A stretch of DNA of 64,000 bases from Desulfovibrio aminophilus (GTDB taxonomy: Bacteria > Desulfobacterota > Desulfovibrionia > Desulfovibrionales > Desulfovibrionaceae): NCBI RefSeq assembly GCF_023660105.1, contig NZ_JAMHGA010000012.1, forward strand, positions 248,001-312,000, read 5' to 3'. Below are positions 1 through 64,000 of this stretch, piece after piece (the first letter of the stretch is position 1; each line of letters begins with the position of its first letter). The translations under genes were made by a program, and so were the position numbers. The notes under the pieces are model-generated. The model saw only the letters and a program-made list of their open reading frames with translations, was not told the DNA's origin and searched no databases.

Positions 1-4
1 AATA

Positions 5-12
5 CTCCTCCT
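5..12 (-). promoter_or_regulatory. Ribosome binding site of a leftward gene lying outside the window
   Basis: Read leftward this is AGGAGGAG, a strong Shine-Dalgarno, and any start codon would fall just beyond base 1. Together with the promoter at 39-67 it says that a leftward gene begins at once to the left. From typical Desulfovibrio order after tilS it could be ftsH, but that is inference only. Confidence 0.6.
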
Positions 13-38
13 TGCCCTTTGTGCAAAAGTTTCACAAG

Positions 39-67
39 CTTTTAGCCGGTCGCACCGGTGCTGTCAA
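39..67 (-). promoter_or_regulatory. Sigma70-type promoter reading left out of the window
   Basis: On the minus strand a perfect TTGACA (62-67) is followed after 17 bases by TAAAAG (39-44). The start point would be about 30 bases before the off-window start codon and close to the strong ribosome binding site at 5-12. It lies downstream of tilS, so the next gene has its own promoter. Confidence 0.55.
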
Positions 68-236
68 TGACGCTCCCCGCTTTCCCTCGACGATCCCGAC
101 CCGCGCGTCCGCCGAACCCACCCCATTGGGCGGCCGTTGAGGCGAAAATCACGCAACGCAATATTCATTCCTGTATTTGGATCAAGGAATATTGACGGAA
201 ATCCAGCCGGTTGCGGTGGCGCAATCGGCTTATTTT

Positions 237-1262
237 TCAAGATTTTTTCGAGAAGAAAAGACCTTCACGCGTGACCTGGGCCAGCTTGTCGCCGGGGAAC
301 TGAAACCGGCAACCCAGGCGATTTTCGCGCCAGGCGTCGTCCAGTTGGAACAATGTTTCGGCAAGGGCCTGCCCCGGTCCGAGGGCGTCCAGGGCGCGCT
401 TATAGAGCCGCAGCCGCAGGGCCGGGGGCGCGGCCTCCAAGGTCGCATCCGCGAGCAGCAGGTTCCCGCCCGCGCCCACGGGAAAGAGGGCCGACACCTG
501 GGCGTCCCAGAACTCTTCGTCCTGGCGGCCCATGCGCCAGAGACGGGCCATGGAGTCGAGAAAGGCCGGGTTCTCCTCCAGGAGCAAGGGCAGAACGGCG
601 TGGCGCATGCGGTTGCGCCGGAACAGGGGCTCCTGGTTGCTGGCGTCCTCGCGCCAGGGCGCGGACAGGTCGGTGAGAAAATCCCGCAGCGCGGACTTGG
701 GCGTGAGGAGCAGGGGCCGGAGCAGGCGGCGGCCGACGTCCCGGCCGGGCATGCCGGACAGCCCGGGCCAGCCCGTGCCGCGCACCAGGCGCAGGAGCAC
801 ATCCTCGGCCAGGTCGTCCAGATGGTGTCCCAGAAGAATCCAGTCCGTCCCGGCCTCGGCCCGGACCTCGCGGAGGAATTCCAGACGCGCCTCGCGTCCC
901 GCGTCCTCCAGGCCCGCGCCCGTCTCGGCGGCCAACGCGGCCACGTCCACGCGCCGGACCACGCAGGGCACGCCGACGGCCTCGCAGACCTTCAAGACCG
1001 CCTGGGCGTCCTCGCCGGACTCGGGACGCAGGCCGTGGTCCAGGTGCGCCGCCCGCACCCATCCGCCATTCCGGGCGGTCAGGCAGAGGGCGGCCAGCAG
1101 CAGGGCCGTGGAGTCCAGGCCGCCGGAAAAGGCCACCAGCACGCCGGTCGCCCACGGCGAAACGCCCAGGTCCGAGGCGGTGAAGCGCTCGATCCCCAGG
1201 CAGAAATGGGCCCAGCGGGGGGGCAGGTCTTGAAGGGTGCGGGGCAGGGGAGCGGCCATCAT
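237..1262 (-). CDS. tilS: tRNA(Ile)-lysidine synthase TilS (short form)
   Basis: The enzyme converts C34 of the CAU-anticodon tRNA-Ile to lysidine using ATP and lysine, so that the tRNA reads AUA. The N-type PP-loop ATP site is visible as SGGLDST at residues 46-52, followed by the HLDHGLRPES and LGHHLDD segments typical of TilS. At 341 residues it is the short bacterial form and appears to lack the C-terminal tRNA-binding domain of the E. coli protein. The ATG at 1262 is followed closely by a second Met. It lies 13 bases after the 112-residue gene upstream and closes the hemA block. Family assignment is secure. Confidence 0.93.
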   Translation of the reverse strand: MMAAPLPRTLQDLPPRWAHFCLGIERFTASDLGVSPWATGVLVAFSGGLDSTALLLAALCLTARNGGWVRAAHLDHGLRPESGEDAQAVLKVCEAVGVPCVVRRVDVAALAAETGAGLEDAGREARLEFLREVRAEAGTDWILLGHHLDDLAEDVLLRLVRGTGWPGLSGMPGRDVGRRLLRPLLLTPKSALRDFLTDLSAPWREDASNQEPLFRRNRMRHAVLPLLLEENPAFLDSMARLWRMGRQDEEFWDAQVSALFPVGAGGNLLLADATLEAAPPALRLRLYKRALDALGPGQALAETLFQLDDAWRENRLGCRFQFPGDKLAQVTREGLFFSKKS

Positions 1263-1275
1263 TCCCCCGGCGCGG

Positions 1276-1614
1276 TCAGACCGCGATGTCCAGCTCCCGG
1301 ATGAGCTGGTCGAGGAAATCGATCATGCTCTCGCGCTGGGCCGGGGTGGCGTAGGCGATGCACGAGCAGCGCAGGGGGCCCCGGCCGCGCACCAGGAGCT
1401 CCAGTTTGAGACGGCCGCCGTCGATGACCTCCAAGGCCATGATGTGCGGGCCGCAGGTCTCCGCGTGCGCCTTCTGCTCCGCGTCGAGCAGTTCGGCGGG
1501 CACGGGAAGATAGTAGATGCCGTCCAGGGAGCCGTGCAGGCCCAGTTCCGTGAGCTTGGCCTCGATCCTGCCGACGCTCTCCTCGGTCAAATCCTCGATC
1601 TGGTAGCTGCGCAT
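1276..1614 (-). CDS. Conserved hypothetical protein, 112 aa
   Basis: I do not recognise a named family. The protein is soluble and acidic, with an N-terminal helical stretch (RIEAKLTELGLHGSL), a middle alternating beta-like region holding two cysteines (PLRCSC) and a C-terminal helix. There is no signal peptide or membrane segment. It lies 8 bases after hemA and 13 before tilS on the same strand, so it is almost certainly co-transcribed with them. The start is the ATG at 1614, because the longer frame upstream of it is the hemA gene read in another phase. Confidence 0.75.
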   Translation of the reverse strand: MRSYQIEDLTEESVGRIEAKLTELGLHGSLDGIYYLPVPAELLDAEQKAHAETCGPHIMALEVIDGGRLKLELLVRGRGPLRCSCIAYATPAQRESMIDFLDQLIRELDIAV

Positions 1615-1622
1615 GGGTCGTC

Positions 1623-2984
1623 CTAGTCCAGGGGGCGGCAGACCGCCTCCCCGTTCTCGTCGTCTTCGAGGTCCGCGTCCGGCCTCTTGCGGTCGGAGTG
1701 GGCGTCCCGCGGCACGTCCTCGCGGTCCAGGTTGAACATCCGCCGCGCCTGGTCGATGAAGCGCTCGGCGGTCTCCTCCTGGGCCCGGCGCTTGAGGTAG
1801 ACCACCGGCTCGTGCAGGAGCTTGTGGCCGACGGAGAGGACCAGGGTTTCCAGGGCCTTGCGCGTATCCTCGTCCACCGGCCCGATGCGGCGCAGGGTCC
1901 GGGCCAGCTCGCGGCGGCCGATGTCCTCGGCGCGGCACATGAGGTCTACGATGGTCGGCTGCAATTCCAGGGACTTGAGCCAGCGGCCGAAGGTCTCGGT
2001 CTCGGCGGCCACGATGTCCTGGGCCTTGACCGCCTCCTCCCGACGCTGGGCCAGGTTGCCCTCGACCACTTCCTTGAGGTCGTCGATGTCGTAGAGGTAG
2101 ACGTTGTCCAGGCTGTTCACGTCCGGGTCGATGTCCCGAGGCACGGCGATGTCGATGAAGAACATAGGCGCGTGCTTGCGGGCCTTGAGCACGGCCTTCA
2201 TGTCCCGGGAGTGGATGATGGCCGTGGGCGACCCCGTGGAGCTGATGACGATGTCGGCCTCGGGCAACCGGGCGAACAGTTCCTCGAAGGCCACGGCCTC
2301 GCCGCGCATGGTCTTGGCCAGCTCCTTGGCCCGGGCCAGGGTGCGGTTGGCGATGAGCAGCCGGGAGATGCCGTTGGTCAGCAGGTGCGTGGCCGCCAGC
2401 TCGGCCATCTCGCCCGCGCCGATGAGCATGGCGGTTTTGCCCGCGAGGTCGCCGAATATCTTGCGGGCCAGCTCCACGGCCGCGAAGCTGATGGACACCG
2501 CGCTGGAGGCGATGGCCGTCTCGGTGCGCACCCGCTTGGCCACGGAAAAGGACTTGTGCAGCAGGCGGTTGACGATGACCCGGGCCGCGCCCTTGGTCAC
2601 GGCCTTGCGGTAGGAGGCCTTGAGCTGGCCCAGGATCTGGGGCTCGCCCATGATCATGGAGTCCAGGCTCGCGGCCACCCGGAAGACGTGCTCCACGGCC
2701 GCCAGGCCCTCGTGGGCGTAGACGTGCGGGGAGAGCACGCCCCCGTCGCCGCCGCAGACCCGGGCCCAGTAGGACAGGACCGCCCCGGAGGCCTCCGCGT
2801 CCGTGTCGGTGACGGCCAGGATCTCCACCCGGTTGCAGGTGGACAGGGCCAGGCACTCGCTCACAGGGCAGTCGCGGAGCAGCCCCTCCTCGAATCCCTC
2901 GACGTTCGTCAGCGCGTATTGTTCGCGGACCTCCACCGGCGCGGTGCGGTGATTGAGTCCGAGCAGGATGATCTTCTTATCCAT
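1623..2984 (-). CDS. hemA: Glutamyl-tRNA reductase HemA
   Basis: This is the first step of C5-pathway tetrapyrrole synthesis: NADPH reduction of glutamyl-tRNA(Glu) to glutamate-1-semialdehyde. The N-terminal domain begins GLNHRTAPVEVREQ, and the catalytic Cys50 lies in LSTCNRVEI. The Rossmann nucleotide site GAGEMAELAA and the C-terminal dimerisation helix follow. At 453 residues it is slightly long because of an acidic, low-complexity C-terminal tail. The stop codon of the CcsA/HemX-like gene lies 3 bases upstream of this start, so the two are translationally close. This is the classical hemX-hemA pairing. Confidence 0.96.
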   Translation of the reverse strand: MDKKIILLGLNHRTAPVEVREQYALTNVEGFEEGLLRDCPVSECLALSTCNRVEILAVTDTDAEASGAVLSYWARVCGGDGGVLSPHVYAHEGLAAVEHVFRVAASLDSMIMGEPQILGQLKASYRKAVTKGAARVIVNRLLHKSFSVAKRVRTETAIASSAVSISFAAVELARKIFGDLAGKTAMLIGAGEMAELAATHLLTNGISRLLIANRTLARAKELAKTMRGEAVAFEELFARLPEADIVISSTGSPTAIIHSRDMKAVLKARKHAPMFFIDIAVPRDIDPDVNSLDNVYLYDIDDLKEVVEGNLAQRREEAVKAQDIVAAETETFGRWLKSLELQPTIVDLMCRAEDIGRRELARTLRRIGPVDEDTRKALETLVLSVGHKLLHEPVVYLKRRAQEETAERFIDQARRMFNLDREDVPRDAHSDRKRPDADLEDDENGEAVCRPLD

Positions 2985-2987
2985 GGC

Positions 2988-3794
2988 CTAGGGTCGGAAG
3001 GTGATGGAGTGATGGAGGAAGGCCACGACGACGAAGGCGAAGACCGCGATGGCCATGAGCGCTGGCTTGCGGCCGCGCCAACCCAGCACCGTGCGCTGAT
3101 AGAAGAGCGCGGTGAACAGGAACCAGACGGCCAGGGCCGTGATGTTCATGGGGTCCCAGCCGAATTTCTTCAGCGGGTCCATCCAGCGCCAGAGGAAGCC
3201 GGAAAAGAGGCCCACGGTGTAGAGCGGAAAGCCGTAGAGCGTGGCCCAGCGGTTCACCCGGTCGAAGTTGTCCAGGGAGGGCAGGTCCGTGCCCAGGGCC
3301 GCCGGTCCGGCCTTGCTCTTGATCTTCTTGTTCAGGTTCAGGAAGGCGAGGCCCGCGCCGAAGGCCAGGGTGAGCAGGGCCATGCAGGCCACCAGGGCCG
3401 CGATGTGCATGCCGAAGAAGACCAGGGTCAGCTCGCGGGGGATGGTCACCCGGATGCCCGAGGCGGCCAGCGAGGCCACGAACAGGAGCAGGGTCAACGG
3501 CAGCACGGCCAGGGCCAGGAAGCGCGACTTGAGCCGCTTCCAGACCACGAGCCCGGCCAGGAGCACGCAGAAGGCGATGAGGTTCAGGTAGAAATCCCCG
3601 CCGCTGGGGAACTGGCCGCGCTCCAGGACCTGGATGAACAGGTCCGCGCCGTGGAGGGCCAGACCGGCCACGGCGAAGAGCGCGGCGGCGCGCTTGAGGG
3701 TCTCCCTGGCCCGGGCGGCCCCGGCCAGGAAGAGCAGGGTGCCCGCCAGATAGACCGCGATGACGATGAGTTGCAGCAGTTCAAACGAGCCCAT
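2988..3794 (-). CDS. CcsA/HemX-family cytochrome c assembly membrane protein
   Basis: This 268-residue polytopic membrane protein has about eight hydrophobic segments. The tail carries a GWDP element and a GWRGRKPA segment, as in the CcsA/HemX family, whose members handle heme for cytochrome c maturation or influence HemA levels. Here the tryptophan-rich WWD-like motif is only partly preserved, so heme transport is not assured. It overlaps the end of the siroheme synthase gene by 14 bases and runs straight into hemA, which favours a HemX-like role in heme synthesis. Confidence 0.82.
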   Translation of the reverse strand: MGSFELLQLIVIAVYLAGTLLFLAGAARARETLKRAAALFAVAGLALHGADLFIQVLERGQFPSGGDFYLNLIAFCVLLAGLVVWKRLKSRFLALAVLPLTLLLFVASLAASGIRVTIPRELTLVFFGMHIAALVACMALLTLAFGAGLAFLNLNKKIKSKAGPAALGTDLPSLDNFDRVNRWATLYGFPLYTVGLFSGFLWRWMDPLKKFGWDPMNITALAVWFLFTALFYQRTVLGWRGRKPALMAIAVFAFVVVAFLHHSITFRP

Positions 3795-4458
3795 GCAGCA
3801 GCTCCGGGATGCGCGGACGCAACGGTTCCGGCAGGTGTTCGTCGAGCACGGCGGCGGCCTGGCCGAAATCCTTGGCCGCCAGGGTCTCCATGAGCCGCGA
3901 GCCGACCACGGCCCGGAACACGGCGGTGTTCTCGCCGGTGGGCCGGTCCAGCTCCAGGAGCATGGGGCGCAGGCGGCCCATGACCACGAGGAAGGCCCCG
4001 TATTCCGCGCCGAAGGACTCCTGCAGGTGCTTGCGCAGGTGCTTGGCCAGGGCCGGGCTCTGGCCGCCGGTGGAGATCGCCAGGGTCAGGTCGCCCTGGG
4101 TCACCAGGGCGGGCACGATGAAGCTGCATTTCTCCGGCTGGTCCACGATGTTGCAGAGCAGGTTGCGCTCGCGGCAGAGGTCGCTGATGCGCCAGTTGAG
4201 GGCCTCGTTGCTGGTGGAGGCGATGACCAGGAAACGGCCGTCCAGGTCCGCGTCGCGGAACTCGCGGCGCTCGAAGGCCACGCCGGGCCGTTCCAGCAGG
4301 GCGCGCAGCCCCTCGTCGGGCTCGCGGGTGTCCAGGACCAGGATGGAGCGGGCTCCGCAGGAGAGCAGGGTGGCGATCTTGCGCGCGCCCACCTCGCCCG
4401 CGCCCACCACGAGGCAGCTCTTGTTCTCCAGATTCACGAACATGGGATAATAGCGCAT
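3781..4458 (-). CDS. Precorrin-2 dehydrogenase / sirohydrochlorin ferrochelatase (siroheme synthase N-domain type)
   Basis: The protein resembles Met8p and the N-terminal half of CysG: it opens with a NAD-binding fold (VVGAGEVGARK) and carries the STSNEALN and CNIVDQPE(K)C segments typical of the family. It should oxidise precorrin-2 to sirohydrochlorin and possibly insert iron, giving siroheme for dissimilatory or assimilatory sulfite reductase. The methyltransferase half of CysG is absent. I chose the ATG at 4458 because family members begin MxYYPxFxxL; an in-frame ATG at 4470 is an alternative. It is the first gene of the leftward tetrapyrrole block. Confidence 0.88.
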   Translation of the reverse strand: MRYYPMFVNLENKSCLVVGAGEVGARKIATLLSCGARSILVLDTREPDEGLRALLERPGVAFERREFRDADLDGRFLVIASTSNEALNWRISDLCRERNLLCNIVDQPEKCSFIVPALVTQGDLTLAISTGGQSPALAKHLRKHLQESFGAEYGAFLVVMGRLRPMLLELDRPTGENTAVFRAVVGSRLMETLAAKDFGQAAAVLDEHLPEPLRPRIPELLHGLV

Positions 4459-4560
4459 GGCCCGATCCATATACCACGGCCCCGGGCTCTGTAAACGCAA
4501 AGTGCGCGTCTTGCCAGGAACTGTGCATCCGGGTTAGGCAGGGAACACGGACAGTTGCCC

Positions 4561-5820
4561 ATGAAACACGTGCTCGTCGTCCAGCTGGCCCGCTTCGGGG
4601 ACCTCGTCCAGACCAAGCGTCTCATCCTTTCCCTGCGCGCCCAACCGGACACCGTGACGCACCTCTGCCTGGACGCATCCCTGGAGCCGCTGGCGCGGCT
4701 GGTCTTCCCCGAGGTGGTCACGCATCCCGTGACCGCCCACGGCGCCGGCCTGGCCCAGGCCGGGCCCGAGGCCCTGTTCACGGCCATGCTGGAGCGCAAC
4801 CGCCAGGCCTTCGCGGAACTTACGGCCCAGCGGTTCGAGACGGTGTACAACCTGAACCGCTCGCCCCTGAACCTCGCCCTGGCCTCGCTCTTCGAACCCG
4901 AGCAGGTGCGCGGCTACGCCTGGAGGCAGGGCCAGCCCCTGCAGGCGCCCTGGCCCGAGCTGGCCATGCGCTGGTCCGGCCAGCGCCGCCTGGGCATCAA
5001 TCTCGTGGACTTCTGGGCCCACTTCGCGGACGCGCCCGTGCCGCCCGAGGCGGTCAATCCCGAGGCCAGGGCCGGAGGAGCAGGCGTGGGCGTGGTCCTG
5101 GCCGGGCGCGAGTCGCGGCGCTCCCTACCGCCCGAAATCCTGGCCCGGTTCGCGGCCGCCGCCTTCGAGCGCGCGGGCCGGGGCCGCATCCTCCTGCTGG
5201 GCTCCAAGGCCGAGATTCCGGCGGCCAAGGCCGTGCTGCGGGCCCTGCCGGGCCGACTGGCGGACAAGGTCACGGACCTCTCCGGCAAAACCGACTGGGC
5301 CGGACTGGCCGAGGCCGTCGGCGGGCTGGACCTCGTCCTGACCCCGGACACCGGGACCATGCACCTGGCCGCGCACCTGGGCGCGCCCGTGACGGCCTTC
5401 TTCCTCTCCTCGGCCTGGTGCTTCGAGACCGGCCCCTACGGCCTGGGCCACACGGTCCACCAGGCCGTTTTCGACTGCCTGCCCTGCCTGGAGAGCCGTC
5501 CCTGCCACCTGGAGCAGCGCTGCCTGGCCCCCTTCGAGGACCCGGGCTTCGTCCGCTTCCTCTCCACCGGCAAGCCCGGGCATGCTCCCGAGGGCATCCT
5601 CTCCCTGCGGGCCGAATTCGACTCCCTGGGCCAGACCTACGCCCCCGCGGCGGGGGAGGACGCGGACCAGGAGCAGCGGCTCCGCTTCCGGGCCTTCCTG
5701 GCCCGGCACCTGGGCCTGCCGGGCGCGGAGAAGGGCGTCCCGGACAGCGGACTGGCCGAACGCTTCTACCAGGAACGGGATTGGTTCGTACGAAATAACG
5801 TCATTGATTTTAAATATTAG
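4561..5820 (+). CDS. Glycosyltransferase family 9 (heptosyltransferase-like)
   Basis: This 419-residue, GT-B fold protein starts KHVLVVQLARFGDLVQTKR, the usual GT9 opening. In the C-terminal half it has VLTPDTGTMHLAAHLGAPV, the segment that binds the nucleotide sugar in WaaC/WaaF-type enzymes. It presumably transfers a heptose or similar sugar to LPS core or to a protein such as flagellin. A cysteine-rich stretch (DCLPCLESRPCHLEQRC) follows, as in several Desulfovibrio GT9 proteins. A TTG at 4555 in the same frame is an alternative start; the ribosome binding site is weak for both. It is followed by a second glycosyltransferase gene. Confidence 0.85.
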   Translation: MKHVLVVQLARFGDLVQTKRLILSLRAQPDTVTHLCLDASLEPLARLVFPEVVTHPVTAHGAGLAQAGPEALFTAMLERNRQAFAELTAQRFETVYNLNRSPLNLALASLFEPEQVRGYAWRQGQPLQAPWPELAMRWSGQRRLGINLVDFWAHFADAPVPPEAVNPEARAGGAGVGVVLAGRESRRSLPPEILARFAAAAFERAGRGRILLLGSKAEIPAAKAVLRALPGRLADKVTDLSGKTDWAGLAEAVGGLDLVLTPDTGTMHLAAHLGAPVTAFFLSSAWCFETGPYGLGHTVHQAVFDCLPCLESRPCHLEQRCLAPFEDPGFVRFLSTGKPGHAPEGILSLRAEFDSLGQTYAPAAGEDADQEQRLRFRAFLARHLGLPGAEKGVPDSGLAERFYQERDWFVRNNVIDFKY

Positions 5821-5841
5821 AAAAAGTCTAGACTTTTTCTA
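5818..5841. terminator. Perfect 24-bp palindrome at the end of the glycosyltransferase gene
   Basis: The stop codon TAG of the preceding gene is the first triplet of a perfect palindrome with a central CTAG and T5/A5 tracts in the arms. As RNA it folds into a 10-bp hairpin whose 3' arm is U-rich, so it could terminate or attenuate in both directions. A second small hairpin (CCGCCT/AGGCGG) follows at about 5856-5871. Confidence 0.5.
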
Positions 5842-5918
5842 GATCATTATTCTCCGCCTTTGGAGGCGGGGGAGGGACGCGGAAGCGCCGCTCCTGGTCG
5901 AACAAGCAAGGACGGGAC

Positions 5919-7220
5919 ATGGACAAGCATCTGCGCGTTCTCGTGGTACTCCCCATGTACGGCGGCTCGTTGCCAGTGGGACGCTTCTGCGCCCGGGCCC
6001 TGCGTCGTCTCGGCCACACGGTCGAGGTGCTGGAGTCCCCGGATTTCCATTCCGCCTACAAGGCCCTGGAAGTCCTGCGCGTGACCTCGGACCGGCTGCA
6101 ATACCTGGAGAACAGCTTCCTCCAGGTGGTCTCCCAGGCCGTGCTGGCCAAGGCGGAGACCTTCGAGCCGGACCTGGTCCTGGCCCTGGCCCAGGCCCCG
6201 CTGAGCATCCAGGCCCTCAAACGCCTGCGCCGGGACAAGGTGGCCACGGCCATGTGGTTCGTGGAGGACTTCCGCCTGTTCACCTACTGGCAGGCCTTCG
6301 CCCCGCACTACGACCTCTTCGCCGTAATCCAGAAGGAGCCTTTTTTCGAGCAGTTGCAGGGTATCGGCCAGCCCAACGCCCTGTACCTGCCCCTGGCCGC
6401 GGACCCGGAATTCCACCGGCCCCTGGAGCTGACCCCGGCCGAGCGCAAGGAATACGGCGCGGACCTCGCCTTCATGGGCGCGGGCTATCCCAACCGCCGC
6501 CTGGCCTTCCGCAAGCTCCTGCGCGAAGGGTTCAAGATCTGGGGCACGGAGTGGGAGGGCGACCCGGTGCTCAAGCCTTACGTGCAACGGAACGGGGCGC
6601 GCGTCTCCTCCGAGGACTGCGTGAAGATCTTCAACGCCACGGCCGTGAACCTCAACCTGCACTCGAGCATCCAGGCCGAGCATCTCGTCACCCGTGGGGA
6701 CTTCATCAACCCCAGGACGTTCGAGATCGCGGCCTGCGGGGCCTTTCAGCTGGTGGACCTGCGCGGCCTCATGTCCGGGGCCTTCGCCCAGGACGAGCTG
6801 GCGACCTTCACCACGATGGCGGAACTTTCTGAAAAAATAGACTATTTCATCAAGAATCCAGAGGAACGCGAGGCCTTCTCCCGACGCGGCCGCGCTCGGG
6901 TCCTGGCCGAGCACACCTATGACCGCCGCATGGACACGCTCCTCGACTTCGCGGCCGAACGCCTTCCCGACTGGCCCCGGGAGCGGAGCAGGGCGGCGGC
7001 CCTGGACGCCGGGCTGCCCGAGCACCTGCGCGCCGAGGTGGCCGCCCTCCTGGACCGGCTCGGCCTGCCCGCCGACGTGTCCTTCGACGACCTCGTCTGG
7101 GCCGTGCGGCAGCAACAGGGCGCTCTCTCGGATCTGGACGCGGCGGTGCTCTTCCTGGACGAGTGGCGGAAGCTCTATGTGGAGCGCCGGCAGCAGCCGG
7201 GCTCCCGCGCCGGCGGCTAG
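5919..7220 (+). CDS. CgeB/DUF3880-type glycosyltransferase
   Basis: This 433-residue protein has an N-terminal sugar-transferase fold beginning LRVLVVLPMYGGSLPVGR, a middle AMWFVEDFR segment, and the C-terminal region FINPRTFEIAACGAFQL that is typical of the CgeB/glycosyltransferase 1-like family. Such proteins accompany GT9 enzymes in Desulfovibrio surface or flagellin glycosylation clusters; the substrate cannot be read from sequence. About 100 C-terminal residues beyond the catalytic fold are helical. The start is the ATG at 5919, with a weak upstream GGAC. It ends in a CTAG shared with the convergent gene on the other strand. Confidence 0.82.
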   Translation: MDKHLRVLVVLPMYGGSLPVGRFCARALRRLGHTVEVLESPDFHSAYKALEVLRVTSDRLQYLENSFLQVVSQAVLAKAETFEPDLVLALAQAPLSIQALKRLRRDKVATAMWFVEDFRLFTYWQAFAPHYDLFAVIQKEPFFEQLQGIGQPNALYLPLAADPEFHRPLELTPAERKEYGADLAFMGAGYPNRRLAFRKLLREGFKIWGTEWEGDPVLKPYVQRNGARVSSEDCVKIFNATAVNLNLHSSIQAEHLVTRGDFINPRTFEIAACGAFQLVDLRGLMSGAFAQDELATFTTMAELSEKIDYFIKNPEEREAFSRRGRARVLAEHTYDRRMDTLLDFAAERLPDWPRERSRAAALDAGLPEHLRAEVAALLDRLGLPADVSFDDLVWAVRQQQGALSDLDAAVLFLDEWRKLYVERRQQPGSRAGG

Positions 7221-7822
7221 CTCAGCAGGCGGGAGAGGATCAGGACCACCACGCCGGCGGCCACCGCGACGAGCAGGTCGCGCAGTTCACGGGACTTGCA
7301 GAGCTTCTTGCCGGGCGCAACGCCTTTTTCCTGTGAGATGATGCGCTCGATGCGGATCTCTTCCGTGTGGGCGCTCAGGGCCTTCTTGAGGAGCCAGTGC
7401 CCGGAGTTTTCCTCCACCAGCCGGAACTGGTCGTCGCTGAGCAGGACGAGGCCCCGCTGCGTATACATCACGATGGGCAGCTCGTCCGAGGCGTATTTTC
7501 CGCGCAACTGCTTCAGGATGTCGAGGCCGCGGGGTTCCCAGGCGTTCAGCACGGCCTCCCTGGTCTTGTCCACCTGCTGGTCGAGCTTTTCCAGTTCGAC
7601 CTCGGCGGCGAGCCGCCGCTCTTCGTAGTCGGAAACGTCCTCGCGCGGATGGTAGAGGTCCAGCAGGACGATGTCCGGCAACCGTTTCATGTCGGAGAGG
7701 GTCCCGAGCAGTTGGCAGGAATCGTCGACCGGAATGATGTCATAGCGCTGGCCGTGCCGCGCCGTGAATTCGTCGATGAACCGCTTCTGGTCGTCGCAAT
7801 AGACGACAGTGGTCTTCTTCAT
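7217..7822 (-). CDS. Atypical response-regulator receiver protein with C-terminal membrane anchor
   Basis: This 201-residue protein has a receiver fold: acidic pair D10-D11, phosphoacceptor D55 in IVLLDLYHP, T121 in IVMYTQRG and K146/K147. A charged, helical insert of about 40 residues (about 60-97) follows D55. There is no DNA-binding output domain. Instead residues 182-200 form a hydrophobic tail segment that probably anchors it to the membrane. The start at 7822 is supported by a G-rich Shine-Dalgarno just upstream. A TATACT -10 box lies at 7868-7873, with TTGCGC only 15 bases further up. It is a lone gene without a kinase neighbour. Confidence 0.78.
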   Translation of the reverse strand: MKKTTVVYCDDQKRFIDEFTARHGQRYDIIPVDDSCQLLGTLSDMKRLPDIVLLDLYHPREDVSDYEERRLAAEVELEKLDQQVDKTREAVLNAWEPRGLDILKQLRGKYASDELPIVMYTQRGLVLLSDDQFRLVEENSGHWLLKKALSAHTEEIRIERIISQEKGVAPGKKLCKSRELRDLLVAVAAGVVVLILSRLLS

Positions 7823-7920
7823 GATCCCCCCGATGCGCGCGTTCCCCATGATGAGAATTCCCGCTGGAGTATACGCAAACGAGGTCTGGCGCAATGGGAG
7901 GAATGGATGGGGATCATTCC

Positions 7921-7963
7921 GCAGATGAAAAAGGCCGGGGCGAGCCCGGCCTTTTTCATCTGC
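7921..7963. terminator. Strong bidirectional terminator
   Basis: A perfect inverted repeat with 19-base arms (GCAGATGAAAAAGGCCGGG and its complement) encloses a 5-base loop, with A and T tracts in the outer arms. It lies downstream of the exported-protein gene (8024-8506, leftward) and before the promoter region of the receiver gene. Confidence 0.85.
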
Positions 7964-8023
7964 CTCACGACGGGAACGCTCGGAAAAATCCCGCGCCCGC
8001 CGTCGGCTTTCAAGAGCGTCGAA

Positions 8024-8506
8024 CTATTTTGCGACCTTGCTGAAGAGCATGATGCCCACGACCTTCTGGGCCTTGCCCGCGCTCAGGTAGCGCACCAGGA
8101 GGTTGTTCAGCGGCTCGGGCTTGTCGTCGTCGGTCTTCTTTTTCTTCACCTTCTTGCCCGCCTCGGTGTCGGTCATCAGCGTGCAGATGTAGATGCCCTT
8201 GTCGTCCACCATGTAGGCGGTCTTGCCGTCCGGATCGATCACTCCGGCCAGGGAGTCGTTGGTCTGGGCGGTGGTGCGCTCGCCATAAAACAGCGCGCCT
8301 TCCTGCTTGGTGATGGTCACCGTGGCCTCCACGCCCCGGTAGAAGTCGGCCGAACGGTCCCCGGCCTGCTGGCCGTCCTTCTGGAAGGGCTCGGCGCTGG
8401 GAGCCGTCTTCCAGACGCCCACGAGGCTGGGGATGCCTCCGGCCTGGGCCAGACCGGCGCAAAGAAGAAGTCCCATGACCATAAAGACGAAGAACGCTTT
8501 CCGCAT
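8024..8506 (-). CDS. Exported hypothetical protein, 160 aa
   Basis: A clear Sec signal peptide (MRKAFFVFMVMGLLLCAGLAQA) precedes a small beta-rich periplasmic domain. A lysine-rich segment (KKVKKKKTDDDK) follows near residue 120. The GVWKTAPSAE opening after the signal resembles small lipocalin-like exported proteins, but I cannot name the family. It stands alone between rarA and a terminator. Confidence 0.72.
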   Translation of the reverse strand: MRKAFFVFMVMGLLLCAGLAQAGGIPSLVGVWKTAPSAEPFQKDGQQAGDRSADFYRGVEATVTITKQEGALFYGERTTAQTNDSLAGVIDPDGKTAYMVDDKGIYICTLMTDTEAGKKVKKKKTDDDKPEPLNNLLVRYLSAGKAQKVVGIMLFSKVAK

Positions 8507-8555
8507 ACGAACCTCCAGATCGGCAACGGTTTCAGGGGCGGAACATCCCGCCGAC

Positions 8556-9782
8556 TCACTCTCCCACCTTGCGCCGCCTCTTGAGCCAAGCCAGGAGCCG
8601 CGGCTCCTGGCCCTCGTCCTTGGCGAAATAAAAGGTCCTGCCCTTGAGTTCGGAGGGCAGGTAGTCCTGCTCGGTCCAGGCCCCGGGGAAGGAATGCGGA
8701 TACTTGTATCCCCGGCCGTAGCCCCATTCCTTCTGCATGCTCGTGGAGGCGTTGCGCAGGTGCAGGGGCACGGGCTTCATGCCGTTGGTGCGGATTTCCT
8801 TCTGGGCGTTGAGATAGCCCGAGTAGGAGGCGTTGCTCTTGGGCGCCAGGGCCAGGTAGACCGCCGTTTCGGCCAGGGGAATGAAGCCCTCGGGCATGCC
8901 CACGAACTCCACGGCCTGTTGGCAGGCCACGGCCAACTGCAGGGCCTGGGGGTCGGCCAGGCCCACGTCCTCGGAGGCCGAGAGCACAAGGCGACGGCAG
9001 ACGAAACGCGGATCCTCGCCGGACTCCAGGAGACAGGCCAGGTAATAGAGCGCCGCGTCCGGGTCGCTGCCCCGGATGGATTTGATCATGGCCGAGGCCA
9101 GTTCGTAGTGCGAGTCGCCGTCGCGGTCGCCCCGGATGACCACTTCGGGCAGGGACTGCTTCAGGCTCTCCGGGGTGCGCCGCTCCGGGGGCAGGCCCGA
9201 GGTGTATTCCAGAAGGTTGAGCAGGGTCCGGCCGTCGCCTCCGGCGAGCGAGGCCAGGATGTCCAGGCTTTCGTCCGCGATCTCCGCCTCCAGGACCTCG
9301 GACCCGCGCTTGGCGATGCGCGCCAGTTCCTGGCGGGTCAGGGCCCGGCAGCGCAGTACATGCAGCCGTGAGAGGAGCTGGCGGGTCACGCTGAAGGAGG
9401 GGTTCTCCGTGGTGGTGGCCAGAAGCACGATCTCGCCCGTCTCCAGCAGGGGCAGGAAGAAATCCTGCTGGGCCTTGGAAAAACGGTGCAGTTCGTCGAG
9501 GATGAGGATTTCGATGCCCGAGAGCTGCTTGCGCAGGGCGGTCAGCCCGGCCTCGGGCGCGCTCACGCGCAGATAGGGCAGGCCCTTGGCCCGGGCCAGG
9601 AGCAGGGCCAGGGTGGACTTGCCGCAGCCGGGCGGCCCGAAGAAGAGCAGGCTCGGCAGGCGTTTGGCCTCAAGGAAGGCGTTCAGCCGGTCGCGCAGGT
9701 GGTCCTGGCCGGCGAAGTCCGCCAGCTGCTTGGGCCGGATGCGGTCGGCCAGGGGTTGTTTCTCGGCGATCTCGATCTTCAT
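8556..9782 (-). CDS. rarA: Replication-associated recombination protein RarA (MgsA), AAA+ ATPase
   Basis: RarA is a clamp-loader-like AAA+ ATPase that acts at stalled replication forks. The 408-residue protein opens with [20 protein letters not shown] and has Walker [10 protein letters not shown], Walker [11 protein letters not shown], sensor 1 ATTENPS, and the C-terminal [13 protein letters not shown] and YKYPHSFPG segments that are diagnostic of the family. The start at 9782 overlaps the last bases of rsmE (ATGA type), so the two genes are coupled. Length matches the family. Confidence 0.95.
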
Positions 9783-10522
9783 GGCTCGTTCCGGCGGCCC
9801 AGGTGGGCCAGGCCCATGCAGAGCAGGGCGGCGGTCTCCCAGCGCAAGATGCTCGCCCCCAGGCTGGCGGAGCGGAATCCGGCCGCCAGGAGCCGCTCGG
9901 CCTCCTCGGGCTCCAGTCCGCCCTCCGGGCCGAGCACGGCCAGCACGCGGCCGCTCCCCAGATCCTCGGGGCGGGGGATGAGCGCGGTTTCGGCGTTCTC
10001 CCAGAACAAATAGCACCGCTCAAAGCCGCGCGCAAACGCGACGAGTCCGTCCAGGCCCCCGGAAACCACGGCGAGTTCCGGCAGCCAGGGGTTGCCGCAC
10101 TGCTTGGCGGCCTGGACCATCTTCTCCGTCCAGGTCTCCTTGGGCCGGTCCGGGAGATCGCCCTGGCTGCGGGCGGCCCGCCAGAAGGCCAGGCCCGAGG
10201 CGCGCAGTTCCACGGCCTTTTCCAAAAGCCAATCCCGGCGGCCGGACTTGTTCCAGCCCAGGGCCAGGACCAGCCGGTCCGGCGGCTCCGGGCGTTCGGC
10301 CAGGGATTCGGGAGCGAGCACGGCCCGGCCGCCCTCGGCGCGCTCCAGCGCGAAGAGACCGTCCCGGCCGCGGCCGTCGAAGAGGCGCACCCTCCCGCCG
10401 ACGGGCGTGCGCAGCACCTTCAGCAGGTGCCGGGCCTCGGCCCCCTCCAGGACGTACGGCCTCCCGGAGCCCGGCGCGGGCCAGGCCTCCGGGGGCAGAT
10501 GAAAGGAATTGAGCCGGGCCAC
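9779..10522 (-). CDS. rsmE: 16S rRNA (uracil1498-N3)-methyltransferase RsmE
   Basis: RsmE methylates U1498 of 16S rRNA using S-adenosylmethionine. The 247-residue protein has the N-terminal PUA-like domain (EARHLLKVLR) and a C-terminal SPOUT knot with LGPEGGLEPEEAERL and SLGASILRWETAA, which form the SAM-binding trefoil. It overlaps rarA by 4 bases and follows lysA closely, in the leftward mutS-lipoprotein-lysA-rsmE-rarA string. Confidence 0.95.
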   Translation of the reverse strand: MARLNSFHLPPEAWPAPGSGRPYVLEGAEARHLLKVLRTPVGGRVRLFDGRGRDGLFALERAEGGRAVLAPESLAERPEPPDRLVLALGWNKSGRRDWLLEKAVELRASGLAFWRAARSQGDLPDRPKETWTEKMVQAAKQCGNPWLPELAVVSGGLDGLVAFARGFERCYLFWENAETALIPRPEDLGSGRVLAVLGPEGGLEPEEAERLLAAGFRSASLGASILRWETAALLCMGLAHLGRRNEP

Positions 10523-10532
10523 GCGCCCCGCC

Positions 10533-11771
<1,239 letters not shown>

Positions 11772-11798
11772 ATGAAAGGCTCCTTGGAGGATGTGGTG

Positions 11799-12242
11799 TT
11801 ATTTGGGCCAGGAGGAGAAGAGCTCGGAAAACACCGGCCCCAGTTCGGGGAACTGGTTCTGGGCCATGACGCGCCAGACGTAGATGCTGTCCGGGTTCAG
11901 ATCGCAGACCGTGACCCGGAACGCCGAGCCGATGCGGGCCAGGCCAGCCTGCCCGGGAAGGAAGGTCTCGGCCCGGGTGGGCTTGAAGGGGCAGCCGGGG
12001 CAGCCCTCGGCCTGGCCGTCGCCCACCTCCATGAGCTGCACGCTCAGCGCGGAGAGGTTGTCCACCGCGCCCAGCACGCGGGCCTCCACCACGAGGCAGG
12101 CGCCCTTGCGTTCGGCCCGGATGGCCTTGAAGCTGAAGCGGTCCTCAGAAAGCACGGGCTCGGGCCAGTCCTTCTTGCCGCAGGCGGGCAGGAGGGAGAG
12201 CACGAAGAGGCAGAAGAGGAGGACAGCGTGGCGTCGGGTCAT
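11799..12242 (-). CDS. Predicted lipoprotein, 147 aa
   Basis: The N-terminus is a type II signal peptide with lipobox LLPAC and Cys21 as the acylation site. The mature part is small, mostly beta, with a CPGCPF element and a fibronectin-like ending (DSIYVWRVMAQNQFPEL). I do not recognise a named family. The ATG at 12242 overlaps the mutS stop, so expression is coupled to mutS and probably continues into lysA. Confidence 0.75.
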   Translation of the reverse strand: MTRRHAVLLFCLFVLSLLPACGKKDWPEPVLSEDRFSFKAIRAERKGACLVVEARVLGAVDNLSALSVQLMEVGDGQAEGCPGCPFKPTRAETFLPGQAGLARIGSAFRVTVCDLNPDSIYVWRVMAQNQFPELGPVFSELFSSWPK

Positions 12243-14863
12243 CGGCCGTCCTTGAAGGTCTGTTTCCATTGATGGAGCAGGGTCAGGGCCTGGATGGGCG
12301 TCAGGCCGTCCACGTCCAGGTCGCGCAGGGCCTTGGCCAGCGCCGACTCCTCCCCGGTTTCCGGGGCCGCCTCCCGACCCAGGCCGGGCAGACTGGACTG
12401 TCGGGAACGAAGCGTTCCCCGCGTCCGGGCATCTTGCGATTTTTCCTCGAGGTTCGCAAGAATTTCCCGCGCCCTTTCCACCACCGGCCGGGGCACACCG
12501 GCCAGCTTGGCCACCTCGATGCCGTAGCTCTTGTCCGCCGGGCCGGGCACGAGGCGGCGCAGGAAGACGATTTCGCCCTTCCACTCGCGCACCGCGATGT
12601 TCAGGTTGCGCAGGCCCGGCAGCTTACCCTCCAGGGCGGTGAGCTCGTGGTAGTGGGTGGCGAAGAGGGTGCGCACGCCGCCCGCCCGTTTCGCCAGGTC
12701 CTCAGCCACGGCCCAGGCCAGGGCCAGGCCGTCGAAGGTGCTCGTGCCCCGGCCGATCTCGTCCAGGATGACCAGGCTGCGCCGGGTGGCCTGGCGCAGA
12801 ATGCGGGCGGTCTCCATCATCTCGACCATGAACGTGCTCTGTCCCTGGGCCAGGTTGTCCGAGGCCCCCACCCGGGAGAAGATGCGGTCGGCCACGCCGA
12901 TGCGCGCCCGGGCGGCGGGGACGAAGGAGCCGATCTGGGCCATGAGCGTGATCACGGCGGTCTGGCGCAGCACCGTGGACTTGCCCGCCATGTTCGGGCC
13001 GGTGATGAGCAGGATGCGCCGGGACTCGTCCAGGCGCACGTCGTTGGGCACGTAGTTGGCCGCGCCCTGGGCCGCCTCGACCACGGGGTGCCGGCCGGCC
13101 TCGATCTCGATCTCCGGTCCTTCGTGGACCTCGGGCCGGGTCCAGGTGTTCAGCCGCGCGGCCTCGGCCAGTCCCTGCCAGTAGTCCAGCCCGGCCAGGG
13201 CCCCGGCCATGAAGACGAAGCGCGCCCGGGCCTGGGCCAGGGTCTCGCGCAGCTCAAGGAACAGCTTGTATTCCAGCGCCTTGCGCTCCTCGGAGGCGGA
13301 GAGCAGGCGGTCTTCCAGCTCCTTGAGCCGGGGCGTGACGTAGCGCTCGCAGTTCACCAGGGTCTGGCGGCGGATGAAGGTCTCCGGCACCGCGCCCTGG
13401 TGGGATTTGGAGACCTCGAAGTAGTAGCCGAAGACCTTGTTGAAGCCGAGCTTGAGCTTGGGGATGCCCGAGGCCGTCCGCTCCTGCTCGAAAAGCTCCC
13501 GGACCCGAGCCTCGCCGTGCTCGGTGAGCTGGATCAGGTCGTCCAACTCGGCGTTGTAGCCGGTCTTGAACAGTCCGCCCTCGCCCACGGCCAGGGGCGG
13601 GCTGTCCACCAGGGCGGCGTCCAGGAGCCCGGCCAGGTCGGCCAGGTCGTCCCAGGACGCCAGCAGCCCGCGCAGGTCGGCCGGGGCCTCTTCGGCCTCG
13701 GCGGCAAGGGACCGGCGCAGCCGGGGCAGGGCCAAAAGGGTCTGGCGCAGGGCCGCGAAGTCGCGGGGCGTGGCCCGGCCGAGCTGGACCCGGGTGGACA
13801 GGCGCTCCAGGTCGTGCACCTCGTCCAGGGCCCGGCGCAGCTCCGCGCGGACCGGATCGCGGGCGAAGAGGAACTCCACGCAGTCCAGACAGCGGCCGAT
13901 GGCCGCCGGGTCGCGCCAGGGCTCGCGCAGGCGTCCGGCCAGCAGCCGCGCGCCCAGGGGCGTCACGGTGCGGTCCAGGACGTGCACCAGGGTGCCGGAG
14001 CCGCTCCGGCCGTCCAGGCGGCGGAAAATCTCCAGGTTGCGCTCCGTGACCTCGTCCAGGATGAGGTGGCGCGAGAGGTCCAGGGGCCGGAAGCCCTCCA
14101 GGTGGGACACGTCCTGCTTCTGGGTCTGGCGCAGGTAGAAGAGCAGGGCCCCGCAGGCCCGGGTCAACTCCGGCCTGCCGGAGAGCCCGAGGGCCTCCAG
14201 GTCGGCCACGCCCTGGGCCTCCAGGAGCGCGTGCCGGGCCGCGTCCAGGTCGAAGGCCCCGCGCTCGGGCAGGGCCGTGACCTGGGCCCGCATGTCCGCG
14301 AAGGCTGAGGGAACGCGGCGGCCCTGGGGCAGGAGCAGCTCGCGCGCTCCGATCTTGGCCAGCCATTGCCAGAGTTCGGGCTCCCGCGTGGAGGACAGGC
14401 CGCTCCAGTGGCCGGTGGACACGTCGACCCAGGCGGCGCCGCCCGAACCGCGCTCCTCGTCCCAATAGAGCGCGGCCAGATAATTGCTCTCCCGGGCCGA
14501 GAGGTTGGCGTCCTCGATGACCGTGCCCGGGGTGAGCACCCGGGTCACCTCGCGGCGCACCAGCCCCTTGGCCTGCCTGGGATCCTCAACCTGGTCGCAG
14601 ATGGCCACCCGGTAGCCCTTCTCCAGGAGCTGGGCCAGATAGCCCTCGGCCGCGTGGTGCGGCACCCCGCACATGGGCACCTTGGCCTCTGCGTTGGGAT
14701 TGCGCGAGGTCAGGGTGATGGACAGCTCGCGGGCCGCCACCTCGGCGTCGTCGAAGAACAGCTCGTAGAAGTCGCCCATGCGGTAGAAGAGCAGGGCGTC
14801 CGGGTACTCCTCCTTGATGCGGAGGTACTGTTCGAACATGGGGGTGAGCCGGGGCGCGGTCAC
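12239..14863 (-). CDS. mutS: DNA mismatch repair protein MutS
   Basis: MutS recognises mismatches and small loops. The 874-residue protein has the mismatch-reading F32-x-E34 motif in GDFYELFF, the connector, lever and clamp domains, and the ABC ATPase with Walker A GPNMAGKST at 622-630, signature and DEIGRGTSTFDG, ending in a helical dimerisation tail. No mutL is in the window. It lies 15 bases downstream of lapB and overlaps the following lipoprotein gene by 4 bases. Confidence 0.97.
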   Translation of the reverse strand: MTAPRLTPMFEQYLRIKEEYPDALLFYRMGDFYELFFDDAEVAARELSITLTSRNPNAEAKVPMCGVPHHAAEGYLAQLLEKGYRVAICDQVEDPRQAKGLVRREVTRVLTPGTVIEDANLSARESNYLAALYWDEERGSGGAAWVDVSTGHWSGLSSTREPELWQWLAKIGARELLLPQGRRVPSAFADMRAQVTALPERGAFDLDAARHALLEAQGVADLEALGLSGRPELTRACGALLFYLRQTQKQDVSHLEGFRPLDLSRHLILDEVTERNLEIFRRLDGRSGSGTLVHVLDRTVTPLGARLLAGRLREPWRDPAAIGRCLDCVEFLFARDPVRAELRRALDEVHDLERLSTRVQLGRATPRDFAALRQTLLALPRLRRSLAAEAEEAPADLRGLLASWDDLADLAGLLDAALVDSPPLAVGEGGLFKTGYNAELDDLIQLTEHGEARVRELFEQERTASGIPKLKLGFNKVFGYYFEVSKSHQGAVPETFIRRQTLVNCERYVTPRLKELEDRLLSASEERKALEYKLFLELRETLAQARARFVFMAGALAGLDYWQGLAEAARLNTWTRPEVHEGPEIEIEAGRHPVVEAAQGAANYVPNDVRLDESRRILLITGPNMAGKSTVLRQTAVITLMAQIGSFVPAARARIGVADRIFSRVGASDNLAQGQSTFMVEMMETARILRQATRRSLVILDEIGRGTSTFDGLALAWAVAEDLAKRAGGVRTLFATHYHELTALEGKLPGLRNLNIAVREWKGEIVFLRRLVPGPADKSYGIEVAKLAGVPRPVVERAREILANLEEKSQDARTRGTLRSRQSSLPGLGREAAPETGEESALAKALRDLDVDGLTPIQALTLLHQWKQTFKDGR

Positions 14864-14878
14864 GGCTGGCCTGGGCTC

Positions 14879-16000
14879 CTATTGGGTGAAGTCGTAGCGG
14901 AAGGCGATGGAGTGCCAGCTGCGGCAGCGCGGGCAGAGATAGAACACGGCGTCGCGCTTCAGCCCGCATCCGCGGCAGACGAAGCGGCGCAGACGCCGCG
15001 CCTTGTCCATGAAGAACTCCAGCTGTTCCTTGAAGAAGGGCGTGAAGCTCTGCTCGTCCTTGGTCAGGCGGAAGACCTCCAGGCGGGCCAGCCAGAAGTC
15101 CGGCCGCAGCACGAGCGTCTTCTCCAGCCAGGAGCGGGCCTCCAGGCGCTGGCCGCACTGCAGCAGGAGCCGCGCGCCATAGTAATAAAGGAGCACGTCC
15201 GGTTCCTGCGCGGAGAGGACCGGGATCACGGTCTGGAGCAGGTCGGCGTTGGGCAGGGGCGCGGCTTCGCCGCCCTCGCGGCGGGCTCCGGCGGCCGCAT
15301 CCGCCAGCCCCTCCAGAAAAACGAAGCGCATGGCCGGGTCGGCCTTGACCAGGGCCTCGCCCAGCGCGTCCTTGAGCCGCGAGGCCGAGCCCTCCCGGTA
15401 GGCCGAGGTCAGATGCTCGGCCCAGGCTTCCACCGAGCCGGGGTAGACCTTCACCGCCTTGCGCAGGAAGCTGCCCGCCTGGGGCGCGTCGCCTCCGGCA
15501 GCCAACTCCTGGGCCCGGCGCACGAGGTAATGGGCCTGGGGCAGGGGGCGGCCCAGGCGGCCGTACAGTTCGGCGGCGCGCTCGAACTCGCCGCCGTCGG
15601 CGGCCAGCAGGGCCTGCTCCTGAAGAATGGCCGGGCGGTCGCCCATGAGGGAGCGGGCCTGGTCAAAGGCATGCGCCGCGCGGTCCAGGAAGCCGCCGCG
15701 CCGGAAGTCCCGGCCCAGCTCGAACCAGGCCCGGGCGCGGAACTTGGGGTCCAGGCCAGGCCGCACGATGAGGTTGTTGCGGATCTGGATGGCCCGCTCG
15801 ATCTCCCCCTGGGAGCGGTAGAGGCTGCCCAGGGCCAGGTAGATCTCCACGGCCTCCGGGTTGTTGCGCACCACCTGGGAGAGTTCGTCGATGGCCGCGC
15901 GGGTGTCCTGCACGGGCAAGGTCTCGCCCTCGCCCGGACCGGGCGCGAACTCGAAGCGCGCGGCGCCCTTCCCACGACGCAGAAAGTCGAGCCAGGACAA
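14879..16000 (-). CDS. lapB: LapB-like tetratricopeptide protein with C-terminal rubredoxin-like zinc domain
   Basis: LapB (YciM) adjusts LPS synthesis by steering LpxC to FtsH. The 373-residue protein has successive TPR helices and ends in a metal knuckle of two CxxC pairs (FVCRGCGL and YLCPRCRSWHS), as E. coli LapB does. Unlike the E. coli protein it has no obvious N-terminal membrane helix: it starts MSWLDFLRRGKGAARF. The gene just upstream is a lapA homologue, which strengthens the assignment and may supply the membrane contact. Confidence 0.85.
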   Translation of the reverse strand: MSWLDFLRRGKGAARFEFAPGPGEGETLPVQDTRAAIDELSQVVRNNPEAVEIYLALGSLYRSQGEIERAIQIRNNLIVRPGLDPKFRARAWFELGRDFRRGGFLDRAAHAFDQARSLMGDRPAILQEQALLAADGGEFERAAELYGRLGRPLPQAHYLVRRAQELAAGGDAPQAGSFLRKAVKVYPGSVEAWAEHLTSAYREGSASRLKDALGEALVKADPAMRFVFLEGLADAAAGARREGGEAAPLPNADLLQTVIPVLSAQEPDVLLYYYGARLLLQCGQRLEARSWLEKTLVLRPDFWLARLEVFRLTKDEQSFTPFFKEQLEFFMDKARRLRRFVCRGCGLKRDAVFYLCPRCRSWHSIAFRYDFTQ

Positions 16001-16010
16001 GACGCCGCCC

Positions 16011-16361
16011 CTACGCCTCCGGCTCGTCGGCCGGGGCCTGATAGGGCTGGTTCTCCAGGGGCAGGTTGCGCAGCTGGTTCAGCTCCCGCTCCAGGTTGGC
16101 GGCCTTGGCGCGCAGCTCCTTGACCTGGCCCGCCAGCCGGAAGCGCTCGGAAAGGAAGTAGCCGATGCAGGCCAGCCCGCCCACCAGGAAGGAGCCCAGG
16201 ACGATGAGGTAGAAGGGCAGGGGGATGGAGCGCAGGTCGAAGAGCAGGGGCACGGAAAGCACGAGCACGAAGCTCTGGGTCACGGTCTCCTTGTTCTGGA
16301 TGAAGAAGAGCATGGACGCGGCGAAGAAGAGCACGAGGAGCAGGACTTTCACGTAGCGCAT
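16011..16361 (-). CDS. lapA: LapA family (DUF1049) inner-membrane protein
   Basis: A 116-residue protein with two membrane segments (about residues 3-20 and 49-69) followed by a coiled-coil, cytoplasmic tail (ERFRLAGQVKELRAKAANLE). Topology and length fit LapA, the LapB partner in LPS assembly. It lies 10 bases upstream of the lapB-like gene, the same order as in enterobacteria. Confidence 0.85.
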   Translation of the reverse strand: MRYVKVLLLVLFFAASMLFFIQNKETVTQSFVLVLSVPLLFDLRSIPLPFYLIVLGSFLVGGLACIGYFLSERFRLAGQVKELRAKAANLERELNQLRNLPLENQPYQAPADEPEA

Positions 16362-16374
16362 GGGTTTCTCCTTG

Positions 16375-16860
16375 TCACCGCGCCGCGTCGAACAGCGGTT
16401 TGAGGCGACGGTAGGTGGAGAGCAGGTGCTCGGGAATGACGTTCGTCTCGCCGAACACGGCCATGAAGGAGGCGTCCCCGTTCCAGCGGGGCACGATCTG
16501 GAAATGCAGGTGCGCGGCGATGCCCGCCCCGGCGGCCTCGCCCAGGTTGAACCCGGCGTTGATGCCGTGGGGCCGGAAGGCGGTCTTCAGCACGGCCACC
16601 GAGCGGCGCATGGTTTCCATGCACTCCCCGGCCTCCTCGTCGGTCAGGTCCGTGAGACAGGACACGTGGCGGTAGGGCGTGACCATGAGGTGCCCATTGT
16701 TGTACGGGAACTTGTTCATGATCACGAAGCAGGTCCGGCCGCGCCAGAGCACGAGCCGCCGCTCGTCCTCGGCGGTGTCCGAGGGGATGCAGAACACGCA
16801 TTCATCGGGCTTGGGACCCAGGATATAGTCCAGGCGCCAGGGCGCCCACAACACTTCCAT
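16375..16860 (-). CDS. HIT-family nucleotide hydrolase/phosphorylase
   Basis: This 161-residue protein starts MEVLWAPWRLDYI, typical of bacterial HIT proteins close to Ap4A phosphorylase. It has a zinc pair C21-x-x-C24, H65, and the active-site histidine triad in the form H117-L-H119-F-Q121. The Q in the third position is the phosphorylase or transferase variant rather than the HxHxH hydrolase. Substrates are probably adenosine-containing dinucleotides. It precedes lapA by 13 bases. Confidence 0.9.
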   Translation of the reverse strand: MEVLWAPWRLDYILGPKPDECVFCIPSDTAEDERRLVLWRGRTCFVIMNKFPYNNGHLMVTPYRHVSCLTDLTDEEAGECMETMRRSVAVLKTAFRPHGINAGFNLGEAAGAGIAAHLHFQIVPRWNGDASFMAVFGETNVIPEHLLSTYRRLKPLFDAAR

Positions 16861-16953
16861 CTCCGCCGTCCGTTCGGTTGGGCCGGAGCCGGGCGGCTCC
16901 GGGGCGGTCTTCCGCCCATTCGATTCACCGGAAGGGGCTCAAACCACTGACGC

Positions 16954-19689
16954 TTATCCTACACGTCCGGGGGATGGAGGGCAAGCCTCGGGCCCGCTCT
17001 CGTCCTCCCCGGAATCCTCCGCCAGCCGCCATTCCCGCTTCAGGGCCCGGACCATCTGCAACTGCTCCTTGCGGCCCTCGGCGCGGCCGTCGATCTTGGC
17101 CTGGCGCAGGGCGCGCAGGATGCGGGCGTAGACCGGCCCCTCGGGAATGCGCAGCCGCTTCAGGTCGCGGCCCGTGACCTCGATGGCGTGGGACGCCGGG
17201 TTGGTCAGGAACTGCGAGATGTGCTTGCGGATCTCCTCCCGGCGGCTGCGGGCCATGAGGAAGAGCACGCCCTCCAGGGGCAGGGTGTCCAGGCAGAAAT
17301 AGAGTTCGGACAGGGGCGAGGCGTCCTCCTTCCAGGCCATGAGCCGCCCGAGCACCTGGCCGATGGATTCGCGCAGGGCCAGGAAATCGCGCTCGTCCCG
17401 CTGGGACAGGCCCAGGCGGCGGCAGACGTCCAGGGCCTGCTCCCCGTCCACGCCCTGGGCCAGGCCCAGGAGGTAGAGCTTCCAGGGCACGGCCGAGGGC
17501 TTCAGATAAAGGAGCTTGTGCCAGTTGTGGACCTTGCCGATCTCCATGACCAGCCGGGCCTTGACCGGGTCCAGGACCATCTGGGGATGGATGGCCTCCA
17601 GCAGGCCCAGCTCCTGCATGCGCGAGAGGCAGTTCAGGGGCGACTCCTCGTCCAGGATGAGTTGCAGCTCGTGGAAGACCCGGTTGCCGGAGAGCCTGCT
17701 GAAGAGGTTCAGCTGCAGGGCGTTCTTGATCAGCCGCGCGGTCTGGGAGCCGATGCGGAAGCCGAAGCGCTGTTCGAAGCGCACGGCCCGCAGGATGCGC
17801 GTGGGGTCCTCCACGAAGCTCAGGGAGTGGATGACCCGGATGGTCTTCTCCTTGATGTCGCGCTGGGCCCCGAAGAAGTCCACCAGCCGTCCGAAGTGCT
17901 GCGGGTTGAGGTGCACGGCCAGGGCGTTGATGGTGAAGTCGCGGCGGTAGAGGTCCATCTTGATGGAGGAGAGCTCCACCGTGGGCAGGGCCGCCGGGTA
18001 CTCGTAGTACTCCAGCCGCGCGGTGGCCACGTCGATGCGCCGCCCGCCCGGCAGGATGACCACGGCGGTCTTGAACTTCTTGTGGGTCTTGGCCCGGCCG
18101 CCCAGGCGCTGGACCAGCTCCCGGGCGAAGCGGATGCCGTCGCCCTCGACCACCAGGTCGATGTCCAGGTTCACCCGGGCCAGAAGGATGTCGCGCACGA
18201 AGCCGCCCACGGTGAAGACCTCGCAGCCCATGTCCTGGCCCAGCTCCCCGGCCTTCTTCAACAGCTCGAACACGGCCGCGGGCAGGCGGTTGAACATGAG
18301 CGTGCGGATGTTCCGTTCGCGCTTGCGGTCCGGGGAGAGCGACTCCGGGATGCGCGAGGGCTCCTCCACCAGCAGATTCACCAGGTCCGTGCGGGTGATG
18401 ACTCCCCGCAGCTCGCCGTCCTCGGCCACCACGGGCACGAGGCGCTGGCGCTTGCCCAGGATGATCTCCATGACCTCCTGGAGGTCCGAGCGCGGCGGCA
18501 CGCTCAGGAACTCCCGCAGCATGTATTCCTTGACCGCCACCTCGCCCAGCTTGTGGGTCATGGCCTTGTCCGCGATCTTGTGCTCCAGCAGGCCCACGCA
18601 GCGCATGCCGCCGTCCTCCACCACGGGCACGCCCTTGAGCCCGAAGCGGGTCATGAGCTCCACCGCGGCCTTCATGGGGCGGCTCTTCTCGATGACCACC
18701 GGCGGCTTGGACATGAGGTTCTCCACCACCATCTGCGGGTTCACGTGGGAGTAGAGCAGGGCGAACAGCTCGTCCTTGACCTCGGCCAGGGTCTTGTTCT
18801 TGATGGTCGCGGAAGCGGCGTAGGCATGCCCTCCGCCGCCGAAGAAGCCGCAGATCTCGCCCACGTCCACCTCGGCGTGGCGCGAGCGGGCCACCAGGTG
18901 GATGCGGTCGCCCATGCGGCCCAGGGCGAAGAGCACCCGGATGTTCTCCATATCCATGAACTTGTGGGCCAGGAAGGCGAAGTCGCCGACGAAGTCGTCG
19001 GTGCTGGCCTCGGCCATGACCACGTTCACGCCGTTGATCTCCTGGCTGGTGGCGGTCTCCAGCAGCTCGCCCAGGATCTTCACCTGCTCGGAGTCCAGGT
19101 CGCGGGAAAGCAGGTCCGTGACCACGCCCAGGTCCATGCCGTTGCGCCGGAGCCAGCCGGCGGCCTCGAAATCCTCGGCGGCGGTCGAGTCGAAGGAGAA
19201 GGAGCCCGTGTCCTCGAAGAGCCCCAGGCCCATGACCGTGGCCTCCTCGGGCAGGGGGACGATGCCGCGCTCGCGCATCTCGGCCACCAGGATCGCCGTG
19301 GTGGAGCCCCAGGGCTTGATCATGCTCAGGGTGGCGGCCACGTCCTCGTCGGAATCCGGGTGGTGGTCGTAGGCGTGGATTTCCACGGCCGGGTTGTCCA
19401 GCAGCGGCCCCACATGGGCCAGCCGCGACTTCTGGCGGGTGTCCACGACCACCAGAAGCCGCACGGTGCCCTGATCGATCTCCTTGAAATTCCTGAAATT
19501 GAACAGGTAGGTCGTGCTCTGGATGTAGAAGTTGCGGAGGTTCTTCTCCTGGCTGCCGGGGAAGATGAGCACGGCCCCGGGATAGAGCCTGCTGGCCGCG
19601 ATCATGGCGGCCAGGGCGTCGAAGTCGGCGTTGGCGTGGGCGGTGATGACCGTCGGCGCCGCGATCTTGGGTTCCGTGCCTTGGGGCAT
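16954..19689 (-). CDS. DHH/DHHA1 - CBS pair - poly(A) polymerase/tRNA nucleotidyltransferase fusion
   Basis: This 911-residue multidomain protein has an N-terminal DHH phosphoesterase part (HANADFDALA, YDHHPDS) with DHHA1 (GGGGHAYAAS). Two CBS domains lie at about residues 310-430. The class II nucleotidyltransferase head follows (TVGGFVRDILL, then DIDLVVEGDG), with the RNA-binding neck and body after it. Such proteins in Deltaproteobacteria act as tRNA CCA or A-adding enzymes; the DHH part suggests an added phosphodiesterase role. Adenine nucleotides may regulate through CBS. It stands 10 bases downstream of xerD. Confidence 0.9.
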   Translation of the reverse strand: MPQGTEPKIAAPTVITAHANADFDALAAMIAASRLYPGAVLIFPGSQEKNLRNFYIQSTTYLFNFRNFKEIDQGTVRLLVVVDTRQKSRLAHVGPLLDNPAVEIHAYDHHPDSDEDVAATLSMIKPWGSTTAILVAEMRERGIVPLPEEATVMGLGLFEDTGSFSFDSTAAEDFEAAGWLRRNGMDLGVVTDLLSRDLDSEQVKILGELLETATSQEINGVNVVMAEASTDDFVGDFAFLAHKFMDMENIRVLFALGRMGDRIHLVARSRHAEVDVGEICGFFGGGGHAYAASATIKNKTLAEVKDELFALLYSHVNPQMVVENLMSKPPVVIEKSRPMKAAVELMTRFGLKGVPVVEDGGMRCVGLLEHKIADKAMTHKLGEVAVKEYMLREFLSVPPRSDLQEVMEIILGKRQRLVPVVAEDGELRGVITRTDLVNLLVEEPSRIPESLSPDRKRERNIRTLMFNRLPAAVFELLKKAGELGQDMGCEVFTVGGFVRDILLARVNLDIDLVVEGDGIRFARELVQRLGGRAKTHKKFKTAVVILPGGRRIDVATARLEYYEYPAALPTVELSSIKMDLYRRDFTINALAVHLNPQHFGRLVDFFGAQRDIKEKTIRVIHSLSFVEDPTRILRAVRFEQRFGFRIGSQTARLIKNALQLNLFSRLSGNRVFHELQLILDEESPLNCLSRMQELGLLEAIHPQMVLDPVKARLVMEIGKVHNWHKLLYLKPSAVPWKLYLLGLAQGVDGEQALDVCRRLGLSQRDERDFLALRESIGQVLGRLMAWKEDASPLSELYFCLDTLPLEGVLFLMARSRREEIRKHISQFLTNPASHAIEVTGRDLKRLRIPEGPVYARILRALRQAKIDGRAEGRKEQLQMVRALKREWRLAEDSGEDESGPEACPPSPGRVG

Positions 19690-19699
19690 GCGCGACCTC

Positions 19700-20629
19700 T
19701 CACACCCCGGAGCGCGGGTGGAACTTCCGGTGGATGGACAACAGGCGGTCGGCCTGCACGTGGGTGTATATCTCGGTGGCGGCGATGTCGGCGTGGCCCA
19801 GCAGGGCCTGGACGATGCGCAGGTCGGCTCCGCCCTCCAGGAGGTGCGTGGCGAAGGAGTGGCGGAAGGTGTGCGGCGAAATCTCGCGCCGGATGCCCGC
19901 GGCCAGGGCGTATTTCTTGATGAGCTTCCAGATGCCCTGGCGGGTGAGCTTGCGGCCGGAGCGGTTCAGGAATATCTGGGGATCGGCGGGCCGGAATTGC
20001 GGCCGGGTGCGCTCCAGGTAGTCGGCGAGCAGGGCCTGGGCCCGCTCGTGCACCGGCACGACCCGCTCCTTGGAGCCCTTGCCGAAGACCCGCAGGATGC
20101 CGGTCTGGGGGTCGAAGTCCGCGGCGGACAGCTCCACCAGCTCGGAGACGCGCAGGCCAGAGGCGTAGAGCAACTCCAGCATGACCCGGTCGCGAGCGCC
20201 CAACGGGGTGGAGGGCTCCGGGACGGAAAGCAGGCTATCCATCTCCGCGCGCGAAAGCACGTCCGGCAACCCCTTGGGAAGCTTTGGGTTTTCCAGCAGT
20301 TCGGCGGGGTCGTCGGGGCGCAGCCCGCGATCCAGACAAAAGGCGAAGAAGCCGCGCAGGGAAGAGAGGTGGCGCGCCAGGGAGCGGCTGGCCAGCCCGC
20401 GCCCGCGCAGGCGGGTCAGGTGCAGGAAAATATCCCGGGAGTCGGCGGACTCGGGACCACGTCCCTTTTCCTTGAGAAATTCAAGCAAGGCGGCGAGGTC
20501 CGCGGCGTATCCCGACAGACTGTTCTCGGACAGACCGCGCTCGATGAGCAGAAACTCCAGGTAGCGGTCCACCCACGAGTGCTGCGGAGGCGCCTGCCGC
20601 TCTCCGGCGCTCACGGTATCATCACGCAT
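19700..20629 (-). CDS. xerD: Tyrosine recombinase XerC/XerD
   Basis: A 309-residue Xer recombinase for chromosome dimer resolution. The N-terminal SAM-like DNA-binding domain is followed by the catalytic residues: Arg in ASGLRVSELVEL, His/Arg in HTFRHSFATHLLEGG, His in LLGHADIAAT and the nucleophile Tyr in EIYTHV. I prefer the ATG at 20629, which has GGGA at good spacing, over the GTG two codons upstream. It is core-like rather than mobile, because there is no repeat or cargo nearby. XerC versus XerD cannot be separated with certainty by eye. Confidence 0.9.
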   Translation of the reverse strand: MRDDTVSAGERQAPPQHSWVDRYLEFLLIERGLSENSLSGYAADLAALLEFLKEKGRGPESADSRDIFLHLTRLRGRGLASRSLARHLSSLRGFFAFCLDRGLRPDDPAELLENPKLPKGLPDVLSRAEMDSLLSVPEPSTPLGARDRVMLELLYASGLRVSELVELSAADFDPQTGILRVFGKGSKERVVPVHERAQALLADYLERTRPQFRPADPQIFLNRSGRKLTRQGIWKLIKKYALAAGIRREISPHTFRHSFATHLLEGGADLRIVQALLGHADIAATEIYTHVQADRLLSIHRKFHPRSGV

Positions 20630-20734
20630 GCTCACGTCCCGCTGAAAAAGGATCGTCGCCCGGCGTGCCGGTCACGGCGGACATCTGCAAGGATACACGG
20701 TTGTCCGCCGGGTCACAAGCGAACCCTCCGGCGA

Positions 20735-20762
20735 TTGACAGGGACGCCGCGCCAATTTAAGG
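20735..20762 (+). promoter_or_regulatory. Probable sigma70 promoter of dapL-folK
   Basis: A perfect TTGACA at 20735-20740 is followed by TTTAAG at 20756-20761, or TTAAGG one base later, giving a spacer of 15-16. The dapL start codon is 41 bases further on, preceded by AAGGAG. Confidence 0.5.
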
Positions 20763-20802
20763 AAAAGCTCTCCAATCGATTCGCCCAGCAAGGAGTTTTC
20801 CC

Positions 20803-21969
20803 ATGCGCACGTTCCCGCTGGCCAAGCGGCTCCAGGCCCTTCCTCCCTATCTCTTCGCGGCCATCGACAAGGCCAAGGAAGAAGTCCGGGCCCAGGGCAA
20901 GGACATCATCAGCCTGGGCATCGGCGACCCCGATCTGCCGACCCCGGAATTCATCGTGGAGGCGCTCTGCGCCGCCGCCCGCAAGCCCGAGCACCATCAG
21001 TACCCGTCCTATATCGGCATGCTGGCCTTCCGCCAGGCCGTGGCCGACTGGTACAAGACCCGCTTCGGCGTGGACCTGGACCCGGCCACCGAGGTCATGA
21101 CCCTCATCGGCTCCAAGGAGGGCATCGCCCACTTCCCCTTGGCCTTCATCGATCCGGGCGACCTGGCGCTCGTCGCCACCCCGAACTATCCGGTCTACCC
21201 CGTGACCACCGCCTTCGTGGGCGGGGAGGTCAAGTACCTGCCCCTGACCGACGAGAACGACTTCCTGCCGGACCTGGATTCCGTGTCCGAGGCGGAGTGG
21301 AAGCGGGCCAAGCTCATCTACGTCAACTATCCGAACAACCCCACGGCCGCCTCCGCGCCCCGCGGCTTCTACGAGAAGCTGGTGGCCATCGCCCGCGAGT
21401 ACGACGTGATCGTGGTCCACGACGCAGCCTATACGGAAGTCTACTTCGACCCTGCGGACAAGCCGCTGTCCATCCTGGAGATTCCCGGGGCCAAGGATGT
21501 GGCCATCGAGTTCCATTCCCTGTCCAAGACTTACAACATGACGGGCTGGCGCATCGGCATGGCCGTGGGCAACCCGAGCCTCGTGGCGGGTCTGGGCAAG
21601 GTCAAGGAAAACGTGGATTCCGGCCTGTTCCAGGCCATCCAGGAGGCGGGCATCGCCGCCCTGCAGAACGGCGAGCCCTACGCCGCCAAGTTCCGCGAAG
21701 TCTACAAGGAGCGTCGGGACGTGATGCTCAAGTGCCTGGGCGACATCGGCATCTCCTGCCGCGTGCCCAAGGCCTCGCTCTACATCTGGGCCAAGGTGCC
21801 GCATGGCCAGACGTCCCAGGAATTCGTCACCAAGGTGCTGCGTCAGACCGGCGTGGTCCTGACCCCGGGCAACGGTTTCGGCACGCCCGGGGAAGGGTAC
21901 TTCCGCATCTCCCTGACCGTGAACACCGACAGACTCAAGGAGGCTGCGTCACGGATATCCAGCTTGTAA
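20803..21969 (+). CDS. dapL: LL-diaminopimelate aminotransferase DapL
   Basis: DapL makes LL-diaminopimelate directly from tetrahydrodipicolinate with glutamate, bypassing three steps of the succinylase route. The 388-residue class I PLP aminotransferase has SLGIGDPDLPTP, YVNYPNNPT and PLP lysine K242 in SLSKTYNMTGWRIG. The start has AAGGAG upstream. It is the expected partner of lysA in this genome. Its 3' end overlaps the folK start, and the folK ribosome binding site lies inside its last codons. Confidence 0.95.
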   Translation: MRTFPLAKRLQALPPYLFAAIDKAKEEVRAQGKDIISLGIGDPDLPTPEFIVEALCAAARKPEHHQYPSYIGMLAFRQAVADWYKTRFGVDLDPATEVMTLIGSKEGIAHFPLAFIDPGDLALVATPNYPVYPVTTAFVGGEVKYLPLTDENDFLPDLDSVSEAEWKRAKLIYVNYPNNPTAASAPRGFYEKLVAIAREYDVIVVHDAAYTEVYFDPADKPLSILEIPGAKDVAIEFHSLSKTYNMTGWRIGMAVGNPSLVAGLGKVKENVDSGLFQAIQEAGIAALQNGEPYAAKFREVYKERRDVMLKCLGDIGISCRVPKASLYIWAKVPHGQTSQEFVTKVLRQTGVVLTPGNGFGTPGEGYFRISLTVNTDRLKEAASRISSL

Positions 21970-22469
21970 CCACCTACCTGGGCCTCGGCTCGAACCTCGG
22001 CAAGCCCGAGGAGAACCTGAACGAGGCCCTGGCGAGGCTGGAAAACTACGGCGCCGACATCCAGCTCAAAAGACAGTCGGCTATCTATTGGACCGAGCCC
22101 CAGGGCCTCAAGGACCAGCCCTGGTTCGCCAACCAGGTTGTCGAACTGGGCGTGGACCCGGAAATCTGGGCCCCGGAAGGGCTGTTGTCCACCTTGCTGG
22201 CCATCGAGGCCCAGATGGGCAGGGACCGCTCCTCGGAGACTCCCGGCGGCCCCCGGGTCATCGATCTGGACCTGCTCCTGTTCGGCGATCTGGTGACCGA
22301 CACGGGCTTTCTGACCGTGCCGCATCCCCGGCTGCTCACCCGGGCCTTCATGCTCGTGCCGCTGCGCGAGATCGCCCCGGGCCTCATGCTGCCCGGCGGC
22401 GTGGCCGTGGACACGGCCCTGAAGGCACTGAACCACCGCCAGGAAGGCGACCGCATCTGGCAAGACTAG
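21951..22469 (+). CDS. folK: 2-amino-4-hydroxy-6-hydroxymethyldihydropteridine pyrophosphokinase FolK, non-ATG start
   Basis: FolK transfers pyrophosphate from ATP to hydroxymethyldihydropterin in folate synthesis. The frame shows TTYLGLGSNLG at its N-terminus, an AIYWTEPQG segment, and the catalytic RVIDLDLLLFG and VPHPRL segments, with a full-length C-terminus. No ATG, GTG or TTG is available where the protein must start. An AAGGAGG at 21937-21943 lies 7 bases before an ACG codon at 21951, which I take as the start; ATC at 21957 is the other option. It overlaps the end of dapL by 19 bases. Identity is secure, the start unusual. Confidence 0.88.
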   Translation, partial: TDIQLVTTYLGLGSNLGKPEENLNEALARLENYGADIQLKRQSAIYWTEPQGLKDQPWFANQVVELGVDPEIWAPEGLLSTLLAIEAQMGRDRSSETPGGPRVIDLDLLLFGDLVTDTGFLTVPHPRLLTRAFMLVPLREIAPGLMLPGGVAVDTALKALNHRQEGDRIWQD

Positions 22470-22493
22470 GCCGCGCGCGGCAAAGGAGTTCCC

Positions 22494-22769
22494 ATGCTCA
22501 TCAAATTCCTCATCTTCGCCGTGGCCGCGTTCGTGGTCTGGAAGCTCTTCATGGGGGACCGCAAGCAGAAGCAGGTCCGCGACAAGAAGCAGGAAGAAAA
22601 CCTGGCCGCCTCCGGCGAAATGGTCAAGGATCCCATCTGCGGCACCTACGTGCGCAAGGACGGGGACATCCGCGTGCGCCAGGGCGAGACCGTGCACGTC
22701 TTCTGCTCCTACGACTGCCGCGACAAATTCATCAAGAGCCTGGAAGCGGGCCAGGACACGGCCGAATAG
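22494..22769 (+). CDS. Membrane-anchored TRASH/YHS-like metal-binding protein
   Basis: This 91-residue protein has an N-terminal membrane helix (residues 3-19), a charged linker (GDRKQKQVRDKKQEEN), and a compact cytoplasmic domain with C49 in KDPICGTYV and C71-x3-C75 in VFCSYDCRDKF. That is the TRASH/YHS-like pattern that binds a metal ion. The role may be metal sensing or delivery. A strong AAAGGAG precedes the ATG. It lies 24 bases after folK and is probably on the same transcript. Confidence 0.78.
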   Translation: MLIKFLIFAVAAFVVWKLFMGDRKQKQVRDKKQEENLAASGEMVKDPICGTYVRKDGDIRVRQGETVHVFCSYDCRDKFIKSLEAGQDTAE

Positions 22770-22775
22770 CTGCCG

Positions 22776-23327
22776 TCACGGGCGGACGAGCAGTTCCACC
22801 ACCTCGGCCAGCAGGTCGCGGGCCGGATTGTACAGGCGGCTGAACCGCCCATGGAGGGTTTCGCTCTCGGTCAGGCCGAGGGCCTCCGCCAGCACGGCGT
22901 TGGCCTCGCAGCACAAGTAGCTCCGAGGCTCTGAGGTGAAGGCCAGCCCGGCTTGACGAAGAATCGCGCCAAAGGGCCGCACGGCCTCGATGAACGCGGC
23001 GCGCAATTCCGGCGCGAACCGCTCCAGATGGATGCGCAGGCCCGCCAGGGCCACGGGCCGTCCGGCCTTTTCCAACCCCAGCACCACCACCCGGTCCAGG
23101 GTCTTGTCCCGTACGAGGATATCGTCGCCCAGCAGCCGCACGGTGACGGCGTCCCGATAGTGTTCCGCCAGGGCGGCGGTCATGCTCCCGTCATGGACGA
23201 GGAGGGCGGCCCAAGGCGCGGGAACCTCCCCGGCATCCTCGCTGCTGAAGACGGGAAAGGTCTGGCCGCGTTCGGCGTGCAGCCGCAGCAGGCCGCGCAT
23301 GGAGTCGAGAAAGTCCATTCGTAGCAC
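22776..23327 (-). CDS. Chorismate lyase-like (UbiC/DUF98 superfamily) protein
   Basis: This 183-residue soluble protein has the layout of UbiC/DUF98 proteins: an N-terminal half with [14 protein letters not shown], the paired strands [20 protein letters not shown], then a [10 protein letters not shown] segment and a closing strand region. If active it would remove pyruvate from chorismate to give 4-hydroxybenzoate. The match is by pattern only and the ligand could differ. It faces the TRASH gene convergently with 6 bases between stops, and the transaldolase gene divergently. Confidence 0.55.
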
Positions 23328-23443
23328 CTCGCCAGCACAAGCTATGCGACATGCCGGACAAAAAAGCCAGCCTCGGCGAAGATGGCGACGATATTTCCAC
23401 GCGGCTTCTTTTCATCCGTCCGGTTTTCCGCTATTTATCGATC

Positions 23444-24118
23444 ATGAAGTTCTTCATCGATACCGCCAATCTGGACGAAATCAGGCAGGCCAAGGCCTAC
23501 GGCCTCATCGACGGCGTGACCACCAACCCGAGCCTCCTGTCCAAGGAGAAAGGGGACTGGAAGGCCCTGGCCCGGGCCATCTGCGCCGAGGTGAACGGGC
23601 CGGTGAGCCTGGAGGTCATCGGACTGGACACCGAATCCATGGTCCGCGAGGCCCGGGAGCTGATCAAGATCGGGCCCAACGTGGTCATCAAGGCGCCGGT
23701 CACCGAGCCGGGCCTGGCCGCGGTCCGGCAGCTCACGGACATGGGCATCGAGACCAACGTGACGCTGGTCTTTTCGCCGCTCCAGGCGCTCCTGGCCGCC
23801 AAGGCGGGGGCCACCTACGTGAGCCCCTTCGTGGGCCGGCTGGACGCCGTGGGGCACGACGGGCTGGCCCTGGTGGAGCAGATCCTGACCATCTACGGCA
23901 ACTACGGCATGTCCACGCAGGTTCTGGTGGCCAGCATCCGCCATCCGCAGCACGTGCTGCAGGCCGCGCTCATGGGAGCGGACGTGGCCACGATCCCGTT
24001 CCCGGTGATCCGTGAACTCCTCAAGCATCCCTTGACCGATTCCGGCCTGCAGGCCTTTCTGAACGACTGGGGCAAGAGCCACGGAGCGGCCACGCCGAAG
24101 GCCAAGCGGACGAAATAG
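23444..24118 (+). CDS. Small transaldolase / fructose-6-phosphate aldolase family protein
   Basis: The 224-residue TalC/FSA-type protein opens [13 protein letters not shown], has [13 protein letters not shown], the Schiff-base lysine in [10 protein letters not shown], and [20 protein letters not shown]. It works either as a transaldolase in the pentose phosphate path or as fructose-6-phosphate aldolase; sequence alone cannot decide. The ATG at 23444 matches the family N-terminus, so the longer frame upstream is discounted. A terminator follows within 30 bases. Confidence 0.92.
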
Positions 24119-24144
24119 AAATCAGCTTGCATTTCAGACTGATA

Positions 24145-24168
24145 GGGGGCTCGCCAGCCCCCTTTTTC
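24145..24168 (+). terminator. Terminator after the transaldolase gene
   Basis: GGGGGCT and AGCCCCC arms enclose a CGCC loop, followed by TTTTT. It is a textbook intrinsic terminator. The roughly 240 bases from here to the next gene hold one GC hairpin (CGGGCGG/CCGCCCG at about 24231-24251) and no recognised riboswitch. Confidence 0.85.
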
Positions 24169-24405
24169 TCACCCGTATATTTGTCTCGGAATGTAAATTA
24201 TGTAAACTTTCAGAAATAAACGGGTTGAATCGGGCGGTCGGACCCCGCCCGGCTTGCAACCCGCCATGCCTCCTGGTAAGGAAGCCCTGCTTCGGCGTCA
24301 TCCAGGGGTGTTTTCCCGGAGAACAGTTTGGCGACGCAACATCAGCTCCCGGGCTTGCCCGACACTCAACCCGCGGCTTTCCGCCGTGACCCTCAGACAC
24401 TCATT

Positions 24406-26841
24406 ATGATGAAGAGTCAGCTCCGCGTGCTTCTGCTCGTTTTCGTGGCCGTCTTCGCGCTCATGCTCCAGCCGGTTCTGGCCGAGCCGCACCAGAACGC
24501 CACGGAGGCCGACGCCGGCTCCCCGGCGAAAAAGGACGACGCCAAGAAGTCCTCCAAGGCCGCCAAGACCACCAAGACGTCGACCAAATCGAACGCCAAG
24601 GCCGAGGCCAAGACCAAAAAAACCGACCCAAAGAAGGCCGAAACCAAGAAGACCAAGGCCGGGGTCGCGAAGGACGAGCCCGCCCCGGCCTTGGCCGACG
24701 ACGCCCAGCAGGATGCGGCCACCGCCCCCGCCGGTCAGGACGACGCGACGCCGGCCGCCAAGCAGGCTCCGGCCAAGGGAGCCAAGACGGATGCCTCGGC
24801 CAAAAGCGCCAAGGCCGACGCCCCGAAGACGGCCAAGACCGATGCTCCGGCCAAGTCCGGCAGCGACGGGTACGACAAGTTTCTTGAAAAATACGGGGCC
24901 TGGGATCGCCTGAGCAAGGAATACAGCAATTCGGACGACCCGGACCTGATCCTCAAGCGGGCCGTCATGGCCCTGCAGACCGGCGCTCCCCAGCAGGCGC
25001 TGGAGATTCTCGAATCCTCCCCCTCCTTCGACGACCAGGCCAAGGAAGTGAAGCGCCTCTGGCTGGGCGGCCAAGCCGCCCGCGCCGCCGGCGATCCCTC
25101 CAAGGCCGTGTTCTGGTTCAGCCAGGCGGGCCAGATGCTCGACGCCAAGGAGCGCAACGCCCGCTTCCACAACGAACCCGACCTGGATACGCTCTGGGCC
25201 GACGTCTGGCGGCGGTTCTTCTGGATCTACTCCTCGAACTTCGGCGCCACCCGCGAGGGCCAGGAGACCGTGCTGCGGACCACCCTCGAACAGGCCCAGC
25301 AGGTTTGGAAGAACACCCCCTTCTGGGACGCCGCGGCCAAGGCCCTGGAACATGAGTCGGCCGTGGGCGACAAGCCCATGGCGGGCGACGTGGTGGAGAT
25401 CGGCGAAAGCGACCGGCTCCAGGTGGCCAAGGCCCTGGCCGCCGCCTGCCTGGAGTACAAGGACGACGCCAAGGCCGACGCCGAGGCCATCACGGCCCAG
25501 GCTCCGCGCGAATTCTGGACGGCCGTAACGTCCTTCATCTCCTCCGAGGAAGACCCCTCCGAGCTGGCCAGCCTGCACTCCTCCTACCCCAAGGCCTCGA
25601 TCTTCTGGGGCAGCAACACCATGTCCACCTCGGCCTCGGGCCGCACGGACTGGATCCTGCCCGAGGAAAGCAACGGCGACTGGCAGGACATCCTCAAGAA
25701 GAACCGCTCCCTGAAGGATGCGGCCAAGCGCTACGTGGACCGCGAGCCCGCGAAGGAGCTGGAAGCCCTGCCCGTGTTCGGCCAGTACCGCTTCGCCCTG
25801 GCCGTGGCCGGCGGCAAGACCGAACAGGCCCGAACCCTCTGGACCGGCCTGGAGAAACGAACCCTGCCCCTGAGCCTCAAGGTCTGCGGCATGCTGCTCT
25901 TCGACGAGCCGCTGGAGAATGTCCTGTCCGAGGATCCCAACGCGGCGGCCCGGCAGTACTTCCTGCTGCCCGCGCTGGCCTCGGCCGGAGGCGGAACCAG
26001 CCTCCCCGCCCACCTGGCCCCGTTCTGGATCCGCATGGAAGGCCGCCAGCTGACCAACGCCGCCAGCCGCACCTGGCCCCTGGACCGGCTCCTGGTCCTG
26101 GCCTCCTGGACCTCCCGCCTGGAGAGCGAGCCCTCGGCCGATTTGGCCAAGCGCATCGCCTTCCTCTTCCCCGAGACCTCCACCGGGGCCCAGGCCACGC
26201 TCCGCCTCGCCGAGGAGGCCCTCAAGGATCAGCAGTACCAGCTGGCCGGATTCTACCTGAACAACGTGGAGACCATCCGCCTGCCCAAGGACCTCCGCGC
26301 CAAGCAGCTGGAGCTCAAGGGCGACCTGGCCTTCGGGCTGAGCAGCTTCGATGAGGCCCTGGACGCTTACAGCCGCCTGCTCAAGACCGGCGTGCCCCTT
26401 TCCGACACGAGCCTGATCCGGGTGGCCTTCATCCTCCAGCAGAAAGGCCAGCTGGACGTGGCCCAGGGACAGCTGGAAAAGCTCTGGGAGCGCCACGAGA
26501 ACATGTCTCCGTCCATGCAGGCCGAGGTGCTCTACTATCTCGGCGAGGGCGCGCACGCCATGGGCAACATCGACAAGGCCCTGGACTACTATCTCCGCCT
26601 GGCCTGGCAGTACCCCCAGGAGAACATCTGGGCCCTGACGGCCATGTTCCGCGCCGCGCTCATCTACGACAACATGGGCCAGTACGACACGGCCAAGAAC
26701 CTGCTCGTCACGGTCATCCGCAACGCCGAGACCGAGCAGCAGCGCGAGGCCGCCAAGAACCGCCTGGCCGAGATCGAGGCCAAGATGGGCAAGGCCGAGG
26801 AAAAGCCCAAGTCCGGCGGGACCATGGTCTATCCCTTCTGA
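24406..26841 (+). CDS. Exported TPR-repeat protein with a long Ala/Lys-rich linker
   Basis: This 811-residue protein has a Sec signal peptide (VLLLVFVAVFALMLQPVLA). About 130 residues dominated by Ala, Lys, Thr and Asp follow (repeats of the type AKTDA and KKTDP, at about residues 25-155). The rest is a long helical solenoid of TPR type, clearest near the C-terminus (DLAFGLSSFDEALDAYSRLL, then AHAMGNIDKALDYYLRLAW). It probably acts in the periplasm as an assembly scaffold; the basic linker could touch peptidoglycan or LPS. I do not recognise a named family. The start is the ATG pair at 24406/24409, since the upstream frame lacks a signal. It stands alone between terminators. Confidence 0.8.
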   Translation: MMKSQLRVLLLVFVAVFALMLQPVLAEPHQNATEADAGSPAKKDDAKKSSKAAKTTKTSTKSNAKAEAKTKKTDPKKAETKKTKAGVAKDEPAPALADDAQQDAATAPAGQDDATPAAKQAPAKGAKTDASAKSAKADAPKTAKTDAPAKSGSDGYDKFLEKYGAWDRLSKEYSNSDDPDLILKRAVMALQTGAPQQALEILESSPSFDDQAKEVKRLWLGGQAARAAGDPSKAVFWFSQAGQMLDAKERNARFHNEPDLDTLWADVWRRFFWIYSSNFGATREGQETVLRTTLEQAQQVWKNTPFWDAAAKALEHESAVGDKPMAGDVVEIGESDRLQVAKALAAACLEYKDDAKADAEAITAQAPREFWTAVTSFISSEEDPSELASLHSSYPKASIFWGSNTMSTSASGRTDWILPEESNGDWQDILKKNRSLKDAAKRYVDREPAKELEALPVFGQYRFALAVAGGKTEQARTLWTGLEKRTLPLSLKVCGMLLFDEPLENVLSEDPNAAARQYFLLPALASAGGGTSLPAHLAPFWIRMEGRQLTNAASRTWPLDRLLVLASWTSRLESEPSADLAKRIAFLFPETSTGAQATLRLAEEALKDQQYQLAGFYLNNVETIRLPKDLRAKQLELKGDLAFGLSSFDEALDAYSRLLKTGVPLSDTSLIRVAFILQQKGQLDVAQGQLEKLWERHENMSPSMQAEVLYYLGEGAHAMGNIDKALDYYLRLAWQYPQENIWALTAMFRAALIYDNMGQYDTAKNLLVTVIRNAETEQQREAAKNRLAEIEAKMGKAEEKPKSGGTMVYPF

Positions 26842-26868
26842 CGCTTTGACCAGCACCGACAGAACGTG

Positions 26869-26894
26869 AGGGCGTCCGCGAGGACGCCCTTTTT
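26869..26894 (+). terminator. Terminator after the TPR protein gene
   Basis: AGGGCGTCC and GGACGCCCT arms flank a short loop and end in a T run. The following 335 bases, to 27232, hold no convincing gene, only one moderate hairpin (GCCCT/AGGGC near 27064-27079). Confidence 0.85.
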
Positions 26895-27232
26895 CATTGC
26901 CCCGGCGTCACATGGTAGGGCGCCAAGCGAAAGGCACATCCCGACGTGGTCTGCTATCGCAATGGGTTCAGGATCGCAGCAAGTTATTGAAGAGGCGTCA
27001 TAAGGACATGGACTCGCGGCGGCGTCCACCCTTCCATGCGCCATCGGAGCTGACCGGCTCCCCTGCCCTCCGACAGGGCTCCCACCGGCGAGCGGCTGAG
27101 TCATCATGATCGCGAAGCGGCACGGCATGTTCCCGTATCCGAGAGCCCGGGCATCACGGCGTTCGGGAGCGATTCCGTTCCCAGGCTCCACGAATTCCCG
27201 TCAGCCCCGCCGCCCCAAGCGCACAGGCAAAG

Positions 27233-27264
27233 AAAAAGGGCCCTGGTTGTCGCCAGGACCCTTT
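27233..27264 (-). terminator. Terminator after tRNA-Leu
   Basis: On the minus strand AAAGGGTCCTGG pairs with CCAGGGCCCTTT around a six-base loop and runs into TTTTT. It ends the pgk-tpiA-secG-tRNA-Leu transcript. Confidence 0.8.
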
Positions 27265-27272
27265 GATCTCTG

Positions 27273-27359
27273 TGGTGCCGAGGGGGGGACTCGAACCCCC
27301 ACGGGATTTCTCCCACTACCCCCTCAAGATAGCGTGTCTACCAGTTCCACCACCTCGGC
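27273..27359 (-). tRNA. leuU: tRNA-Leu (anticodon GAG)
   Basis: The 87-base leftward tRNA begins GCCGAGGTGGTGGAACTGG and has the D arm, the long variable arm of class II tRNAs, the anticodon loop CTTGAGG (anticodon GAG, reading CUC/CUU) and a T arm GGGGGTTCGAGTCCCCC. The acceptor stem GCCGAGG/CCTCGGC is perfect, followed by A and an encoded CCA. It lies 23 bases downstream of secG with no room for its own promoter, so it is processed from the secG transcript. Confidence 0.96.
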
Positions 27360-27382
27360 ATCGGGGGATTTTCAACAAAGGC

Positions 27383-27745
27383 TTATTGCTTCGGAGCCTC
27401 CGGCTGCTTGGCGGCCTTGGGATCCTCGAAGGTCACGCCCTCGGGCTTCTTCTCCGGCGCCGGGGCCGGAGCCGCCACCTTGCCGGAGGAATCCAACATG
27501 ATGGAGTCCACGTGCGAAACCCGCTTGCTGATGAGCAGGTTGTAGCCCAGGGAAGTCAGCAGGAACACGGCGGCCAGCACCGAGGTCACCTTGACCAGCA
27601 GGCCGCCCGCGCCGGTGCTCCCGAACACGGAACCGCTCCCGCCGCCGAAGATGACGCCCATGCCTTCCTGTCCCGACTGCAGCAGCACGACCACGATCAG
27701 GAACAGACAGGCCAGGACGTGTATGACGACAACCAGAGTCTCCAA
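27383..27745 (-). CDS. secG: Preprotein translocase subunit SecG
   Basis: SecG is the small auxiliary subunit of the SecYEG channel. The 120-residue protein has two membrane helices (about residues 2-22 and 50-70) with the typical LLQSGQEGMGVIFGGGSGSVFGS loop between them, abbreviated here as LLQSGQEGMG and GGGSGSVFGS. An Ala/Pro/Lys-rich C-terminal tail of about 35 residues is an addition relative to E. coli. It sits between tpiA and tRNA-Leu(GAG) on one transcript. Confidence 0.95.
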   Translation of the reverse strand: METLVVVIHVLACLFLIVVVLLQSGQEGMGVIFGGGSGSVFGSTGAGGLLVKVTSVLAAVFLLTSLGYNLLISKRVSHVDSIMLDSSGKVAAPAPAPEKKPEGVTFEDPKAAKQPEAPKQ

Positions 27746-27778
27746 GTCAAATCCTCACTTTTCTCTCACCCGGCGGCG

Positions 27779-28540
27779 TCAGGCTCCGGCCAGCACGATG
27801 CGGGCAAAACTTTCAGCCGCCAAGCTCGCGCCTCCTACCAGCACACCGTCCACATTGTCAAGCGCGATGATCTCGGCGCAATTGTCGGGCTTCACGCTTC
27901 CGCCGTACAATATCTTAATATCATTACCTATATTTTCGAAGATGTCAAGCAGAATCCGACGCACGCAGGCATGGGCCCCCAGAATTTCCTTGGGCCCGGC
28001 CACCTCGCCGGTGCCGATGGCCCAAACCGGCTCATAGGCCACGGCCAGCCGGGCCGGATCGATCTCCCGGGGCACATCGGCCAGACCGGCGCGCAGCTGG
28101 CGCTCCAGCACGGCCTCCAGTGCGCCGGAACGACGCTCCTCGATCTTCTCGCCCACGCAGAGCACCACGCTCAGGCCCGAGGCCTGGGCGAAGGCCGTCT
28201 TGCGGCCCACCAGCTCATCGGACTCGCCGATGACGTGACGGCGCTCCGAATGCCCGGTGAGCGCGAAGGCCGCGCCCGCGTCCCGCAGCATGCCCGGCGA
28301 AATCTCGCCGGTGAACGCGCCCTCCTTCTCCGGCCAGAAGTCCTGGCCGCCGGTCCAGAAGCCCTTCTCGTCCTTGAATTTCTTGGACACGCCGCGCAGG
28401 GCCGTGAAGGGCGGGAACACGAGGACCTCGCGCCCGTCGGGCAGCTTGCCGTCCAGGAGCTTGACCAGGGCCTCGGCGGTGTCCTTGGCCTCCTCGTAGG
28501 TCTTGTACATCTTCCAGTTGGCGGCCATGAGCTTGTTCAT
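27779..28540 (-). CDS. tpiA: Triosephosphate isomerase TpiA
   Basis: TpiA interconverts dihydroxyacetone phosphate and glyceraldehyde-3-phosphate. In 253 residues it shows AANWKMYKT with catalytic Lys, the electrophile His in LTGHSERR, the base Glu in AYEPVWAIGTG, and the phosphate-binding ILYGGSVKPDN. The start codon at 28540 shares its A with the TGA stop of pgk, so translation is coupled. Pgk-TpiA-SecG is a common bacterial order. Confidence 0.97.
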   Translation of the reverse strand: MNKLMAANWKMYKTYEEAKDTAEALVKLLDGKLPDGREVLVFPPFTALRGVSKKFKDEKGFWTGGQDFWPEKEGAFTGEISPGMLRDAGAAFALTGHSERRHVIGESDELVGRKTAFAQASGLSVVLCVGEKIEERRSGALEAVLERQLRAGLADVPREIDPARLAVAYEPVWAIGTGEVAGPKEILGAHACVRRILLDIFENIGNDIKILYGGSVKPDNCAEIIALDNVDGVLVGGASLAAESFARIVLAGA

Positions 28541-29733
28541 CAGGAACACTCCTTGAGGGCGGACAGGCCGGGCAATTCCTTGCCTTCCAAGAACTCCAGG
28601 AAGGAACCGCCGCCGGTGGAGATGAAGCTGAACTTGTCCACCAGACCGGCGGCGTGGATCATGGCGTCGGTGTCGCCGCCGCCCACGATGGTCACGGCCC
28701 CGGCGTTGGCGGCCATGGCCCGGCAGATGCCCAGCGAACCCGCGGCGAAGGCCGGATTCTCGAACAGGCCCATGGGGCCGTTCCAGACCACGGTACGGGC
28801 CGAGGCGATGACCTTGGTGAAGGCCTCCACGCTGCGCGGGCCGATGTCCAGGACCATCGCGCCGTCCGGGATGGCGTCCACGCCGGTCGTGCCCGAGGCC
28901 GCCGCGTCCTTGGGCGACGCGCCCAGGACCACGTCCTCGGGCAGGTGCAGCCGGGTGCCCTTGCCCGCGGCCTCGGCCAGCACGGCCTTGGCCTCCTCCA
29001 CGAGGTCCGGCTCGGCCAGGGACGCGCCGATGCCGTGCCCCTGGGCCAGGAAGAAGGTGTTGGCCATGGCCCCGCCGATGATCAGATCGTCCACCTTGCC
29101 CAGGAGATTCTTCAGAATGCCCAGCTTGGTGGAGACCTTGGCGCCCCCCGAAATGGCCACGAACGGCCGCTCCGGCGCGGCCAGCCGCTCGCCTAGGAAC
29201 TGCCATTCCTTTTTCATCAGGAACCCGGCGCAGCACAGGGCGGCGGCGCGGGGCGCGTCCACCACCGAGGCGTTGGGCCGGTGCACCACGCCGAAACCCT
29301 CGCCCACGTAAACGTCCGCCAGCCCGGCCAGCCGCTTGCCGAAGTCTCCCCGGGCCTCGGGGGTCTTGCCGGTCTCCTCGGCGTGGAAGCGCAGGTTCTC
29401 CAGCATGAGCACCTGGCCGGGAGCCAGCTCGCGGGCCATCTTCTCGACCTCGGGCCCCACGCAGTCCGGGGCCAGGCGCACCTCGCGGCCCAGGAGCTTG
29501 GCCAGATGCGCGGCCACGGGAGCCAGGCTGAGCTTGGGGTCCACGCCCTTGGGCTTGCCCAGGTGGGCGCAGAGGATCAGGGCTCCGCCCTGCTCCAGGA
29601 CGCGGCGCAGGGTCGGCAGGCTCTGGCGGATGCGGTTGTCGTCGGTGATGACGCCGTTTTCAAGGGGAACGTTGAAGTCCACCCGGACCAACACTTTTCT
29701 GCCCTTCAGATCGATCTGGTCGATATAGCGCAT
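28540..29733 (-). CDS. pgk: Phosphoglycerate kinase Pgk
   Basis: Pgk carries out substrate-level phosphorylation of ADP from 1,3-bisphosphoglycerate. The 397-residue protein has VLVRVDFNVPLENG, the HLGKPKG and SVVDAPRAA elements, the hinge and the nucleotide site with GGGDTDAMIHAAG and STGGGSFLEFLEG. AAGGAG precedes the start at 29733. It is the first gene of the pgk-tpiA-secG-tRNA-Leu unit. Confidence 0.97.
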   Translation of the reverse strand: MRYIDQIDLKGRKVLVRVDFNVPLENGVITDDNRIRQSLPTLRRVLEQGGALILCAHLGKPKGVDPKLSLAPVAAHLAKLLGREVRLAPDCVGPEVEKMARELAPGQVLMLENLRFHAEETGKTPEARGDFGKRLAGLADVYVGEGFGVVHRPNASVVDAPRAAALCCAGFLMKKEWQFLGERLAAPERPFVAISGGAKVSTKLGILKNLLGKVDDLIIGGAMANTFFLAQGHGIGASLAEPDLVEEAKAVLAEAAGKGTRLHLPEDVVLGASPKDAAASGTTGVDAIPDGAMVLDIGPRSVEAFTKVIASARTVVWNGPMGLFENPAFAAGSLGICRAMAANAGAVTIVGGGDTDAMIHAAGLVDKFSFISTGGGSFLEFLEGKELPGLSALKECS

Positions 29734-29757
29734 GGCTTCACTCCTTGGCCGGTCGGT

Positions 29758-30243
29758 TCAGGGGATGTCACAACGAAACAGCAAGGCGTCTTCAAGGGTG
29801 TCGGGATAATACCGCTTGCGCACCCCGATCTGTTTAAATCCGAATTTGCGATAGAGGTCAATGGCCGGAAGATTGGACTCCTTGACGTCCAGGAAGCCCT
29901 CCCGGGCCCCGGCTTGGCGGCAGTGCCGCAGGGCCGCGTCCAGGAGCCCCGCGCCCAGGCCCTGGCGGCGGAACTCCGGGTGCACGGCCAGGTTCATGAC
30001 CTCCATCTCCTCCGCGATCACCGAGTAGGCGATATAGCCGACTATCCGATCCCCCCGGCGCATGCCCAGGATATGGAACGCGCCGCGCTCCAGGCCCAGG
30101 CGGAACTGCTCCTCGGTCCAGTGGTAGGCGAAGCAGAGGGACTCCAACTCCATGACCGCGCGGATGTCGTCCGGGCCCAGCACCTCGGCCCCGCTCCCGG
30201 GCGTCTCCTCGGTCCGGGCTGGAAATCGCTTCGGCTCCGTCAT
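29758..30243 (-). CDS. rimI: Ribosomal protein S18-alanine N-acetyltransferase RimI (GNAT)
   Basis: A GNAT-fold acetyltransferase with the acetyl-CoA loop RRQGLGAGLL and the NLPAIDLYRKFGF segment typical of RimI. Its target in E. coli is the N-terminal alanine of ribosomal protein S18. The frame from the ATG at 30243 gives 161 residues with about 25 extra at the N-terminus. A GTG at 30183 with GGGAG upstream would remove them and gives a better family match. The ATG at 30243 lies only 12 bases from the divergent Nudix gene. It precedes pgk. Confidence 0.85.
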   Translation of the reverse strand: MTEPKRFPARTEETPGSGAEVLGPDDIRAVMELESLCFAYHWTEEQFRLGLERGAFHILGMRRGDRIVGYIAYSVIAEEMEVMNLAVHPEFRRQGLGAGLLDAALRHCRQAGAREGFLDVKESNLPAIDLYRKFGFKQIGVRKRYYPDTLEDALLFRCDIP

Positions 30244-30255
30244 ACACTGCGCTCC

Positions 30256-30798
30256 ATGCCGATCCTGAATCAGCGCTCCGCATCCGGCCCGCCGCTGGTG
30301 GAGGCCGTGGACAAGGAGAACCGCCCGCTGCTCGTGCTGCCCCTGCCCGAGGTGCACCGCCAGTTTCTCAACCACCGCTCCGTGGCCGTGCTGGTCTACG
30401 ACCAGGACAACCGCCTCTTCCTGCAAAAACGCGGGGTTCGACGCACACTCTACCCGGGCCGCTGGGATGTGTCCACCAGTGGCCACGTGCATGCCGGGGA
30501 ATCCGCCCGGGGAGCGGCCATGCGGCGGCTCTGGACCGACCTGCGCCTGCGGCCGGAGCGCATCCGCCACGTGCGCGACATCCCGGCCAGCCCGGAGACC
30601 GGGCACGAATTCATTACGGTCTTCGCCGTGCCCCGCGCCACGCAGATGGAGCCGAGCCCGGAACGGGTGTCCGGCAGCGTGTTCCACGCCCGCGAGGAGG
30701 TCGCCTGCCTGGTGCGGGAATTCCGGGAACTCCTGGCCCCGGGGCTCATACTGCTTTGGGAGCGCAACATCCCCTTCTCGGCCTGGGATCAGCCCTGA
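30256..30798 (+). CDS. Nudix-fold protein with degenerate Nudix box
   Basis: The 180-residue protein looks like the IPP-isomerase-like/YfcD group of Nudix proteins: RSVAVLVYDQDNRLFLQKRG, then GRWDVSTSGHVHAGES, and an FITVFAV strand. The Nudix box position reads GHVHAGESARGAAMRRLWTD, so the catalytic RE and EE glutamates are replaced by RR and TD. Hydrolase activity is therefore doubtful and a binding role is possible. It is head to head with rimI. Confidence 0.8.
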   Translation: MPILNQRSASGPPLVEAVDKENRPLLVLPLPEVHRQFLNHRSVAVLVYDQDNRLFLQKRGVRRTLYPGRWDVSTSGHVHAGESARGAAMRRLWTDLRLRPERIRHVRDIPASPETGHEFITVFAVPRATQMEPSPERVSGSVFHAREEVACLVREFRELLAPGLILLWERNIPFSAWDQP

Positions 30799-30807
30799 GC
30801 GAAAAAA

Positions 30808-31611
30808 TCAGGATGCGGCGGGTTCCGTGAGCAGGCTGCTCAGGTCCTCATGCAGCAGGCCGTTGCTGGCCAGGATCCTCTCCCCGCCCAGCCGGTACGG
30901 ACGGCGCGCGTCGTAGCCGCTGACCCGGCCGCCCGCCTCTTCCACCAGAAGCACGCCCGCCGCCGTGTCCCAGGCGTTCAGGGCGCACTCGTAGAAGCCG
31001 TCGTAACGGCCGCAGGCCACGTAGGCCAAGTCCAGGGCCGCGGCCCCAGGACGACGCAGGCCCTGCGTGCGGCTCAGCACGCGCCGCAAATGCAGGGCGA
31101 TCTCATCCAGATAGCGGGCGTTGTCGTAAGGAAATCCCGTGGCGATCAGGGAATCCTCCAGCCGGTCCACGGCCGAGACGCGGATGCGCTCGCCGTCGCG
31201 CCATGCTCCTCCGCCCCTGATCGCGGTGTACAGCTCACCCAACACGGGCAGGTTGACCAGGCCCAGGGCCACGTGATCGCCGCGCCAGAGCGCCACGGAC
31301 GTGGCCACGAAGGGCAGGCCGTGGGCGAAGTTGGTGGTGCCGTCCAGGGGGTCGATGATCCAGGTGAGCTCGCCCAGTCCGGCCTTGGATGAGGATTCCT
31401 CGGCCAGGAAGTCCGACCCGGGCAGGATCGCGGCCAGCCGCTCCTTGAGCAGGGCCTCCACGGCCAGGTCGGTGGAGGTGACGAGATCGATGCGCCCCTT
31501 GCGGCGCACCTCGCCCGGATGGCCGAAATTGGCGGTGATGATCGCACCGGCTTCGCGCACGGCCCCGGCCGCCCGGGCCAGGATCGCCTCGGCGGCGAAC
31601 GGAACGCTCAT
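30808..31611 (-). CDS. suhB: Inositol monophosphatase family protein (SuhB-like)
   Basis: A 267-residue Mg-dependent phosphatase. The metal site is seen as EESS (first Glu), then IDPLDGTTNFAHG, and the C-terminal NAWDTAAGVLLVEEAGG. Substrates of this family are inositol-1-phosphate or similar sugar phosphates, and SuhB also assists rRNA transcription antitermination. It overlaps the end of mreB by 4 bases. Confidence 0.92.
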   Translation of the reverse strand: MSVPFAAEAILARAAGAVREAGAIITANFGHPGEVRRKGRIDLVTSTDLAVEALLKERLAAILPGSDFLAEESSSKAGLGELTWIIDPLDGTTNFAHGLPFVATSVALWRGDHVALGLVNLPVLGELYTAIRGGGAWRDGERIRVSAVDRLEDSLIATGFPYDNARYLDEIALHLRRVLSRTQGLRRPGAAALDLAYVACGRYDGFYECALNAWDTAAGVLLVEEAGGRVSGYDARRPYRLGGERILASNGLLHEDLSSLLTEPAAS

Positions 31612-32636
31612 TCCAGCAGCGCCCCTTCGTAGGCCTTGCCCTTCTCCAGGACGCGGCCGGTGCCCCGGGCCACGGTGGTCAGCGGGTCCGAGTCCAGGAC
31701 CGCGTTCAGCCCGGTTTCGCGCTTGATGAGCACGTCCAGGCCGCGCAGGAGCGAACCGCCGCCGGCCAGCAGGAGCCCGCTGTCCGCGATGTCGGCGGCC
31801 AGCTCGGGCGGGGTCTTCTCCAAGGCGTTGCGCACGGCCTGCATGATCGCGTTGAGCGGCTCGCGGATGGCCTCGCGCACATGGGCGTCCGAGGCGATCA
31901 CGGAGCGCGGCGCGCCCTCCACGAGATTCTTGCCCAGGACCTCCATGCTCAGGGGTTCGGGCTGCTCCACGGCGGAGCCGAGGGTGATCTTCACCTGCTC
32001 GGCCATGTTCTCGCCGATCTGCATCTGAAATTCATTCTGGAAATACCGCTGGATGGCCTCATTCATCTCGTCCCCGGCCACGCGGATGGACTCGGCGTGG
32101 GCGATGGCCGAAAGGCTGACCACGGCCACCTCGGAAGTGCCGCCGCCGATGTCCAGGACCATGTTGCCCAGGGGTTGATCAAAGGGCAGGCCCGCGCCGA
32201 TGGCCACGGCCAGGGGCTCCTCGATGAGCCGCACGTCGCGGGCTCCACCGCGCTGACCGGCCTCGATCACGGCCCGCTTCTCCACCGGGGTGATGCCCAG
32301 GGGCACGCAGATGATCAGCCGGGGCCGCAACAGCTTGAGGCCCCGGGAGGCCTTGGCGATGAACGAGGAGATCATCACGCTGGTGGTGTCGAAGTCGGCG
32401 ATCACGCCGTCGCGCATGGGCCGGATGACTTCCACGCGCTCGGGAGTCCGGCCCAGGTAGCGCTTGGCCTCCGCGCCCACGGCGATCACCTCGCCGCTCA
32501 TGCGGTCCTGGGCCACCACCGAGGGCTCGTTGAGCACGATGCCCTCGCCCGGGCAATACAGCAGGGAGTTGGCCGTGCCCAAGTCCATGGCCAGGTTTCT
32601 CCCACCGAGAAAATTCCACAACCGCCTGAAGAACAT
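31608..32636 (-). CDS. mreB: Rod shape-determining protein MreB
   Basis: The bacterial actin that guides side-wall peptidoglycan synthesis under the inner membrane. The 342-residue protein has MDLGTANSLLYCPGEG (phosphate 1), VLDIGGGTSEVAVVSL (phosphate 2) and LLAGGGSLLRGLD (adenosine), and an N-terminal amphipathic start MFFRRLWNFLGG. No mreC/mreD follow; instead suhB is coupled through an ATGA overlap. Family members without mreCD can be paralogues, so a duplicate mreB elsewhere is possible. Confidence 0.93.
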   Translation of the reverse strand: MFFRRLWNFLGGRNLAMDLGTANSLLYCPGEGIVLNEPSVVAQDRMSGEVIAVGAEAKRYLGRTPERVEVIRPMRDGVIADFDTTSVMISSFIAKASRGLKLLRPRLIICVPLGITPVEKRAVIEAGQRGGARDVRLIEEPLAVAIGAGLPFDQPLGNMVLDIGGGTSEVAVVSLSAIAHAESIRVAGDEMNEAIQRYFQNEFQMQIGENMAEQVKITLGSAVEQPEPLSMEVLGKNLVEGAPRSVIASDAHVREAIREPLNAIMQAVRNALEKTPPELAADIADSGLLLAGGGSLLRGLDVLIKRETGLNAVLDSDPLTTVARGTGRVLEKGKAYEGALLE

Positions 32637-32674
32637 TCGACCCTTCCGCTGGATGACGCCCTGATACGGCCCGA

Positions 32675-32884
32675 TCAGCGCCCGGAACGGCGCTGCAGGA
32701 AGAACTCGACGCTCCGATTGTAGGTCTTTTCCTCTTCCGTGGTGAAGTAGCAGGCAGGCAGCTCACCCCGCTGGCGGTGGTAATGGAGACACTCGCAGCA
32801 CAGCCCGTGGCGGTCGCAGGGGTAGGTGCAGTTGCAGTGTGTGGCGTTGATCTTGGCCCGGGGACACTGATCCGTCTTGCGCAT
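32675..32884 (-). CDS. Small cysteine-rich protein (DUF6485-like)
   Basis: A 69-residue protein with eight cysteines in the first 45 residues (C7, C17, C19, C23, C29, C30, C32, C45), suggesting two metal sites or an iron-sulfur cluster. The pattern fits small anaerobe proteins of the DUF6485 type. I start it at the ATG at 32884, the Met just before the cysteine region. It lies 38 bases upstream of mreB, leftward. Confidence 0.75.
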
Positions 32885-33124
32885 GGGACCACACCTCGCG
32901 ATAGGGGAAATGGCGGTGTTCCTGGAAAACACCGTGGCGGCACTGTATGAGGAACGACCGCATATGTCAATATTTGAAGATCATTGGAAAAATCCAGGCA
33001 GCCCCGGCGGGAATGCCGCCCCGTGGAGGAAAGTCCGCTCACGGCATTGTCATTCCGCCGCGCGCACGCTACAAAAAAGTGAGCGATCATTCCCCGTTGG
33101 CGATTCAAACAAGGAACATGCGGC

Positions 33125-34840
33125 ATGTGGCGGGAAGCCTTCAGCGAACGCACCGACAGCGACTGGGACGCCGTCCTCGCCGCCACGCCGAGCCCGGGCC
33201 TGGAAGAGCTGAAGACCTTCCTAGACTGGACGCACATCAAGCACTGCCTCCTGCGCCCGTTCTTCGAGACCGAGGACTACCCCCTGGTGGAGCCACGCGA
33301 GCTGCTGCCCTCCTTCGAGGTCGACCTCCACGAATACAAGGAGCTGCCGGGATTCAGCATGGTGGCCTTCGACCGCCCGCTGCAATCCTTCCGCGAGGTC
33401 TTCCAGTACGACGTGCTGCACGGCCTGGCCGACTGGCGCACCGAGGACCTTCTGAAGGCTCCCTGCGCTCTGGAGCCCACCCTGCTCAAGGCCAACACCC
33501 AGACCTTCCAGAGCAGGCTATCCAAGCGGCAGCATGAAAGCTTCCTCAAGGAATTCGGCGAGTCGGACATCTGTTCCCTCTCCCTCTACTCCGCGCTCAC
33601 GCCCTTCCTCCTTCAGTTAGAACGGGCCCACGTGCTGGCCCGCAACGCCGAGGGAGGCTACTCCCTCTGCGGCATCTGGGCCTCCTTCCCCTCGGACCTG
33701 GACACCGAGCTCAAGCGCTTCGGGATGAAGATCGGCAAGTTCAGCCACGCCGACAACCTGCGCTACGAATGCAACCGCCTCTTCGTCTACCAGTTCCTCA
33801 TGGAGACCTACGGCTTCCCCATGGCCTCGGAGCGGCGCACCTCGGCCGCGCTCTTCGCCCGCCGCCTGTCCCGCATGGGAGAGGCCTGCCTGGTCCGCGT
33901 CCTGGGCCAGTCCGACCGGACCATCACCACCCTCTTCTCGCCCCGGCCCAACCAGCGCTGGCCCAAAGTGGAGAAGATCGCCCTGGTGGAGGTCCCGGCG
34001 GAACAGAAGGACGCCTTGGAGCTCTTGCGCGACCTGGGGTTCCTGGTGGACGAGAAGCGCCGGGCGGTCATCCTGCGCGTGACCTACAAGCAGCACAAGT
34101 ATGACGCCAAGAACGTGCGCGAGGACCGGGCCCTGTCCGTGCATCGCCAGCAGATCATCCACCCCCGCACCGGCCGCGTCCTGGACCGCCTCAACGTGCT
34201 CAAGGACGCGGGCAGCATGCTGCTCACGCTCAACGACATCGTGCGCGGCGAGTACCACGGCCGCCACACCTACAAGCGCCAGGAAGTGATCACCGAGACC
34301 GGCACCCACGAGCAGCGGCTCAAGGTGCTCCACAGCTGGCTCTCCAAGCACCAGCACCGGCTCATCGAGTACTCCGACGACTTCTTCGCCCGGCTGACCA
34401 AGATTCTGGACATCTATCTCATGGCCCCGGCGAACTTTGAAATTTTCAGCAACCTCGAACAGTTGCACCAGGAAGTCTGGGCCAAGTACAGCGCCGTGCA
34501 GCAGGCCAGGAAGATCAAAATCCTTGAAGACCTGCGGTCGCGGCAGTACAAGGGCAAGGCCGTTTCCTACCGCGACGCGCTGCGCCTCATGTGCGACATC
34601 CTGGGCCAGCTCAAGTTCGAACTCGTCAACTATTTCGACGAACTGGTGGAAAAGGCCCTGGCCATCGGCACGGACGTGCTGAACGACGCCTATCTCCACC
34701 GGACCTATGTGGAGAAGAAGGACGAGGCCCTCACGGACTACGGCCGCGAGGTGAAGAAACTGTACGGGCGACTGGTGGGCCTGCGTGACGAGATCCGCTC
34801 GATCCGCAAGATCCGCCAGGATTCGCGCGACGCGACCTGA
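33125..34840 (+). CDS. Conserved hypothetical protein, 571 aa
   Basis: I do not recognise a family. The protein is soluble, mostly helical, rich in Arg, Lys, Glu and Leu, without signal peptide or membrane segment. A central stretch (about residues 240-320) alternates strands and helices (EKIALVEVPAEQKDALELLR), and the last 170 residues look like long helices or a coiled coil (YGREVKKLYGRLVGLRDEIR). It is followed by gcvT after 29 bases, so the two are probably co-transcribed. The 240 bases upstream hold no other gene. Confidence 0.8.
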   Translation: MWREAFSERTDSDWDAVLAATPSPGLEELKTFLDWTHIKHCLLRPFFETEDYPLVEPRELLPSFEVDLHEYKELPGFSMVAFDRPLQSFREVFQYDVLHGLADWRTEDLLKAPCALEPTLLKANTQTFQSRLSKRQHESFLKEFGESDICSLSLYSALTPFLLQLERAHVLARNAEGGYSLCGIWASFPSDLDTELKRFGMKIGKFSHADNLRYECNRLFVYQFLMETYGFPMASERRTSAALFARRLSRMGEACLVRVLGQSDRTITTLFSPRPNQRWPKVEKIALVEVPAEQKDALELLRDLGFLVDEKRRAVILRVTYKQHKYDAKNVREDRALSVHRQQIIHPRTGRVLDRLNVLKDAGSMLLTLNDIVRGEYHGRHTYKRQEVITETGTHEQRLKVLHSWLSKHQHRLIEYSDDFFARLTKILDIYLMAPANFEIFSNLEQLHQEVWAKYSAVQQARKIKILEDLRSRQYKGKAVSYRDALRLMCDILGQLKFELVNYFDELVEKALAIGTDVLNDAYLHRTYVEKKDEALTDYGREVKKLYGRLVGLRDEIRSIRKIRQDSRDAT

Positions 34841-34869
34841 ACAGCAAGCGAAGAGGAGGATTCATACCC

Positions 34870-35955
34870 GTGGAACAGCTCCGCACCACCCCGCTCACCG
34901 GCCGGCATCACGCCGCCAAGGCCAAGATGGCCCCCTTCGCCGGGTTCGACATGCCCGTGCAGTACGAGGGCATCATGGCCGAGCACGCCCAGACCCGCGC
35001 CAAGGCCTGCGTGTTCGACATCTGCCACATGGGCGAATTCCGCCTGGAAGGCCCCGGCTCCAAGGACGCCCTGAACCGCGTGGTGACCCAGGACCTGGAC
35101 ACCCTGGCCCCGGGCAAGTGCCGCTACGGCTTTCTGCTCAACGACGAGGGCGGCATCCAGGACGACCTCATCGTCTACTGCCTCGGCCCGGACCGCTACA
35201 TGCTCGTGGTCAACGGCGCCTGCGAGGAAAACGATTTCGCCTGGATCAAGGCCCATCTGGGCGACGGCCCGGCCTTCGAGAACATCTCCTCGGCCACGGG
35301 CAAGATCGACCTCCAGGGGCCGGAGTCCCTGGACGTGCTGGAGGCCGTCATCGGCGGCTCCTGGCGCGACCTGAAGTACTTCTCCTTCGTGGAGACCACC
35401 TGGCGCGGCAAGCCGCTCATCGTCAGCCGCACCGGCTACACCGGCGAGCTGGGCTACGAGTTCTACCTCGGCTGGGACCAGACCCCGGAGCTCTGGGAAA
35501 GCCTGCTGGCCGACGCCCGGGTCAAGCCCGGCGGCCTGGGCGCGCGCGACACCCTGCGCCTGGAGCTGGGCTACCCGCTCTACGGCCAGGACCTGGACAC
35601 CGCCCACACCCCGGTGGAGGCCGGCTACGGCGCGTTCCTGACCAAGGCCGGGGACTACGTGGGCAAGGCGGGCCTCGCGCGCGTGCGGGAGCATCTCGTC
35701 CCCCTGCGCATCGACGGCCGCCGCTCGGCGCGCCACAACGACGCCGTGTGCCTGGCCTCGGGCGAGCAGGTCGGCGTGGTCACCAGCGGCTCCTTCGCGC
35801 CCAGCCTGGGCCACTGCATCGCCCTGGCCTACGTGCGCGACGGCGCGGAGAAGAACGAGAACTTCGTGATCAAGGCCGCCCGCGTGGACCTGCCCGCGGT
35901 CCGGGCGGAACTTCCCTTCTACACCCAGGGCACGGCCCGGAAGAAGCTGGGCTGA
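34870..35955 (+). CDS. gcvT: Aminomethyltransferase GcvT (glycine cleavage T protein)
   Basis: GcvT releases ammonia from aminomethyl-lipoyl H protein and passes the methylene group to tetrahydrofolate. The 361-residue protein has AGFDMPVQYEG, FDICHMGEFRLEG and C-terminal GLGARDTLRLELGYPLYGQDLD elements of the folate-binding fold. The start is GTG at 34870, with AGGAGG ten bases upstream. No gcvH or gcvP is in the window, which is unusual, and no glycine riboswitch fits into the 29 bases upstream. Confidence 0.95.
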   Translation: MEQLRTTPLTGRHHAAKAKMAPFAGFDMPVQYEGIMAEHAQTRAKACVFDICHMGEFRLEGPGSKDALNRVVTQDLDTLAPGKCRYGFLLNDEGGIQDDLIVYCLGPDRYMLVVNGACEENDFAWIKAHLGDGPAFENISSATGKIDLQGPESLDVLEAVIGGSWRDLKYFSFVETTWRGKPLIVSRTGYTGELGYEFYLGWDQTPELWESLLADARVKPGGLGARDTLRLELGYPLYGQDLDTAHTPVEAGYGAFLTKAGDYVGKAGLARVREHLVPLRIDGRRSARHNDAVCLASGEQVGVVTSGSFAPSLGHCIALAYVRDGAEKNENFVIKAARVDLPAVRAELPFYTQGTARKKLG

Positions 35956-35974
35956 ACGCCCGCGACGACGTGAC

Positions 35975-36002
35975 AAAAGGGCCGCCCCGGGGCGGCCCTT
36001 TT
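35975..36002. terminator. Bidirectional terminator between gcvT and the acyltransferase gene
   Basis: AAAAGGGCCGCC and its exact complement flank CCGG, with A and T tracts at both ends. It serves the two convergent genes. Confidence 0.9.
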
Positions 36003-36005
36003 GTT

Positions 36006-36650
36006 TCAGCGCGGCGTGATGCCCCGCATGATCCGTCCCAGGCGCTCGGCCTCGCGGTTCAAGGCCGCCTCGTCCATCTCCTCGTCCGGCGCCTGGATGG
36101 GCTCGCCCACGCGGATCTGGCAGCGGGTGAAGGGATAGGGGATCTCGAACTTGTCCCAGGACCGCTGGAACACGACCTTGCGTTCGGGGAAAGCCCGGAT
36201 GGGGAAGATCAGATTGCCGGACAGGCGGGACAGGAGCAGGGCCCCGGGCTTGGGCACGTGGCGCGGCCCCTTTGGCCCGTCCACGGTGAGCACGCCGTGC
36301 CGGTTCTCCTTGCGCATGACCCGGGCCGCCTTGATCAGGGCCTTGACCCCGCCCCGCGTGCTCGACCCCCGCGCCGTGACATGGCCCATGCGCTCCAGCA
36401 TGCGGGCGATGATCTCGCCGTCCTTGCTCTGGCTCACGAGCGTCACCGCAGGCATCTTCATGATGTAGCCGAAGGCGGTCAGGGCGAAGAGCTCGTTGTG
36501 CCAAAGGGCCAGGACGCAGGCCTTGCCCTCCATGCGGCTGGCCGTGATGGGATCCCACTCACCGGCATGGTCGTAGCGGATCGTATGGGCCCAGAGCTTG
36601 TACAACCCGGCGGTCACCGGGGCCAAATCGGCGATGGAAAACGCGGCCAT
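36006..36650 (-). CDS. Lysophospholipid acyltransferase-like protein (DUF374 type)
   Basis: A 214-residue membrane-associated acyltransferase with the catalytic HNELF pattern in VLALWHNELFALTAF and a VDGPKGPRHVPKPGALLLS segment, characteristic of the DUF374 group of the LPLAT superfamily. It may acylate a lipid A precursor or phospholipid. The ATG at 36650 has AGGAGG upstream. The gene is alone, converging on gcvT. Confidence 0.87.
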   Translation of the reverse strand: MAAFSIADLAPVTAGLYKLWAHTIRYDHAGEWDPITASRMEGKACVLALWHNELFALTAFGYIMKMPAVTLVSQSKDGEIIARMLERMGHVTARGSSTRGGVKALIKAARVMRKENRHGVLTVDGPKGPRHVPKPGALLLSRLSGNLIFPIRAFPERKVVFQRSWDKFEIPYPFTRCQIRVGEPIQAPDEEMDEAALNREAERLGRIMRGITPR

Positions 36651-36807
36651 GCTGCCTCCTGCGGCTGGCATACTGGCAGAAGCGTTCCGGCGCAAGCCCC
36701 GGGCATTGATCGAAAAGTGGAATGGGATAGCCTGGAATGGATCGCCCCAAGCGATTTGACCTCGGCCTGTTCCCTGTGCTGCAGTGGGAAAAACCAGGAG
36801 CCGCAAC

Positions 36808-37416
36808 GTGTCCGAGCCCATTCTCGACTGCAAGGGACTGCCCTGCCCCCAGCCCGTGCTCGCCTGCAAGCGCCGCCTTGAGGAATCCGCCCCCCAGGCC
36901 CTGCGCGTCCTCGTGGACAACGAGCCCGCGCGGGAAAACGTCTCCCGCTTCCTGGCCAGCCAGGGATACGCCGTCCAGGCCGAGCCCGTGGCGGGCGGTT
37001 TCGCCGTGGCGGCCCGCCGCGCGACGGACGCCCCGGCCGCAACCCCGGCACCCATGCAGGCCGCTCCGGCCGAGACCGAGGCCCGCGTGACGGTGTTCAT
37101 CACCGCCGACACCATCGGCCGGGGCGACGACGGTCTCGGCGGCCGCCTCATGCTCAACTTCCTGGCCACCCTGCCCGAACTGGGCCATGAGCTCTGGCGC
37201 GTGGTGCTGGTCAACGGCGGGGTGCGGCTGGCGGCCGAGGGCCACGCCTGCCTGGAGAAACTCCAGGCCCTGGAGGCCGCCGGGACCACGATCCTGGTCT
37301 GCGGAACCTGCCTGGAGCACTACGGCCTGCTGGAAAAACGGCGCGCGGGCCAGACCACGAACATGCTCGACGTGGTCACCAGCCTACAGCTTGCCAGCAA
37401 GGTCATTCACGTCTAA
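36808..37416 (+). CDS. yedF: Sulfurtransferase-like selenium metabolism protein YedF
   Basis: The 202-residue protein joins an N-terminal TusA-like domain (ILDCKGLPCPQPVLACKRRL, with the CPxP cysteine) through an Ala/Pro linker to a C-terminal DsrE-like domain (FITADTIGRGDDGLGGRLM, then VCGTCLEHYGL). YedF is linked to selenium handling in organisms that make selenoproteins. The start is the GTG at 36808 with GGAG seven bases before it; a GTG at 36784 is less likely. It is followed by the pseudouridine synthase gene. Confidence 0.93.
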   Translation: MSEPILDCKGLPCPQPVLACKRRLEESAPQALRVLVDNEPARENVSRFLASQGYAVQAEPVAGGFAVAARRATDAPAATPAPMQAAPAETEARVTVFITADTIGRGDDGLGGRLMLNFLATLPELGHELWRVVLVNGGVRLAAEGHACLEKLQALEAAGTTILVCGTCLEHYGLLEKRRAGQTTNMLDVVTSLQLASKVIHV

Positions 37417-37455
37417 CACTGCACCCGTCGCGGCAACCGCCGCGCGGGAGATCGC

Positions 37456-38214
37456 ATGGATTCCGGCGGCAACGCCATCCGACTGAACAAATTCCTGGCC
37501 CAGTGCGGGGTCGCCTCGCGCCGGGGCGCGGACGAGCTCATCCTGTCCGGGGCCGTGAGCGTCAACGGCGCGGTGGTGGCCGAAGCCGGGTCCCGGGTGG
37601 ATCCGGCGCGCGACGTGGTGGCCGTGCACGGCCGCCCGGTGGCCGCGCCCGTGGCCGACGCCCCCCTGACCCTGGCCCTGCACAAACCCGTGCAGGTGGT
37701 GACCACGGTGCGCGATCCCCAGGGCCGCCGCACGGTCCTGGACTTCCTGCCCCCCGACATCCGCGCCCAACGCCCCTTTCCCGTGGGACGTCTGGACTTC
37801 CTCTCCGAGGGCCTGCTCCTGCTGACCACCGACGGCGAACTCTGCAATCGCCTGACCCATCCCCGCCACCACGTGCACAAGACCTACCGCGTTCGTGTGC
37901 GCGGCCAGGCGCCGAAAGCGGCCCTGGACCTCATGCGCGGGGGCATGACCCTGGAGGAAGGCGAACGCTTGGCCCCGGTGGAGACCCGCGTGCTCTCCGA
38001 GAGCCGGGGCGAAACCCTGTTGGAGATGACCCTGATTCAGGGCGTGAACCGCCAGATCCGACGCATGTGCCGCGACCTGGGGCTCGGCGTGCTGCAGCTG
38101 ACGCGCGTGGCCCAGGGTCCGGTGCGCCTGGGCGACCTCAAGCCCGGGGCCTGGCGCAGGCTGAGCGCGGAGGAAGACACGGCCCTGCGGCGGGCCGTGG
38201 GACTCGCCGGATGA
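37456..38214 (+). CDS. rRNA pseudouridine synthase RluB/RsuA family
   Basis: The 252-residue protein has an N-terminal S4 RNA-binding domain (RLNKFLAQCGVASRRGADELI) and the catalytic Asp in FPVGRLDFLSEGLLLLTTDG. The C-terminal NRQIRRMCRDLGL motif completes the fold. It should form pseudouridine in 23S (RluB) or 16S (RsuA) rRNA; which one cannot be decided by eye. A terminator follows within 10 bases. Confidence 0.92.
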   Translation: MDSGGNAIRLNKFLAQCGVASRRGADELILSGAVSVNGAVVAEAGSRVDPARDVVAVHGRPVAAPVADAPLTLALHKPVQVVTTVRDPQGRRTVLDFLPPDIRAQRPFPVGRLDFLSEGLLLLTTDGELCNRLTHPRHHVHKTYRVRVRGQAPKAALDLMRGGMTLEEGERLAPVETRVLSESRGETLLEMTLIQGVNRQIRRMCRDLGLGVLQLTRVAQGPVRLGDLKPGAWRRLSAEEDTALRRAVGLAG

Positions 38215-38221
38215 AATGAAG

Positions 38222-38243
38222 CGGCCCGGGTTTCCCCGGGCCG
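38222..38243. terminator. Bidirectional hairpin terminator
   Basis: CGGCCCGGG pairs with CCCGGGCCG around TTTC. It lies between the convergent pseudouridine synthase and lolA genes. The T-run is weak. Confidence 0.65.
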
Positions 38244-38248
38244 TCTCG

Positions 38249-38890
38249 TCACTGCTGCTTGGTGTTGTCCAGGATGGTCACGCCCTTGGGCGGCGTGAAG
38301 CTGAAGGCGTCGGCCGGGTGCTTGTAGCCCTGCTGAAAATTCTTCAGGGCCACCAGGTTGCCGTTGCCGTAGAAATCCACAATGAAGACCCGCTTCACGG
38401 TGCCCTCGTCGTCCACCCAGAGATAGGCCAGGACCAGGCCGGGCTCGGGCTCCTTGGGGACGAGCTTGACCTTGTTCAGGCCCTGGTCCTCGCCCTGCAT
38501 GACGACCTTGAAGTCTTCCTTGAGGTTCGCCTGGCCGGAGAGGAACCGGATCATGGTCTTGGAGGTGAAGGCCTGGTCCGCGCGGTAGCGGATGACCTGG
38601 CTTTCGCTCTCGATGTAGTCCCAGACCGACTCCTTGCCCACCACGAGAAGCTGCTTCTCGGGGGTCAGGGTCTCCCAGCGGACCAGGCCGGGGTTCTGGA
38701 AGCCCATGACGCCGGTGCGCTTCTCCACCTCGCGGGTGGCGGCGTTGGTCAGTTCCTGGTCGAAGTCCGCCTGGAAGGACTTGAGCGCCTCATAGCGCTT
38801 CTGCACCTTGTCCGGCAGGTCCTGGGCAAGGGCCGCGCCGGTCCAGAGCAGGACCAGGGCGGCGCAGGCGATGACGCGAAAGGTTTTCAT
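38249..38890 (-). CDS. lolA: Outer-membrane lipoprotein carrier LolA
   Basis: LolA ferries lipoproteins across the periplasm. The 213-residue precursor has a signal peptide ending ALAQ and a beta half-barrel beginning with the typical YEALKSFQADFDQE. GFQNPGLVRWET and the PPKGVTILD ending also match the family. It stands alone and leftward. Confidence 0.92.
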   Translation of the reverse strand: MKTFRVIACAALVLLWTGAALAQDLPDKVQKRYEALKSFQADFDQELTNAATREVEKRTGVMGFQNPGLVRWETLTPEKQLLVVGKESVWDYIESESQVIRYRADQAFTSKTMIRFLSGQANLKEDFKVVMQGEDQGLNKVKLVPKEPEPGLVLAYLWVDDEGTVKRVFIVDFYGNGNLVALKNFQQGYKHPADAFSFTPPKGVTILDNTKQQ

Positions 38891-38959
38891 AGCAAGGACT
38901 CCTTTTCAATCCCGGAGGCATGGGGTACACCCAAGTCGCCCTGAACGCAAGGAGGACCC

Positions 38960-39433
38960 ATGAAGGCCCCGGCCATATCCCAACTGGAACGCCGCATGAT
39001 CGAAGCCGAAATCATGGACCGGATGCGCGCCGAACTGGCCGCCGAGCTGGGCGAGGAACGCGCCCTGGCCCTTCTGCGCCGCGCCTCCCAGGCGGCCGCC
39101 CGCGACGCCGGGGCGGCATTCGCCCGCACGGCTCCCGGCGGTCCCTCCCTGGTCCACTTTCAAAGCATACTGGAGCGCTGGCGCGAGGGCAACGCCCTGG
39201 ACATCGAGGACGTGCGGCTCGACGGCGACGAACTGACCTTCTCCATCACGCGTTGCGAGTACGTGGCCGCCTACCGCGCCATGGGGCTGACCACGGCCAT
39301 GACCGACGCGGTGTCCTGCTGCCGGGACTTCGGGTTCATTCAGGGCTATTCGCCCCGGTTGTCGCTGGAGCGCGAGGAAACCATCGCGGCCGGGCGCCCC
39401 GCCTGCCGCTTCCGTTTCGTCTGGAAGGACTAG
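38960..39433 (+). CDS. L-2-amino-thiazoline-4-carboxylate hydrolase-like protein (PF14196 type)
   Basis: The 157-residue soluble protein has the layout of this family: a helical start, LTFSITRCEYVAAYRAMG, and the cysteine pair in DAVSCCRDFGFIQGYSP. The family name comes from a hydrolase used in cysteine production in Pseudomonas; most members have unknown roles. AAGGAGG precedes the start. Its TAG stop overlaps the ftsK stop on the other strand through a shared CTAG. Confidence 0.75.
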   Translation: MKAPAISQLERRMIEAEIMDRMRAELAAELGEERALALLRRASQAAARDAGAAFARTAPGGPSLVHFQSILERWREGNALDIEDVRLDGDELTFSITRCEYVAAYRAMGLTTAMTDAVSCCRDFGFIQGYSPRLSLEREETIAAGRPACRFRFVWKD

Positions 39434-41655
39434 TCCTTGCGGATCACGGTCCGGGGCTTGGCCCCGTCCTGGGGTCCGAGCAGGCCCTCGCGCTCCATCT
39501 GTTCGATGAAGCGGGCCGCGCGGTTGAAACCGATGCGGAAGCGGCGCTGAATGAGCGAGATGGAGGCCTTGCCCTGGGAGATGACGAACTCCTTGGCCTC
39601 CAGATAGTGCGGGTCGTCGGCCATGCCGTTGTCGCCGCCCTCCCCATTCTCGCCCTCCACCCCGGCCTCCTTCTTCCAGTCCGCGAAATCCACCGCGAAC
39701 TCGGCCTTGGGGCAGCTCTCCTTCCAGAAGTCCACCACGGCCTGGCACTCGGCCTCGTCCACGAAGGCCCCGTGCATGCGCTTGAGCTTGGAGCCGCTGG
39801 GCTTGAAGAGCATGTCGCCGCGTCCCAGCAGGCGTTCCGAGCCCACGGTGTCCAGGATGGTCCGCGAGTCGTGCTTGGACGTGACCTGGAAGGAGATGCG
39901 CGTGGGGAAGTTGGCCTTGATCAGGCCCGTGACCACGTCCACGCTGGGCCGCTGGGTGGCCAGGATCATGTGGATGCCCGCGGCGCGGGCCAGCTGGGCC
40001 AGGCGCACGATGCTCATCTCCACGTCCTTGGCCGCGGTCATCATCAGGTCGGCCAACTCGTCGATGATGATCACGAGATAGGGCATGGCCGCCAGGTCCG
40101 CCAGCTCCTCGGAACGGGCGTCGCCCAGGTCCGAAAGCTTCTGGTTGTATCCCTCGATGTTGCGCGCGCCCAGCCGGGCCATGCACTCGTAGCGGCGGTC
40201 CATCTCGAAGGTGGCCCACTCCAGGGCGCTCTTGGCCAGGGCCATGTCCGTGACCACCGGGTGCACGAGGTGGGGCATGTCCGAATAGAGGGCAAGCTCG
40301 ATGCGCTTGGGGTCCACCAGGAGGAAGCGCACCTGCTCGGGCGTGGCCTTGTAGAGGATGGAGAGCAGGATGCCGTTGAGGCAGACGCTCTTGCCCGCGC
40401 CCGTGGCTCCGGCCACCAGGAGGTGCGGCATCTTGGCCAGGTCCGCCACCTGGGGCTGGCCCTGGATGTCCTTGCCCAGGGCGATGGTCAGGGGCGAGGC
40501 CGCGTCGCGGAACGCGGACGACTCCAGGATTTCCCGCAGATACACGGTCTGGCGCTTGGGATTGGGAATCTCCACGCCCACCGAGTCCTTGCCTGGGATG
40601 GGGGCCTCGATGCGCACGGCCGTGGCCTTGAGGGCCAGGGCGATGTCGTCGGAGAGCGCGGCGATGCGGCTGATCTTCACGCCCGGGGCGGGCTTGTACT
40701 CGAACATGGTGACCACGGGGCCGGGCACCACCTGCTGGATCTCGCCCTGGACGTTGAAGTTGGCCAGGCACTCGCCCAACTGCTTGGCCTGGGCCTGGAG
40801 CACCTTGGGATCGGCCCCCTCCTGGACCTTGGGCGGCACGGCCAGGAGATCCAGTCCGGGGAAGGCCGGGATCCCGTTCTTCGCGGCTTTGGGCCGCGCG
40901 GGCTTGGCCGGTTTGGGCTTCGGCTTGGGCTCGGCGTCGAAGGGACGCAGGACGGGCTCCTCTTCCAACTCCTCCAACAACGGCAACGGCGCGGGCTCGT
41001 CCTCCGGTTCGTCTTCCTGCTCCCGCTCGGGCTCCGGGGCGCGGCGCGGCGCGGCCGTGCGGCTCAGCCGCACGGCGTTGCGCCTGGCCTCACGCTCGCG
41101 GCGCTCGTGCCGCCGGGCCAGCCAGTCGGTCGCCAGGCCGCGCAGACGCTTGCCCATGGACTCCCAGGACAGGCCCAGAAGCAGCTGCAGGCCCGCCAGG
41201 CTGACGAAGAGCCAGAACAGGAAGGAACCGGCCGGCCGGAGGTAGGAGCTGGTCCAGCGGATGAGGATGTTGCCCACGAAGCCGCCGCCGCTGACCCCGC
41301 CGGAGGCGGCATGGGCGTCGAAGAACCAGGGGTGGTGCGACCAGGCCATGAGACAGAGCCAAAGGCAGAAGAAGCCGGTCCAGCGCCACCAGGCCATGCG
41401 CAGGCCGCCCAGGAAGCGGCACAGGCCCAGGTAGAGGAAGTAGAACGGGCAGACGTACGCGCCCCGCCCGAAGAGATCGATGAGCAGACCCACGAAGTAG
41501 GAACCGGCGGCCCCGGCGAGGTTCCTGATCTTCCAGCCCCGGGTCACGGCCTGATTGAAGGTCGGGTCCCCGGGGTCGAAGGAAAACACGGCGAGGAACA
41601 GGAACGCGGCCAAAAAGAGATAGGCCAGGCCCACAAGTTCCCGTCTCACATTCAT
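39430..41655 (-). CDS. ftsK: DNA translocase FtsK
   Basis: A 741-residue division protein. Four N-terminal membrane helices (within residues 8-165) are followed by a short charged, Pro/Glu/Lys-rich linker, the RecA-like motor with Walker A GATGAGKS at 416-423, VLLVDPKRIELALY-type motifs and QRPSVDVVTG, and the C-terminal winged-helix gamma domain that reads KOPS and touches XerD. A xerD gene is in this window. The linker is much shorter than in E. coli, as is usual outside gamma-proteobacteria. Confidence 0.96.
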   Translation of the reverse strand: MNVRRELVGLAYLFLAAFLFLAVFSFDPGDPTFNQAVTRGWKIRNLAGAAGSYFVGLLIDLFGRGAYVCPFYFLYLGLCRFLGGLRMAWWRWTGFFCLWLCLMAWSHHPWFFDAHAASGGVSGGGFVGNILIRWTSSYLRPAGSFLFWLFVSLAGLQLLLGLSWESMGKRLRGLATDWLARRHERREREARRNAVRLSRTAAPRRAPEPEREQEDEPEDEPAPLPLLEELEEEPVLRPFDAEPKPKPKPAKPARPKAAKNGIPAFPGLDLLAVPPKVQEGADPKVLQAQAKQLGECLANFNVQGEIQQVVPGPVVTMFEYKPAPGVKISRIAALSDDIALALKATAVRIEAPIPGKDSVGVEIPNPKRQTVYLREILESSAFRDAASPLTIALGKDIQGQPQVADLAKMPHLLVAGATGAGKSVCLNGILLSILYKATPEQVRFLLVDPKRIELALYSDMPHLVHPVVTDMALAKSALEWATFEMDRRYECMARLGARNIEGYNQKLSDLGDARSEELADLAAMPYLVIIIDELADLMMTAAKDVEMSIVRLAQLARAAGIHMILATQRPSVDVVTGLIKANFPTRISFQVTSKHDSRTILDTVGSERLLGRGDMLFKPSGSKLKRMHGAFVDEAECQAVVDFWKESCPKAEFAVDFADWKKEAGVEGENGEGGDNGMADDPHYLEAKEFVISQGKASISLIQRRFRIGFNRAARFIEQMEREGLLGPQDGAKPRTVIRKD

Positions 41656-41681
41656 GCGCTGTGCGTCTCCTTGCGCGGACG

Positions 41682-41720
41682 AAAAGAGGCCGCGCGAGCC
41701 CGAGGGCCCCGCGACCTCTT
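41682..41720 (-). terminator. Terminator between efp and ftsK
   Basis: On the minus strand AAGAGG and CCTCTT form the base of an imperfect GC-rich stem and are followed by TTTTC. It would separate efp from the downstream ftsK. Confidence 0.6.
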
Positions 41721-41763
41721 CACGCGCCGGGCTCGCGCTCCGGTTCTCGTCTGATCCGCCGGA

Positions 41764-42321
41764 CTAGGCCCGGCTGATGTATTCGCCGCTGCGGGTGTCA
41801 ACCTTGATGGAATCGCCCGTGTTCACGAACAGCGGCACGTTGACCGCGAGGCCGGTCTCCATCTTGGCGGGCTTGGTGGCGCCGCTCACGCGGTCGCCCT
41901 GGAGCCCGGGCTCGGTCTCCACCACCTTGAGGATCACGGCGGCGGGCACCTGCAGCTCCATGAACGAACCGTTGTACAGGAGCACCTGGACCTTGTCGCC
42001 CTCCTTCACATAGCCGCCGTTCTCCCCGACCTTGTCGGCGGAGACGTGCACCTGCTCGAAGGATTCCAGGTCCATGAACACGTAGTCCTGGCCGTCCCGG
42101 TAGAGATACTGCATCTCCTGGGTGGCCATGTCGGCCCGGCCCACCTTCTCGCCGGAGCGGAAGGTCTTGTCCTCCACGCGGCCGGTGAGCATGTTGCGCA
42201 GCCTCGTGCGCACCATGGCCCCGCCCTTGCCCGGCTTGAAGTGCTCGGACTCGATGATCTCGTAAGGTTTGCCGTCGATCTCGATCTTCAGACCGCGACG
42301 AAAATCCGTGGTCGAATACAT
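41764..42321 (-). CDS. efp: Translation elongation factor EF-P
   Basis: EF-P relieves stalling at polyproline. The 185-residue protein has the KOW-like domain start [14 protein letters not shown] and the modified loop [17 protein letters not shown], where the Lys before GGA is the position lysylated in E. coli. Two OB domains follow and the end reads [18 protein letters not shown]. EpmA/EpmB were not seen here. It lies 45 bases downstream of aroQ. Confidence 0.96.
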
Positions 42322-42366
42322 TCTCGGTACACCTTCAGGGGTTGAAGTCCCGGACCAGCCCGGGGG

Positions 42367-42837
42367 TCATCCTTTACCGCGCAGGCGCAGCCAGAGCGCC
42401 TGGACCGCCATCCCATAACCGAGAATGCCGAAACCGGCAATGACTCCGATGGAGTGCCGTCCGACGAAGCTTCGCTGGCGCAGGGGCTCGTCCGTGCGCG
42501 CGGCCAGGTTCGAGAGATGCACCTCCACGCAGGGAATCTTGACCCAGGCCAGGCAGTCGCCCAGGGCCAGGCTGGTGTGGGTGTAGGCCCCGGCGTTGAC
42601 CACCAGGCCGTCCACCTTGTCCTCCCAGGCCTTGGCCAGGCGGTCCACGATGCCGCCCTCGGAATTGGACTGGAAGTAATCCAGGACCACGTCGTCCGCT
42701 TCCTTGCCGAGCAGATCCCGCACGATGCCGGGCACCGCGTCCATGCCTTCCGAACCGTAGATTTCCGGCTGGCGCACGCCCAGGTGTCCCAGGTTGGGCC
42801 CGTTGACCACCAGGATGCGCAATTTCTTCTTGGCCAT
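42367..42837 (-). CDS. aroQ: Type II 3-dehydroquinate dehydratase AroQ
   Basis: The shikimate pathway step that dehydrates 3-dehydroquinate. The 156-residue protein has NGPNLGHLGVRQPEIYG with the active-site Arg and Tyr, DYFQSNSEGGIVD, NAGAYTHTS and the His-bearing CVEVHLSN motif. The usual NLNLLG reads NLGHLG here. A hydrophobic C-terminal stretch (GVIAGFGILGYGMAVQALW) is normal for the family's last helix. It is transcribed with efp. Confidence 0.95.
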   Translation of the reverse strand: MAKKKLRILVVNGPNLGHLGVRQPEIYGSEGMDAVPGIVRDLLGKEADDVVLDYFQSNSEGGIVDRLAKAWEDKVDGLVVNAGAYTHTSLALGDCLAWVKIPCVEVHLSNLAARTDEPLRQRSFVGRHSIGVIAGFGILGYGMAVQALWLRLRGKG

Positions 42838-42919
42838 CGATCCTCCGCCGCGCTTGACGCAACGGCCGTTTCACGCCACATTCCAGGCGTCGGCAGGTCC
42901 GTCCGCCGCCCTACTCCTT

Positions 42920-43540
42920 ATGAACCGAACCCTCACGATAGTCAAAACCGCCTTCCAGGCCGACCAGATGGGCGGCATATCCTTGCCCCAGGTGGCCCTC
43001 GCCGGGCGCTCCAACGTGGGCAAGTCCTCGCTGATCAACTGCCTGGCCGGACGCCGCCAGTTGGCCAAGACCAGCGCCACGCCGGGCAAGACCCGCAGCC
43101 TCAACTTCTACGAGGTCGCGCCCCTGGCCTACTGCCTCGTGGACCTGCCCGGCTACGGCTACGCCCGCTGCTCCAAGGCCGAGCGCGACAAGTGGGCCGA
43201 ACTCATCGGCCTCTATCTGCGCGGCAACGACCTGTTGCGCGGCGTGGCCGTGCTCCTGGACTGCCGCCTGGAGCCGCAGCAGAACGACCTGACCCTCACG
43301 GGCTATCTCCAGCACCTGCGCCTGCCCATCATGGCCGTGCTGACCAAGGCCGACAAGTGCTCCCAGAAGGAGCGCGCCCAGCGCCAGCGCCAGTGGGGCG
43401 ACCTGCTCGGCGGCGGCGAACCGCCCCTGGTCTTCTCGTCCAAGACCGGCCTGGGCCGCGAGGCCCTCTGGCGGCGGCTGGACGCCCTCGCGGGCGTCAA
43501 CGGCGCAGACGCCGCCGCAACGGCTCCAGGCGAGCCCTGA
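42920..43540 (+). CDS. engB: Ribosome biogenesis GTPase EngB (YihA/YsxC)
   Basis: A TRAFAC GTPase of 206 residues with G1 GRSNVGKSS, G2 at the conserved T in ATPGKTRSL, G3 DLPGYGYA, G4 TKAD and G5 SSKTG. It takes part in 50S subunit maturation and in division. The ATG at 42920 matches the family start. Its 3' end overlaps the convergent lptG gene by 44 bases. Confidence 0.95.
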   Translation: MNRTLTIVKTAFQADQMGGISLPQVALAGRSNVGKSSLINCLAGRRQLAKTSATPGKTRSLNFYEVAPLAYCLVDLPGYGYARCSKAERDKWAELIGLYLRGNDLLRGVAVLLDCRLEPQQNDLTLTGYLQHLRLPIMAVLTKADKCSQKERAQRQRQWGDLLGGGEPPLVFSSKTGLGREALWRRLDALAGVNGADAAATAPGEP

Positions 43541-44639
43541 TCTCCTTCTCCAGGCGGGGGCAGGAAATCCAGACCAGCCGCCCTCCGGCCGCCAGCGCGA
43601 ACAGAATGTTGCCGAGCCAGGCCCCCACGAACGGCGGCAAAAGGCCCTTGTCGCCCGCGGTGACGCCCACGGTGTGCACGCCGTACTGGACGAAGACCAA
43701 GGCCAGCGCCAAGCCGAGGTTCAGGTAGAGATTCTCGGACCAGCTGGTCAGGGCCAGGGCCAGCAAGGCCATGACCGCGATGGAGAAGGCGTAGGAAAAA
43801 CGGCTGTGCAGGGCCGTGCGCAGCCGTTCCACGTTGGAGCCGGATTCGCGCAATTCGTCGATGGTCTTGGAGAGCCGCCAGATGGGCAGCAGGGTCTGGC
43901 TCTCGCCCTGGTCCACCGCCGCAAAGGCCTTCAATTCCTGGTGCAGGGGCAGGGACATGCCCTCCTCTTCGGAGGACTGGAAGCTGGACGTGTCCAGGAC
44001 CGTGACCCCGCTCAGGCGCCAGTCGTCGCTCCTGGTCACAGCCCCCTTGGCGGAAATGATGCGCACGAGGCGCTGGCTCTCGGGATCGAACTCGTAGATC
44101 GTGATCCCGCTGGCCTGGTTGCGGGCCGCGTTCCCCTCGTCCACGTCCACGATGTAGACGCCGTCCCGAAACCAGAGGTTCTTCAGGGTCAGCTTGTCCA
44201 TCTGGCGCTTGCGCACGTCCTCCTTCCATATCCGGCTGGCCTCGCGCTCGCCGTAGACGCCCAAGACCTGGGAGAAGCCGAGCTGCACCAGACTCCAGAT
44301 CACGGCGTAGATCACGAAGAAGCGCACGAACCAGGACGGCGACACGCCTCCGGCGCGCAGGGCCATGAGTTCCCGGCTGCGCGCCAAGAGCCCCAGCTGG
44401 ACCACCAGGGCCAGCAGGAACACGGCGGGCAGGATCTGGGAGAGGATCACCGGCAGCTTGACCGCGAAATAGGTCAAGATGGAGCCCAGGCCCAGACCGG
44501 CGGACACGAAGTCGTCCACCCGGTCGAAGAGGTCGGAGAGCAGATAGATGCCCGTGCCCGCGCAGAGGCACATGAGGACCAGGAAGAGATTCTGCCGGGC
44601 CAAGTGGCGGCCCAGGACCCCGAAGGCGCGGCCGGTCAC
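43497..44639 (-). CDS. lptG: LPS export permease LptG
   Basis: One of the two transmembrane partners of the LptB2FG transporter that extracts LPS from the inner membrane. The 380-residue protein starts RHLARQNLFLVLMC and has six membrane helices around a periplasmic beta-jellyroll (EGNAARNQASGITIYEF), as in YjgQ-type proteins. It overlaps lptF by 4 bases and its C-terminus is antisense to the engB end. Confidence 0.92.
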   Translation of the reverse strand: MTGRAFGVLGRHLARQNLFLVLMCLCAGTGIYLLSDLFDRVDDFVSAGLGLGSILTYFAVKLPVILSQILPAVFLLALVVQLGLLARSRELMALRAGGVSPSWFVRFFVIYAVIWSLVQLGFSQVLGVYGEREASRIWKEDVRKRQMDKLTLKNLWFRDGVYIVDVDEGNAARNQASGITIYEFDPESQRLVRIISAKGAVTRSDDWRLSGVTVLDTSSFQSSEEEGMSLPLHQELKAFAAVDQGESQTLLPIWRLSKTIDELRESGSNVERLRTALHSRFSYAFSIAVMALLALALTSWSENLYLNLGLALALVFVQYGVHTVGVTAGDKGLLPPFVGAWLGNILFALAAGGRLVWISCPRLEKEIRARLEPLRRRLRR

Positions 44640-45802
44640 GCCGTCCTCCGGCGCAGACGCAGGTGGGCCAGGCGCTCCACCAGCTGTCCGGCGCGTTCAT
44701 GCTGGGCCAGCCAGAGGAAGCCGCCGCCCACGCCGAGGAACAAGAGGTTGGGGCTCCAGAGGGCCAGGACCGGCGGCAGGGTGCCGGCCTCGGCCAGGCT
44801 CACGCCCAGTGAGAACAGGGAATAGTAGACCAGGAACAGGCCCAGGGAGAGGACCAAGCCATATTGGCTCTTGAGTCCCCGGAACACGCAGGCCGTGGGC
44901 AGGGCGAACAGGCCGAGAACAAGACAGGCCAAGGGCAGGGCCAGACGCTTATGCAGCTCGACTTCCACCTTCTTGCGCGGAAAACGCGCCGCTTCGGGAG
45001 AATCGGGCGGAGCGCTCCGCAGGGCCAGGAGTCTGGCGAAGGACATCTCGCTGGGCCGACTGTCGTTCGCGCTCATGCCCCCCAACAATGACGCCAGGGG
45101 CAGGCGCAGGGAATAGGCCCCGAAGTGCAGGATGTCGAGATGCTGGCCCGCGAGGCGGAAGATGCGTCCGTTCTTGAAGTCGACCGCCAGGCGGCCCTCC
45201 TCGGACTCGGTGCGGATGGTCGCCTCCGGGGCCACGATGGCCACGGTCACGTCCTTGCGCGTCTTGTCCTGCACAAAGACGAACTTGAGCCGCCCGGTAT
45301 CGTTGTCCACCTGATGGGCGTAGAACGTGAGCCCCATGAAGTCCCGGTTGAAGGTGCCCGCCTGCAGGGCCAGCCGGGTGCGGGTCTGCACGAAGTCCAC
45401 CAAGGTGTGCCGGAAGTTGTCCATGCCCCAGGACAAGCCCCAGAAGGAGCACGCCAGGCCGAGGCAGGCGCAGACCAGGCCGAAGGCCAGGGGCGCGGGC
45501 AGAAGCTGGTACAGGCTCACGCCGCCGGCCTTGAGCGCGGTCAGCTCCTTGTCCGTGCTCATGCGCAAAAAGGTCAGGAAGACCGAAAGCATGCAGGCGA
45601 TGGGCAGAAGCAGGACCAGGAAGAACGGCGTGAGATAGAGGAAGATGAGCGCCAGGTCGAGCACGCCCAGGCTCTGGCCCAGGAGCATCTCGCGCAGCTG
45701 GAGCAGGCGGCCGATGAGAATGAGGCCGAGCAGGCAGCCCACGGCCAGGCCGAAGATCGCCAGCAGCTCCTTGAAAATGTGGCGATGCAGCAGCTTCAGC
45801 AA
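44636..45802 (-). CDS. lptF: LPS export permease LptF
   Basis: The partner of LptG. The 388-residue protein begins KLLHRHIFKELLAIF and has the KELTALKAGGVSLYQLL coupling helix and a beta domain between helices 3 and 4. No ATG or GTG is available; the start is most likely TTG at 45802, with CTG at 45799 as an alternative. It overlaps the end of the upstream 66-residue gene (TTGCTGA), so translation is probably coupled. Confidence 0.9.
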   Translation of the reverse strand: MLKLLHRHIFKELLAIFGLAVGCLLGLILIGRLLQLREMLLGQSLGVLDLALIFLYLTPFFLVLLLPIACMLSVFLTFLRMSTDKELTALKAGGVSLYQLLPAPLAFGLVCACLGLACSFWGLSWGMDNFRHTLVDFVQTRTRLALQAGTFNRDFMGLTFYAHQVDNDTGRLKFVFVQDKTRKDVTVAIVAPEATIRTESEEGRLAVDFKNGRIFRLAGQHLDILHFGAYSLRLPLASLLGGMSANDSRPSEMSFARLLALRSAPPDSPEAARFPRKKVEVELHKRLALPLACLVLGLFALPTACVFRGLKSQYGLVLSLGLFLVYYSLFSLGVSLAEAGTLPPVLALWSPNLLFLGVGGGFLWLAQHERAGQLVERLAHLRLRRRTA

Positions 45803-45996
45803 GCGTCCGGCCGGGGGTTGGGATGTTCCTTGAAGAAACGGTTCAGGAAGTCCTCGTCCGCTGGACCGAGGTTGAAGCGCTGTCCGGCCTCCTCGATGAG
45901 CCGGGCGGGCTTGGCCTCGGGACGCTCGCGCATCTGGTCGCAGATCCAGGCGATGGCCTTCTTGGCCAGTTCGCTTTGAGGCATCACGGTGGTCAT
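45796..45996 (-). CDS. Small conserved protein, 66 aa, upstream of lptF
   Basis: I do not recognise a family. The protein is helical and acidic (SELAKKAIAWICDQMRE, then KPARLIEEAGQRFNLGP). The start at 45996 has AAGGAG upstream. The end overlaps lptF by 7 bases, so it may serve as the translation leader for the TTG-started lptF. Its helix-turn-helix-like layout could also suggest a nucleic-acid binder, but no motif is clear. Confidence 0.65.
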   Translation of the reverse strand: MTTVMPQSELAKKAIAWICDQMRERPEAKPARLIEEAGQRFNLGPADEDFLNRFFKEHPNPRPDAC

Positions 45997-46063
45997 TGCG
46001 GCTCCTTGTCCCGCGGTCGCCGGGAACGTCCAGGAGATACACCAGCCTCCCGGCCCTGGCAAC

Positions 46064-46090
46064 TTGCCAATCCCCGCGCCTTCCTATAGC
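46064..46090 (+). promoter_or_regulatory. Probable uppP promoter
   Basis: TTGCCA at 46064-46069 and TATAGC at 46085-46090 are 15 bases apart, a short spacer. It is 40 bases before the uppP start codon and its -35 hexamer is the same TTGCCAA as those of tRNA-Met and tmRNA. Confidence 0.4.
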
Positions 46091-46129
46091 CAGGGGCAGC
46101 GGCGAACGCCGCGAAAGGAGCATGACGCA

Positions 46130-46927
46130 ATGGCGCCCTGGTACATCGCCGCAGCCCTGGGACTGCTGGAGGGCCTGACGGAATTCCTGCCCGTGTCCAG
46201 CACCGGGCATCTCATCCTGGCCGGACACCTGATGAACTTCACCGGCCCCAAGGCCGACACCTTCGACATCGCCATCCAGCTGGGGGCCATCCTGGCCGTG
46301 GTCGTGCTCTACCGCGACCGTTTCTGGGGCCTGGTCCGGCCCCATCCCCTGCGCCGCTTTTCCGGCAAGCGCGGCATCCTGCTCCTGTTCCTGACCACCC
46401 TGCCCGCCCTGGTCTTCGGCTTCCTGACCCACGGGCTCATCAAGCGCTACCTGTTCGGGCCCATGACCGTGGCCCTGGCCCTGTTCGCCGGGGCCCTGTT
46501 CATCCTGGCCGTGGAGTTGCGCCGCCGCAGGCCCAAGACCTACGCCTTGGACGAGATCGGCCCGGGCCTGGCCCTGGGCATCGGCCTGTTCCAGTGCCTG
46601 GCCCTCTGGCCCGGCTTCTCCCGCGCCGGGGCCACGATCATGGGGGCCATGATCCTGGGCGCGGAGCGCAAGACCGCCGCCGAGTACTCCTTCCTGGCCG
46701 CCGTGCCGGTCATGTGCGCGGCCGTGGGCTACGACCTGCTCAAGAACTGGCGGCTGTTCGAGTCCGGGGACATGGTCTTCCTGGCCATCGGCTTCGCCGT
46801 GTCCTTCGTCTCGGCCTGGGCCGCGGTGAAGACCTTCATCGGCATGCTCTCGCGCTTCACCCTGCGGCCCTTCGCCTGGTACCGGCTGGCCCTGGCCCCG
46901 CTGGTCTGGCTGTTCTGGAAGCCCTGA
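46130..46927 (+). CDS. uppP: Undecaprenyl-diphosphatase UppP (BacA)
   Basis: It recycles the C55 lipid carrier of peptidoglycan and surface polysaccharides and lends bacitracin resistance. The 265-residue membrane protein has EGLTEFLPVSSTGHLIL and WPGFSRAGATI, the two BacA active-site regions, and about eight helices. AAAGGAG lies nine bases before the ATG at 46130. It is divergent from the lptFG group. Confidence 0.96.
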   Translation: MAPWYIAAALGLLEGLTEFLPVSSTGHLILAGHLMNFTGPKADTFDIAIQLGAILAVVVLYRDRFWGLVRPHPLRRFSGKRGILLLFLTTLPALVFGFLTHGLIKRYLFGPMTVALALFAGALFILAVELRRRRPKTYALDEIGPGLALGIGLFQCLALWPGFSRAGATIMGAMILGAERKTAAEYSFLAAVPVMCAAVGYDLLKNWRLFESGDMVFLAIGFAVSFVSAWAAVKTFIGMLSRFTLRPFAWYRLALAPLVWLFWKP

Positions 46928-46957
46928 TCGGACTCGCGGGAAGGGCGCAAAAAGACC

Positions 46958-46986
46958 TTGCCAAGCAGGCGAGGAATGGATATACA
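46958..46986 (+). promoter_or_regulatory. Promoter of tRNA-Met
   Basis: TTGCCA (46958-46963), a 17-base spacer and TATACA (46981-46986) give a strong sigma70 promoter. The start point would fall near 46993, just at the UUCG-capped hairpin TCCCGC/GCGGGA (46992-47007) that precedes the tRNA. Confidence 0.7.
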
Positions 46987-47013
46987 GCGTTTCCCGCTTC
47001 GGCGGGACACCGT

Positions 47014-47090
47014 GGCGAGGTAGCTCAGGTGGTTAGAGCATGCGGCTCATATCCGCAGTGTCGGAGGTTCAAGTCCTCTCCTCGCTACCA
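47014..47090 (+). tRNA. tRNA-Met (anticodon CAT, elongator)
   Basis: A 77-base tRNA with acceptor GGCGAGG/CCTCGCT, D arm GCTC..GAGC, anticodon stem-loop GCGG-CTCATAT-CCGC, T arm GGAGG-TTCAAGT-CCTCT and encoded CCA. It lacks the C1-A72 mismatch and GGG/CCC anticodon stem of initiator tRNA, so it is an elongator Met. A tRNA-Ile2 with lysidine at C34 cannot be ruled out by eye. A terminator follows at once. Confidence 0.9.
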
Positions 47091-47098
47091 CGAAGAAC

Positions 47099-47124
47099 AA
47101 GGCCCCGGATTCCGGGGCCTTTTC
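47099..47124 (+). terminator. Terminator after tRNA-Met
   Basis: AAGGCCCCGGA and CCGGGGCCTT arms with a TTTTC tail, 9 bases after the tRNA. Confidence 0.85.
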
Positions 47125-47196
47125 TTTTGCCCGCGTCCTTGCCGCGCGGCCCTGTTCCCTGATACCGACGGGAATCAACCCCTCGCGGAGGTGCCC

Positions 47197-47589
47197 ATGC
47201 GACGCTCCAGCCTGACCGCCCTCGTCGTGCTCCTGCTCCTGGCCTGCCCGTTCGCGGCCTCGGCCGCCGACCCGCTGGCCGGGGAATGGACCATCAGCGG
47301 CCGCGATCCCGGCGCGCCGGAAGGCGTCTCGGAATACGAGGGCCGGGCCCGGCTGACCCGCGAGGGCGAGGGCTACCGCTTCGAGGCCGAGGTGGACGGC
47401 TCCACCTACCGGGGCGTGGGGCTCTTCGACGCGGCCGCCGGGGTGTTCAGCCTGGCCTTCCAGTGCCGGGAGGACCAGGAGATCGGCCTGTCGCAGTACC
47501 GGCTGAACAAGGGCGTGCTGGAGGGCCGCTGGGCCACGCTCTCGGCCCCCGGCGAGGTGGGACTGGAGACCTGGCGCAAGGTCCGCTGA
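47197..47589 (+). CDS. Exported hypothetical protein, 130 aa
   Basis: A signal peptide (ALVVLLLLACPFAASA) precedes a small beta-rich domain that opens DPLAGEWTISGRD, reminiscent of lipocalin-like or DUF-type exported proteins. A Shine-Dalgarno GGAGG lies just upstream. It sits between tRNA-Met and tmRNA. No family is recognised. Confidence 0.72.
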   Translation: MRRSSLTALVVLLLLACPFAASAADPLAGEWTISGRDPGAPEGVSEYEGRARLTREGEGYRFEAEVDGSTYRGVGLFDAAAGVFSLAFQCREDQEIGLSQYRLNKGVLEGRWATLSAPGEVGLETWRKVR

Positions 47590-47601
47590 CGCCGGAATCC
47601 C

Positions 47602-47629
47602 TTGCCAAGCGACGCATCGGCCTTATATG
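47602..47629 (+). promoter_or_regulatory. Promoter of tmRNA
   Basis: TTGCCA (47602-47607), a 16-base spacer and TATATG (47624-47629). The mature tmRNA 5' end is 22 bases further on, a usual distance for RNase P processing. Confidence 0.65.
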
Positions 47630-47651
47630 TATTCCTGACGTTCTTTGACAT

Positions 47652-48034
47652 GGGGGCGCACTGGTTTCGACGGGGATGGTTGAAGCCGGAATTGCAGGTC
47701 GAGGTTGGTCGATGGCCTCGTAAAAATCGACCACGCACACAAGTGCCAACGACTACGACTACGCCATGGCCGCCTAATAAGCAGTCAAGGCAGGTCTCCA
47801 ATGAGAGACCCGTTTCCCCGGCCGACGCCTGGTAGGCCGAAGGAAACGCCGACGCTCCGGGCTGGCGGAATCCGGTTGTTCATCCCGGTGACCGCGAGAA
47901 CTCTGATGAACTGGCCCGAGGGCCGCCCGGACAGGGGCAATCCCAAGGGCGAGAACTTCAAACCTGTCCTAAACCTGTAGACGTTTCGTGCTGAGCGTTC
48001 TCGGACGGGGGTTCGATTCCCCCCGCCTCCACCA
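47652..48034 (+). ncRNA. ssrA: tmRNA (ssrA)
   Basis: The 5' end GGGGGCGCACTGGTTTCGACGGGG and the 3' end GGTTCGATTCCCCCCGCCTCC plus ACCA form the tRNA-like part (acceptor GGGGGCG/CGCCTCC). The tag reading frame runs from GCC at 47745 and encodes ANDYDYAMAA, ended by TAATAA at 47775-47780. The ending MAA differs from the common LAA. Pseudoknot regions follow. The 3' end is the insertion point of the A+T-rich island to its right. Confidence 0.97.
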
Positions 48035-48041
48035 TTGTCAA
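48012..48041 (+). repeat. attL-like site: tmRNA 3' end used as integration target
   Basis: The T loop to the first bases past CCA (TTCGATT ... CCGCC ... CCATTGTCAA) is repeated in degraded form at 50760-50786. It is the junction between core DNA and the A+T-rich insert. Confidence 0.7.
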
Positions 48042-48081
48042 TCTTATCGAGTTTCAGCAATTCCAGAATTTGCAGATTTTT

Positions 48082-48123
48082 AAAGAGGCTACCTCGGATA
48101 TAATGTCCAAGGTAGCCTCTTTT
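48082..48123 (+). terminator. tmRNA terminator
   Basis: AAAGAGGCTACCT and AGGTAGCCTCTTT are exact complements around a 15-base A+T-rich loop, ending in TTTT. It lies 47 bases past the tmRNA CCA, inside the island, and so may have come with it. From here to 48316 no gene is visible. Confidence 0.8.
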
Positions 48124-48316
48124 GCGTCCGTTGACAGCCCGATCGCCCTGCCTCGCCGTTACCTAGCCCTCAAACGGGCCAAATTTACCGTTTCACTATA
48201 CCGATGCGCTTCACGGCGAAGGCGAAGGGATTTCTATAGGGGAGGGATGGGCAACCATTCCTCCCAATTTTTTGCGGCTGGGAGGTGGGGTGACAGATGC
48301 TAAGGTCAGTCTACCT

Positions 48317-49075
48317 TCAAATAGTAGCTAGAACAGCGCGGAGATCAGTCAGGAATTTCATGAAACTGGGAGTCAAGATGTTAGACAAAGTAACATGCTG
48401 GTCATTAATCAGTGCGACCATTGACTCCGTGCTAGACATGGTATGGTGTGGGTAGCGAGCTTCGATTTCATTTTCAAGTTGACCCTTGAGGGGAACAGCA
48501 GCCTTGGAGTTAGGGCTACGTGCCTCAAGAGCAATGGCTTGAGAAGCGTTCAGTTGCAAGCAGCCAGAGATTAGCCAGGATTCACCTATTGGCTTCGCAA
48601 GCATCGCCACACCATGCGGGAACTTCTCTTGAGCGAACCCTCGCACTATCGAATCATACTTAGTCTGCCATTCACCCTTAGGGCTCGAATTCGACCCGTC
48701 GCTATCTCGATAAAGGATAGCAATAACCCTTGGAGGAGCTTCACCCTGCGATGTTAATGACTCCACGATTTCAGTAGCAACGATTGATAGTGCCCTCGCA
48801 TTGTACTCGAAATAGACAGAGCCCTTCTGGCTCTTAAAACCAGGAAAACGTATCGAACCACGTTTTTTTTGCTTCCATTTCTGAGACAAGTAAGACCTTG
48901 AAACAACGTAAAACGACTCATTATCTATCGGAGAGTAGAATATCTCTGCCTCAACAATATCGTCAATCAGCAAAGCGAATGGACCCAATGCAAGAAGATC
49001 GCCCGCGCAGTAGTTGCGAAAAGCATTACAAATTCCAATGTCTGTTGGTCCCTCACCGCTTGCAACAACAATCAT
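48317..49075 (-). CDS. TOPRIM-like putative nuclease partner of an AAA ATPase (candidate defence effector)
   Basis: This 252-residue protein starts MIVVASGEGPTDIGICNAF, with E8 and D12 as in TOPRIM-type proteins, then a strand ending in DxD (YRDSDGSNS, D124 and D126), then KPIGESWLISG with E165-x-W. This order (Glu, DxD, Glu-Trp) resembles TOPRIM-fold effectors such as RloB, DUF4276 or AriB that stand next to AAA ATPases. It could cut nucleic acid, but no experimental family is certain. The ATG overlaps the ATPase stop by 4 bases. Codon use is A+T-rich, unlike its neighbours. Confidence 0.72.
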   Translation of the reverse strand: MIVVASGEGPTDIGICNAFRNYCAGDLLALGPFALLIDDIVEAEIFYSPIDNESFYVVSRSYLSQKWKQKKRGSIRFPGFKSQKGSVYFEYNARALSIVATEIVESLTSQGEAPPRVIAILYRDSDGSNSSPKGEWQTKYDSIVRGFAQEKFPHGVAMLAKPIGESWLISGCLQLNASQAIALEARSPNSKAAVPLKGQLENEIEARYPHHTMSSTESMVALINDQHVTLSNILTPSFMKFLTDLRAVLATI

Positions 49076-50256
49076 TTTGGTTCGCCTCCCTGCTGATCAG
49101 AGGCGAGCAGTTCAGAAATTGGCGTATCAGCATACACTTCACCAGGGCCCAAGAAGTCCAATTTTGCATTTGTCTTTTGGTAATCAAAGTAGCGAGTTGA
49201 TTGTGTTGCCCCATTAGCCCTGTAAAGCAAAAATACACTCTCCCTTGCAATGTCATCCGGAAGGTAGTTCAGAATCATGGGACTATGTGTTGTAATAAAA
49301 ACCTGGGCGTTCGTTTGTTTAACCAGGTATTCCATGAGCCTTGAAACAAGCTCTGGGTTAATCCCATTCTCTATTTCGTCAAACAGCAGAACGCTACAGT
49401 CAGAAATTGTTAATGCGATGATCGCAAGAAGCCGCAATAAGCCATCATTAATGTGCATTTCGTCAACTTCAAGTATGCCATCTGTCTCGCCAAGATTCTC
49501 ACGGAAGTGTATCTTCTTCCATCCATACTTCTTCGATTGAACCCAGTAGTTCAACAGTGAAGGGTAAAACTCCCTAATGATACCTTGGAGTTCTTCCTTG
49601 CGGTCTAATGAAAACTTATAAAGAGTTGGGGCAAGCCTTTCTCCTCCCAATCCGATCTCGCCATCGCGCGCTGCCTTTCGGATTTGGTGTGGAGATAAAA
49701 GATCAAGAGATTTGATTCCGTTCACCGCGTTGATAAGAGCTACAATCTCTTGCGAATCAGAATACTGTGACTCCTTCATCTGGGAAAGAATAGAGCCCTC
49801 GTAGTTATATGTTATCGATTCGTAAGTGCTATCTTTCAAAAAGAACAACTTACACTTTGCATCCTTTACCTCTAACAACGGAACATTTCCAACTGACACC
49901 CTCTCAAAGACGCACTTCATCTTGACAGCACTGAAATTGGCTTCCCACAGGATTGAGTGCCCATTGTGTTCTATGACTAATTTAAACTGTACAACCTTGG
50001 AGGCAAGAAATGAATTCCTGTATTTTATGTCTTTGATCTTCCATTCGCGCCGCTGAAGCCATTGGCGAATGCTGCCAGACATTACCGCTCGGAGAAAATC
50101 AAAGGCTTGTAGGAGGGTTGATTTCCCAGCACCATTCATGCCGACAAGACAAACAAAGTTCGGTAACCCATGCGCGGCCACGTTCTCGGGGCCTTTTGGG
50201 GGCAGGGAAAACCGTACCAGCGATTTAAAGTTATGGAATTCAACACTTCTAATCAT
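49072..50256 (-). CDS. AAA family ATPase (AAA_15/21, OLD/SMC-like), candidate defence sensor
   Basis: This 394-residue ABC-type ATPase opens RSVEFHNFKSLVRFSL, has Walker A GMNGAGKST (39-47), a signature-like HINDGLLRLLAII (268-280), Walker B CSVLLFDEIENG (D293, E294) and the H-loop ITTHSP (H324). There is no own TOPRIM domain after the ATPase, unlike GajA/OLD; that function is supplied by the next gene. The start at 50256 has GGAGG upstream. This is the arrangement of AbiL- or PARIS-type two-gene systems, where the ATPase senses a phage event and releases the effector. Confidence 0.85.
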   Translation of the reverse strand: MIRSVEFHNFKSLVRFSLPPKGPENVAAHGLPNFVCLVGMNGAGKSTLLQAFDFLRAVMSGSIRQWLQRREWKIKDIKYRNSFLASKVVQFKLVIEHNGHSILWEANFSAVKMKCVFERVSVGNVPLLEVKDAKCKLFFLKDSTYESITYNYEGSILSQMKESQYSDSQEIVALINAVNGIKSLDLLSPHQIRKAARDGEIGLGGERLAPTLYKFSLDRKEELQGIIREFYPSLLNYWVQSKKYGWKKIHFRENLGETDGILEVDEMHINDGLLRLLAIIALTISDCSVLLFDEIENGINPELVSRLMEYLVKQTNAQVFITTHSPMILNYLPDDIARESVFLLYRANGATQSTRYFDYQKTNAKLDFLGPGEVYADTPISELLASDQQGGEPK

Positions 50257-50759
50257 CTTCTCAGTCCTCCAAATCCCGCTGCCTAAAACTCAAGCTACAG
50301 CGAGCTTAGGGCATTTCTCCCCATTCCATACGGCCTTGTCTCGATGGGTGGCTCCCTAAATGTCCGGCTGGCGGAAACTACAGAGAAAGTGGGCTCCACA
50401 ATTCTAATCCATTTCGGGAGTCTTTGGCTAAAGCTCTTTCAAACCCATCTGAGGATTTGTACATGAGGACTTTGAAGAAGGGAAGCCGCGAGAGTTGAGC
50501 CCAAAAACGGGTGGAGCGCCTAGGCGTGGCAGTCTACGCATATAACGATGAGCGAGAAATCACGACAAGTTATAAGTTTGGCCTAGTTGAGTATTGCTAT
50601 CCACTCTACCACTGAATGAGTCAAAACCTCTCTCCCACTATTGGCAATTCGGATTAGGGTGGGTCAGAATGCAGCCCTGCACCAAACCGTACAACAAAGC
50701 GGATAACCTCAAATTAATGCACAAAAATATACTATTATGCCACATAGTTAAGCAATATT
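50257..50759. other. A+T-rich flank of the island without a supported gene
   Basis: About 500 bases upstream of the ATPase gene. No frame with a credible start, codon pattern or known domain was found. It holds short palindromic pieces (for example GCCTAGGC near 50519-50526) but no integrase remnant that I can recognise. It must contain the promoter of the ATPase gene; I see no convincing hexamer pair. Confidence 0.5.
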
Positions 50760-50786
50760 TTCGATTAACTCCGCCCCCATTGTCAA
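50760..50786 (+). repeat. attR-like degraded copy of the tmRNA 3' end
   Basis: TTCGATT, then CCGCC, then CCATTGTCAA occur in the same order and nearly the same spacing as at 48012-48041, with a 3-base deletion and a few changes. It marks the right edge of the island. Confidence 0.7.
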
Positions 50787-50821
50787 ATCATTCCATGTTC
50801 CTTCACGAACGCCGACCGCCC

Positions 50822-51211
50822 TCACGGGCGGCAGACCTGGCAGGGCCGGTATCCGGCCTTGATCGCCGCCTCGCGGCTCGGGAACTCGGCGACGCAGTTC
50901 TTGCAATCATAGTAGCGGCAGCCCGGCCGATGGAACACCCCGCTCTTCACGTTCCCGTGATAGACGGCACCGGCGGCCTTGGCGGCCAGCATCCCCGCCG
51001 AGGCGTCGATCGGGAACGCACTCCTGGAAATCCCGCTCGTCCGTGAGGGCGCTTCCGTCTCAACGAAGACGGCGGAAATGCCCGCCGAAGCCGTGTTGTC
51101 CGGCATGGACAGGGCCCTTCCCGGCCCGCCGGTCAGGCAGGTCGCGACACAGGACAACAAAAGAACCAGAGCACAAACCCACGGCCGCATCTTCCGTCGC
51201 GCAGCGCCCAT
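50822..51211 (-). CDS. Exported protein with Ada-like zinc-binding domain
   Basis: The 129-residue precursor has a signal sequence (CALVLLLSCVATCLTG), a linker, and a C-terminal domain VFHRPGCRYYDCKNCV ... YRPCQVCRP. This matches the small metal-binding domain of Ada (FHxPxC ... GYRPCxxC), found in secreted form in many bacteria. Four cysteines can bind zinc, with an additional Cys pair. Its job is unknown. It lies just right of the island edge and is GC-rich, hence core. Confidence 0.8.
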   Translation of the reverse strand: MGAARRKMRPWVCALVLLLSCVATCLTGGPGRALSMPDNTASAGISAVFVETEAPSRTSGISRSAFPIDASAGMLAAKAAGAVYHGNVKSGVFHRPGCRYYDCKNCVAEFPSREAAIKAGYRPCQVCRP

Positions 51212-51329
51212 GCCCGTTCCCCACGTCTCCGTTGTTCATCGGAATGAGGGCCGGGCGGCGCCGGGACCTCGCCGCCAATCCCCGCTCCGCCCGGCCCCAT
51301 GCCGTAATATCCTCATTTCACGCCGCCGC

Positions 51330-51884
51330 TCAGGCCCGATACTCCGCCGCCAGTTCGTCCAGAAGGCGATGAAACGCCTCGTGGACGCCGGAGCCGATGC
51401 GCTCGCGCTCCAACTGCTCGAAACGCAGGTGCAGGTCCTCCACGGCCCCGGGGCTGAGCACCTTTTCCGCCAGGGGGAAGAGCACCTCGTTCTCCTTGGC
51501 GATGTGCTGGGCGAGCAGGCCGCAGTAGTCGAGCATCGCGGCGCGCAGGTCCTGGTAGCCCTCGCCGTCCGGCGTCCCCAGGCGCGCCGCCGCCTCGACC
51601 ATGTTGCGGATGTGTTCCCGGCCCAGGGTGTGCTCGTAGAGCATGACGCCGATGGGGCCGCCCTCGTGCGGAATGCCCGCCCGCTCCAGTTCCGGGAAAA
51701 AAATGTCCTCTTCCTTGCCGTGGTGGCACTGGTCCGCGAAAACCCGGAGAAAATCGATGACGGATTCCACGTGTTCGTTGGGAATCTTCCGGCCGTGCTC
51801 GATCCTCGCGGCCATGACCCGCAAGATTCCCAACATCCGGAGAATGCCCTCGTGTTCCGCGCGCAGATCATCCACGGCATTCAT
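51330..51884 (-). CDS. Hemerythrin domain protein
   Basis: A 184-residue four-helix-bundle protein with the diiron ligand pattern: His in LRAEHEGIL, HHGKEEDIFFPE, EHTLGREHIRNM, and HIAKENEVLFPLAE. It may bind oxygen or protect iron-sulfur enzymes from nitric oxide or oxygen, as similar proteins do in sulfate reducers. The start at 51884 has GGAGG upstream. The longer frame is rejected since it lacks a further helix. Confidence 0.9.
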   Translation of the reverse strand: MNAVDDLRAEHEGILRMLGILRVMAARIEHGRKIPNEHVESVIDFLRVFADQCHHGKEEDIFFPELERAGIPHEGGPIGVMLYEHTLGREHIRNMVEAAARLGTPDGEGYQDLRAAMLDYCGLLAQHIAKENEVLFPLAEKVLSPGAVEDLHLRFEQLERERIGSGVHEAFHRLLDELAAEYRA

Positions 51885-51983
51885 GGTCGGCCTCCTTATC
51901 TGGGGTTCTGCGCCCATTATGCCCCATCAGTCCCGATGTGTACAGGTTGCATGAATAAAAAACGTCCAGCCGGTTGCCGAAGA

Positions 51984-52014
51984 TAAAAAAGGACCGCGCA
52001 CGTGGCGCGGCCCC
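51984..52014 (-). terminator. Terminator after the TOBE gene
   Basis: On the minus strand GGGCCGCGC pairs imperfectly with GCGCGGTCC around CACGT and is followed by TTTTTT. Confidence 0.75.
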
Positions 52015-52053
52015 CGTTGCGTTCTCCACACGGCCGGGTGCGCTCCCCGCAGC

Positions 52054-52263
52054 CTACTCCTTCACCGGCATGACATGAATGGCCTTGATGACCACCATGA
52101 CCTCGTCGCCGGGCTTGAGGTCCAGATCCTCGGCCGACTCCGTGGTCAGCACCGAGGCCATCTCGGCCGGTCCCAGGCTCTGGAACTTCACCAGGGACAT
52201 GACGTCGCCCTTCTTCACGGACGTGACCTTGACCTTCACCTTGTTGCGCGCTCCGTACTTCAT
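52054..52263 (-). CDS. TOBE-domain molybdate-binding protein (molbindin)
   Basis: The 69-residue protein is a single TOBE domain: NKVKVKVTSVKKGDVMSLVKF and TESAEDLDLKPGDEVMVVIKA, the oxyanion-binding beta barrel of molbindins. It probably buffers molybdate or tungstate for molybdoenzymes. AGGAG is upstream. It has its own terminator and no transport genes nearby. Confidence 0.9.
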   Translation of the reverse strand: MKYGARNKVKVKVTSVKKGDVMSLVKFQSLGPAEMASVLTTESAEDLDLKPGDEVMVVIKAIHVMPVKE

Positions 52264-52373
52264 GGCAGGCTCCTTTGGTTTTCGTCGTCCGCGTGCGGCA
52301 CGGAATCAGGCTGTTCCATCCATGCTTCCCAATATGTGTTTTCCGCGCCAAGGTCAAAAGCCCGGAACGGAAA

Positions 52374-52408
52374 CAAAAAAACGGGGGCATGGTTTCCCAC
52401 GCCCCCGT
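52374..52408 (-). terminator. Terminator after the DEAD-box helicase gene
   Basis: ACGGGGGC and GCCCCCGT arms flank a 12-base loop; leftward the arm runs into TTTTTT. Confidence 0.85.
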
Positions 52409-52427
52409 CTCTTTTTTCAGGATGATT

Positions 52428-54125
52428 CTAGCGGTTCAAGTACAGCGGCGCAACGCGCGGGGCGTCGTCGTAGCGGTCGTGACGCCGGGAATCCTGCCGA
52501 GGATCCAGGACATTGCCGTTGGGCTCGTCCTCGGGCCGCCGGGGGGCCACGTTGCCGTTGCTCTCCAGGTTCGGGGAATACGGCCGCTTGCGGTTGAAAT
52601 AGCCGATGCGCGGGGACTCGCGGCGCTGCTCGCCGCCCTGCCCGAAGCGGGAGCCGTTGCGGCGGCCGCCCTCGCGGCGCTCGGGGCGGGAGGCCTCGCG
52701 GGGCCGCCGCTCCTGGGCCGAGGGACGGGCGTTCTCGCGGCGGTCCTCGGGACGCCGGGCGCGGGACTCGTCGCCCCGCCGGGCTTCGCGGCGCTCGGGA
52801 CGCGCGATCTGCTCACGCCGTTCAGGACGGGACGCGCCTTCGCGGCGCTCGGGGCGGGCGGACTCACGACGCTCCGCCGGGCGCTCGCGGCGCTCGCCCT
52901 TGCCCTCGGACCGGGCTTCGGCGGCGGCGCGGGGCTTGCGCTGCCCGCGCGGCGGCATGGGCGGACGGGCGAACTCGGTGTCGCGGGCCGGGGCCGGAAC
53001 GTCGTAGTCGAAGCCGTCCACGTTACGGCGCGGCAGCGGCTTGCCCAGGACGCGCTCGATGGCGCGGATCATGGTCGCGTCGTCGCGGGTCACGAAGGTG
53101 TGCGCCTCGCCGGTGCGCTCGGCGCGGCCGGTGCGGCCGATGCGGTGGGTGTAGGCCTCGGCCGTGTCCGGGATGTCGTAGTTGATGACGTGCTCCACCA
53201 GGCTCACGTCGATGCCCCGGGCCGCGATGTCCGTGGCCACGAGGATGCGGTGCTTGCCCACGCGGAACCCGTCCAGGGCGGCCTGGCGCTTGTTCTGCGA
53301 GAGGTTGCCCTGGATGGAGGCCGCGGCGTGCCCGGCCTTGAGCAGCTGCTCGCCCACGCGGCGGGCGCGGTGCTTGGTGCGCGTGAACACGAGCACGGAG
53401 CCGGTGTCCAGGCGCTTGAGCATCTCCAGCAGGAGCGGAGTCTTGAGATGCTGGGCCACGGGATAGACCGCGTGGGACACCGTGGCGGCCGGGGCGATCC
53501 GGCCCACGCGCACGGTCACGGGATCGCTCAGGATCTCCTGGGCCAGACCCCGGATGTCCTCGGGCATGGTGGCCGAGAAGAGCAGGGTCTGCCGTTCCTT
53601 GGGAAGATGGGTCAGGATCTTGCGGATGGGCGGCAGGAAGCCCATGTCGAACATGTGGTCGGCCTCGTCCAGGACGAGCACCTCCACGGAGGACAAGTCC
53701 ACGTTGCGCTGGTCCAGATGGTCCAGCAGGCGGCCCGGGCAGGCCACCAGGAGGTCCACGCCGTTGCGCAGCTTCTGGGTCTGGGGGGCGTAGCCCACGC
53801 CGCCGTAGATGGAGGCGAAGCGCAGGCCCGTGTTGCGGCCCAGGTCGCGGGCCGAGTCCGCGATCTGCTCGGCCAGCTCGCGGGTAGGGGCCACCACCAG
53901 GGCGCGGGGGGCCCGGCCCTTGCGTTCGCCCTGGAGCAGACGGTTCAGGATGGGGAGCATGAAGGCAGCGGTCTTGCCGGTGCCGGTCTGGGCCAGGCCC
54001 ATGACGTCGCGGCCCTGCATGACCGGCGGGATGGCCTGTTCCTGGATCGGGGTCGGGGCCACGTAGCCCAGGGCGCGGATATTCGCATCAAAACACGGAG
54101 CCAACTGAAAAGACTGGAAATTCAA
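52428..54125 (-). CDS. DEAD-box ATP-dependent RNA helicase with Arg/Glu repeat tail
   Basis: The 565-residue protein has a Q motif region TPIQEQAIP, motif I AQTGTGKT, DEAD at 153-156, SAT at 184-186, and HRIGRTGRA. It is of the RhlE/DeaD group and should remodel rRNA or mRNA. From about residue 370 on it is low-complexity, rich in Arg and Glu, with the hexamer RPERRE repeated four times, a likely RNA-binding or condensate-forming tail. It has a long 5' leader (see the promoter at 54347-54375), suggesting cold-shock type control. Confidence 0.93.
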   Translation of the reverse strand: MNFQSFQLAPCFDANIRALGYVAPTPIQEQAIPPVMQGRDVMGLAQTGTGKTAAFMLPILNRLLQGERKGRAPRALVVAPTRELAEQIADSARDLGRNTGLRFASIYGGVGYAPQTQKLRNGVDLLVACPGRLLDHLDQRNVDLSSVEVLVLDEADHMFDMGFLPPIRKILTHLPKERQTLLFSATMPEDIRGLAQEILSDPVTVRVGRIAPAATVSHAVYPVAQHLKTPLLLEMLKRLDTGSVLVFTRTKHRARRVGEQLLKAGHAAASIQGNLSQNKRQAALDGFRVGKHRILVATDIAARGIDVSLVEHVINYDIPDTAEAYTHRIGRTGRAERTGEAHTFVTRDDATMIRAIERVLGKPLPRRNVDGFDYDVPAPARDTEFARPPMPPRGQRKPRAAAEARSEGKGERRERPAERRESARPERREGASRPERREQIARPERREARRGDESRARRPEDRRENARPSAQERRPREASRPERREGGRRNGSRFGQGGEQRRESPRIGYFNRKRPYSPNLESNGNVAPRRPEDEPNGNVLDPRQDSRRHDRYDDAPRVAPLYLNR

Positions 54126-54340
54126 AGTACTTCCTTTGGTTGAAATGGGCCCGGCGCACCACGAGGCCGCGGGGCGATGATCGGGTCAATCGGAAGTCGG
54201 GGGCTGCCGGCCGCTTCGAGATTGCTCAATCGGGGTCAGGGTCGCGTTCGGCAGGGACAGGCTGGAGATGGGGTGCGGGGTTTTGCAGCGCAAACCGCGC
54301 CTCGCAGGCAAGCATGCCGCGCCCGGGATCACTCCCGGAC
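54126..54340 (-). promoter_or_regulatory. Long structured 5' leader of the helicase gene
   Basis: About 215 bases lie between the predicted transcription start and the ATG. A hairpin (CCGGGA/TCCCGG, 54323-54338) sits at the very 5' end and a second one (GGTTT..AAACC) near 54272-54290. No protein gene is seen. Such leaders are typical for cold-induced DEAD-box helicase genes. Confidence 0.45.
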
Positions 54341-54346
54341 AGCGGC

Positions 54347-54375
54347 ACTTTAAGCACGGGTCGCCGGGCTGTCAA
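54347..54375 (-). promoter_or_regulatory. Sigma70 promoter of the DEAD-box helicase gene
   Basis: Minus strand: perfect TTGACA (54370-54375), spacer of exactly 17, then TAAAGT (54347-54352). Confidence 0.6.
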
Positions 54376-54457
54376 TACGAAAAATCGTCACCAACCCTTT
54401 TCCCACCCGCCGCGCGACCGCCACCAGAGCGACCCGGAACCAGGCTAGACACAGCGC

Positions 54458-54664
54458 ATGAACGCTGAATTCCTCAAGACGTTTCAGGCCGCGCGGGAGA
54501 GCAGCCGCCGCCTCCGCCGCAGCGTCTACCTCATCCGCTGGAACGGCCAGATCGTGCACTCCTTCCGCCGCCCGGTTCAGCCCGGCTGCGAGGTGCTCCT
54601 GCGCGTGGCCCCCTGGACCCGGCTGGAGGACATTCCGGCCCGGGTGCTGGCCCTGGCCTCCTGA
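54458..54664 (+). CDS. Small hypothetical protein, 68 aa
   Basis: The frame has typical high-GC codon use and encodes a basic N-terminal helix (FQAARESSRRLRRSVYLIRW) and a short beta-like rest. No strong Shine-Dalgarno is seen. It could be real but small; no family is recognised. Confidence 0.45.
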   Translation: MNAEFLKTFQAARESSRRLRRSVYLIRWNGQIVHSFRRPVQPGCEVLLRVAPWTRLEDIPARVLALAS

Positions 54665-54685
54665 CGGCCTCGGCCGTCCGCGCCC

Positions 54686-54997
54686 CTACTTCACCACCAG
54701 GTGGTTGACCACGGTCTTCACGCCCTTGCACCCGGAGGCCACCCGGCCCGCCGTGGCCATCTGCTCCTTGGTGTCCACAAACCCGCTCAGCAGGACGCGG
54801 CCCTTGAAGGTCTCCACCTCGATCTGGAAGAACTTCAGGGTCGGCTCCTTGAGAATGGCCGCGTTGACGCGGGTGGTGATGGCCGTGTCGTCGAAATATT
54901 CGCCGGTGCTCTCGCGCTGCTTGGTGCCCGCGCAGCCCAGCAGGACGAGCATCGCGAGCGAACCAAGGACCAGAAGAAGGCGGCGTCGATCCAGCAT
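54686..54997 (-). CDS. BON-domain lipoprotein
   Basis: A 103-residue protein with lipobox LLGC (Cys22) and one BON domain (DDTAITTRVNAAILKEPTLK, then GRVLLSGFVDTKEQ and VKTVVNHLVV). Like OsmY or YraP it should attach to the outer membrane and help envelope integrity under stress. The ATG at 54997 has GGAG upstream. It is convergent with the small 68-residue gene. Confidence 0.87.
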   Translation of the reverse strand: MLDRRRLLLVLGSLAMLVLLGCAGTKQRESTGEYFDDTAITTRVNAAILKEPTLKFFQIEVETFKGRVLLSGFVDTKEQMATAGRVASGCKGVKTVVNHLVVK

Positions 54998-55239
54998 CGG
55001 AGTCTCCTTGAGTCAGGGTGTCGAAACATGGTCACGGCCCAGACGGCCGGGACGACATATCAACATACCTATCCGATCCCGGGATGATGTCAAACCACCG
55101 GCGAATCCCCTCCCGGCCTGATCCCGCGCCGGTCGTCATCTCCTCGTTCCACTGGACTTTTTTCCCAGGCTGGCTATTCTTTGAGCTAAGCCCGAGCCCG
55201 CCATGGCGCGGCCGGGCACGACCACATGCCGGAGGAATC

Positions 55240-55527
55240 ATGAACGAGGATAAGGAACGATTCGGCGTGAACCTTGAGGAGCAGCTCAAGGACTGGCAGA
55301 GCAAGCTCGACGAGTCCAAGAAGCGCGCCGAAACCAAGGGCGCGGACTTCCTGGCGCGCTACAACGCGGAGACGGAAAAGCTGGCCTCCCTGTACGAGGA
55401 CGTGCGCTACCGGCTGAAGCTCCTGCGCATGAGCAGCGGCGACGCCTGGACCGAGATGCGCGCGGGAATCGAAAAGGCGGCCGGAGAGTTGAAGAAGGCC
55501 ATCAACGGAGCCCTGGAAAAATTCTAG
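55240..55527 (+). CDS. Coiled-coil stress-response-like protein, 95 aa
   Basis: The protein is a single charged helical chain ([19 protein letters not shown] ... [15 protein letters not shown]-like end), similar in layout to small sll1863-type stress proteins and without signal peptide. GGAGG precedes the ATG at 55240. It lies 17 bases upstream of the rubredoxin gene and is probably co-transcribed with it. Family assignment is by shape only. Confidence 0.7.
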
Positions 55528-55544
55528 CCGACAAGGAGGACTTC

Positions 55545-55712
55545 ATGGCCAAGGCGAGCAAGTACGCCTGCCCCTGCGGATACGTCTACGACCCCGAGGT
55601 CGGGGACTACGAACACGGCATCAAGCCCGGCACGCCCTTCGAGGAGCTGCCCGACGACTGGGTCTGCCCCAAGTGCGGCGCGGAGAAGGAATACTTCGAA
55701 AAGGAAGACTGA
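55545..55712 (+). CDS. Rubredoxin with shortened first Cys motif (CxC)
   Basis: The 55-residue protein is a rubredoxin by [19 protein letters not shown] and [12 protein letters not shown]. The first iron ligand pair reads [11 protein letters not shown]9-x-C11, instead of CxxC; the second is C41-x-x-C44. It carries a single iron as an electron carrier if the site still folds. AAGGAGG is upstream. It follows the coiled-coil gene and ends in a strong terminator. Confidence 0.92.
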
Positions 55713-55737
55713 ACGGACGACACGGACGGCCGCACGC

Positions 55738-55767
55738 GGCCCCTCCCTTCCGGGAGGGGCCTTTTTC
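55738..55767 (+). terminator. Terminator after rubredoxin
   Basis: GGCCCCTCCC and GGGAGGGGCC arms around TTCC with a TTTTT tail. Confidence 0.9.
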
Positions 55768-55838
55768 TTCGGCCTTGCCTTTTTGCCCGCGCGCTCCCAT
55801 AATTTCGTCATGGGTCCCAATCCGAGGAGGACACCCCG

Positions 55839-56465
55839 ATGAGCAAGCTGCTGTACATCAAGGCCTCGCCCCGGGGGGAGCGCTCGCACTCCCTGGCCGT
55901 GGCCGAGGAATTCGTGCGGGCTTACGCCTCGCTGCATCCCGCCGAGGCCGTGGAGACACGCGACCTGTTCCGCATGTCCCTGCCCGCGCTGGACGGCGAG
56001 GTCCTGCGCGTGAAGTACAACATCATGCACGGCAAGGAGAGCACGGCCGAGGAAAAGGCCCGCTGGAAGGCCGTGGAGGACGTCATCGCGGACTTCAAGA
56101 GCGCGGACAAGCTCGTCTTCGCCGTACCCATGTGGAACTTCAACATCCCATACGTCCTCAAGCACTACCTGGACGTGATCTGCCAGCCGTCCTACACCTT
56201 CGCGGCCGGCCCCGAGGGCTACAAGGGCCTCTGCTCGGCCCGGGTCTTCATCGTCTACGCCCGGGGCGGCGAATATCCGGCCACGGGCGCGGCCCAGGAC
56301 ATCTATGATTTCCAGTCCACGTATCTGGAGTTCCAGCTCCGCTTCCTGGGGCTCACGGACATTCAAAGCGTCATCGTCCAGCCCACCCTGCGCGGGCCCG
56401 AGGCGCGCGACTCGTCCAAGCAGGCGGCCCTCAAGCAGGCCCTGGAGATCGTCACGACCTTCTAG
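55839..56465 (+). CDS. azoR: FMN-dependent NADH-azoreductase AzoR
   Basis: A 208-residue flavodoxin-fold quinone/azo reductase. The FMN site is seen as KASPRGERSHSLAVAEEF, PMWNFNIPYVLKHYLD and the substrate segment YARGGEYPATGAAQD. The physiological role is likely two-electron quinone reduction. The start has GAGGA upstream. It is followed by a separate long gene after 48 bases. Confidence 0.93.
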   Translation: MSKLLYIKASPRGERSHSLAVAEEFVRAYASLHPAEAVETRDLFRMSLPALDGEVLRVKYNIMHGKESTAEEKARWKAVEDVIADFKSADKLVFAVPMWNFNIPYVLKHYLDVICQPSYTFAAGPEGYKGLCSARVFIVYARGGEYPATGAAQDIYDFQSTYLEFQLRFLGLTDIQSVIVQPTLRGPEARDSSKQAALKQALEIVTTF

Positions 56466-56513
56466 CCGGACAGCCGCACGCCGTCCGGCCGCACAGCGGC
56501 GGAACACGCGCAT

Positions 56514-59500
56514 ATGCACCTCCCCCCTCCCCTCCGCGCCCTGCTCGAACGACGCCTGTTCCGGGCCGGGCTCTGGCTGCTGGCCGCGATCCTGGCCTGG
56601 GGCGCCCTGGCTGGGCTCATCGCCCCGCCCATCCTGCGTTCGGTCCTGGAAAAGGAACTGAGTCAGGCCCTGGGCAACACGACCACCCTCGAACGGGTGG
56701 GCATCAACCCCTATACCCTGAGCATCGGGCTGGAAGGCATCGCCGTGCCCCTGCCGGACGGCTCCCCGTTCGCCCGGGCCGAGCTTCTGGAACTGCGCCT
56801 GAGTCCGGAAAGCCTGCTCAAGCTGGCCCCGGTGCTGAGCGGCGTCCGCCTGGTCCGGCCGGAGATCGATCTGGCGCTGCGGCCGGACGGCAAGCTGTCG
56901 CCCATGGACTTCGCCCCGGCCCCCGCGCCCCAGGCCGCTCCCGAGGATCCCTTTGAGATCAAGCTCACCGAACTGGAGCTGGTGGACGGCCGCATCGCCT
57001 TCGACGACCAGCTCTTCTCGGCCAAGCACGAGATTTCCGAGCTGAACCTCTTCGTGCCCGTGGCCTCCACCCTGCAACAGGACCGCGAGCAGCCCATCGC
57101 CCCCCGGCTGACCGCCCTGGTGGACGGCAAGCCGCTGCGGGCCGACGCGAACCTGACCCCCTTCGCCGCGCGCGGCCGCAACATCATCAGCGCCAACCTC
57201 GCCGCGCTCTCGGTGAGCCGACTCACTCCCTATCTCCAGCGGGTCGCGCCGCTGACGCTGGCGGGCGGCGAACTCAGCCTGGACGTGGGCCTGGGCATGG
57301 AAAAGACGCCCAACGGCGACTCCACCATGCTCCTCAACGCGGGCCTGCGGCTCAAGGACATCGATCTGCGGACTCCGGCCAAGGGCGAACTCCTGCGCCT
57401 CGCCGGGGCCGAGATCGGCCTGAACTGGGACATCTTCGGCGAGACCGGACTCGTCCTGTCCGAGGCGGTCATCACCAATCCCTCCCTGACCCTGGCCCGC
57501 AAGGAAGACGGCGGCCTGGAGCTGCTGGACTGGCTCCCGAGCCAGAACGGCAAGAAGGACAAGGCCGCCAAGCCCATGCCCGTGCTCCTGAAACACCTGG
57601 CCCTCACGGGCGGCAGGGTGGCCTGGACCGACCGCTCCCTGCCCGGACCGTTCACGGCCGAGGCCACGGACATCGCGCTCACGCTCACGAACCTGAATCC
57701 CGCCTCGGCCAAGCCCGGAGCCTGCGAGTTCTCCTGCTCCCTGGCCGGTGGCGGAAGCCTGAACATCACGGGCGGCATCGCGCCGAGCCCCCTGTCCCTG
57801 GGCCTGAAGGTCGCGGTGGACGGCTTGGCGCTCAAGCCCCTGGCCCCCCTGCTGCCCCGGCCGTTGCGCCTGGAGGACGGCAGCCTGAAGACCGAGGCCC
57901 GGATGCGTTACGCCGCGGCCGGGTCCTCGCCAGGGTTCCGCCTGGAGGACGGCAGCCTCGACCTTTCCTCCCTGGCCCTGGGCCTGGAGCAGGCCAAGGG
58001 CGTGCTCGTCAGCCTGGGAGCGCTGCGGGCCACTGGCGTCACCGCGACCCCGGACGAGCAGAGCGCCGGGGAAATCAGCCTGACCGACCTGAGCCTCACG
58101 GACCAGGGGCGGCCCGCGGCACGGCTGGCCTCCCTGGCCCTGACCGACTGCCGGGTCGGCCCGGGCCGCGAGGGTTACGCCGCGAAATCATTGGTCCTGA
58201 ACCAGCCCGTGCTGGGCGCCAGACGCGACGCCGAGGGCCGGATCAGCCTGCTCCAGCTGATCGACAAGCTCATCGGCCCCACGGAGAAGAAGGAGGAAGG
58301 AAAGAAGCCGGAGGCCGCGCCCCAGGCGACGGCCGGAGAACAGCCGCGCGTCCGGCTGGACCTGCTGGAAGTCAAGCGCGGACGGGTGTTCCTGAGCGAC
58401 GCCCTGGGCGTGAAGGCCCGCGTGGACAACCTCGCCGTGCAGGCCCGGAACCTGGACACCGCCGCCACGACCCCCAGCCCGGTGCGCCTGGAGGCCCTGG
58501 TCAACGGCTCCCCGCTCACGGGCGAGGGCACGCTGCTGCTCACGCCCCAGGGCGCGGACGTGGAGGCCCGCGCCGGACTGGACGCCCTGGACCTGGCCCC
58601 CTTCTCCCCCCTGGCCCAGCATTACCTGGGCTACGCCATCGCCCGCGGCCGCCTGAGCCTGGACAGCACGCTGCGGCTCAAGGACCGAAACATCGCCCTG
58701 GACCAACGCATCCGGCTGCTGAACTTCGACCTGGGCGAACAGACGCCCTCGCCGGACGCCATCGACGCGCCGGTCAAGCTGGGCCTGGCCCTGCTCAAGG
58801 ACAGCAAGAACGACATCGACATCCAGCTGCCCATCAACGGCAACCTGGACAACCCGGAATTCGGCACGGGCAGCATCGTCCGCAAGGCCGTCGGCAACCT
58901 GCTCCTCTCGGTGGTGACCTCGCCCTTCGCCATCATCGGCGGCCTGCTGGGCGGCTCCAGCGGCAGCAACCTGGAGTACGTGGCCTTCACCCCCGGCGAC
59001 GACCGCCTGAGCCAGTCCAACCGCGAGGCCCTCAAGCAGGTGGCGGACCTCATGAAGTCGCGCCGTTCGCTGACGCTGGGCCTCGTGCCCCAGGCCGACG
59101 AGAACGACCGGGAAAGCCTGGGCGAGGCCTATGTCCGCCGCCGCATGCGCGAGGAGCGCTTCAACGACCTCTCGCGCAAGGAACAGGCCGCCACCAGCGT
59201 GGACGAGATGCGCTGGAAGCCCGGCAGCGAGGAGGCCGCCGACCTGCTCTTCAAGGTCTACAAGGAGGAGCCCATCGACAAGCCGCGCAACCTCATCGGC
59301 ATGGTCAAGGAGCTGTCCTACCAGGAGATGTACAAGGCCGTGGCCGATTCCCGGCCCACGGACGACGCGGCCCTGCACACCCTGGGGCAGGCCCGGGCCC
59401 AGGCCGTCCGCGACGCCTTGGTGGCGATCGACCCCGCCCTGGCCCCGCGCATCACCATTCGGCCCACGGCGGTGCCCGGCGCGGGCCCGCGCGTGCTCCT

Positions 59501-59516
59501 CGGTTCCGGCGACTGA
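56514..59516 (+). CDS. DUF748/AsmA-like envelope protein, 1000 aa
   Basis: After an N-terminal membrane helix (LWLLAAILAWGALAGLIAP) the protein is a long chain of beta strands typical of AsmA/TamB-like lipid-transfer proteins, with the DUF748 repeats KLTELELVDGRIAFDD and RLDLLEVKRGRVFLSDA. Near the C-terminus an OmpA-like stretch appears (DRLSQSNREALKQVADLMK). It probably spans the periplasm and aids lipid or LPS movement. It ends in a very strong bidirectional terminator. Confidence 0.85.
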   Translation: MHLPPPLRALLERRLFRAGLWLLAAILAWGALAGLIAPPILRSVLEKELSQALGNTTTLERVGINPYTLSIGLEGIAVPLPDGSPFARAELLELRLSPESLLKLAPVLSGVRLVRPEIDLALRPDGKLSPMDFAPAPAPQAAPEDPFEIKLTELELVDGRIAFDDQLFSAKHEISELNLFVPVASTLQQDREQPIAPRLTALVDGKPLRADANLTPFAARGRNIISANLAALSVSRLTPYLQRVAPLTLAGGELSLDVGLGMEKTPNGDSTMLLNAGLRLKDIDLRTPAKGELLRLAGAEIGLNWDIFGETGLVLSEAVITNPSLTLARKEDGGLELLDWLPSQNGKKDKAAKPMPVLLKHLALTGGRVAWTDRSLPGPFTAEATDIALTLTNLNPASAKPGACEFSCSLAGGGSLNITGGIAPSPLSLGLKVAVDGLALKPLAPLLPRPLRLEDGSLKTEARMRYAAAGSSPGFRLEDGSLDLSSLALGLEQAKGVLVSLGALRATGVTATPDEQSAGEISLTDLSLTDQGRPAARLASLALTDCRVGPGREGYAAKSLVLNQPVLGARRDAEGRISLLQLIDKLIGPTEKKEEGKKPEAAPQATAGEQPRVRLDLLEVKRGRVFLSDALGVKARVDNLAVQARNLDTAATTPSPVRLEALVNGSPLTGEGTLLLTPQGADVEARAGLDALDLAPFSPLAQHYLGYAIARGRLSLDSTLRLKDRNIALDQRIRLLNFDLGEQTPSPDAIDAPVKLGLALLKDSKNDIDIQLPINGNLDNPEFGTGSIVRKAVGNLLLSVVTSPFAIIGGLLGGSSGSNLEYVAFTPGDDRLSQSNREALKQVADLMKSRRSLTLGLVPQADENDRESLGEAYVRRRMREERFNDLSRKEQAATSVDEMRWKPGSEEAADLLFKVYKEEPIDKPRNLIGMVKELSYQEMYKAVADSRPTDDAALHTLGQARAQAVRDALVAIDPALAPRITIRPTAVPGAGPRVLLGSGD

Positions 59517-59526
59517 GCCGGGCGTG

Positions 59527-59576
59527 ACGAAATGAAAAGCCCCGGTCCGCGAGCGGACCGGGGCTTTTCATTTCGT
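59527..59576. terminator. Perfect 24-bp-arm bidirectional terminator
   Basis: ACGAAATGAAAAGCCCCGGT plus four more bases pair perfectly with the sequence from 59553 on, leaving a 2-base centre. It separates the DUF748 gene from the convergent PEP synthase gene. Confidence 0.92.
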
Positions 59577-59588
59577 GTGTCCCTGGAC

Positions 59589-62500
59589 CTAGAAGGTCTT
59601 GGCGCGCTGGGCTTCCAGCGCCTTGGCCTGCTCCACGAAGTCCGCGAACCCGGCATGGTGCAGGGCGTTGGCCACGGTCTGGTTCCAGTCCCAGCTGGCG
59701 TAGATCACCGGCTTGTGGAAGGTGGCCCGGAACTGGTCCATCTCCTGGCGGTAGAACTGCTCCTTGGCCGTCTCCATGTGGTCGCGGAGCTGCTCGGCGA
59801 AACGGTCCAGCTCGCCCTCGTACCACTCCATGAGGTCCTCGGGGCTCTTGTACTTCTTGAGGATGTGGCCGTAGCCGTTGTCCTCCAGAAGCTTCTTCAG
59901 CCGGTTGAAATGCTGGAGCTTGATCCAGGGGCCCAGCTCGGAGCAGGAGATGTTCTCGGACTCCACCGCGCCCATGTCGATCTTGGTCTGATGGTAGGTG
60001 TCCGGCACCACCGAGGCCGAGACGATGCCCGCGATGGCCACCAGGCCGCGCAGAATGACGCTGTTGGACACGCCCTGGCCGCAGAAGCCGACCTTCTTGC
60101 CGTACTTCTGGCCCGCGAAGATCGTGACCAGGATGGCCCAGACCACCGCCGGATCCTCCTCGTCGTAGATGTGCTGGAGCCGGGCGTTGTCGCGGTCCGT
60201 GGCCAGGACCATCTGGGTCATGTCGTTGGATCCCAGGGAGAAGCCGTCCACCTCCTGGAGGAACTCCTTGCAGAGGATGGCGTTGGACGGAATCTCGGAC
60301 ATGAGGATGAGCTTGAGCCCGTCCTTGCCGGACTGGATGTTGTGCACCTGCTTCAGGTAGCGCTTCATGCTGCGGGCCTCTTCCAGGGTGCGCACGAAGG
60401 GCAGCATGAGGCAGAGGTTCTTGCCGCCGAAGATGCCCCGGGCCAGCTTGAAGGCTTCCAGTTCCCAGTCATGGATGTTGCGGGACACGCCCCGGTAGCC
60501 GAGCATGGGGTTGTCCTCGTGCACCTCGAACAGGGAGCCGCCAAGGAGGTTGCGGTACTCGTTGGACTTGAAGTCCGTGGTCCGGTAGACGATGTCCTTG
60601 CCGTAGAAGGCCATGGCGAACAGGGCCAAGCCCTGGGACAGGGTCTGGATGTAGTTCTCCTTGCCGGTGCGGAAGCCGCGCGAGTCGAGCAGCTTCTTGA
60701 TCCGGTAGGAGAGCGTGCGGGCCTCGTCCATCTCGGACTCAAGGCCCATCTTCAGGGCCACTTCCTCGCGCAGGGCGCGGATGCGGTCCAAAACCTCCAG
60801 GACCTTGGGATCGTCCTTGACCCGGGCCATGTAGGCCTGCGCCTCGCGATCATGGTCCTGGTACAGCTTGAGGGCCTCGGGGTCGTTGGCCGGAACGGAT
60901 TCCAGCAGGTCGAAGTGGCCCAGGACCACGGCCATGTGGGTGGCAAGGTCCACGGAAGTCTTCAGGGTGTCCAGGCGGTCGGTGGCGTTCTCGATGCACT
61001 CGTCGAGCCGCTTCTCCAGCTCGCGCATGCGGCGGTGCTGGGCCAGGACCTCGTCGGTGCCCCGGGCTCCCGCGCCCTCGGACAGGGCCTCCATCTCGCG
61101 GGACAGGCCGGTGAGCCGTCCCACGTAGCTCCGCAGGGAGAGATGCATGGAGATCAGGCCCGAGGCCAGCTGGTCCTTCATCACCTTGGTCAGGTGCGAA
61201 TCCAGCTCCTTGAGCTTCTCCTGCACGAGCCGGTCCAGTGTGCCGTTGTCGTAGGCCTCCAGGGCCAGCGGGTGGACGCTGATGTTGCCGAGCATGAACT
61301 CGGCGCGCAGCAGACCGACCTCGAAGTCCGGCACGTTGCGCAGGCGCGAAAGGAACAGGGCCTGGCCCACGTCGGCCAGGATGAGGCCCACCTTGGTCTT
61401 GGTGGTGGGCAGCGTGCTCACGTCGATCTCGCCGCCCACCTCGACGAGCGGGAGCATGCCCCGGTAGACCCGGCCGCGCGAGCCGTCCACCGTGACCTCC
61501 GTGCCGTCCAGGGCGCGCAGGGCCTCCAGGCGCTGGATGCCGATGACCGCCGGGATGCCCAGCTCGCGGGAGGTGATGGCCGCGTGGCTCGTGTCGCCGC
61601 CGACGTCGGCCAGGATGGCCGAGGCGATGCGCATGCCCGGGACCATGTCCGGGTCCGTGCGGTCGGCGGCCAGGATGTCGCCCTTGTTGACCTTGTTCAG
61701 CTCCAGGGCCGAGCGCAGGAAGCGCACCGTGCCCTGCCCCGCGCCGCGGGACGCGCCGTTGCCCTCGACGATGATCTCGGCGTCGGCGACGTGCTTGGGG
61801 TCCACCTCGCGGCGGCGCATGAAGATGGTGTGCGGATGGTTCTCCAGCTCCTCGTTCCAACGGGTCTCGGGCCGGGCCTGCACGAACCAGAGGCGGTCCG
61901 AGGAGTCGATGCAGAACTCGGTGTCCATGATGATCCCGCCGTAGGCCTTGGAGATGGCCCGCACGCCGCGCGCCACCTCTTCCGCCTGGGCCAGGGACAG
62001 GGACCAGCGGTAGACGAGGTTCTCCTCCACCTTGACGAGCTTGGTGCCGGAGCGGTCGTCCTCGTAGACGATCTTGCGCTCCTTGCAGCCCATGTAGCGG
62101 ACCACGACCTCGGAGCCGTCGTCGCGCTGGAAGACATAGAACTTGTCCGGGGTGACCATGCCGCCCACGACGGCCTCGCCCAGGCCGTAGCTGGCGTCGA
62201 TGGAGACCAGGTCATTGCGGTCGGTGCCCCGGCAGCCGGTGGCCGTGTCGGCGGAGAAGGCCGTGCCGGAGATCACCGGGTTGATCATGCGCATGATGCA
62301 CACCGAGAGCGAGGTGCCCTCGATGGCCCATTCCTTCTTGGCCTGCTCGGCCAGCTCGTCGTTGCCGGTGGCCTCGGCCTGGATCACGGCGTCCAGGATG
62401 GCCTCGCGGCGGTAGGTCATGCTGCGCAGGTTGTAGGCCGAGGAGCAGTCCCAGTGGTAGGCTTCCACCACCTGGTCCTCGCCCACGATGTTCAGGTAGG

Positions 62501-63191
62501 TGTCCTGCAGGCCCGCGAAGGCCTTCTTGCGGCTGTCCTCGCCCGCCGCCGAGGAGCGCACGGCCACGGGCTCGTTCTCCATGGCCGCTTCCTTGCAGAT
62601 GGCCTGGTAGGCCTGGCGCACGGCGTCGGCCACGTCCTTGGGCAGCTCGACGGAGAGGATGGCCGCCTGCACGAGCACGGAGCGCTTGCGCAGCTGGTCG
62701 ATGCCCTCGGGTGAGGTGGCGAAGCCCTCGACCACGTTGTTGATGAAGGTGCGCAGCTTGATGGGCGTGCCCTTCTGCTTCACGGACTCGGCGCGGATCT
62801 TGCCGGCCACGATGCGCACGAACTTGCGCAGATATTCCGGATCCTTGTTGATCTCCTCGTTGCTCCAGTCCGTGGCGTTGTATTCCTTGTCCACCAGGGA
62901 GCGGACCACCGAGGCGTTCACCCGGGTCTCGTCGAGCATCTTATGGAAGGCGATGGAGGAGATGGCGCGGAACTGGGGAGCCCGGATATGGCCTACCTGG
63001 CTGATGATGGCGGTATTGTAGTTCTTGCCGCCGACGAGCAGTTCGGCATCCTCGCCGATGGCCACGATTTCGGGGCCCGTCAGGACCATCCGCCGCATGA
63101 GTTCGTCCTTTTCGGCAACCGGTTTGGCGGGCGTCGAGGCGTCCTTCTGGGCGTCCTTTTTGGCGGCCGCCTTCTTCTGTACCGTGGCCAT
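59589..63191 (-). CDS. ppsA: PEP synthase-like (pyruvate, water dikinase family), long form
   Basis: The enzyme turns pyruvate, ATP and water into PEP, AMP and phosphate. The 1200-residue protein starts with an Ala/Lys-rich stretch, then the ATP-grasp PPDK_N domain (AVRSSAAGEDSRK), the swivelling His domain (GGDTSHAAITSRELGIPAVIG) and the C-terminal barrel (LMSEIPSNAILCKEFL, GSNDMTQMVLATDRDN, GFCGQGVSN). It is about 400 residues longer than E. coli PpsA, as in other Desulfovibrio-type proteins. AAGGAGG lies before the ATG at 63191. With the pyruvate carboxylase upstream it suits gluconeogenic growth on lactate or pyruvate. Confidence 0.9.
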   Translation of the reverse strand: MATVQKKAAAKKDAQKDASTPAKPVAEKDELMRRMVLTGPEIVAIGEDAELLVGGKNYNTAIISQVGHIRAPQFRAISSIAFHKMLDETRVNASVVRSLVDKEYNATDWSNEEINKDPEYLRKFVRIVAGKIRAESVKQKGTPIKLRTFINNVVEGFATSPEGIDQLRKRSVLVQAAILSVELPKDVADAVRQAYQAICKEAAMENEPVAVRSSAAGEDSRKKAFAGLQDTYLNIVGEDQVVEAYHWDCSSAYNLRSMTYRREAILDAVIQAEATGNDELAEQAKKEWAIEGTSLSVCIMRMINPVISGTAFSADTATGCRGTDRNDLVSIDASYGLGEAVVGGMVTPDKFYVFQRDDGSEVVVRYMGCKERKIVYEDDRSGTKLVKVEENLVYRWSLSLAQAEEVARGVRAISKAYGGIIMDTEFCIDSSDRLWFVQARPETRWNEELENHPHTIFMRRREVDPKHVADAEIIVEGNGASRGAGQGTVRFLRSALELNKVNKGDILAADRTDPDMVPGMRIASAILADVGGDTSHAAITSRELGIPAVIGIQRLEALRALDGTEVTVDGSRGRVYRGMLPLVEVGGEIDVSTLPTTKTKVGLILADVGQALFLSRLRNVPDFEVGLLRAEFMLGNISVHPLALEAYDNGTLDRLVQEKLKELDSHLTKVMKDQLASGLISMHLSLRSYVGRLTGLSREMEALSEGAGARGTDEVLAQHRRMRELEKRLDECIENATDRLDTLKTSVDLATHMAVVLGHFDLLESVPANDPEALKLYQDHDREAQAYMARVKDDPKVLEVLDRIRALREEVALKMGLESEMDEARTLSYRIKKLLDSRGFRTGKENYIQTLSQGLALFAMAFYGKDIVYRTTDFKSNEYRNLLGGSLFEVHEDNPMLGYRGVSRNIHDWELEAFKLARGIFGGKNLCLMLPFVRTLEEARSMKRYLKQVHNIQSGKDGLKLILMSEIPSNAILCKEFLQEVDGFSLGSNDMTQMVLATDRDNARLQHIYDEEDPAVVWAILVTIFAGQKYGKKVGFCGQGVSNSVILRGLVAIAGIVSASVVPDTYHQTKIDMGAVESENISCSELGPWIKLQHFNRLKKLLEDNGYGHILKKYKSPEDLMEWYEGELDRFAEQLRDHMETAKEQFYRQEMDQFRATFHKPVIYASWDWNQTVANALHHAGFADFVEQAKALEAQRAKTF

Positions 63192-63242
63192 GCACTCCTC
63201 CTTGACGTGGTCGATGTCGGTATCCCGGTCGTGCCGGAGCGG

Positions 63243-63261
63243 AACCCCTGGCCGAGGGGTT
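63243..63261 (-). promoter_or_regulatory. Hairpin in the leader of the PEP synthase gene
   Basis: AACCCCT and AGGGGTT enclose five bases, directly downstream of the predicted start point. It may stabilise the mRNA or attenuate read-through from the carboxylase gene. Confidence 0.4.
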
Positions 63262-63264
63262 AAC

Positions 63265-63294
63265 AATTTATCCCTTTGGACCCATTTTCGTCAA
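63265..63294 (-). promoter_or_regulatory. Promoter of the PEP synthase gene
   Basis: Minus strand TTGACG (63289-63294), spacer 18, TAAATT (63265-63270), within the 116 bases between the carboxylase stop and the start codon. Confidence 0.5.
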
Positions 63295-63307
63295 CGATTG
63301 ACGCCGG

Positions 63308-64000
63308 TCATCCCTTGCGGGCGGCGGCCTCAAGCTTCTGCCCGCATCTCGGGCAGTACTTGCAATCCTCCAGGGGGATGAAACCCTTGCAGGTCGGGCA
63401 GGTGCGGGGACTGGGCCCCAGCTCCACGAGCAGCTCGCCCTCCTTCACCGGGACCATCTTGCGGTCCTCCTGGAAGTTGGCGACCTTGAGCACGCGGCGC
63501 ACCACGCCGTCCACCGGCGCGATGATCGCCTTCTCCTGCTTCATGATGGAGATGTTGAAGATCTCCTCGCCCTTCTTCACCACGTCGCCGGGGCGCACGT
63601 GCATGACCCAGAGGTCGCCGTTGGAGGGCGAACCGACGTGGCAGGGATTGCCCGGGTCGGCCATCTCCTCGGCGTCCTTGTCCATGTGCAGCGGTTCGCG
63701 CACCTTGACCATGTGGCTCATGATCTCGGAGTCCATGACGTAGCGCACGGTGCTCATGCCGTGCTCGTCGGGCTCGGAGATGTCCAGGATGCGCATGGTG
63801 TGCGGCTTGCCGCAATCGCCCTGGAAGTGCAGGGGTCGGTTCTTCTCCAGGCCCTCGAACCAGACGTCCAGCGGCAGGTTGTTGGCGTTGCCGTACTTCT
63901 CGTAGAAGTCGATGGTCTTGATGGCGTCGGCCGGGTGGTTCAGGTAGAGCACGAACTCCTCGGCCGAGGGATCGCGGCCGATGCGCTGGGAGATGACCCG
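63308..64000 (-). CDS. Pyruvate carboxylase, C-terminal part (partial), with terminal zinc ribbon
   Basis: The frame is open to the window edge, so only the last 230 residues are seen. They cover the end of the carboxyltransferase region (GRDPSAEEFVLYLNHPAD) and a biotinyl domain with attachment Lys in ISIMKQEKAIIAPVDG, where the usual AMKM reads IMKQ. A zinc ribbon follows: RTCPTCKGFIPLEDCKYCPRCGQKL, read in pieces as CPTC and CPRC. Pyruvate carboxylase supplies oxaloacetate from pyruvate. Start lies outside the window. Confidence 0.85.
   Translation of the reverse strand, partial: RVISQRIGRDPSAEEFVLYLNHPADAIKTIDFYEKYGNANNLPLDVWFEGLEKNRPLHFQGDCGKPHTMRILDISEPDEHGMSTVRYVMDSEIMSHMVKVREPLHMDKDAEEMADPGNPCHVGSPSNGDLWVMHVRPGDVVKKGEEIFNISIMKQEKAIIAPVDGVVRRVLKVANFQEDRKMVPVKEGELLVELGPSPRTCPTCKGFIPLEDCKYCPRCGQKLEAAARKG

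Follow-up and report, generated by a model that had tools for sequence, protein, structure and literature searches.

A putative ACG start codon for folK within the overlapping end of dapL in Desulfovibrio aminophilus and its relatives

The DNA analysed here, referred to as the window, is a stretch of 64,000 nucleotides from Desulfovibrio aminophilus. Its plus strand carries dapL (20803–21969), which encodes an LL-diaminopimelate aminotransferase of 388 aa and ends in a TAA stop codon (21967–21969). The DapL protein scores 609.2 bits against the NCBIfam profile TIGR03540 (cut-off 593.25) and 626.5 against NF006756 (cut-off 507). The last codons of dapL are dual-coding with folK, which lies on the same strand (21951–22469; 172 codons counted from an ACG, stop codon TAG at 22467–22469). 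If the ACG at 21951 is taken as its start, the two genes overlap by 19 nt. The downstream product matches TIGR01498 at 116.2 bits (cut-off 54.1) across positions 2–128 of the 128-position profile, and by this match it is FolK (HPPK). A protein search of the 3.5 Mb genome returned a single folK match, and folP is also present, so this copy of folK is probably needed for folate synthesis. A small ORF after folK (22494–22769) is hydrophobic at its N-terminal end, carries the motif DPICGTYV and presumably resembles YHS-domain proteins.

The codons of the folK frame begin at positions divisible by 3, in the -1 phase relative to dapL, and this frame contains no ATG, GTG or TTG between GTG 21732 and GTG 22152. 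The first of these is the nearest upstream in-frame canonical codon, deep within dapL and 216 nt before GTC 21948, and an upstream canonical start for folK was ruled out at that distance. The second, the nearest downstream, is 68 codons in and beyond the GLGSN motif. A CTG at 21978 is located two codons ahead of LGSN, and a start there would leave just M-GLGSN. Because FolK read from the ACG gives a full-length match to TIGR01498, and alignments of solved HPPKs to it (best E 1.5e-26) mostly begin at query residue 5–9, translation is expected to start shortly before TTYLGLGSN. The preliminary description of this DNA had placed the start there and had seen no usable ATG, GTG or TTG, and both observations are confirmed. 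With no usable in-frame canonical codon, folK in the window would belong to the genes with near-cognate starts.

A Shine-Dalgarno sequence, AAGGAGG (21937–21943, plus strand), is contained in the dapL codons AAG-GAG-G. As had been noted before, it stands 7 nt ahead of the ACG (21951–21953); it is 4 nt ahead of the preceding codon, GTC (21948–21950). A third candidate start, GTA (21966–21968), lies over the dapL stop codon. The predicted N-termini are (M)DIQLVTTYLGLGSNLGK for the ACG, (M)TDIQ... for the GTC and (M)TTYLG... for the GTA. By the genetic code, NTG in the folK frame becomes TGN in dapL. In this -1 overlap, any NTG would thus force Cys, Trp or a stop into DapL, so that an ATG suitably spaced from the Shine-Dalgarno sequence is blocked.

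Relatives were searched at the level of the family (199 genomes, at least 179 with folK) and of the order (101 genomes, at least 95 with folK), with junctions read for part of the loci in each search. Start codons were counted in 114 genomes in which the dapL match had at least 50% identity, reached residue 375 and ended in a readable E-A-x-x-R tail. L007 and L181, which lack a readable tail, were left out, as was L015 (G188, g29), because its dapL match is broken. In L015, dapL homology breaks at residue 266, perhaps through a frameshift or an assembly fault, and the dapL-folK junction (GTT-ACG) is intact. L068 was reassigned by hand to the overlapping class, and L090 and L096 to the canonical class. 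Canonical codons fewer than 4 codons from GSN were not counted as starts, and CTG was likewise not counted. On these rules, folK overlaps dapL without a usable canonical start in 90 genomes (22 genera, two families), overlaps it with a canonical start at the dapL stop in 7, and is found elsewhere or further downstream of dapL in 17. The latter two groups together served as 24 controls. In 66 of the 90 genomes there is no ATG, GTG or TTG from the last upstream in-frame stop codon to the site; this stop borders directly on the Shine-Dalgarno sequence in 12. A GTG two codons ahead of LGSN, found in eight of the 90, was judged too late for a start; four have a CTG in that position, and L048 has a CTG over its TGA stop. 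In six g38 genomes (L166–L171, L173–L178), folK appears as two separate matches whose joined alignments are longer (193–212 columns), which suggests an inserted segment midway through HPPK.

ACG occupies the same position in both other compared genomes of the genus, and Desulfovibrio sp. Madre1 (L005), whose FolK is 47% identical, has ATC-ACG there. The preliminary description had raised the alternative that a sequencing error changed ATG to ACG; this was ruled out by the presence of ACG in both other genus members and in many other genera. It had also proposed a comparison of start codons among related genomes, and this comparison found ATC or ACG kept in all 90 overlapping genomes without a canonical start, versus 5 of the 24 controls. 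The two codons after the Shine-Dalgarno sequence are ATC-ACG in 25 of the 90, ATC followed by another codon in 26, GTC-ACG in 27 and GTT-ACG in 12. ACG is accordingly present in 64 genomes, comprising 39 of the 39 without ATC and 25 of the 51 with ATC. A universal ACG start was rejected, as 26 of the 51 relatives with ATC carry CAG, CCG, TCG or GCG in its place. Three of the five exceptional controls are overlapping genomes with a canonical start (3/7; ATC, all in g5), where the canonical codon is probably recent because ATC is the rule in g5. The other two are non-overlapping (2/17; ACG). In L079 (G069, g41), dapL has kept the rare TCA-CGG even though folK is located further downstream and has an ATG of its own, probably as a relic of a recent separation of the two genes, and in L204 (g48) the ACG arises from a Gly codon. 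GGAGG occupies the Shine-Dalgarno position in 83 of the 90 genomes without a canonical start, in 5 of the 7 overlapping genomes with one, and in 2 of the 17 non-overlapping genomes. Fisher's test of ATC or ACG in overlapping genomes against controls gives P = 2e-17, a value that treats related genomes as independent and so overstates the contrast. Among eight independent, well-supported tree pairs, 3–5 agree, none disagrees and the rest show no difference. The codon appears to be conserved among relatives beyond chance, with the sign test on the tree pairs alone not significant (median p 0.0625 for ATC or ACG, 0.125 for ACG alone).

Codon choice in dapL offers a second view of the same sites. 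The third bases of dapL codons 382 and 383 double as the first bases of the folK ATC and ACG, respectively. At codon 382, the Val codon GTA is in the majority in 11 of 17 genera, against 1.1 predicted from the dapL codon use of the individual genera; at codon 383, TCA or TTA is found in all nine genera whose preceding folK codon begins with G rather than A, with 0.25 expected. This genus-level test used 79 tails, and its P values overstate because they take genera as independent. A fairer null was a ranking of bias over 379 scored dapL columns that share the tree, made with 79 of 85 tails before later genomes were added. Codon 383 ranked first (z 10.9) and codon 382 second (z 5.5), with codon 381 at 2.7, codons 384–387 at 1.5 or less and codon 388 at 2.0. 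Codon 377, upstream of the Shine-Dalgarno sequence, has a z of 3.6 that is without explanation. The Shine-Dalgarno codon 380 does not stand out (z 0.6), because GAG is not a rare codon. In g29 the residue at codon 383 changed from Ser to Leu and the codon is TTA in 12 of 12 genomes, which indicates that the ACG was kept. As judged from codon use, selection is visible at silent sites of dapL, where the bases appear to be held by rare codons. The preliminary description had named ACG or, as an option, the ATC at 21957 as the start. Clade-wide retention and the silent-base bias favour the ACG, while the ATC at 21957 finds little support: it is 13 nt after the Shine-Dalgarno sequence, ATC occurs there in just 21 of the 90 genomes, and dapL codon 385, whose third base serves as the first base of this ATC, has little bias beyond expectation (z 1.5). 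In relatives, ATC instead matters at the codon directly before the ACG (21948–21950, GTC in the window), and the reading for the system as a whole is "ATC or ACG", the latter being preferred for the window.

These counts could also be explained by a start at the codon before the ACG, which would be GTC 21948 in the window and ATC or GTT in relatives, in the manner of sigR and infC. One of these three codons is found there in 90 of 90 genomes (ATC 51, GTC 27, GTT 12), and the GTA bias at dapL codon 382 is in line with such a start. Its 4-nt spacing is the commonest among 33 likely window genes with a Shine-Dalgarno sequence (6/33), 7 nt being rarer (2/33), in a gene set that is a rough guess, composed of ORFs picked by length and codon-position GC. 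In the three genomes of g3 and g17, the Shine-Dalgarno sequence is 3 nt further upstream and thus 7 nt before ATC, and ATC is the better reading for the 26 of 90 genomes in which it is followed by CAG, CCG, TCG or GCG. A GTC start has been demonstrated experimentally for Streptomyces sigR (PMC5472188). However, if GTC were the start, the invariant ACG of the 39 GTC or GTT genomes, encoded through the rare codons TCA or TTA, would be left unexplained, and this weakens ATC or GTC as the sole start. GTC also survives in six controls, five of them without ACG (three of those five in g10), making ACG the better candidate in the window, and G is the usual third base of dapL GTG and CTG codons in most of these genera. 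GTC therefore resembles an incidental consequence of dapL coding, whereas ACG seems to accompany the need for a start, and initiation at the preceding codon is considered rather unlikely. The ACG has its own difficulty. In a cell-free study of IF3, only Watson-Crick pairs were tolerated at codon positions 1 and 2 (PMC10158994), from which an ACG, with its second-position mismatch, would be expected to be read poorly and to be disfavoured by IF3.

Reinitiation after the dapL stop, at the overlapping NTA codon (GTA 21966), would give M-TTYLGLGSN, a terminus that fits the length of solved HPPKs, whose alignments mostly begin at query residue 5–9. In L024, L036, L060, L090 and L096, dapL ends in TGA, and the overlapping codon thereby becomes GTG. 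Other escapes to a canonical codon use an ATG at the dapL stop (L044, L103) or an ATG or GTG after it (L061, L098). Reinitiation is nevertheless very unlikely, since the codon varies among the 90 genomes (GTA 62, ATA 13, CTA 12, TTA 2, CTG 1), dapL codon 388 has little bias (z 2.0), and a start 22 nt from the Shine-Dalgarno sequence would not explain why that sequence and ATC or ACG are conserved. Selection against a TGA stop in dapL, which would yield GTG, was considered and discarded, since TGA is also absent from the dapL genes that do not overlap folK (0/17). The absence of TGA from the dapL stops of these 17 genomes stands against 21 of 45 likely window genes that end in TGA. Stop-codon use gives no sign that low FolK output is favoured.

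Two further explanations dispense with a start codon at the ACG. Internal Shine-Dalgarno sequences can stimulate frameshifting, and with folK in the -1 frame of dapL, a -1 frameshift would produce a DapL-FolK fusion, the outcome that the preliminary description had set against a separate start. No slippery heptamer of the form X-XXY-YYZ was found in any of the 90 dapL tails, searched from four codons before the Shine-Dalgarno codons to the stop, and a fusion would leave unexplained why ACG is missing where folK lies elsewhere; it is regarded as highly improbable. It is equally improbable that the silent sites are conserved for the sake of an RNA hairpin, or of another DNA or RNA element, and not for a start codon. 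In the window, CCGTGA can pair with TCACGG around the Shine-Dalgarno sequence, and 42 of the 90 genomes keep five or six of the six pairs, but all six are kept in just four, fold z scores are -0.74 and +0.66, and a consensus fold calculated from 87 distinct sequences contains no pairs.

The interpretation favoured here, with a probability of roughly 0.7, is that folK is translated from a near-cognate start within the dapL frame, most likely ACG 21951 in the lineage of the window. An fMet-tRNA would read the ACG, FolK would begin M-DIQLVTTYLGLGSN..., and AAGGAGG would act as the ribosome-binding site that drives initiation. Dual coding with dapL would block a well-spaced ATG, and relatives would hold ATC or ACG in its stead. 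Initiation at ACG may be accompanied by low output, by damping through IF3 and by translational coupling to dapL; such coupling is probable, and it is plausible that the ACG limits expression. A more far-reaching version is put forward tentatively, at somewhat less than even odds: ACG would be a true, selected bacterial start, folK would have used ACG and ATC interchangeably since the ancestor of the order because dual coding forbids NTG, and its low output would be tuned by IF3 and by dapL translation.

A literature search covering few subscription papers found no conserved bacterial ACG start and no folK start in Desulfovibrio, and sigR and infC were its sole close precedents. Streptomyces sigR, whose start was misannotated and is repressed by IF3, likewise has a near-cognate start after a strong Shine-Dalgarno sequence, and the residue next to its start is Thr (PMC5472188). 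Unlike folK, whose ACG is proposed from sequence, sigR starts at GTC as shown by experiment, and encodes a stress-response sigma factor; the available text of that source mentions no location of sigR inside an upstream gene. The gene for IF3, infC, starts at ATT or ATC (cited in PMC5472188); it shares the near-cognate start with folK, but its mismatch is confined to the third position and it is autoregulatory. As in short overlapping gene pairs with termination-reinitiation (PMC10666635), dapL and folK overlap on the same strand and coupling is likely, though their overlap of about 19 nt with a near-cognate start differs from the common 4-nt or 1-nt type. The infC of the same genome (L142, G000:C21:7095–7592, minus strand) has no ATG, GTG or TTG from the upstream in-frame stop codon to the start of its match; an ATA is found 8 nt after GGAGG, and IF3 therefore probably starts at AUA.

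The conservation described here suggests that selection has maintained an unusual start signal throughout a bacterial order. ACG is not among the start codons of genetic code table 11, and gene finders depend on ATG, GTG and TTG; in many genomes of the order, the annotation of folK is therefore probably wrong. If a natural gene has been kept on ACG or ATC for so long, it would offer a way to study the limits of start-codon rules, the action of IF3 in vivo, and how a normal start can be denied to a gene by its overlap with another. The variants found in nature, with ATC only, ACG only, both, or a rescued ATG or GTG, would constitute a ready comparative experiment.
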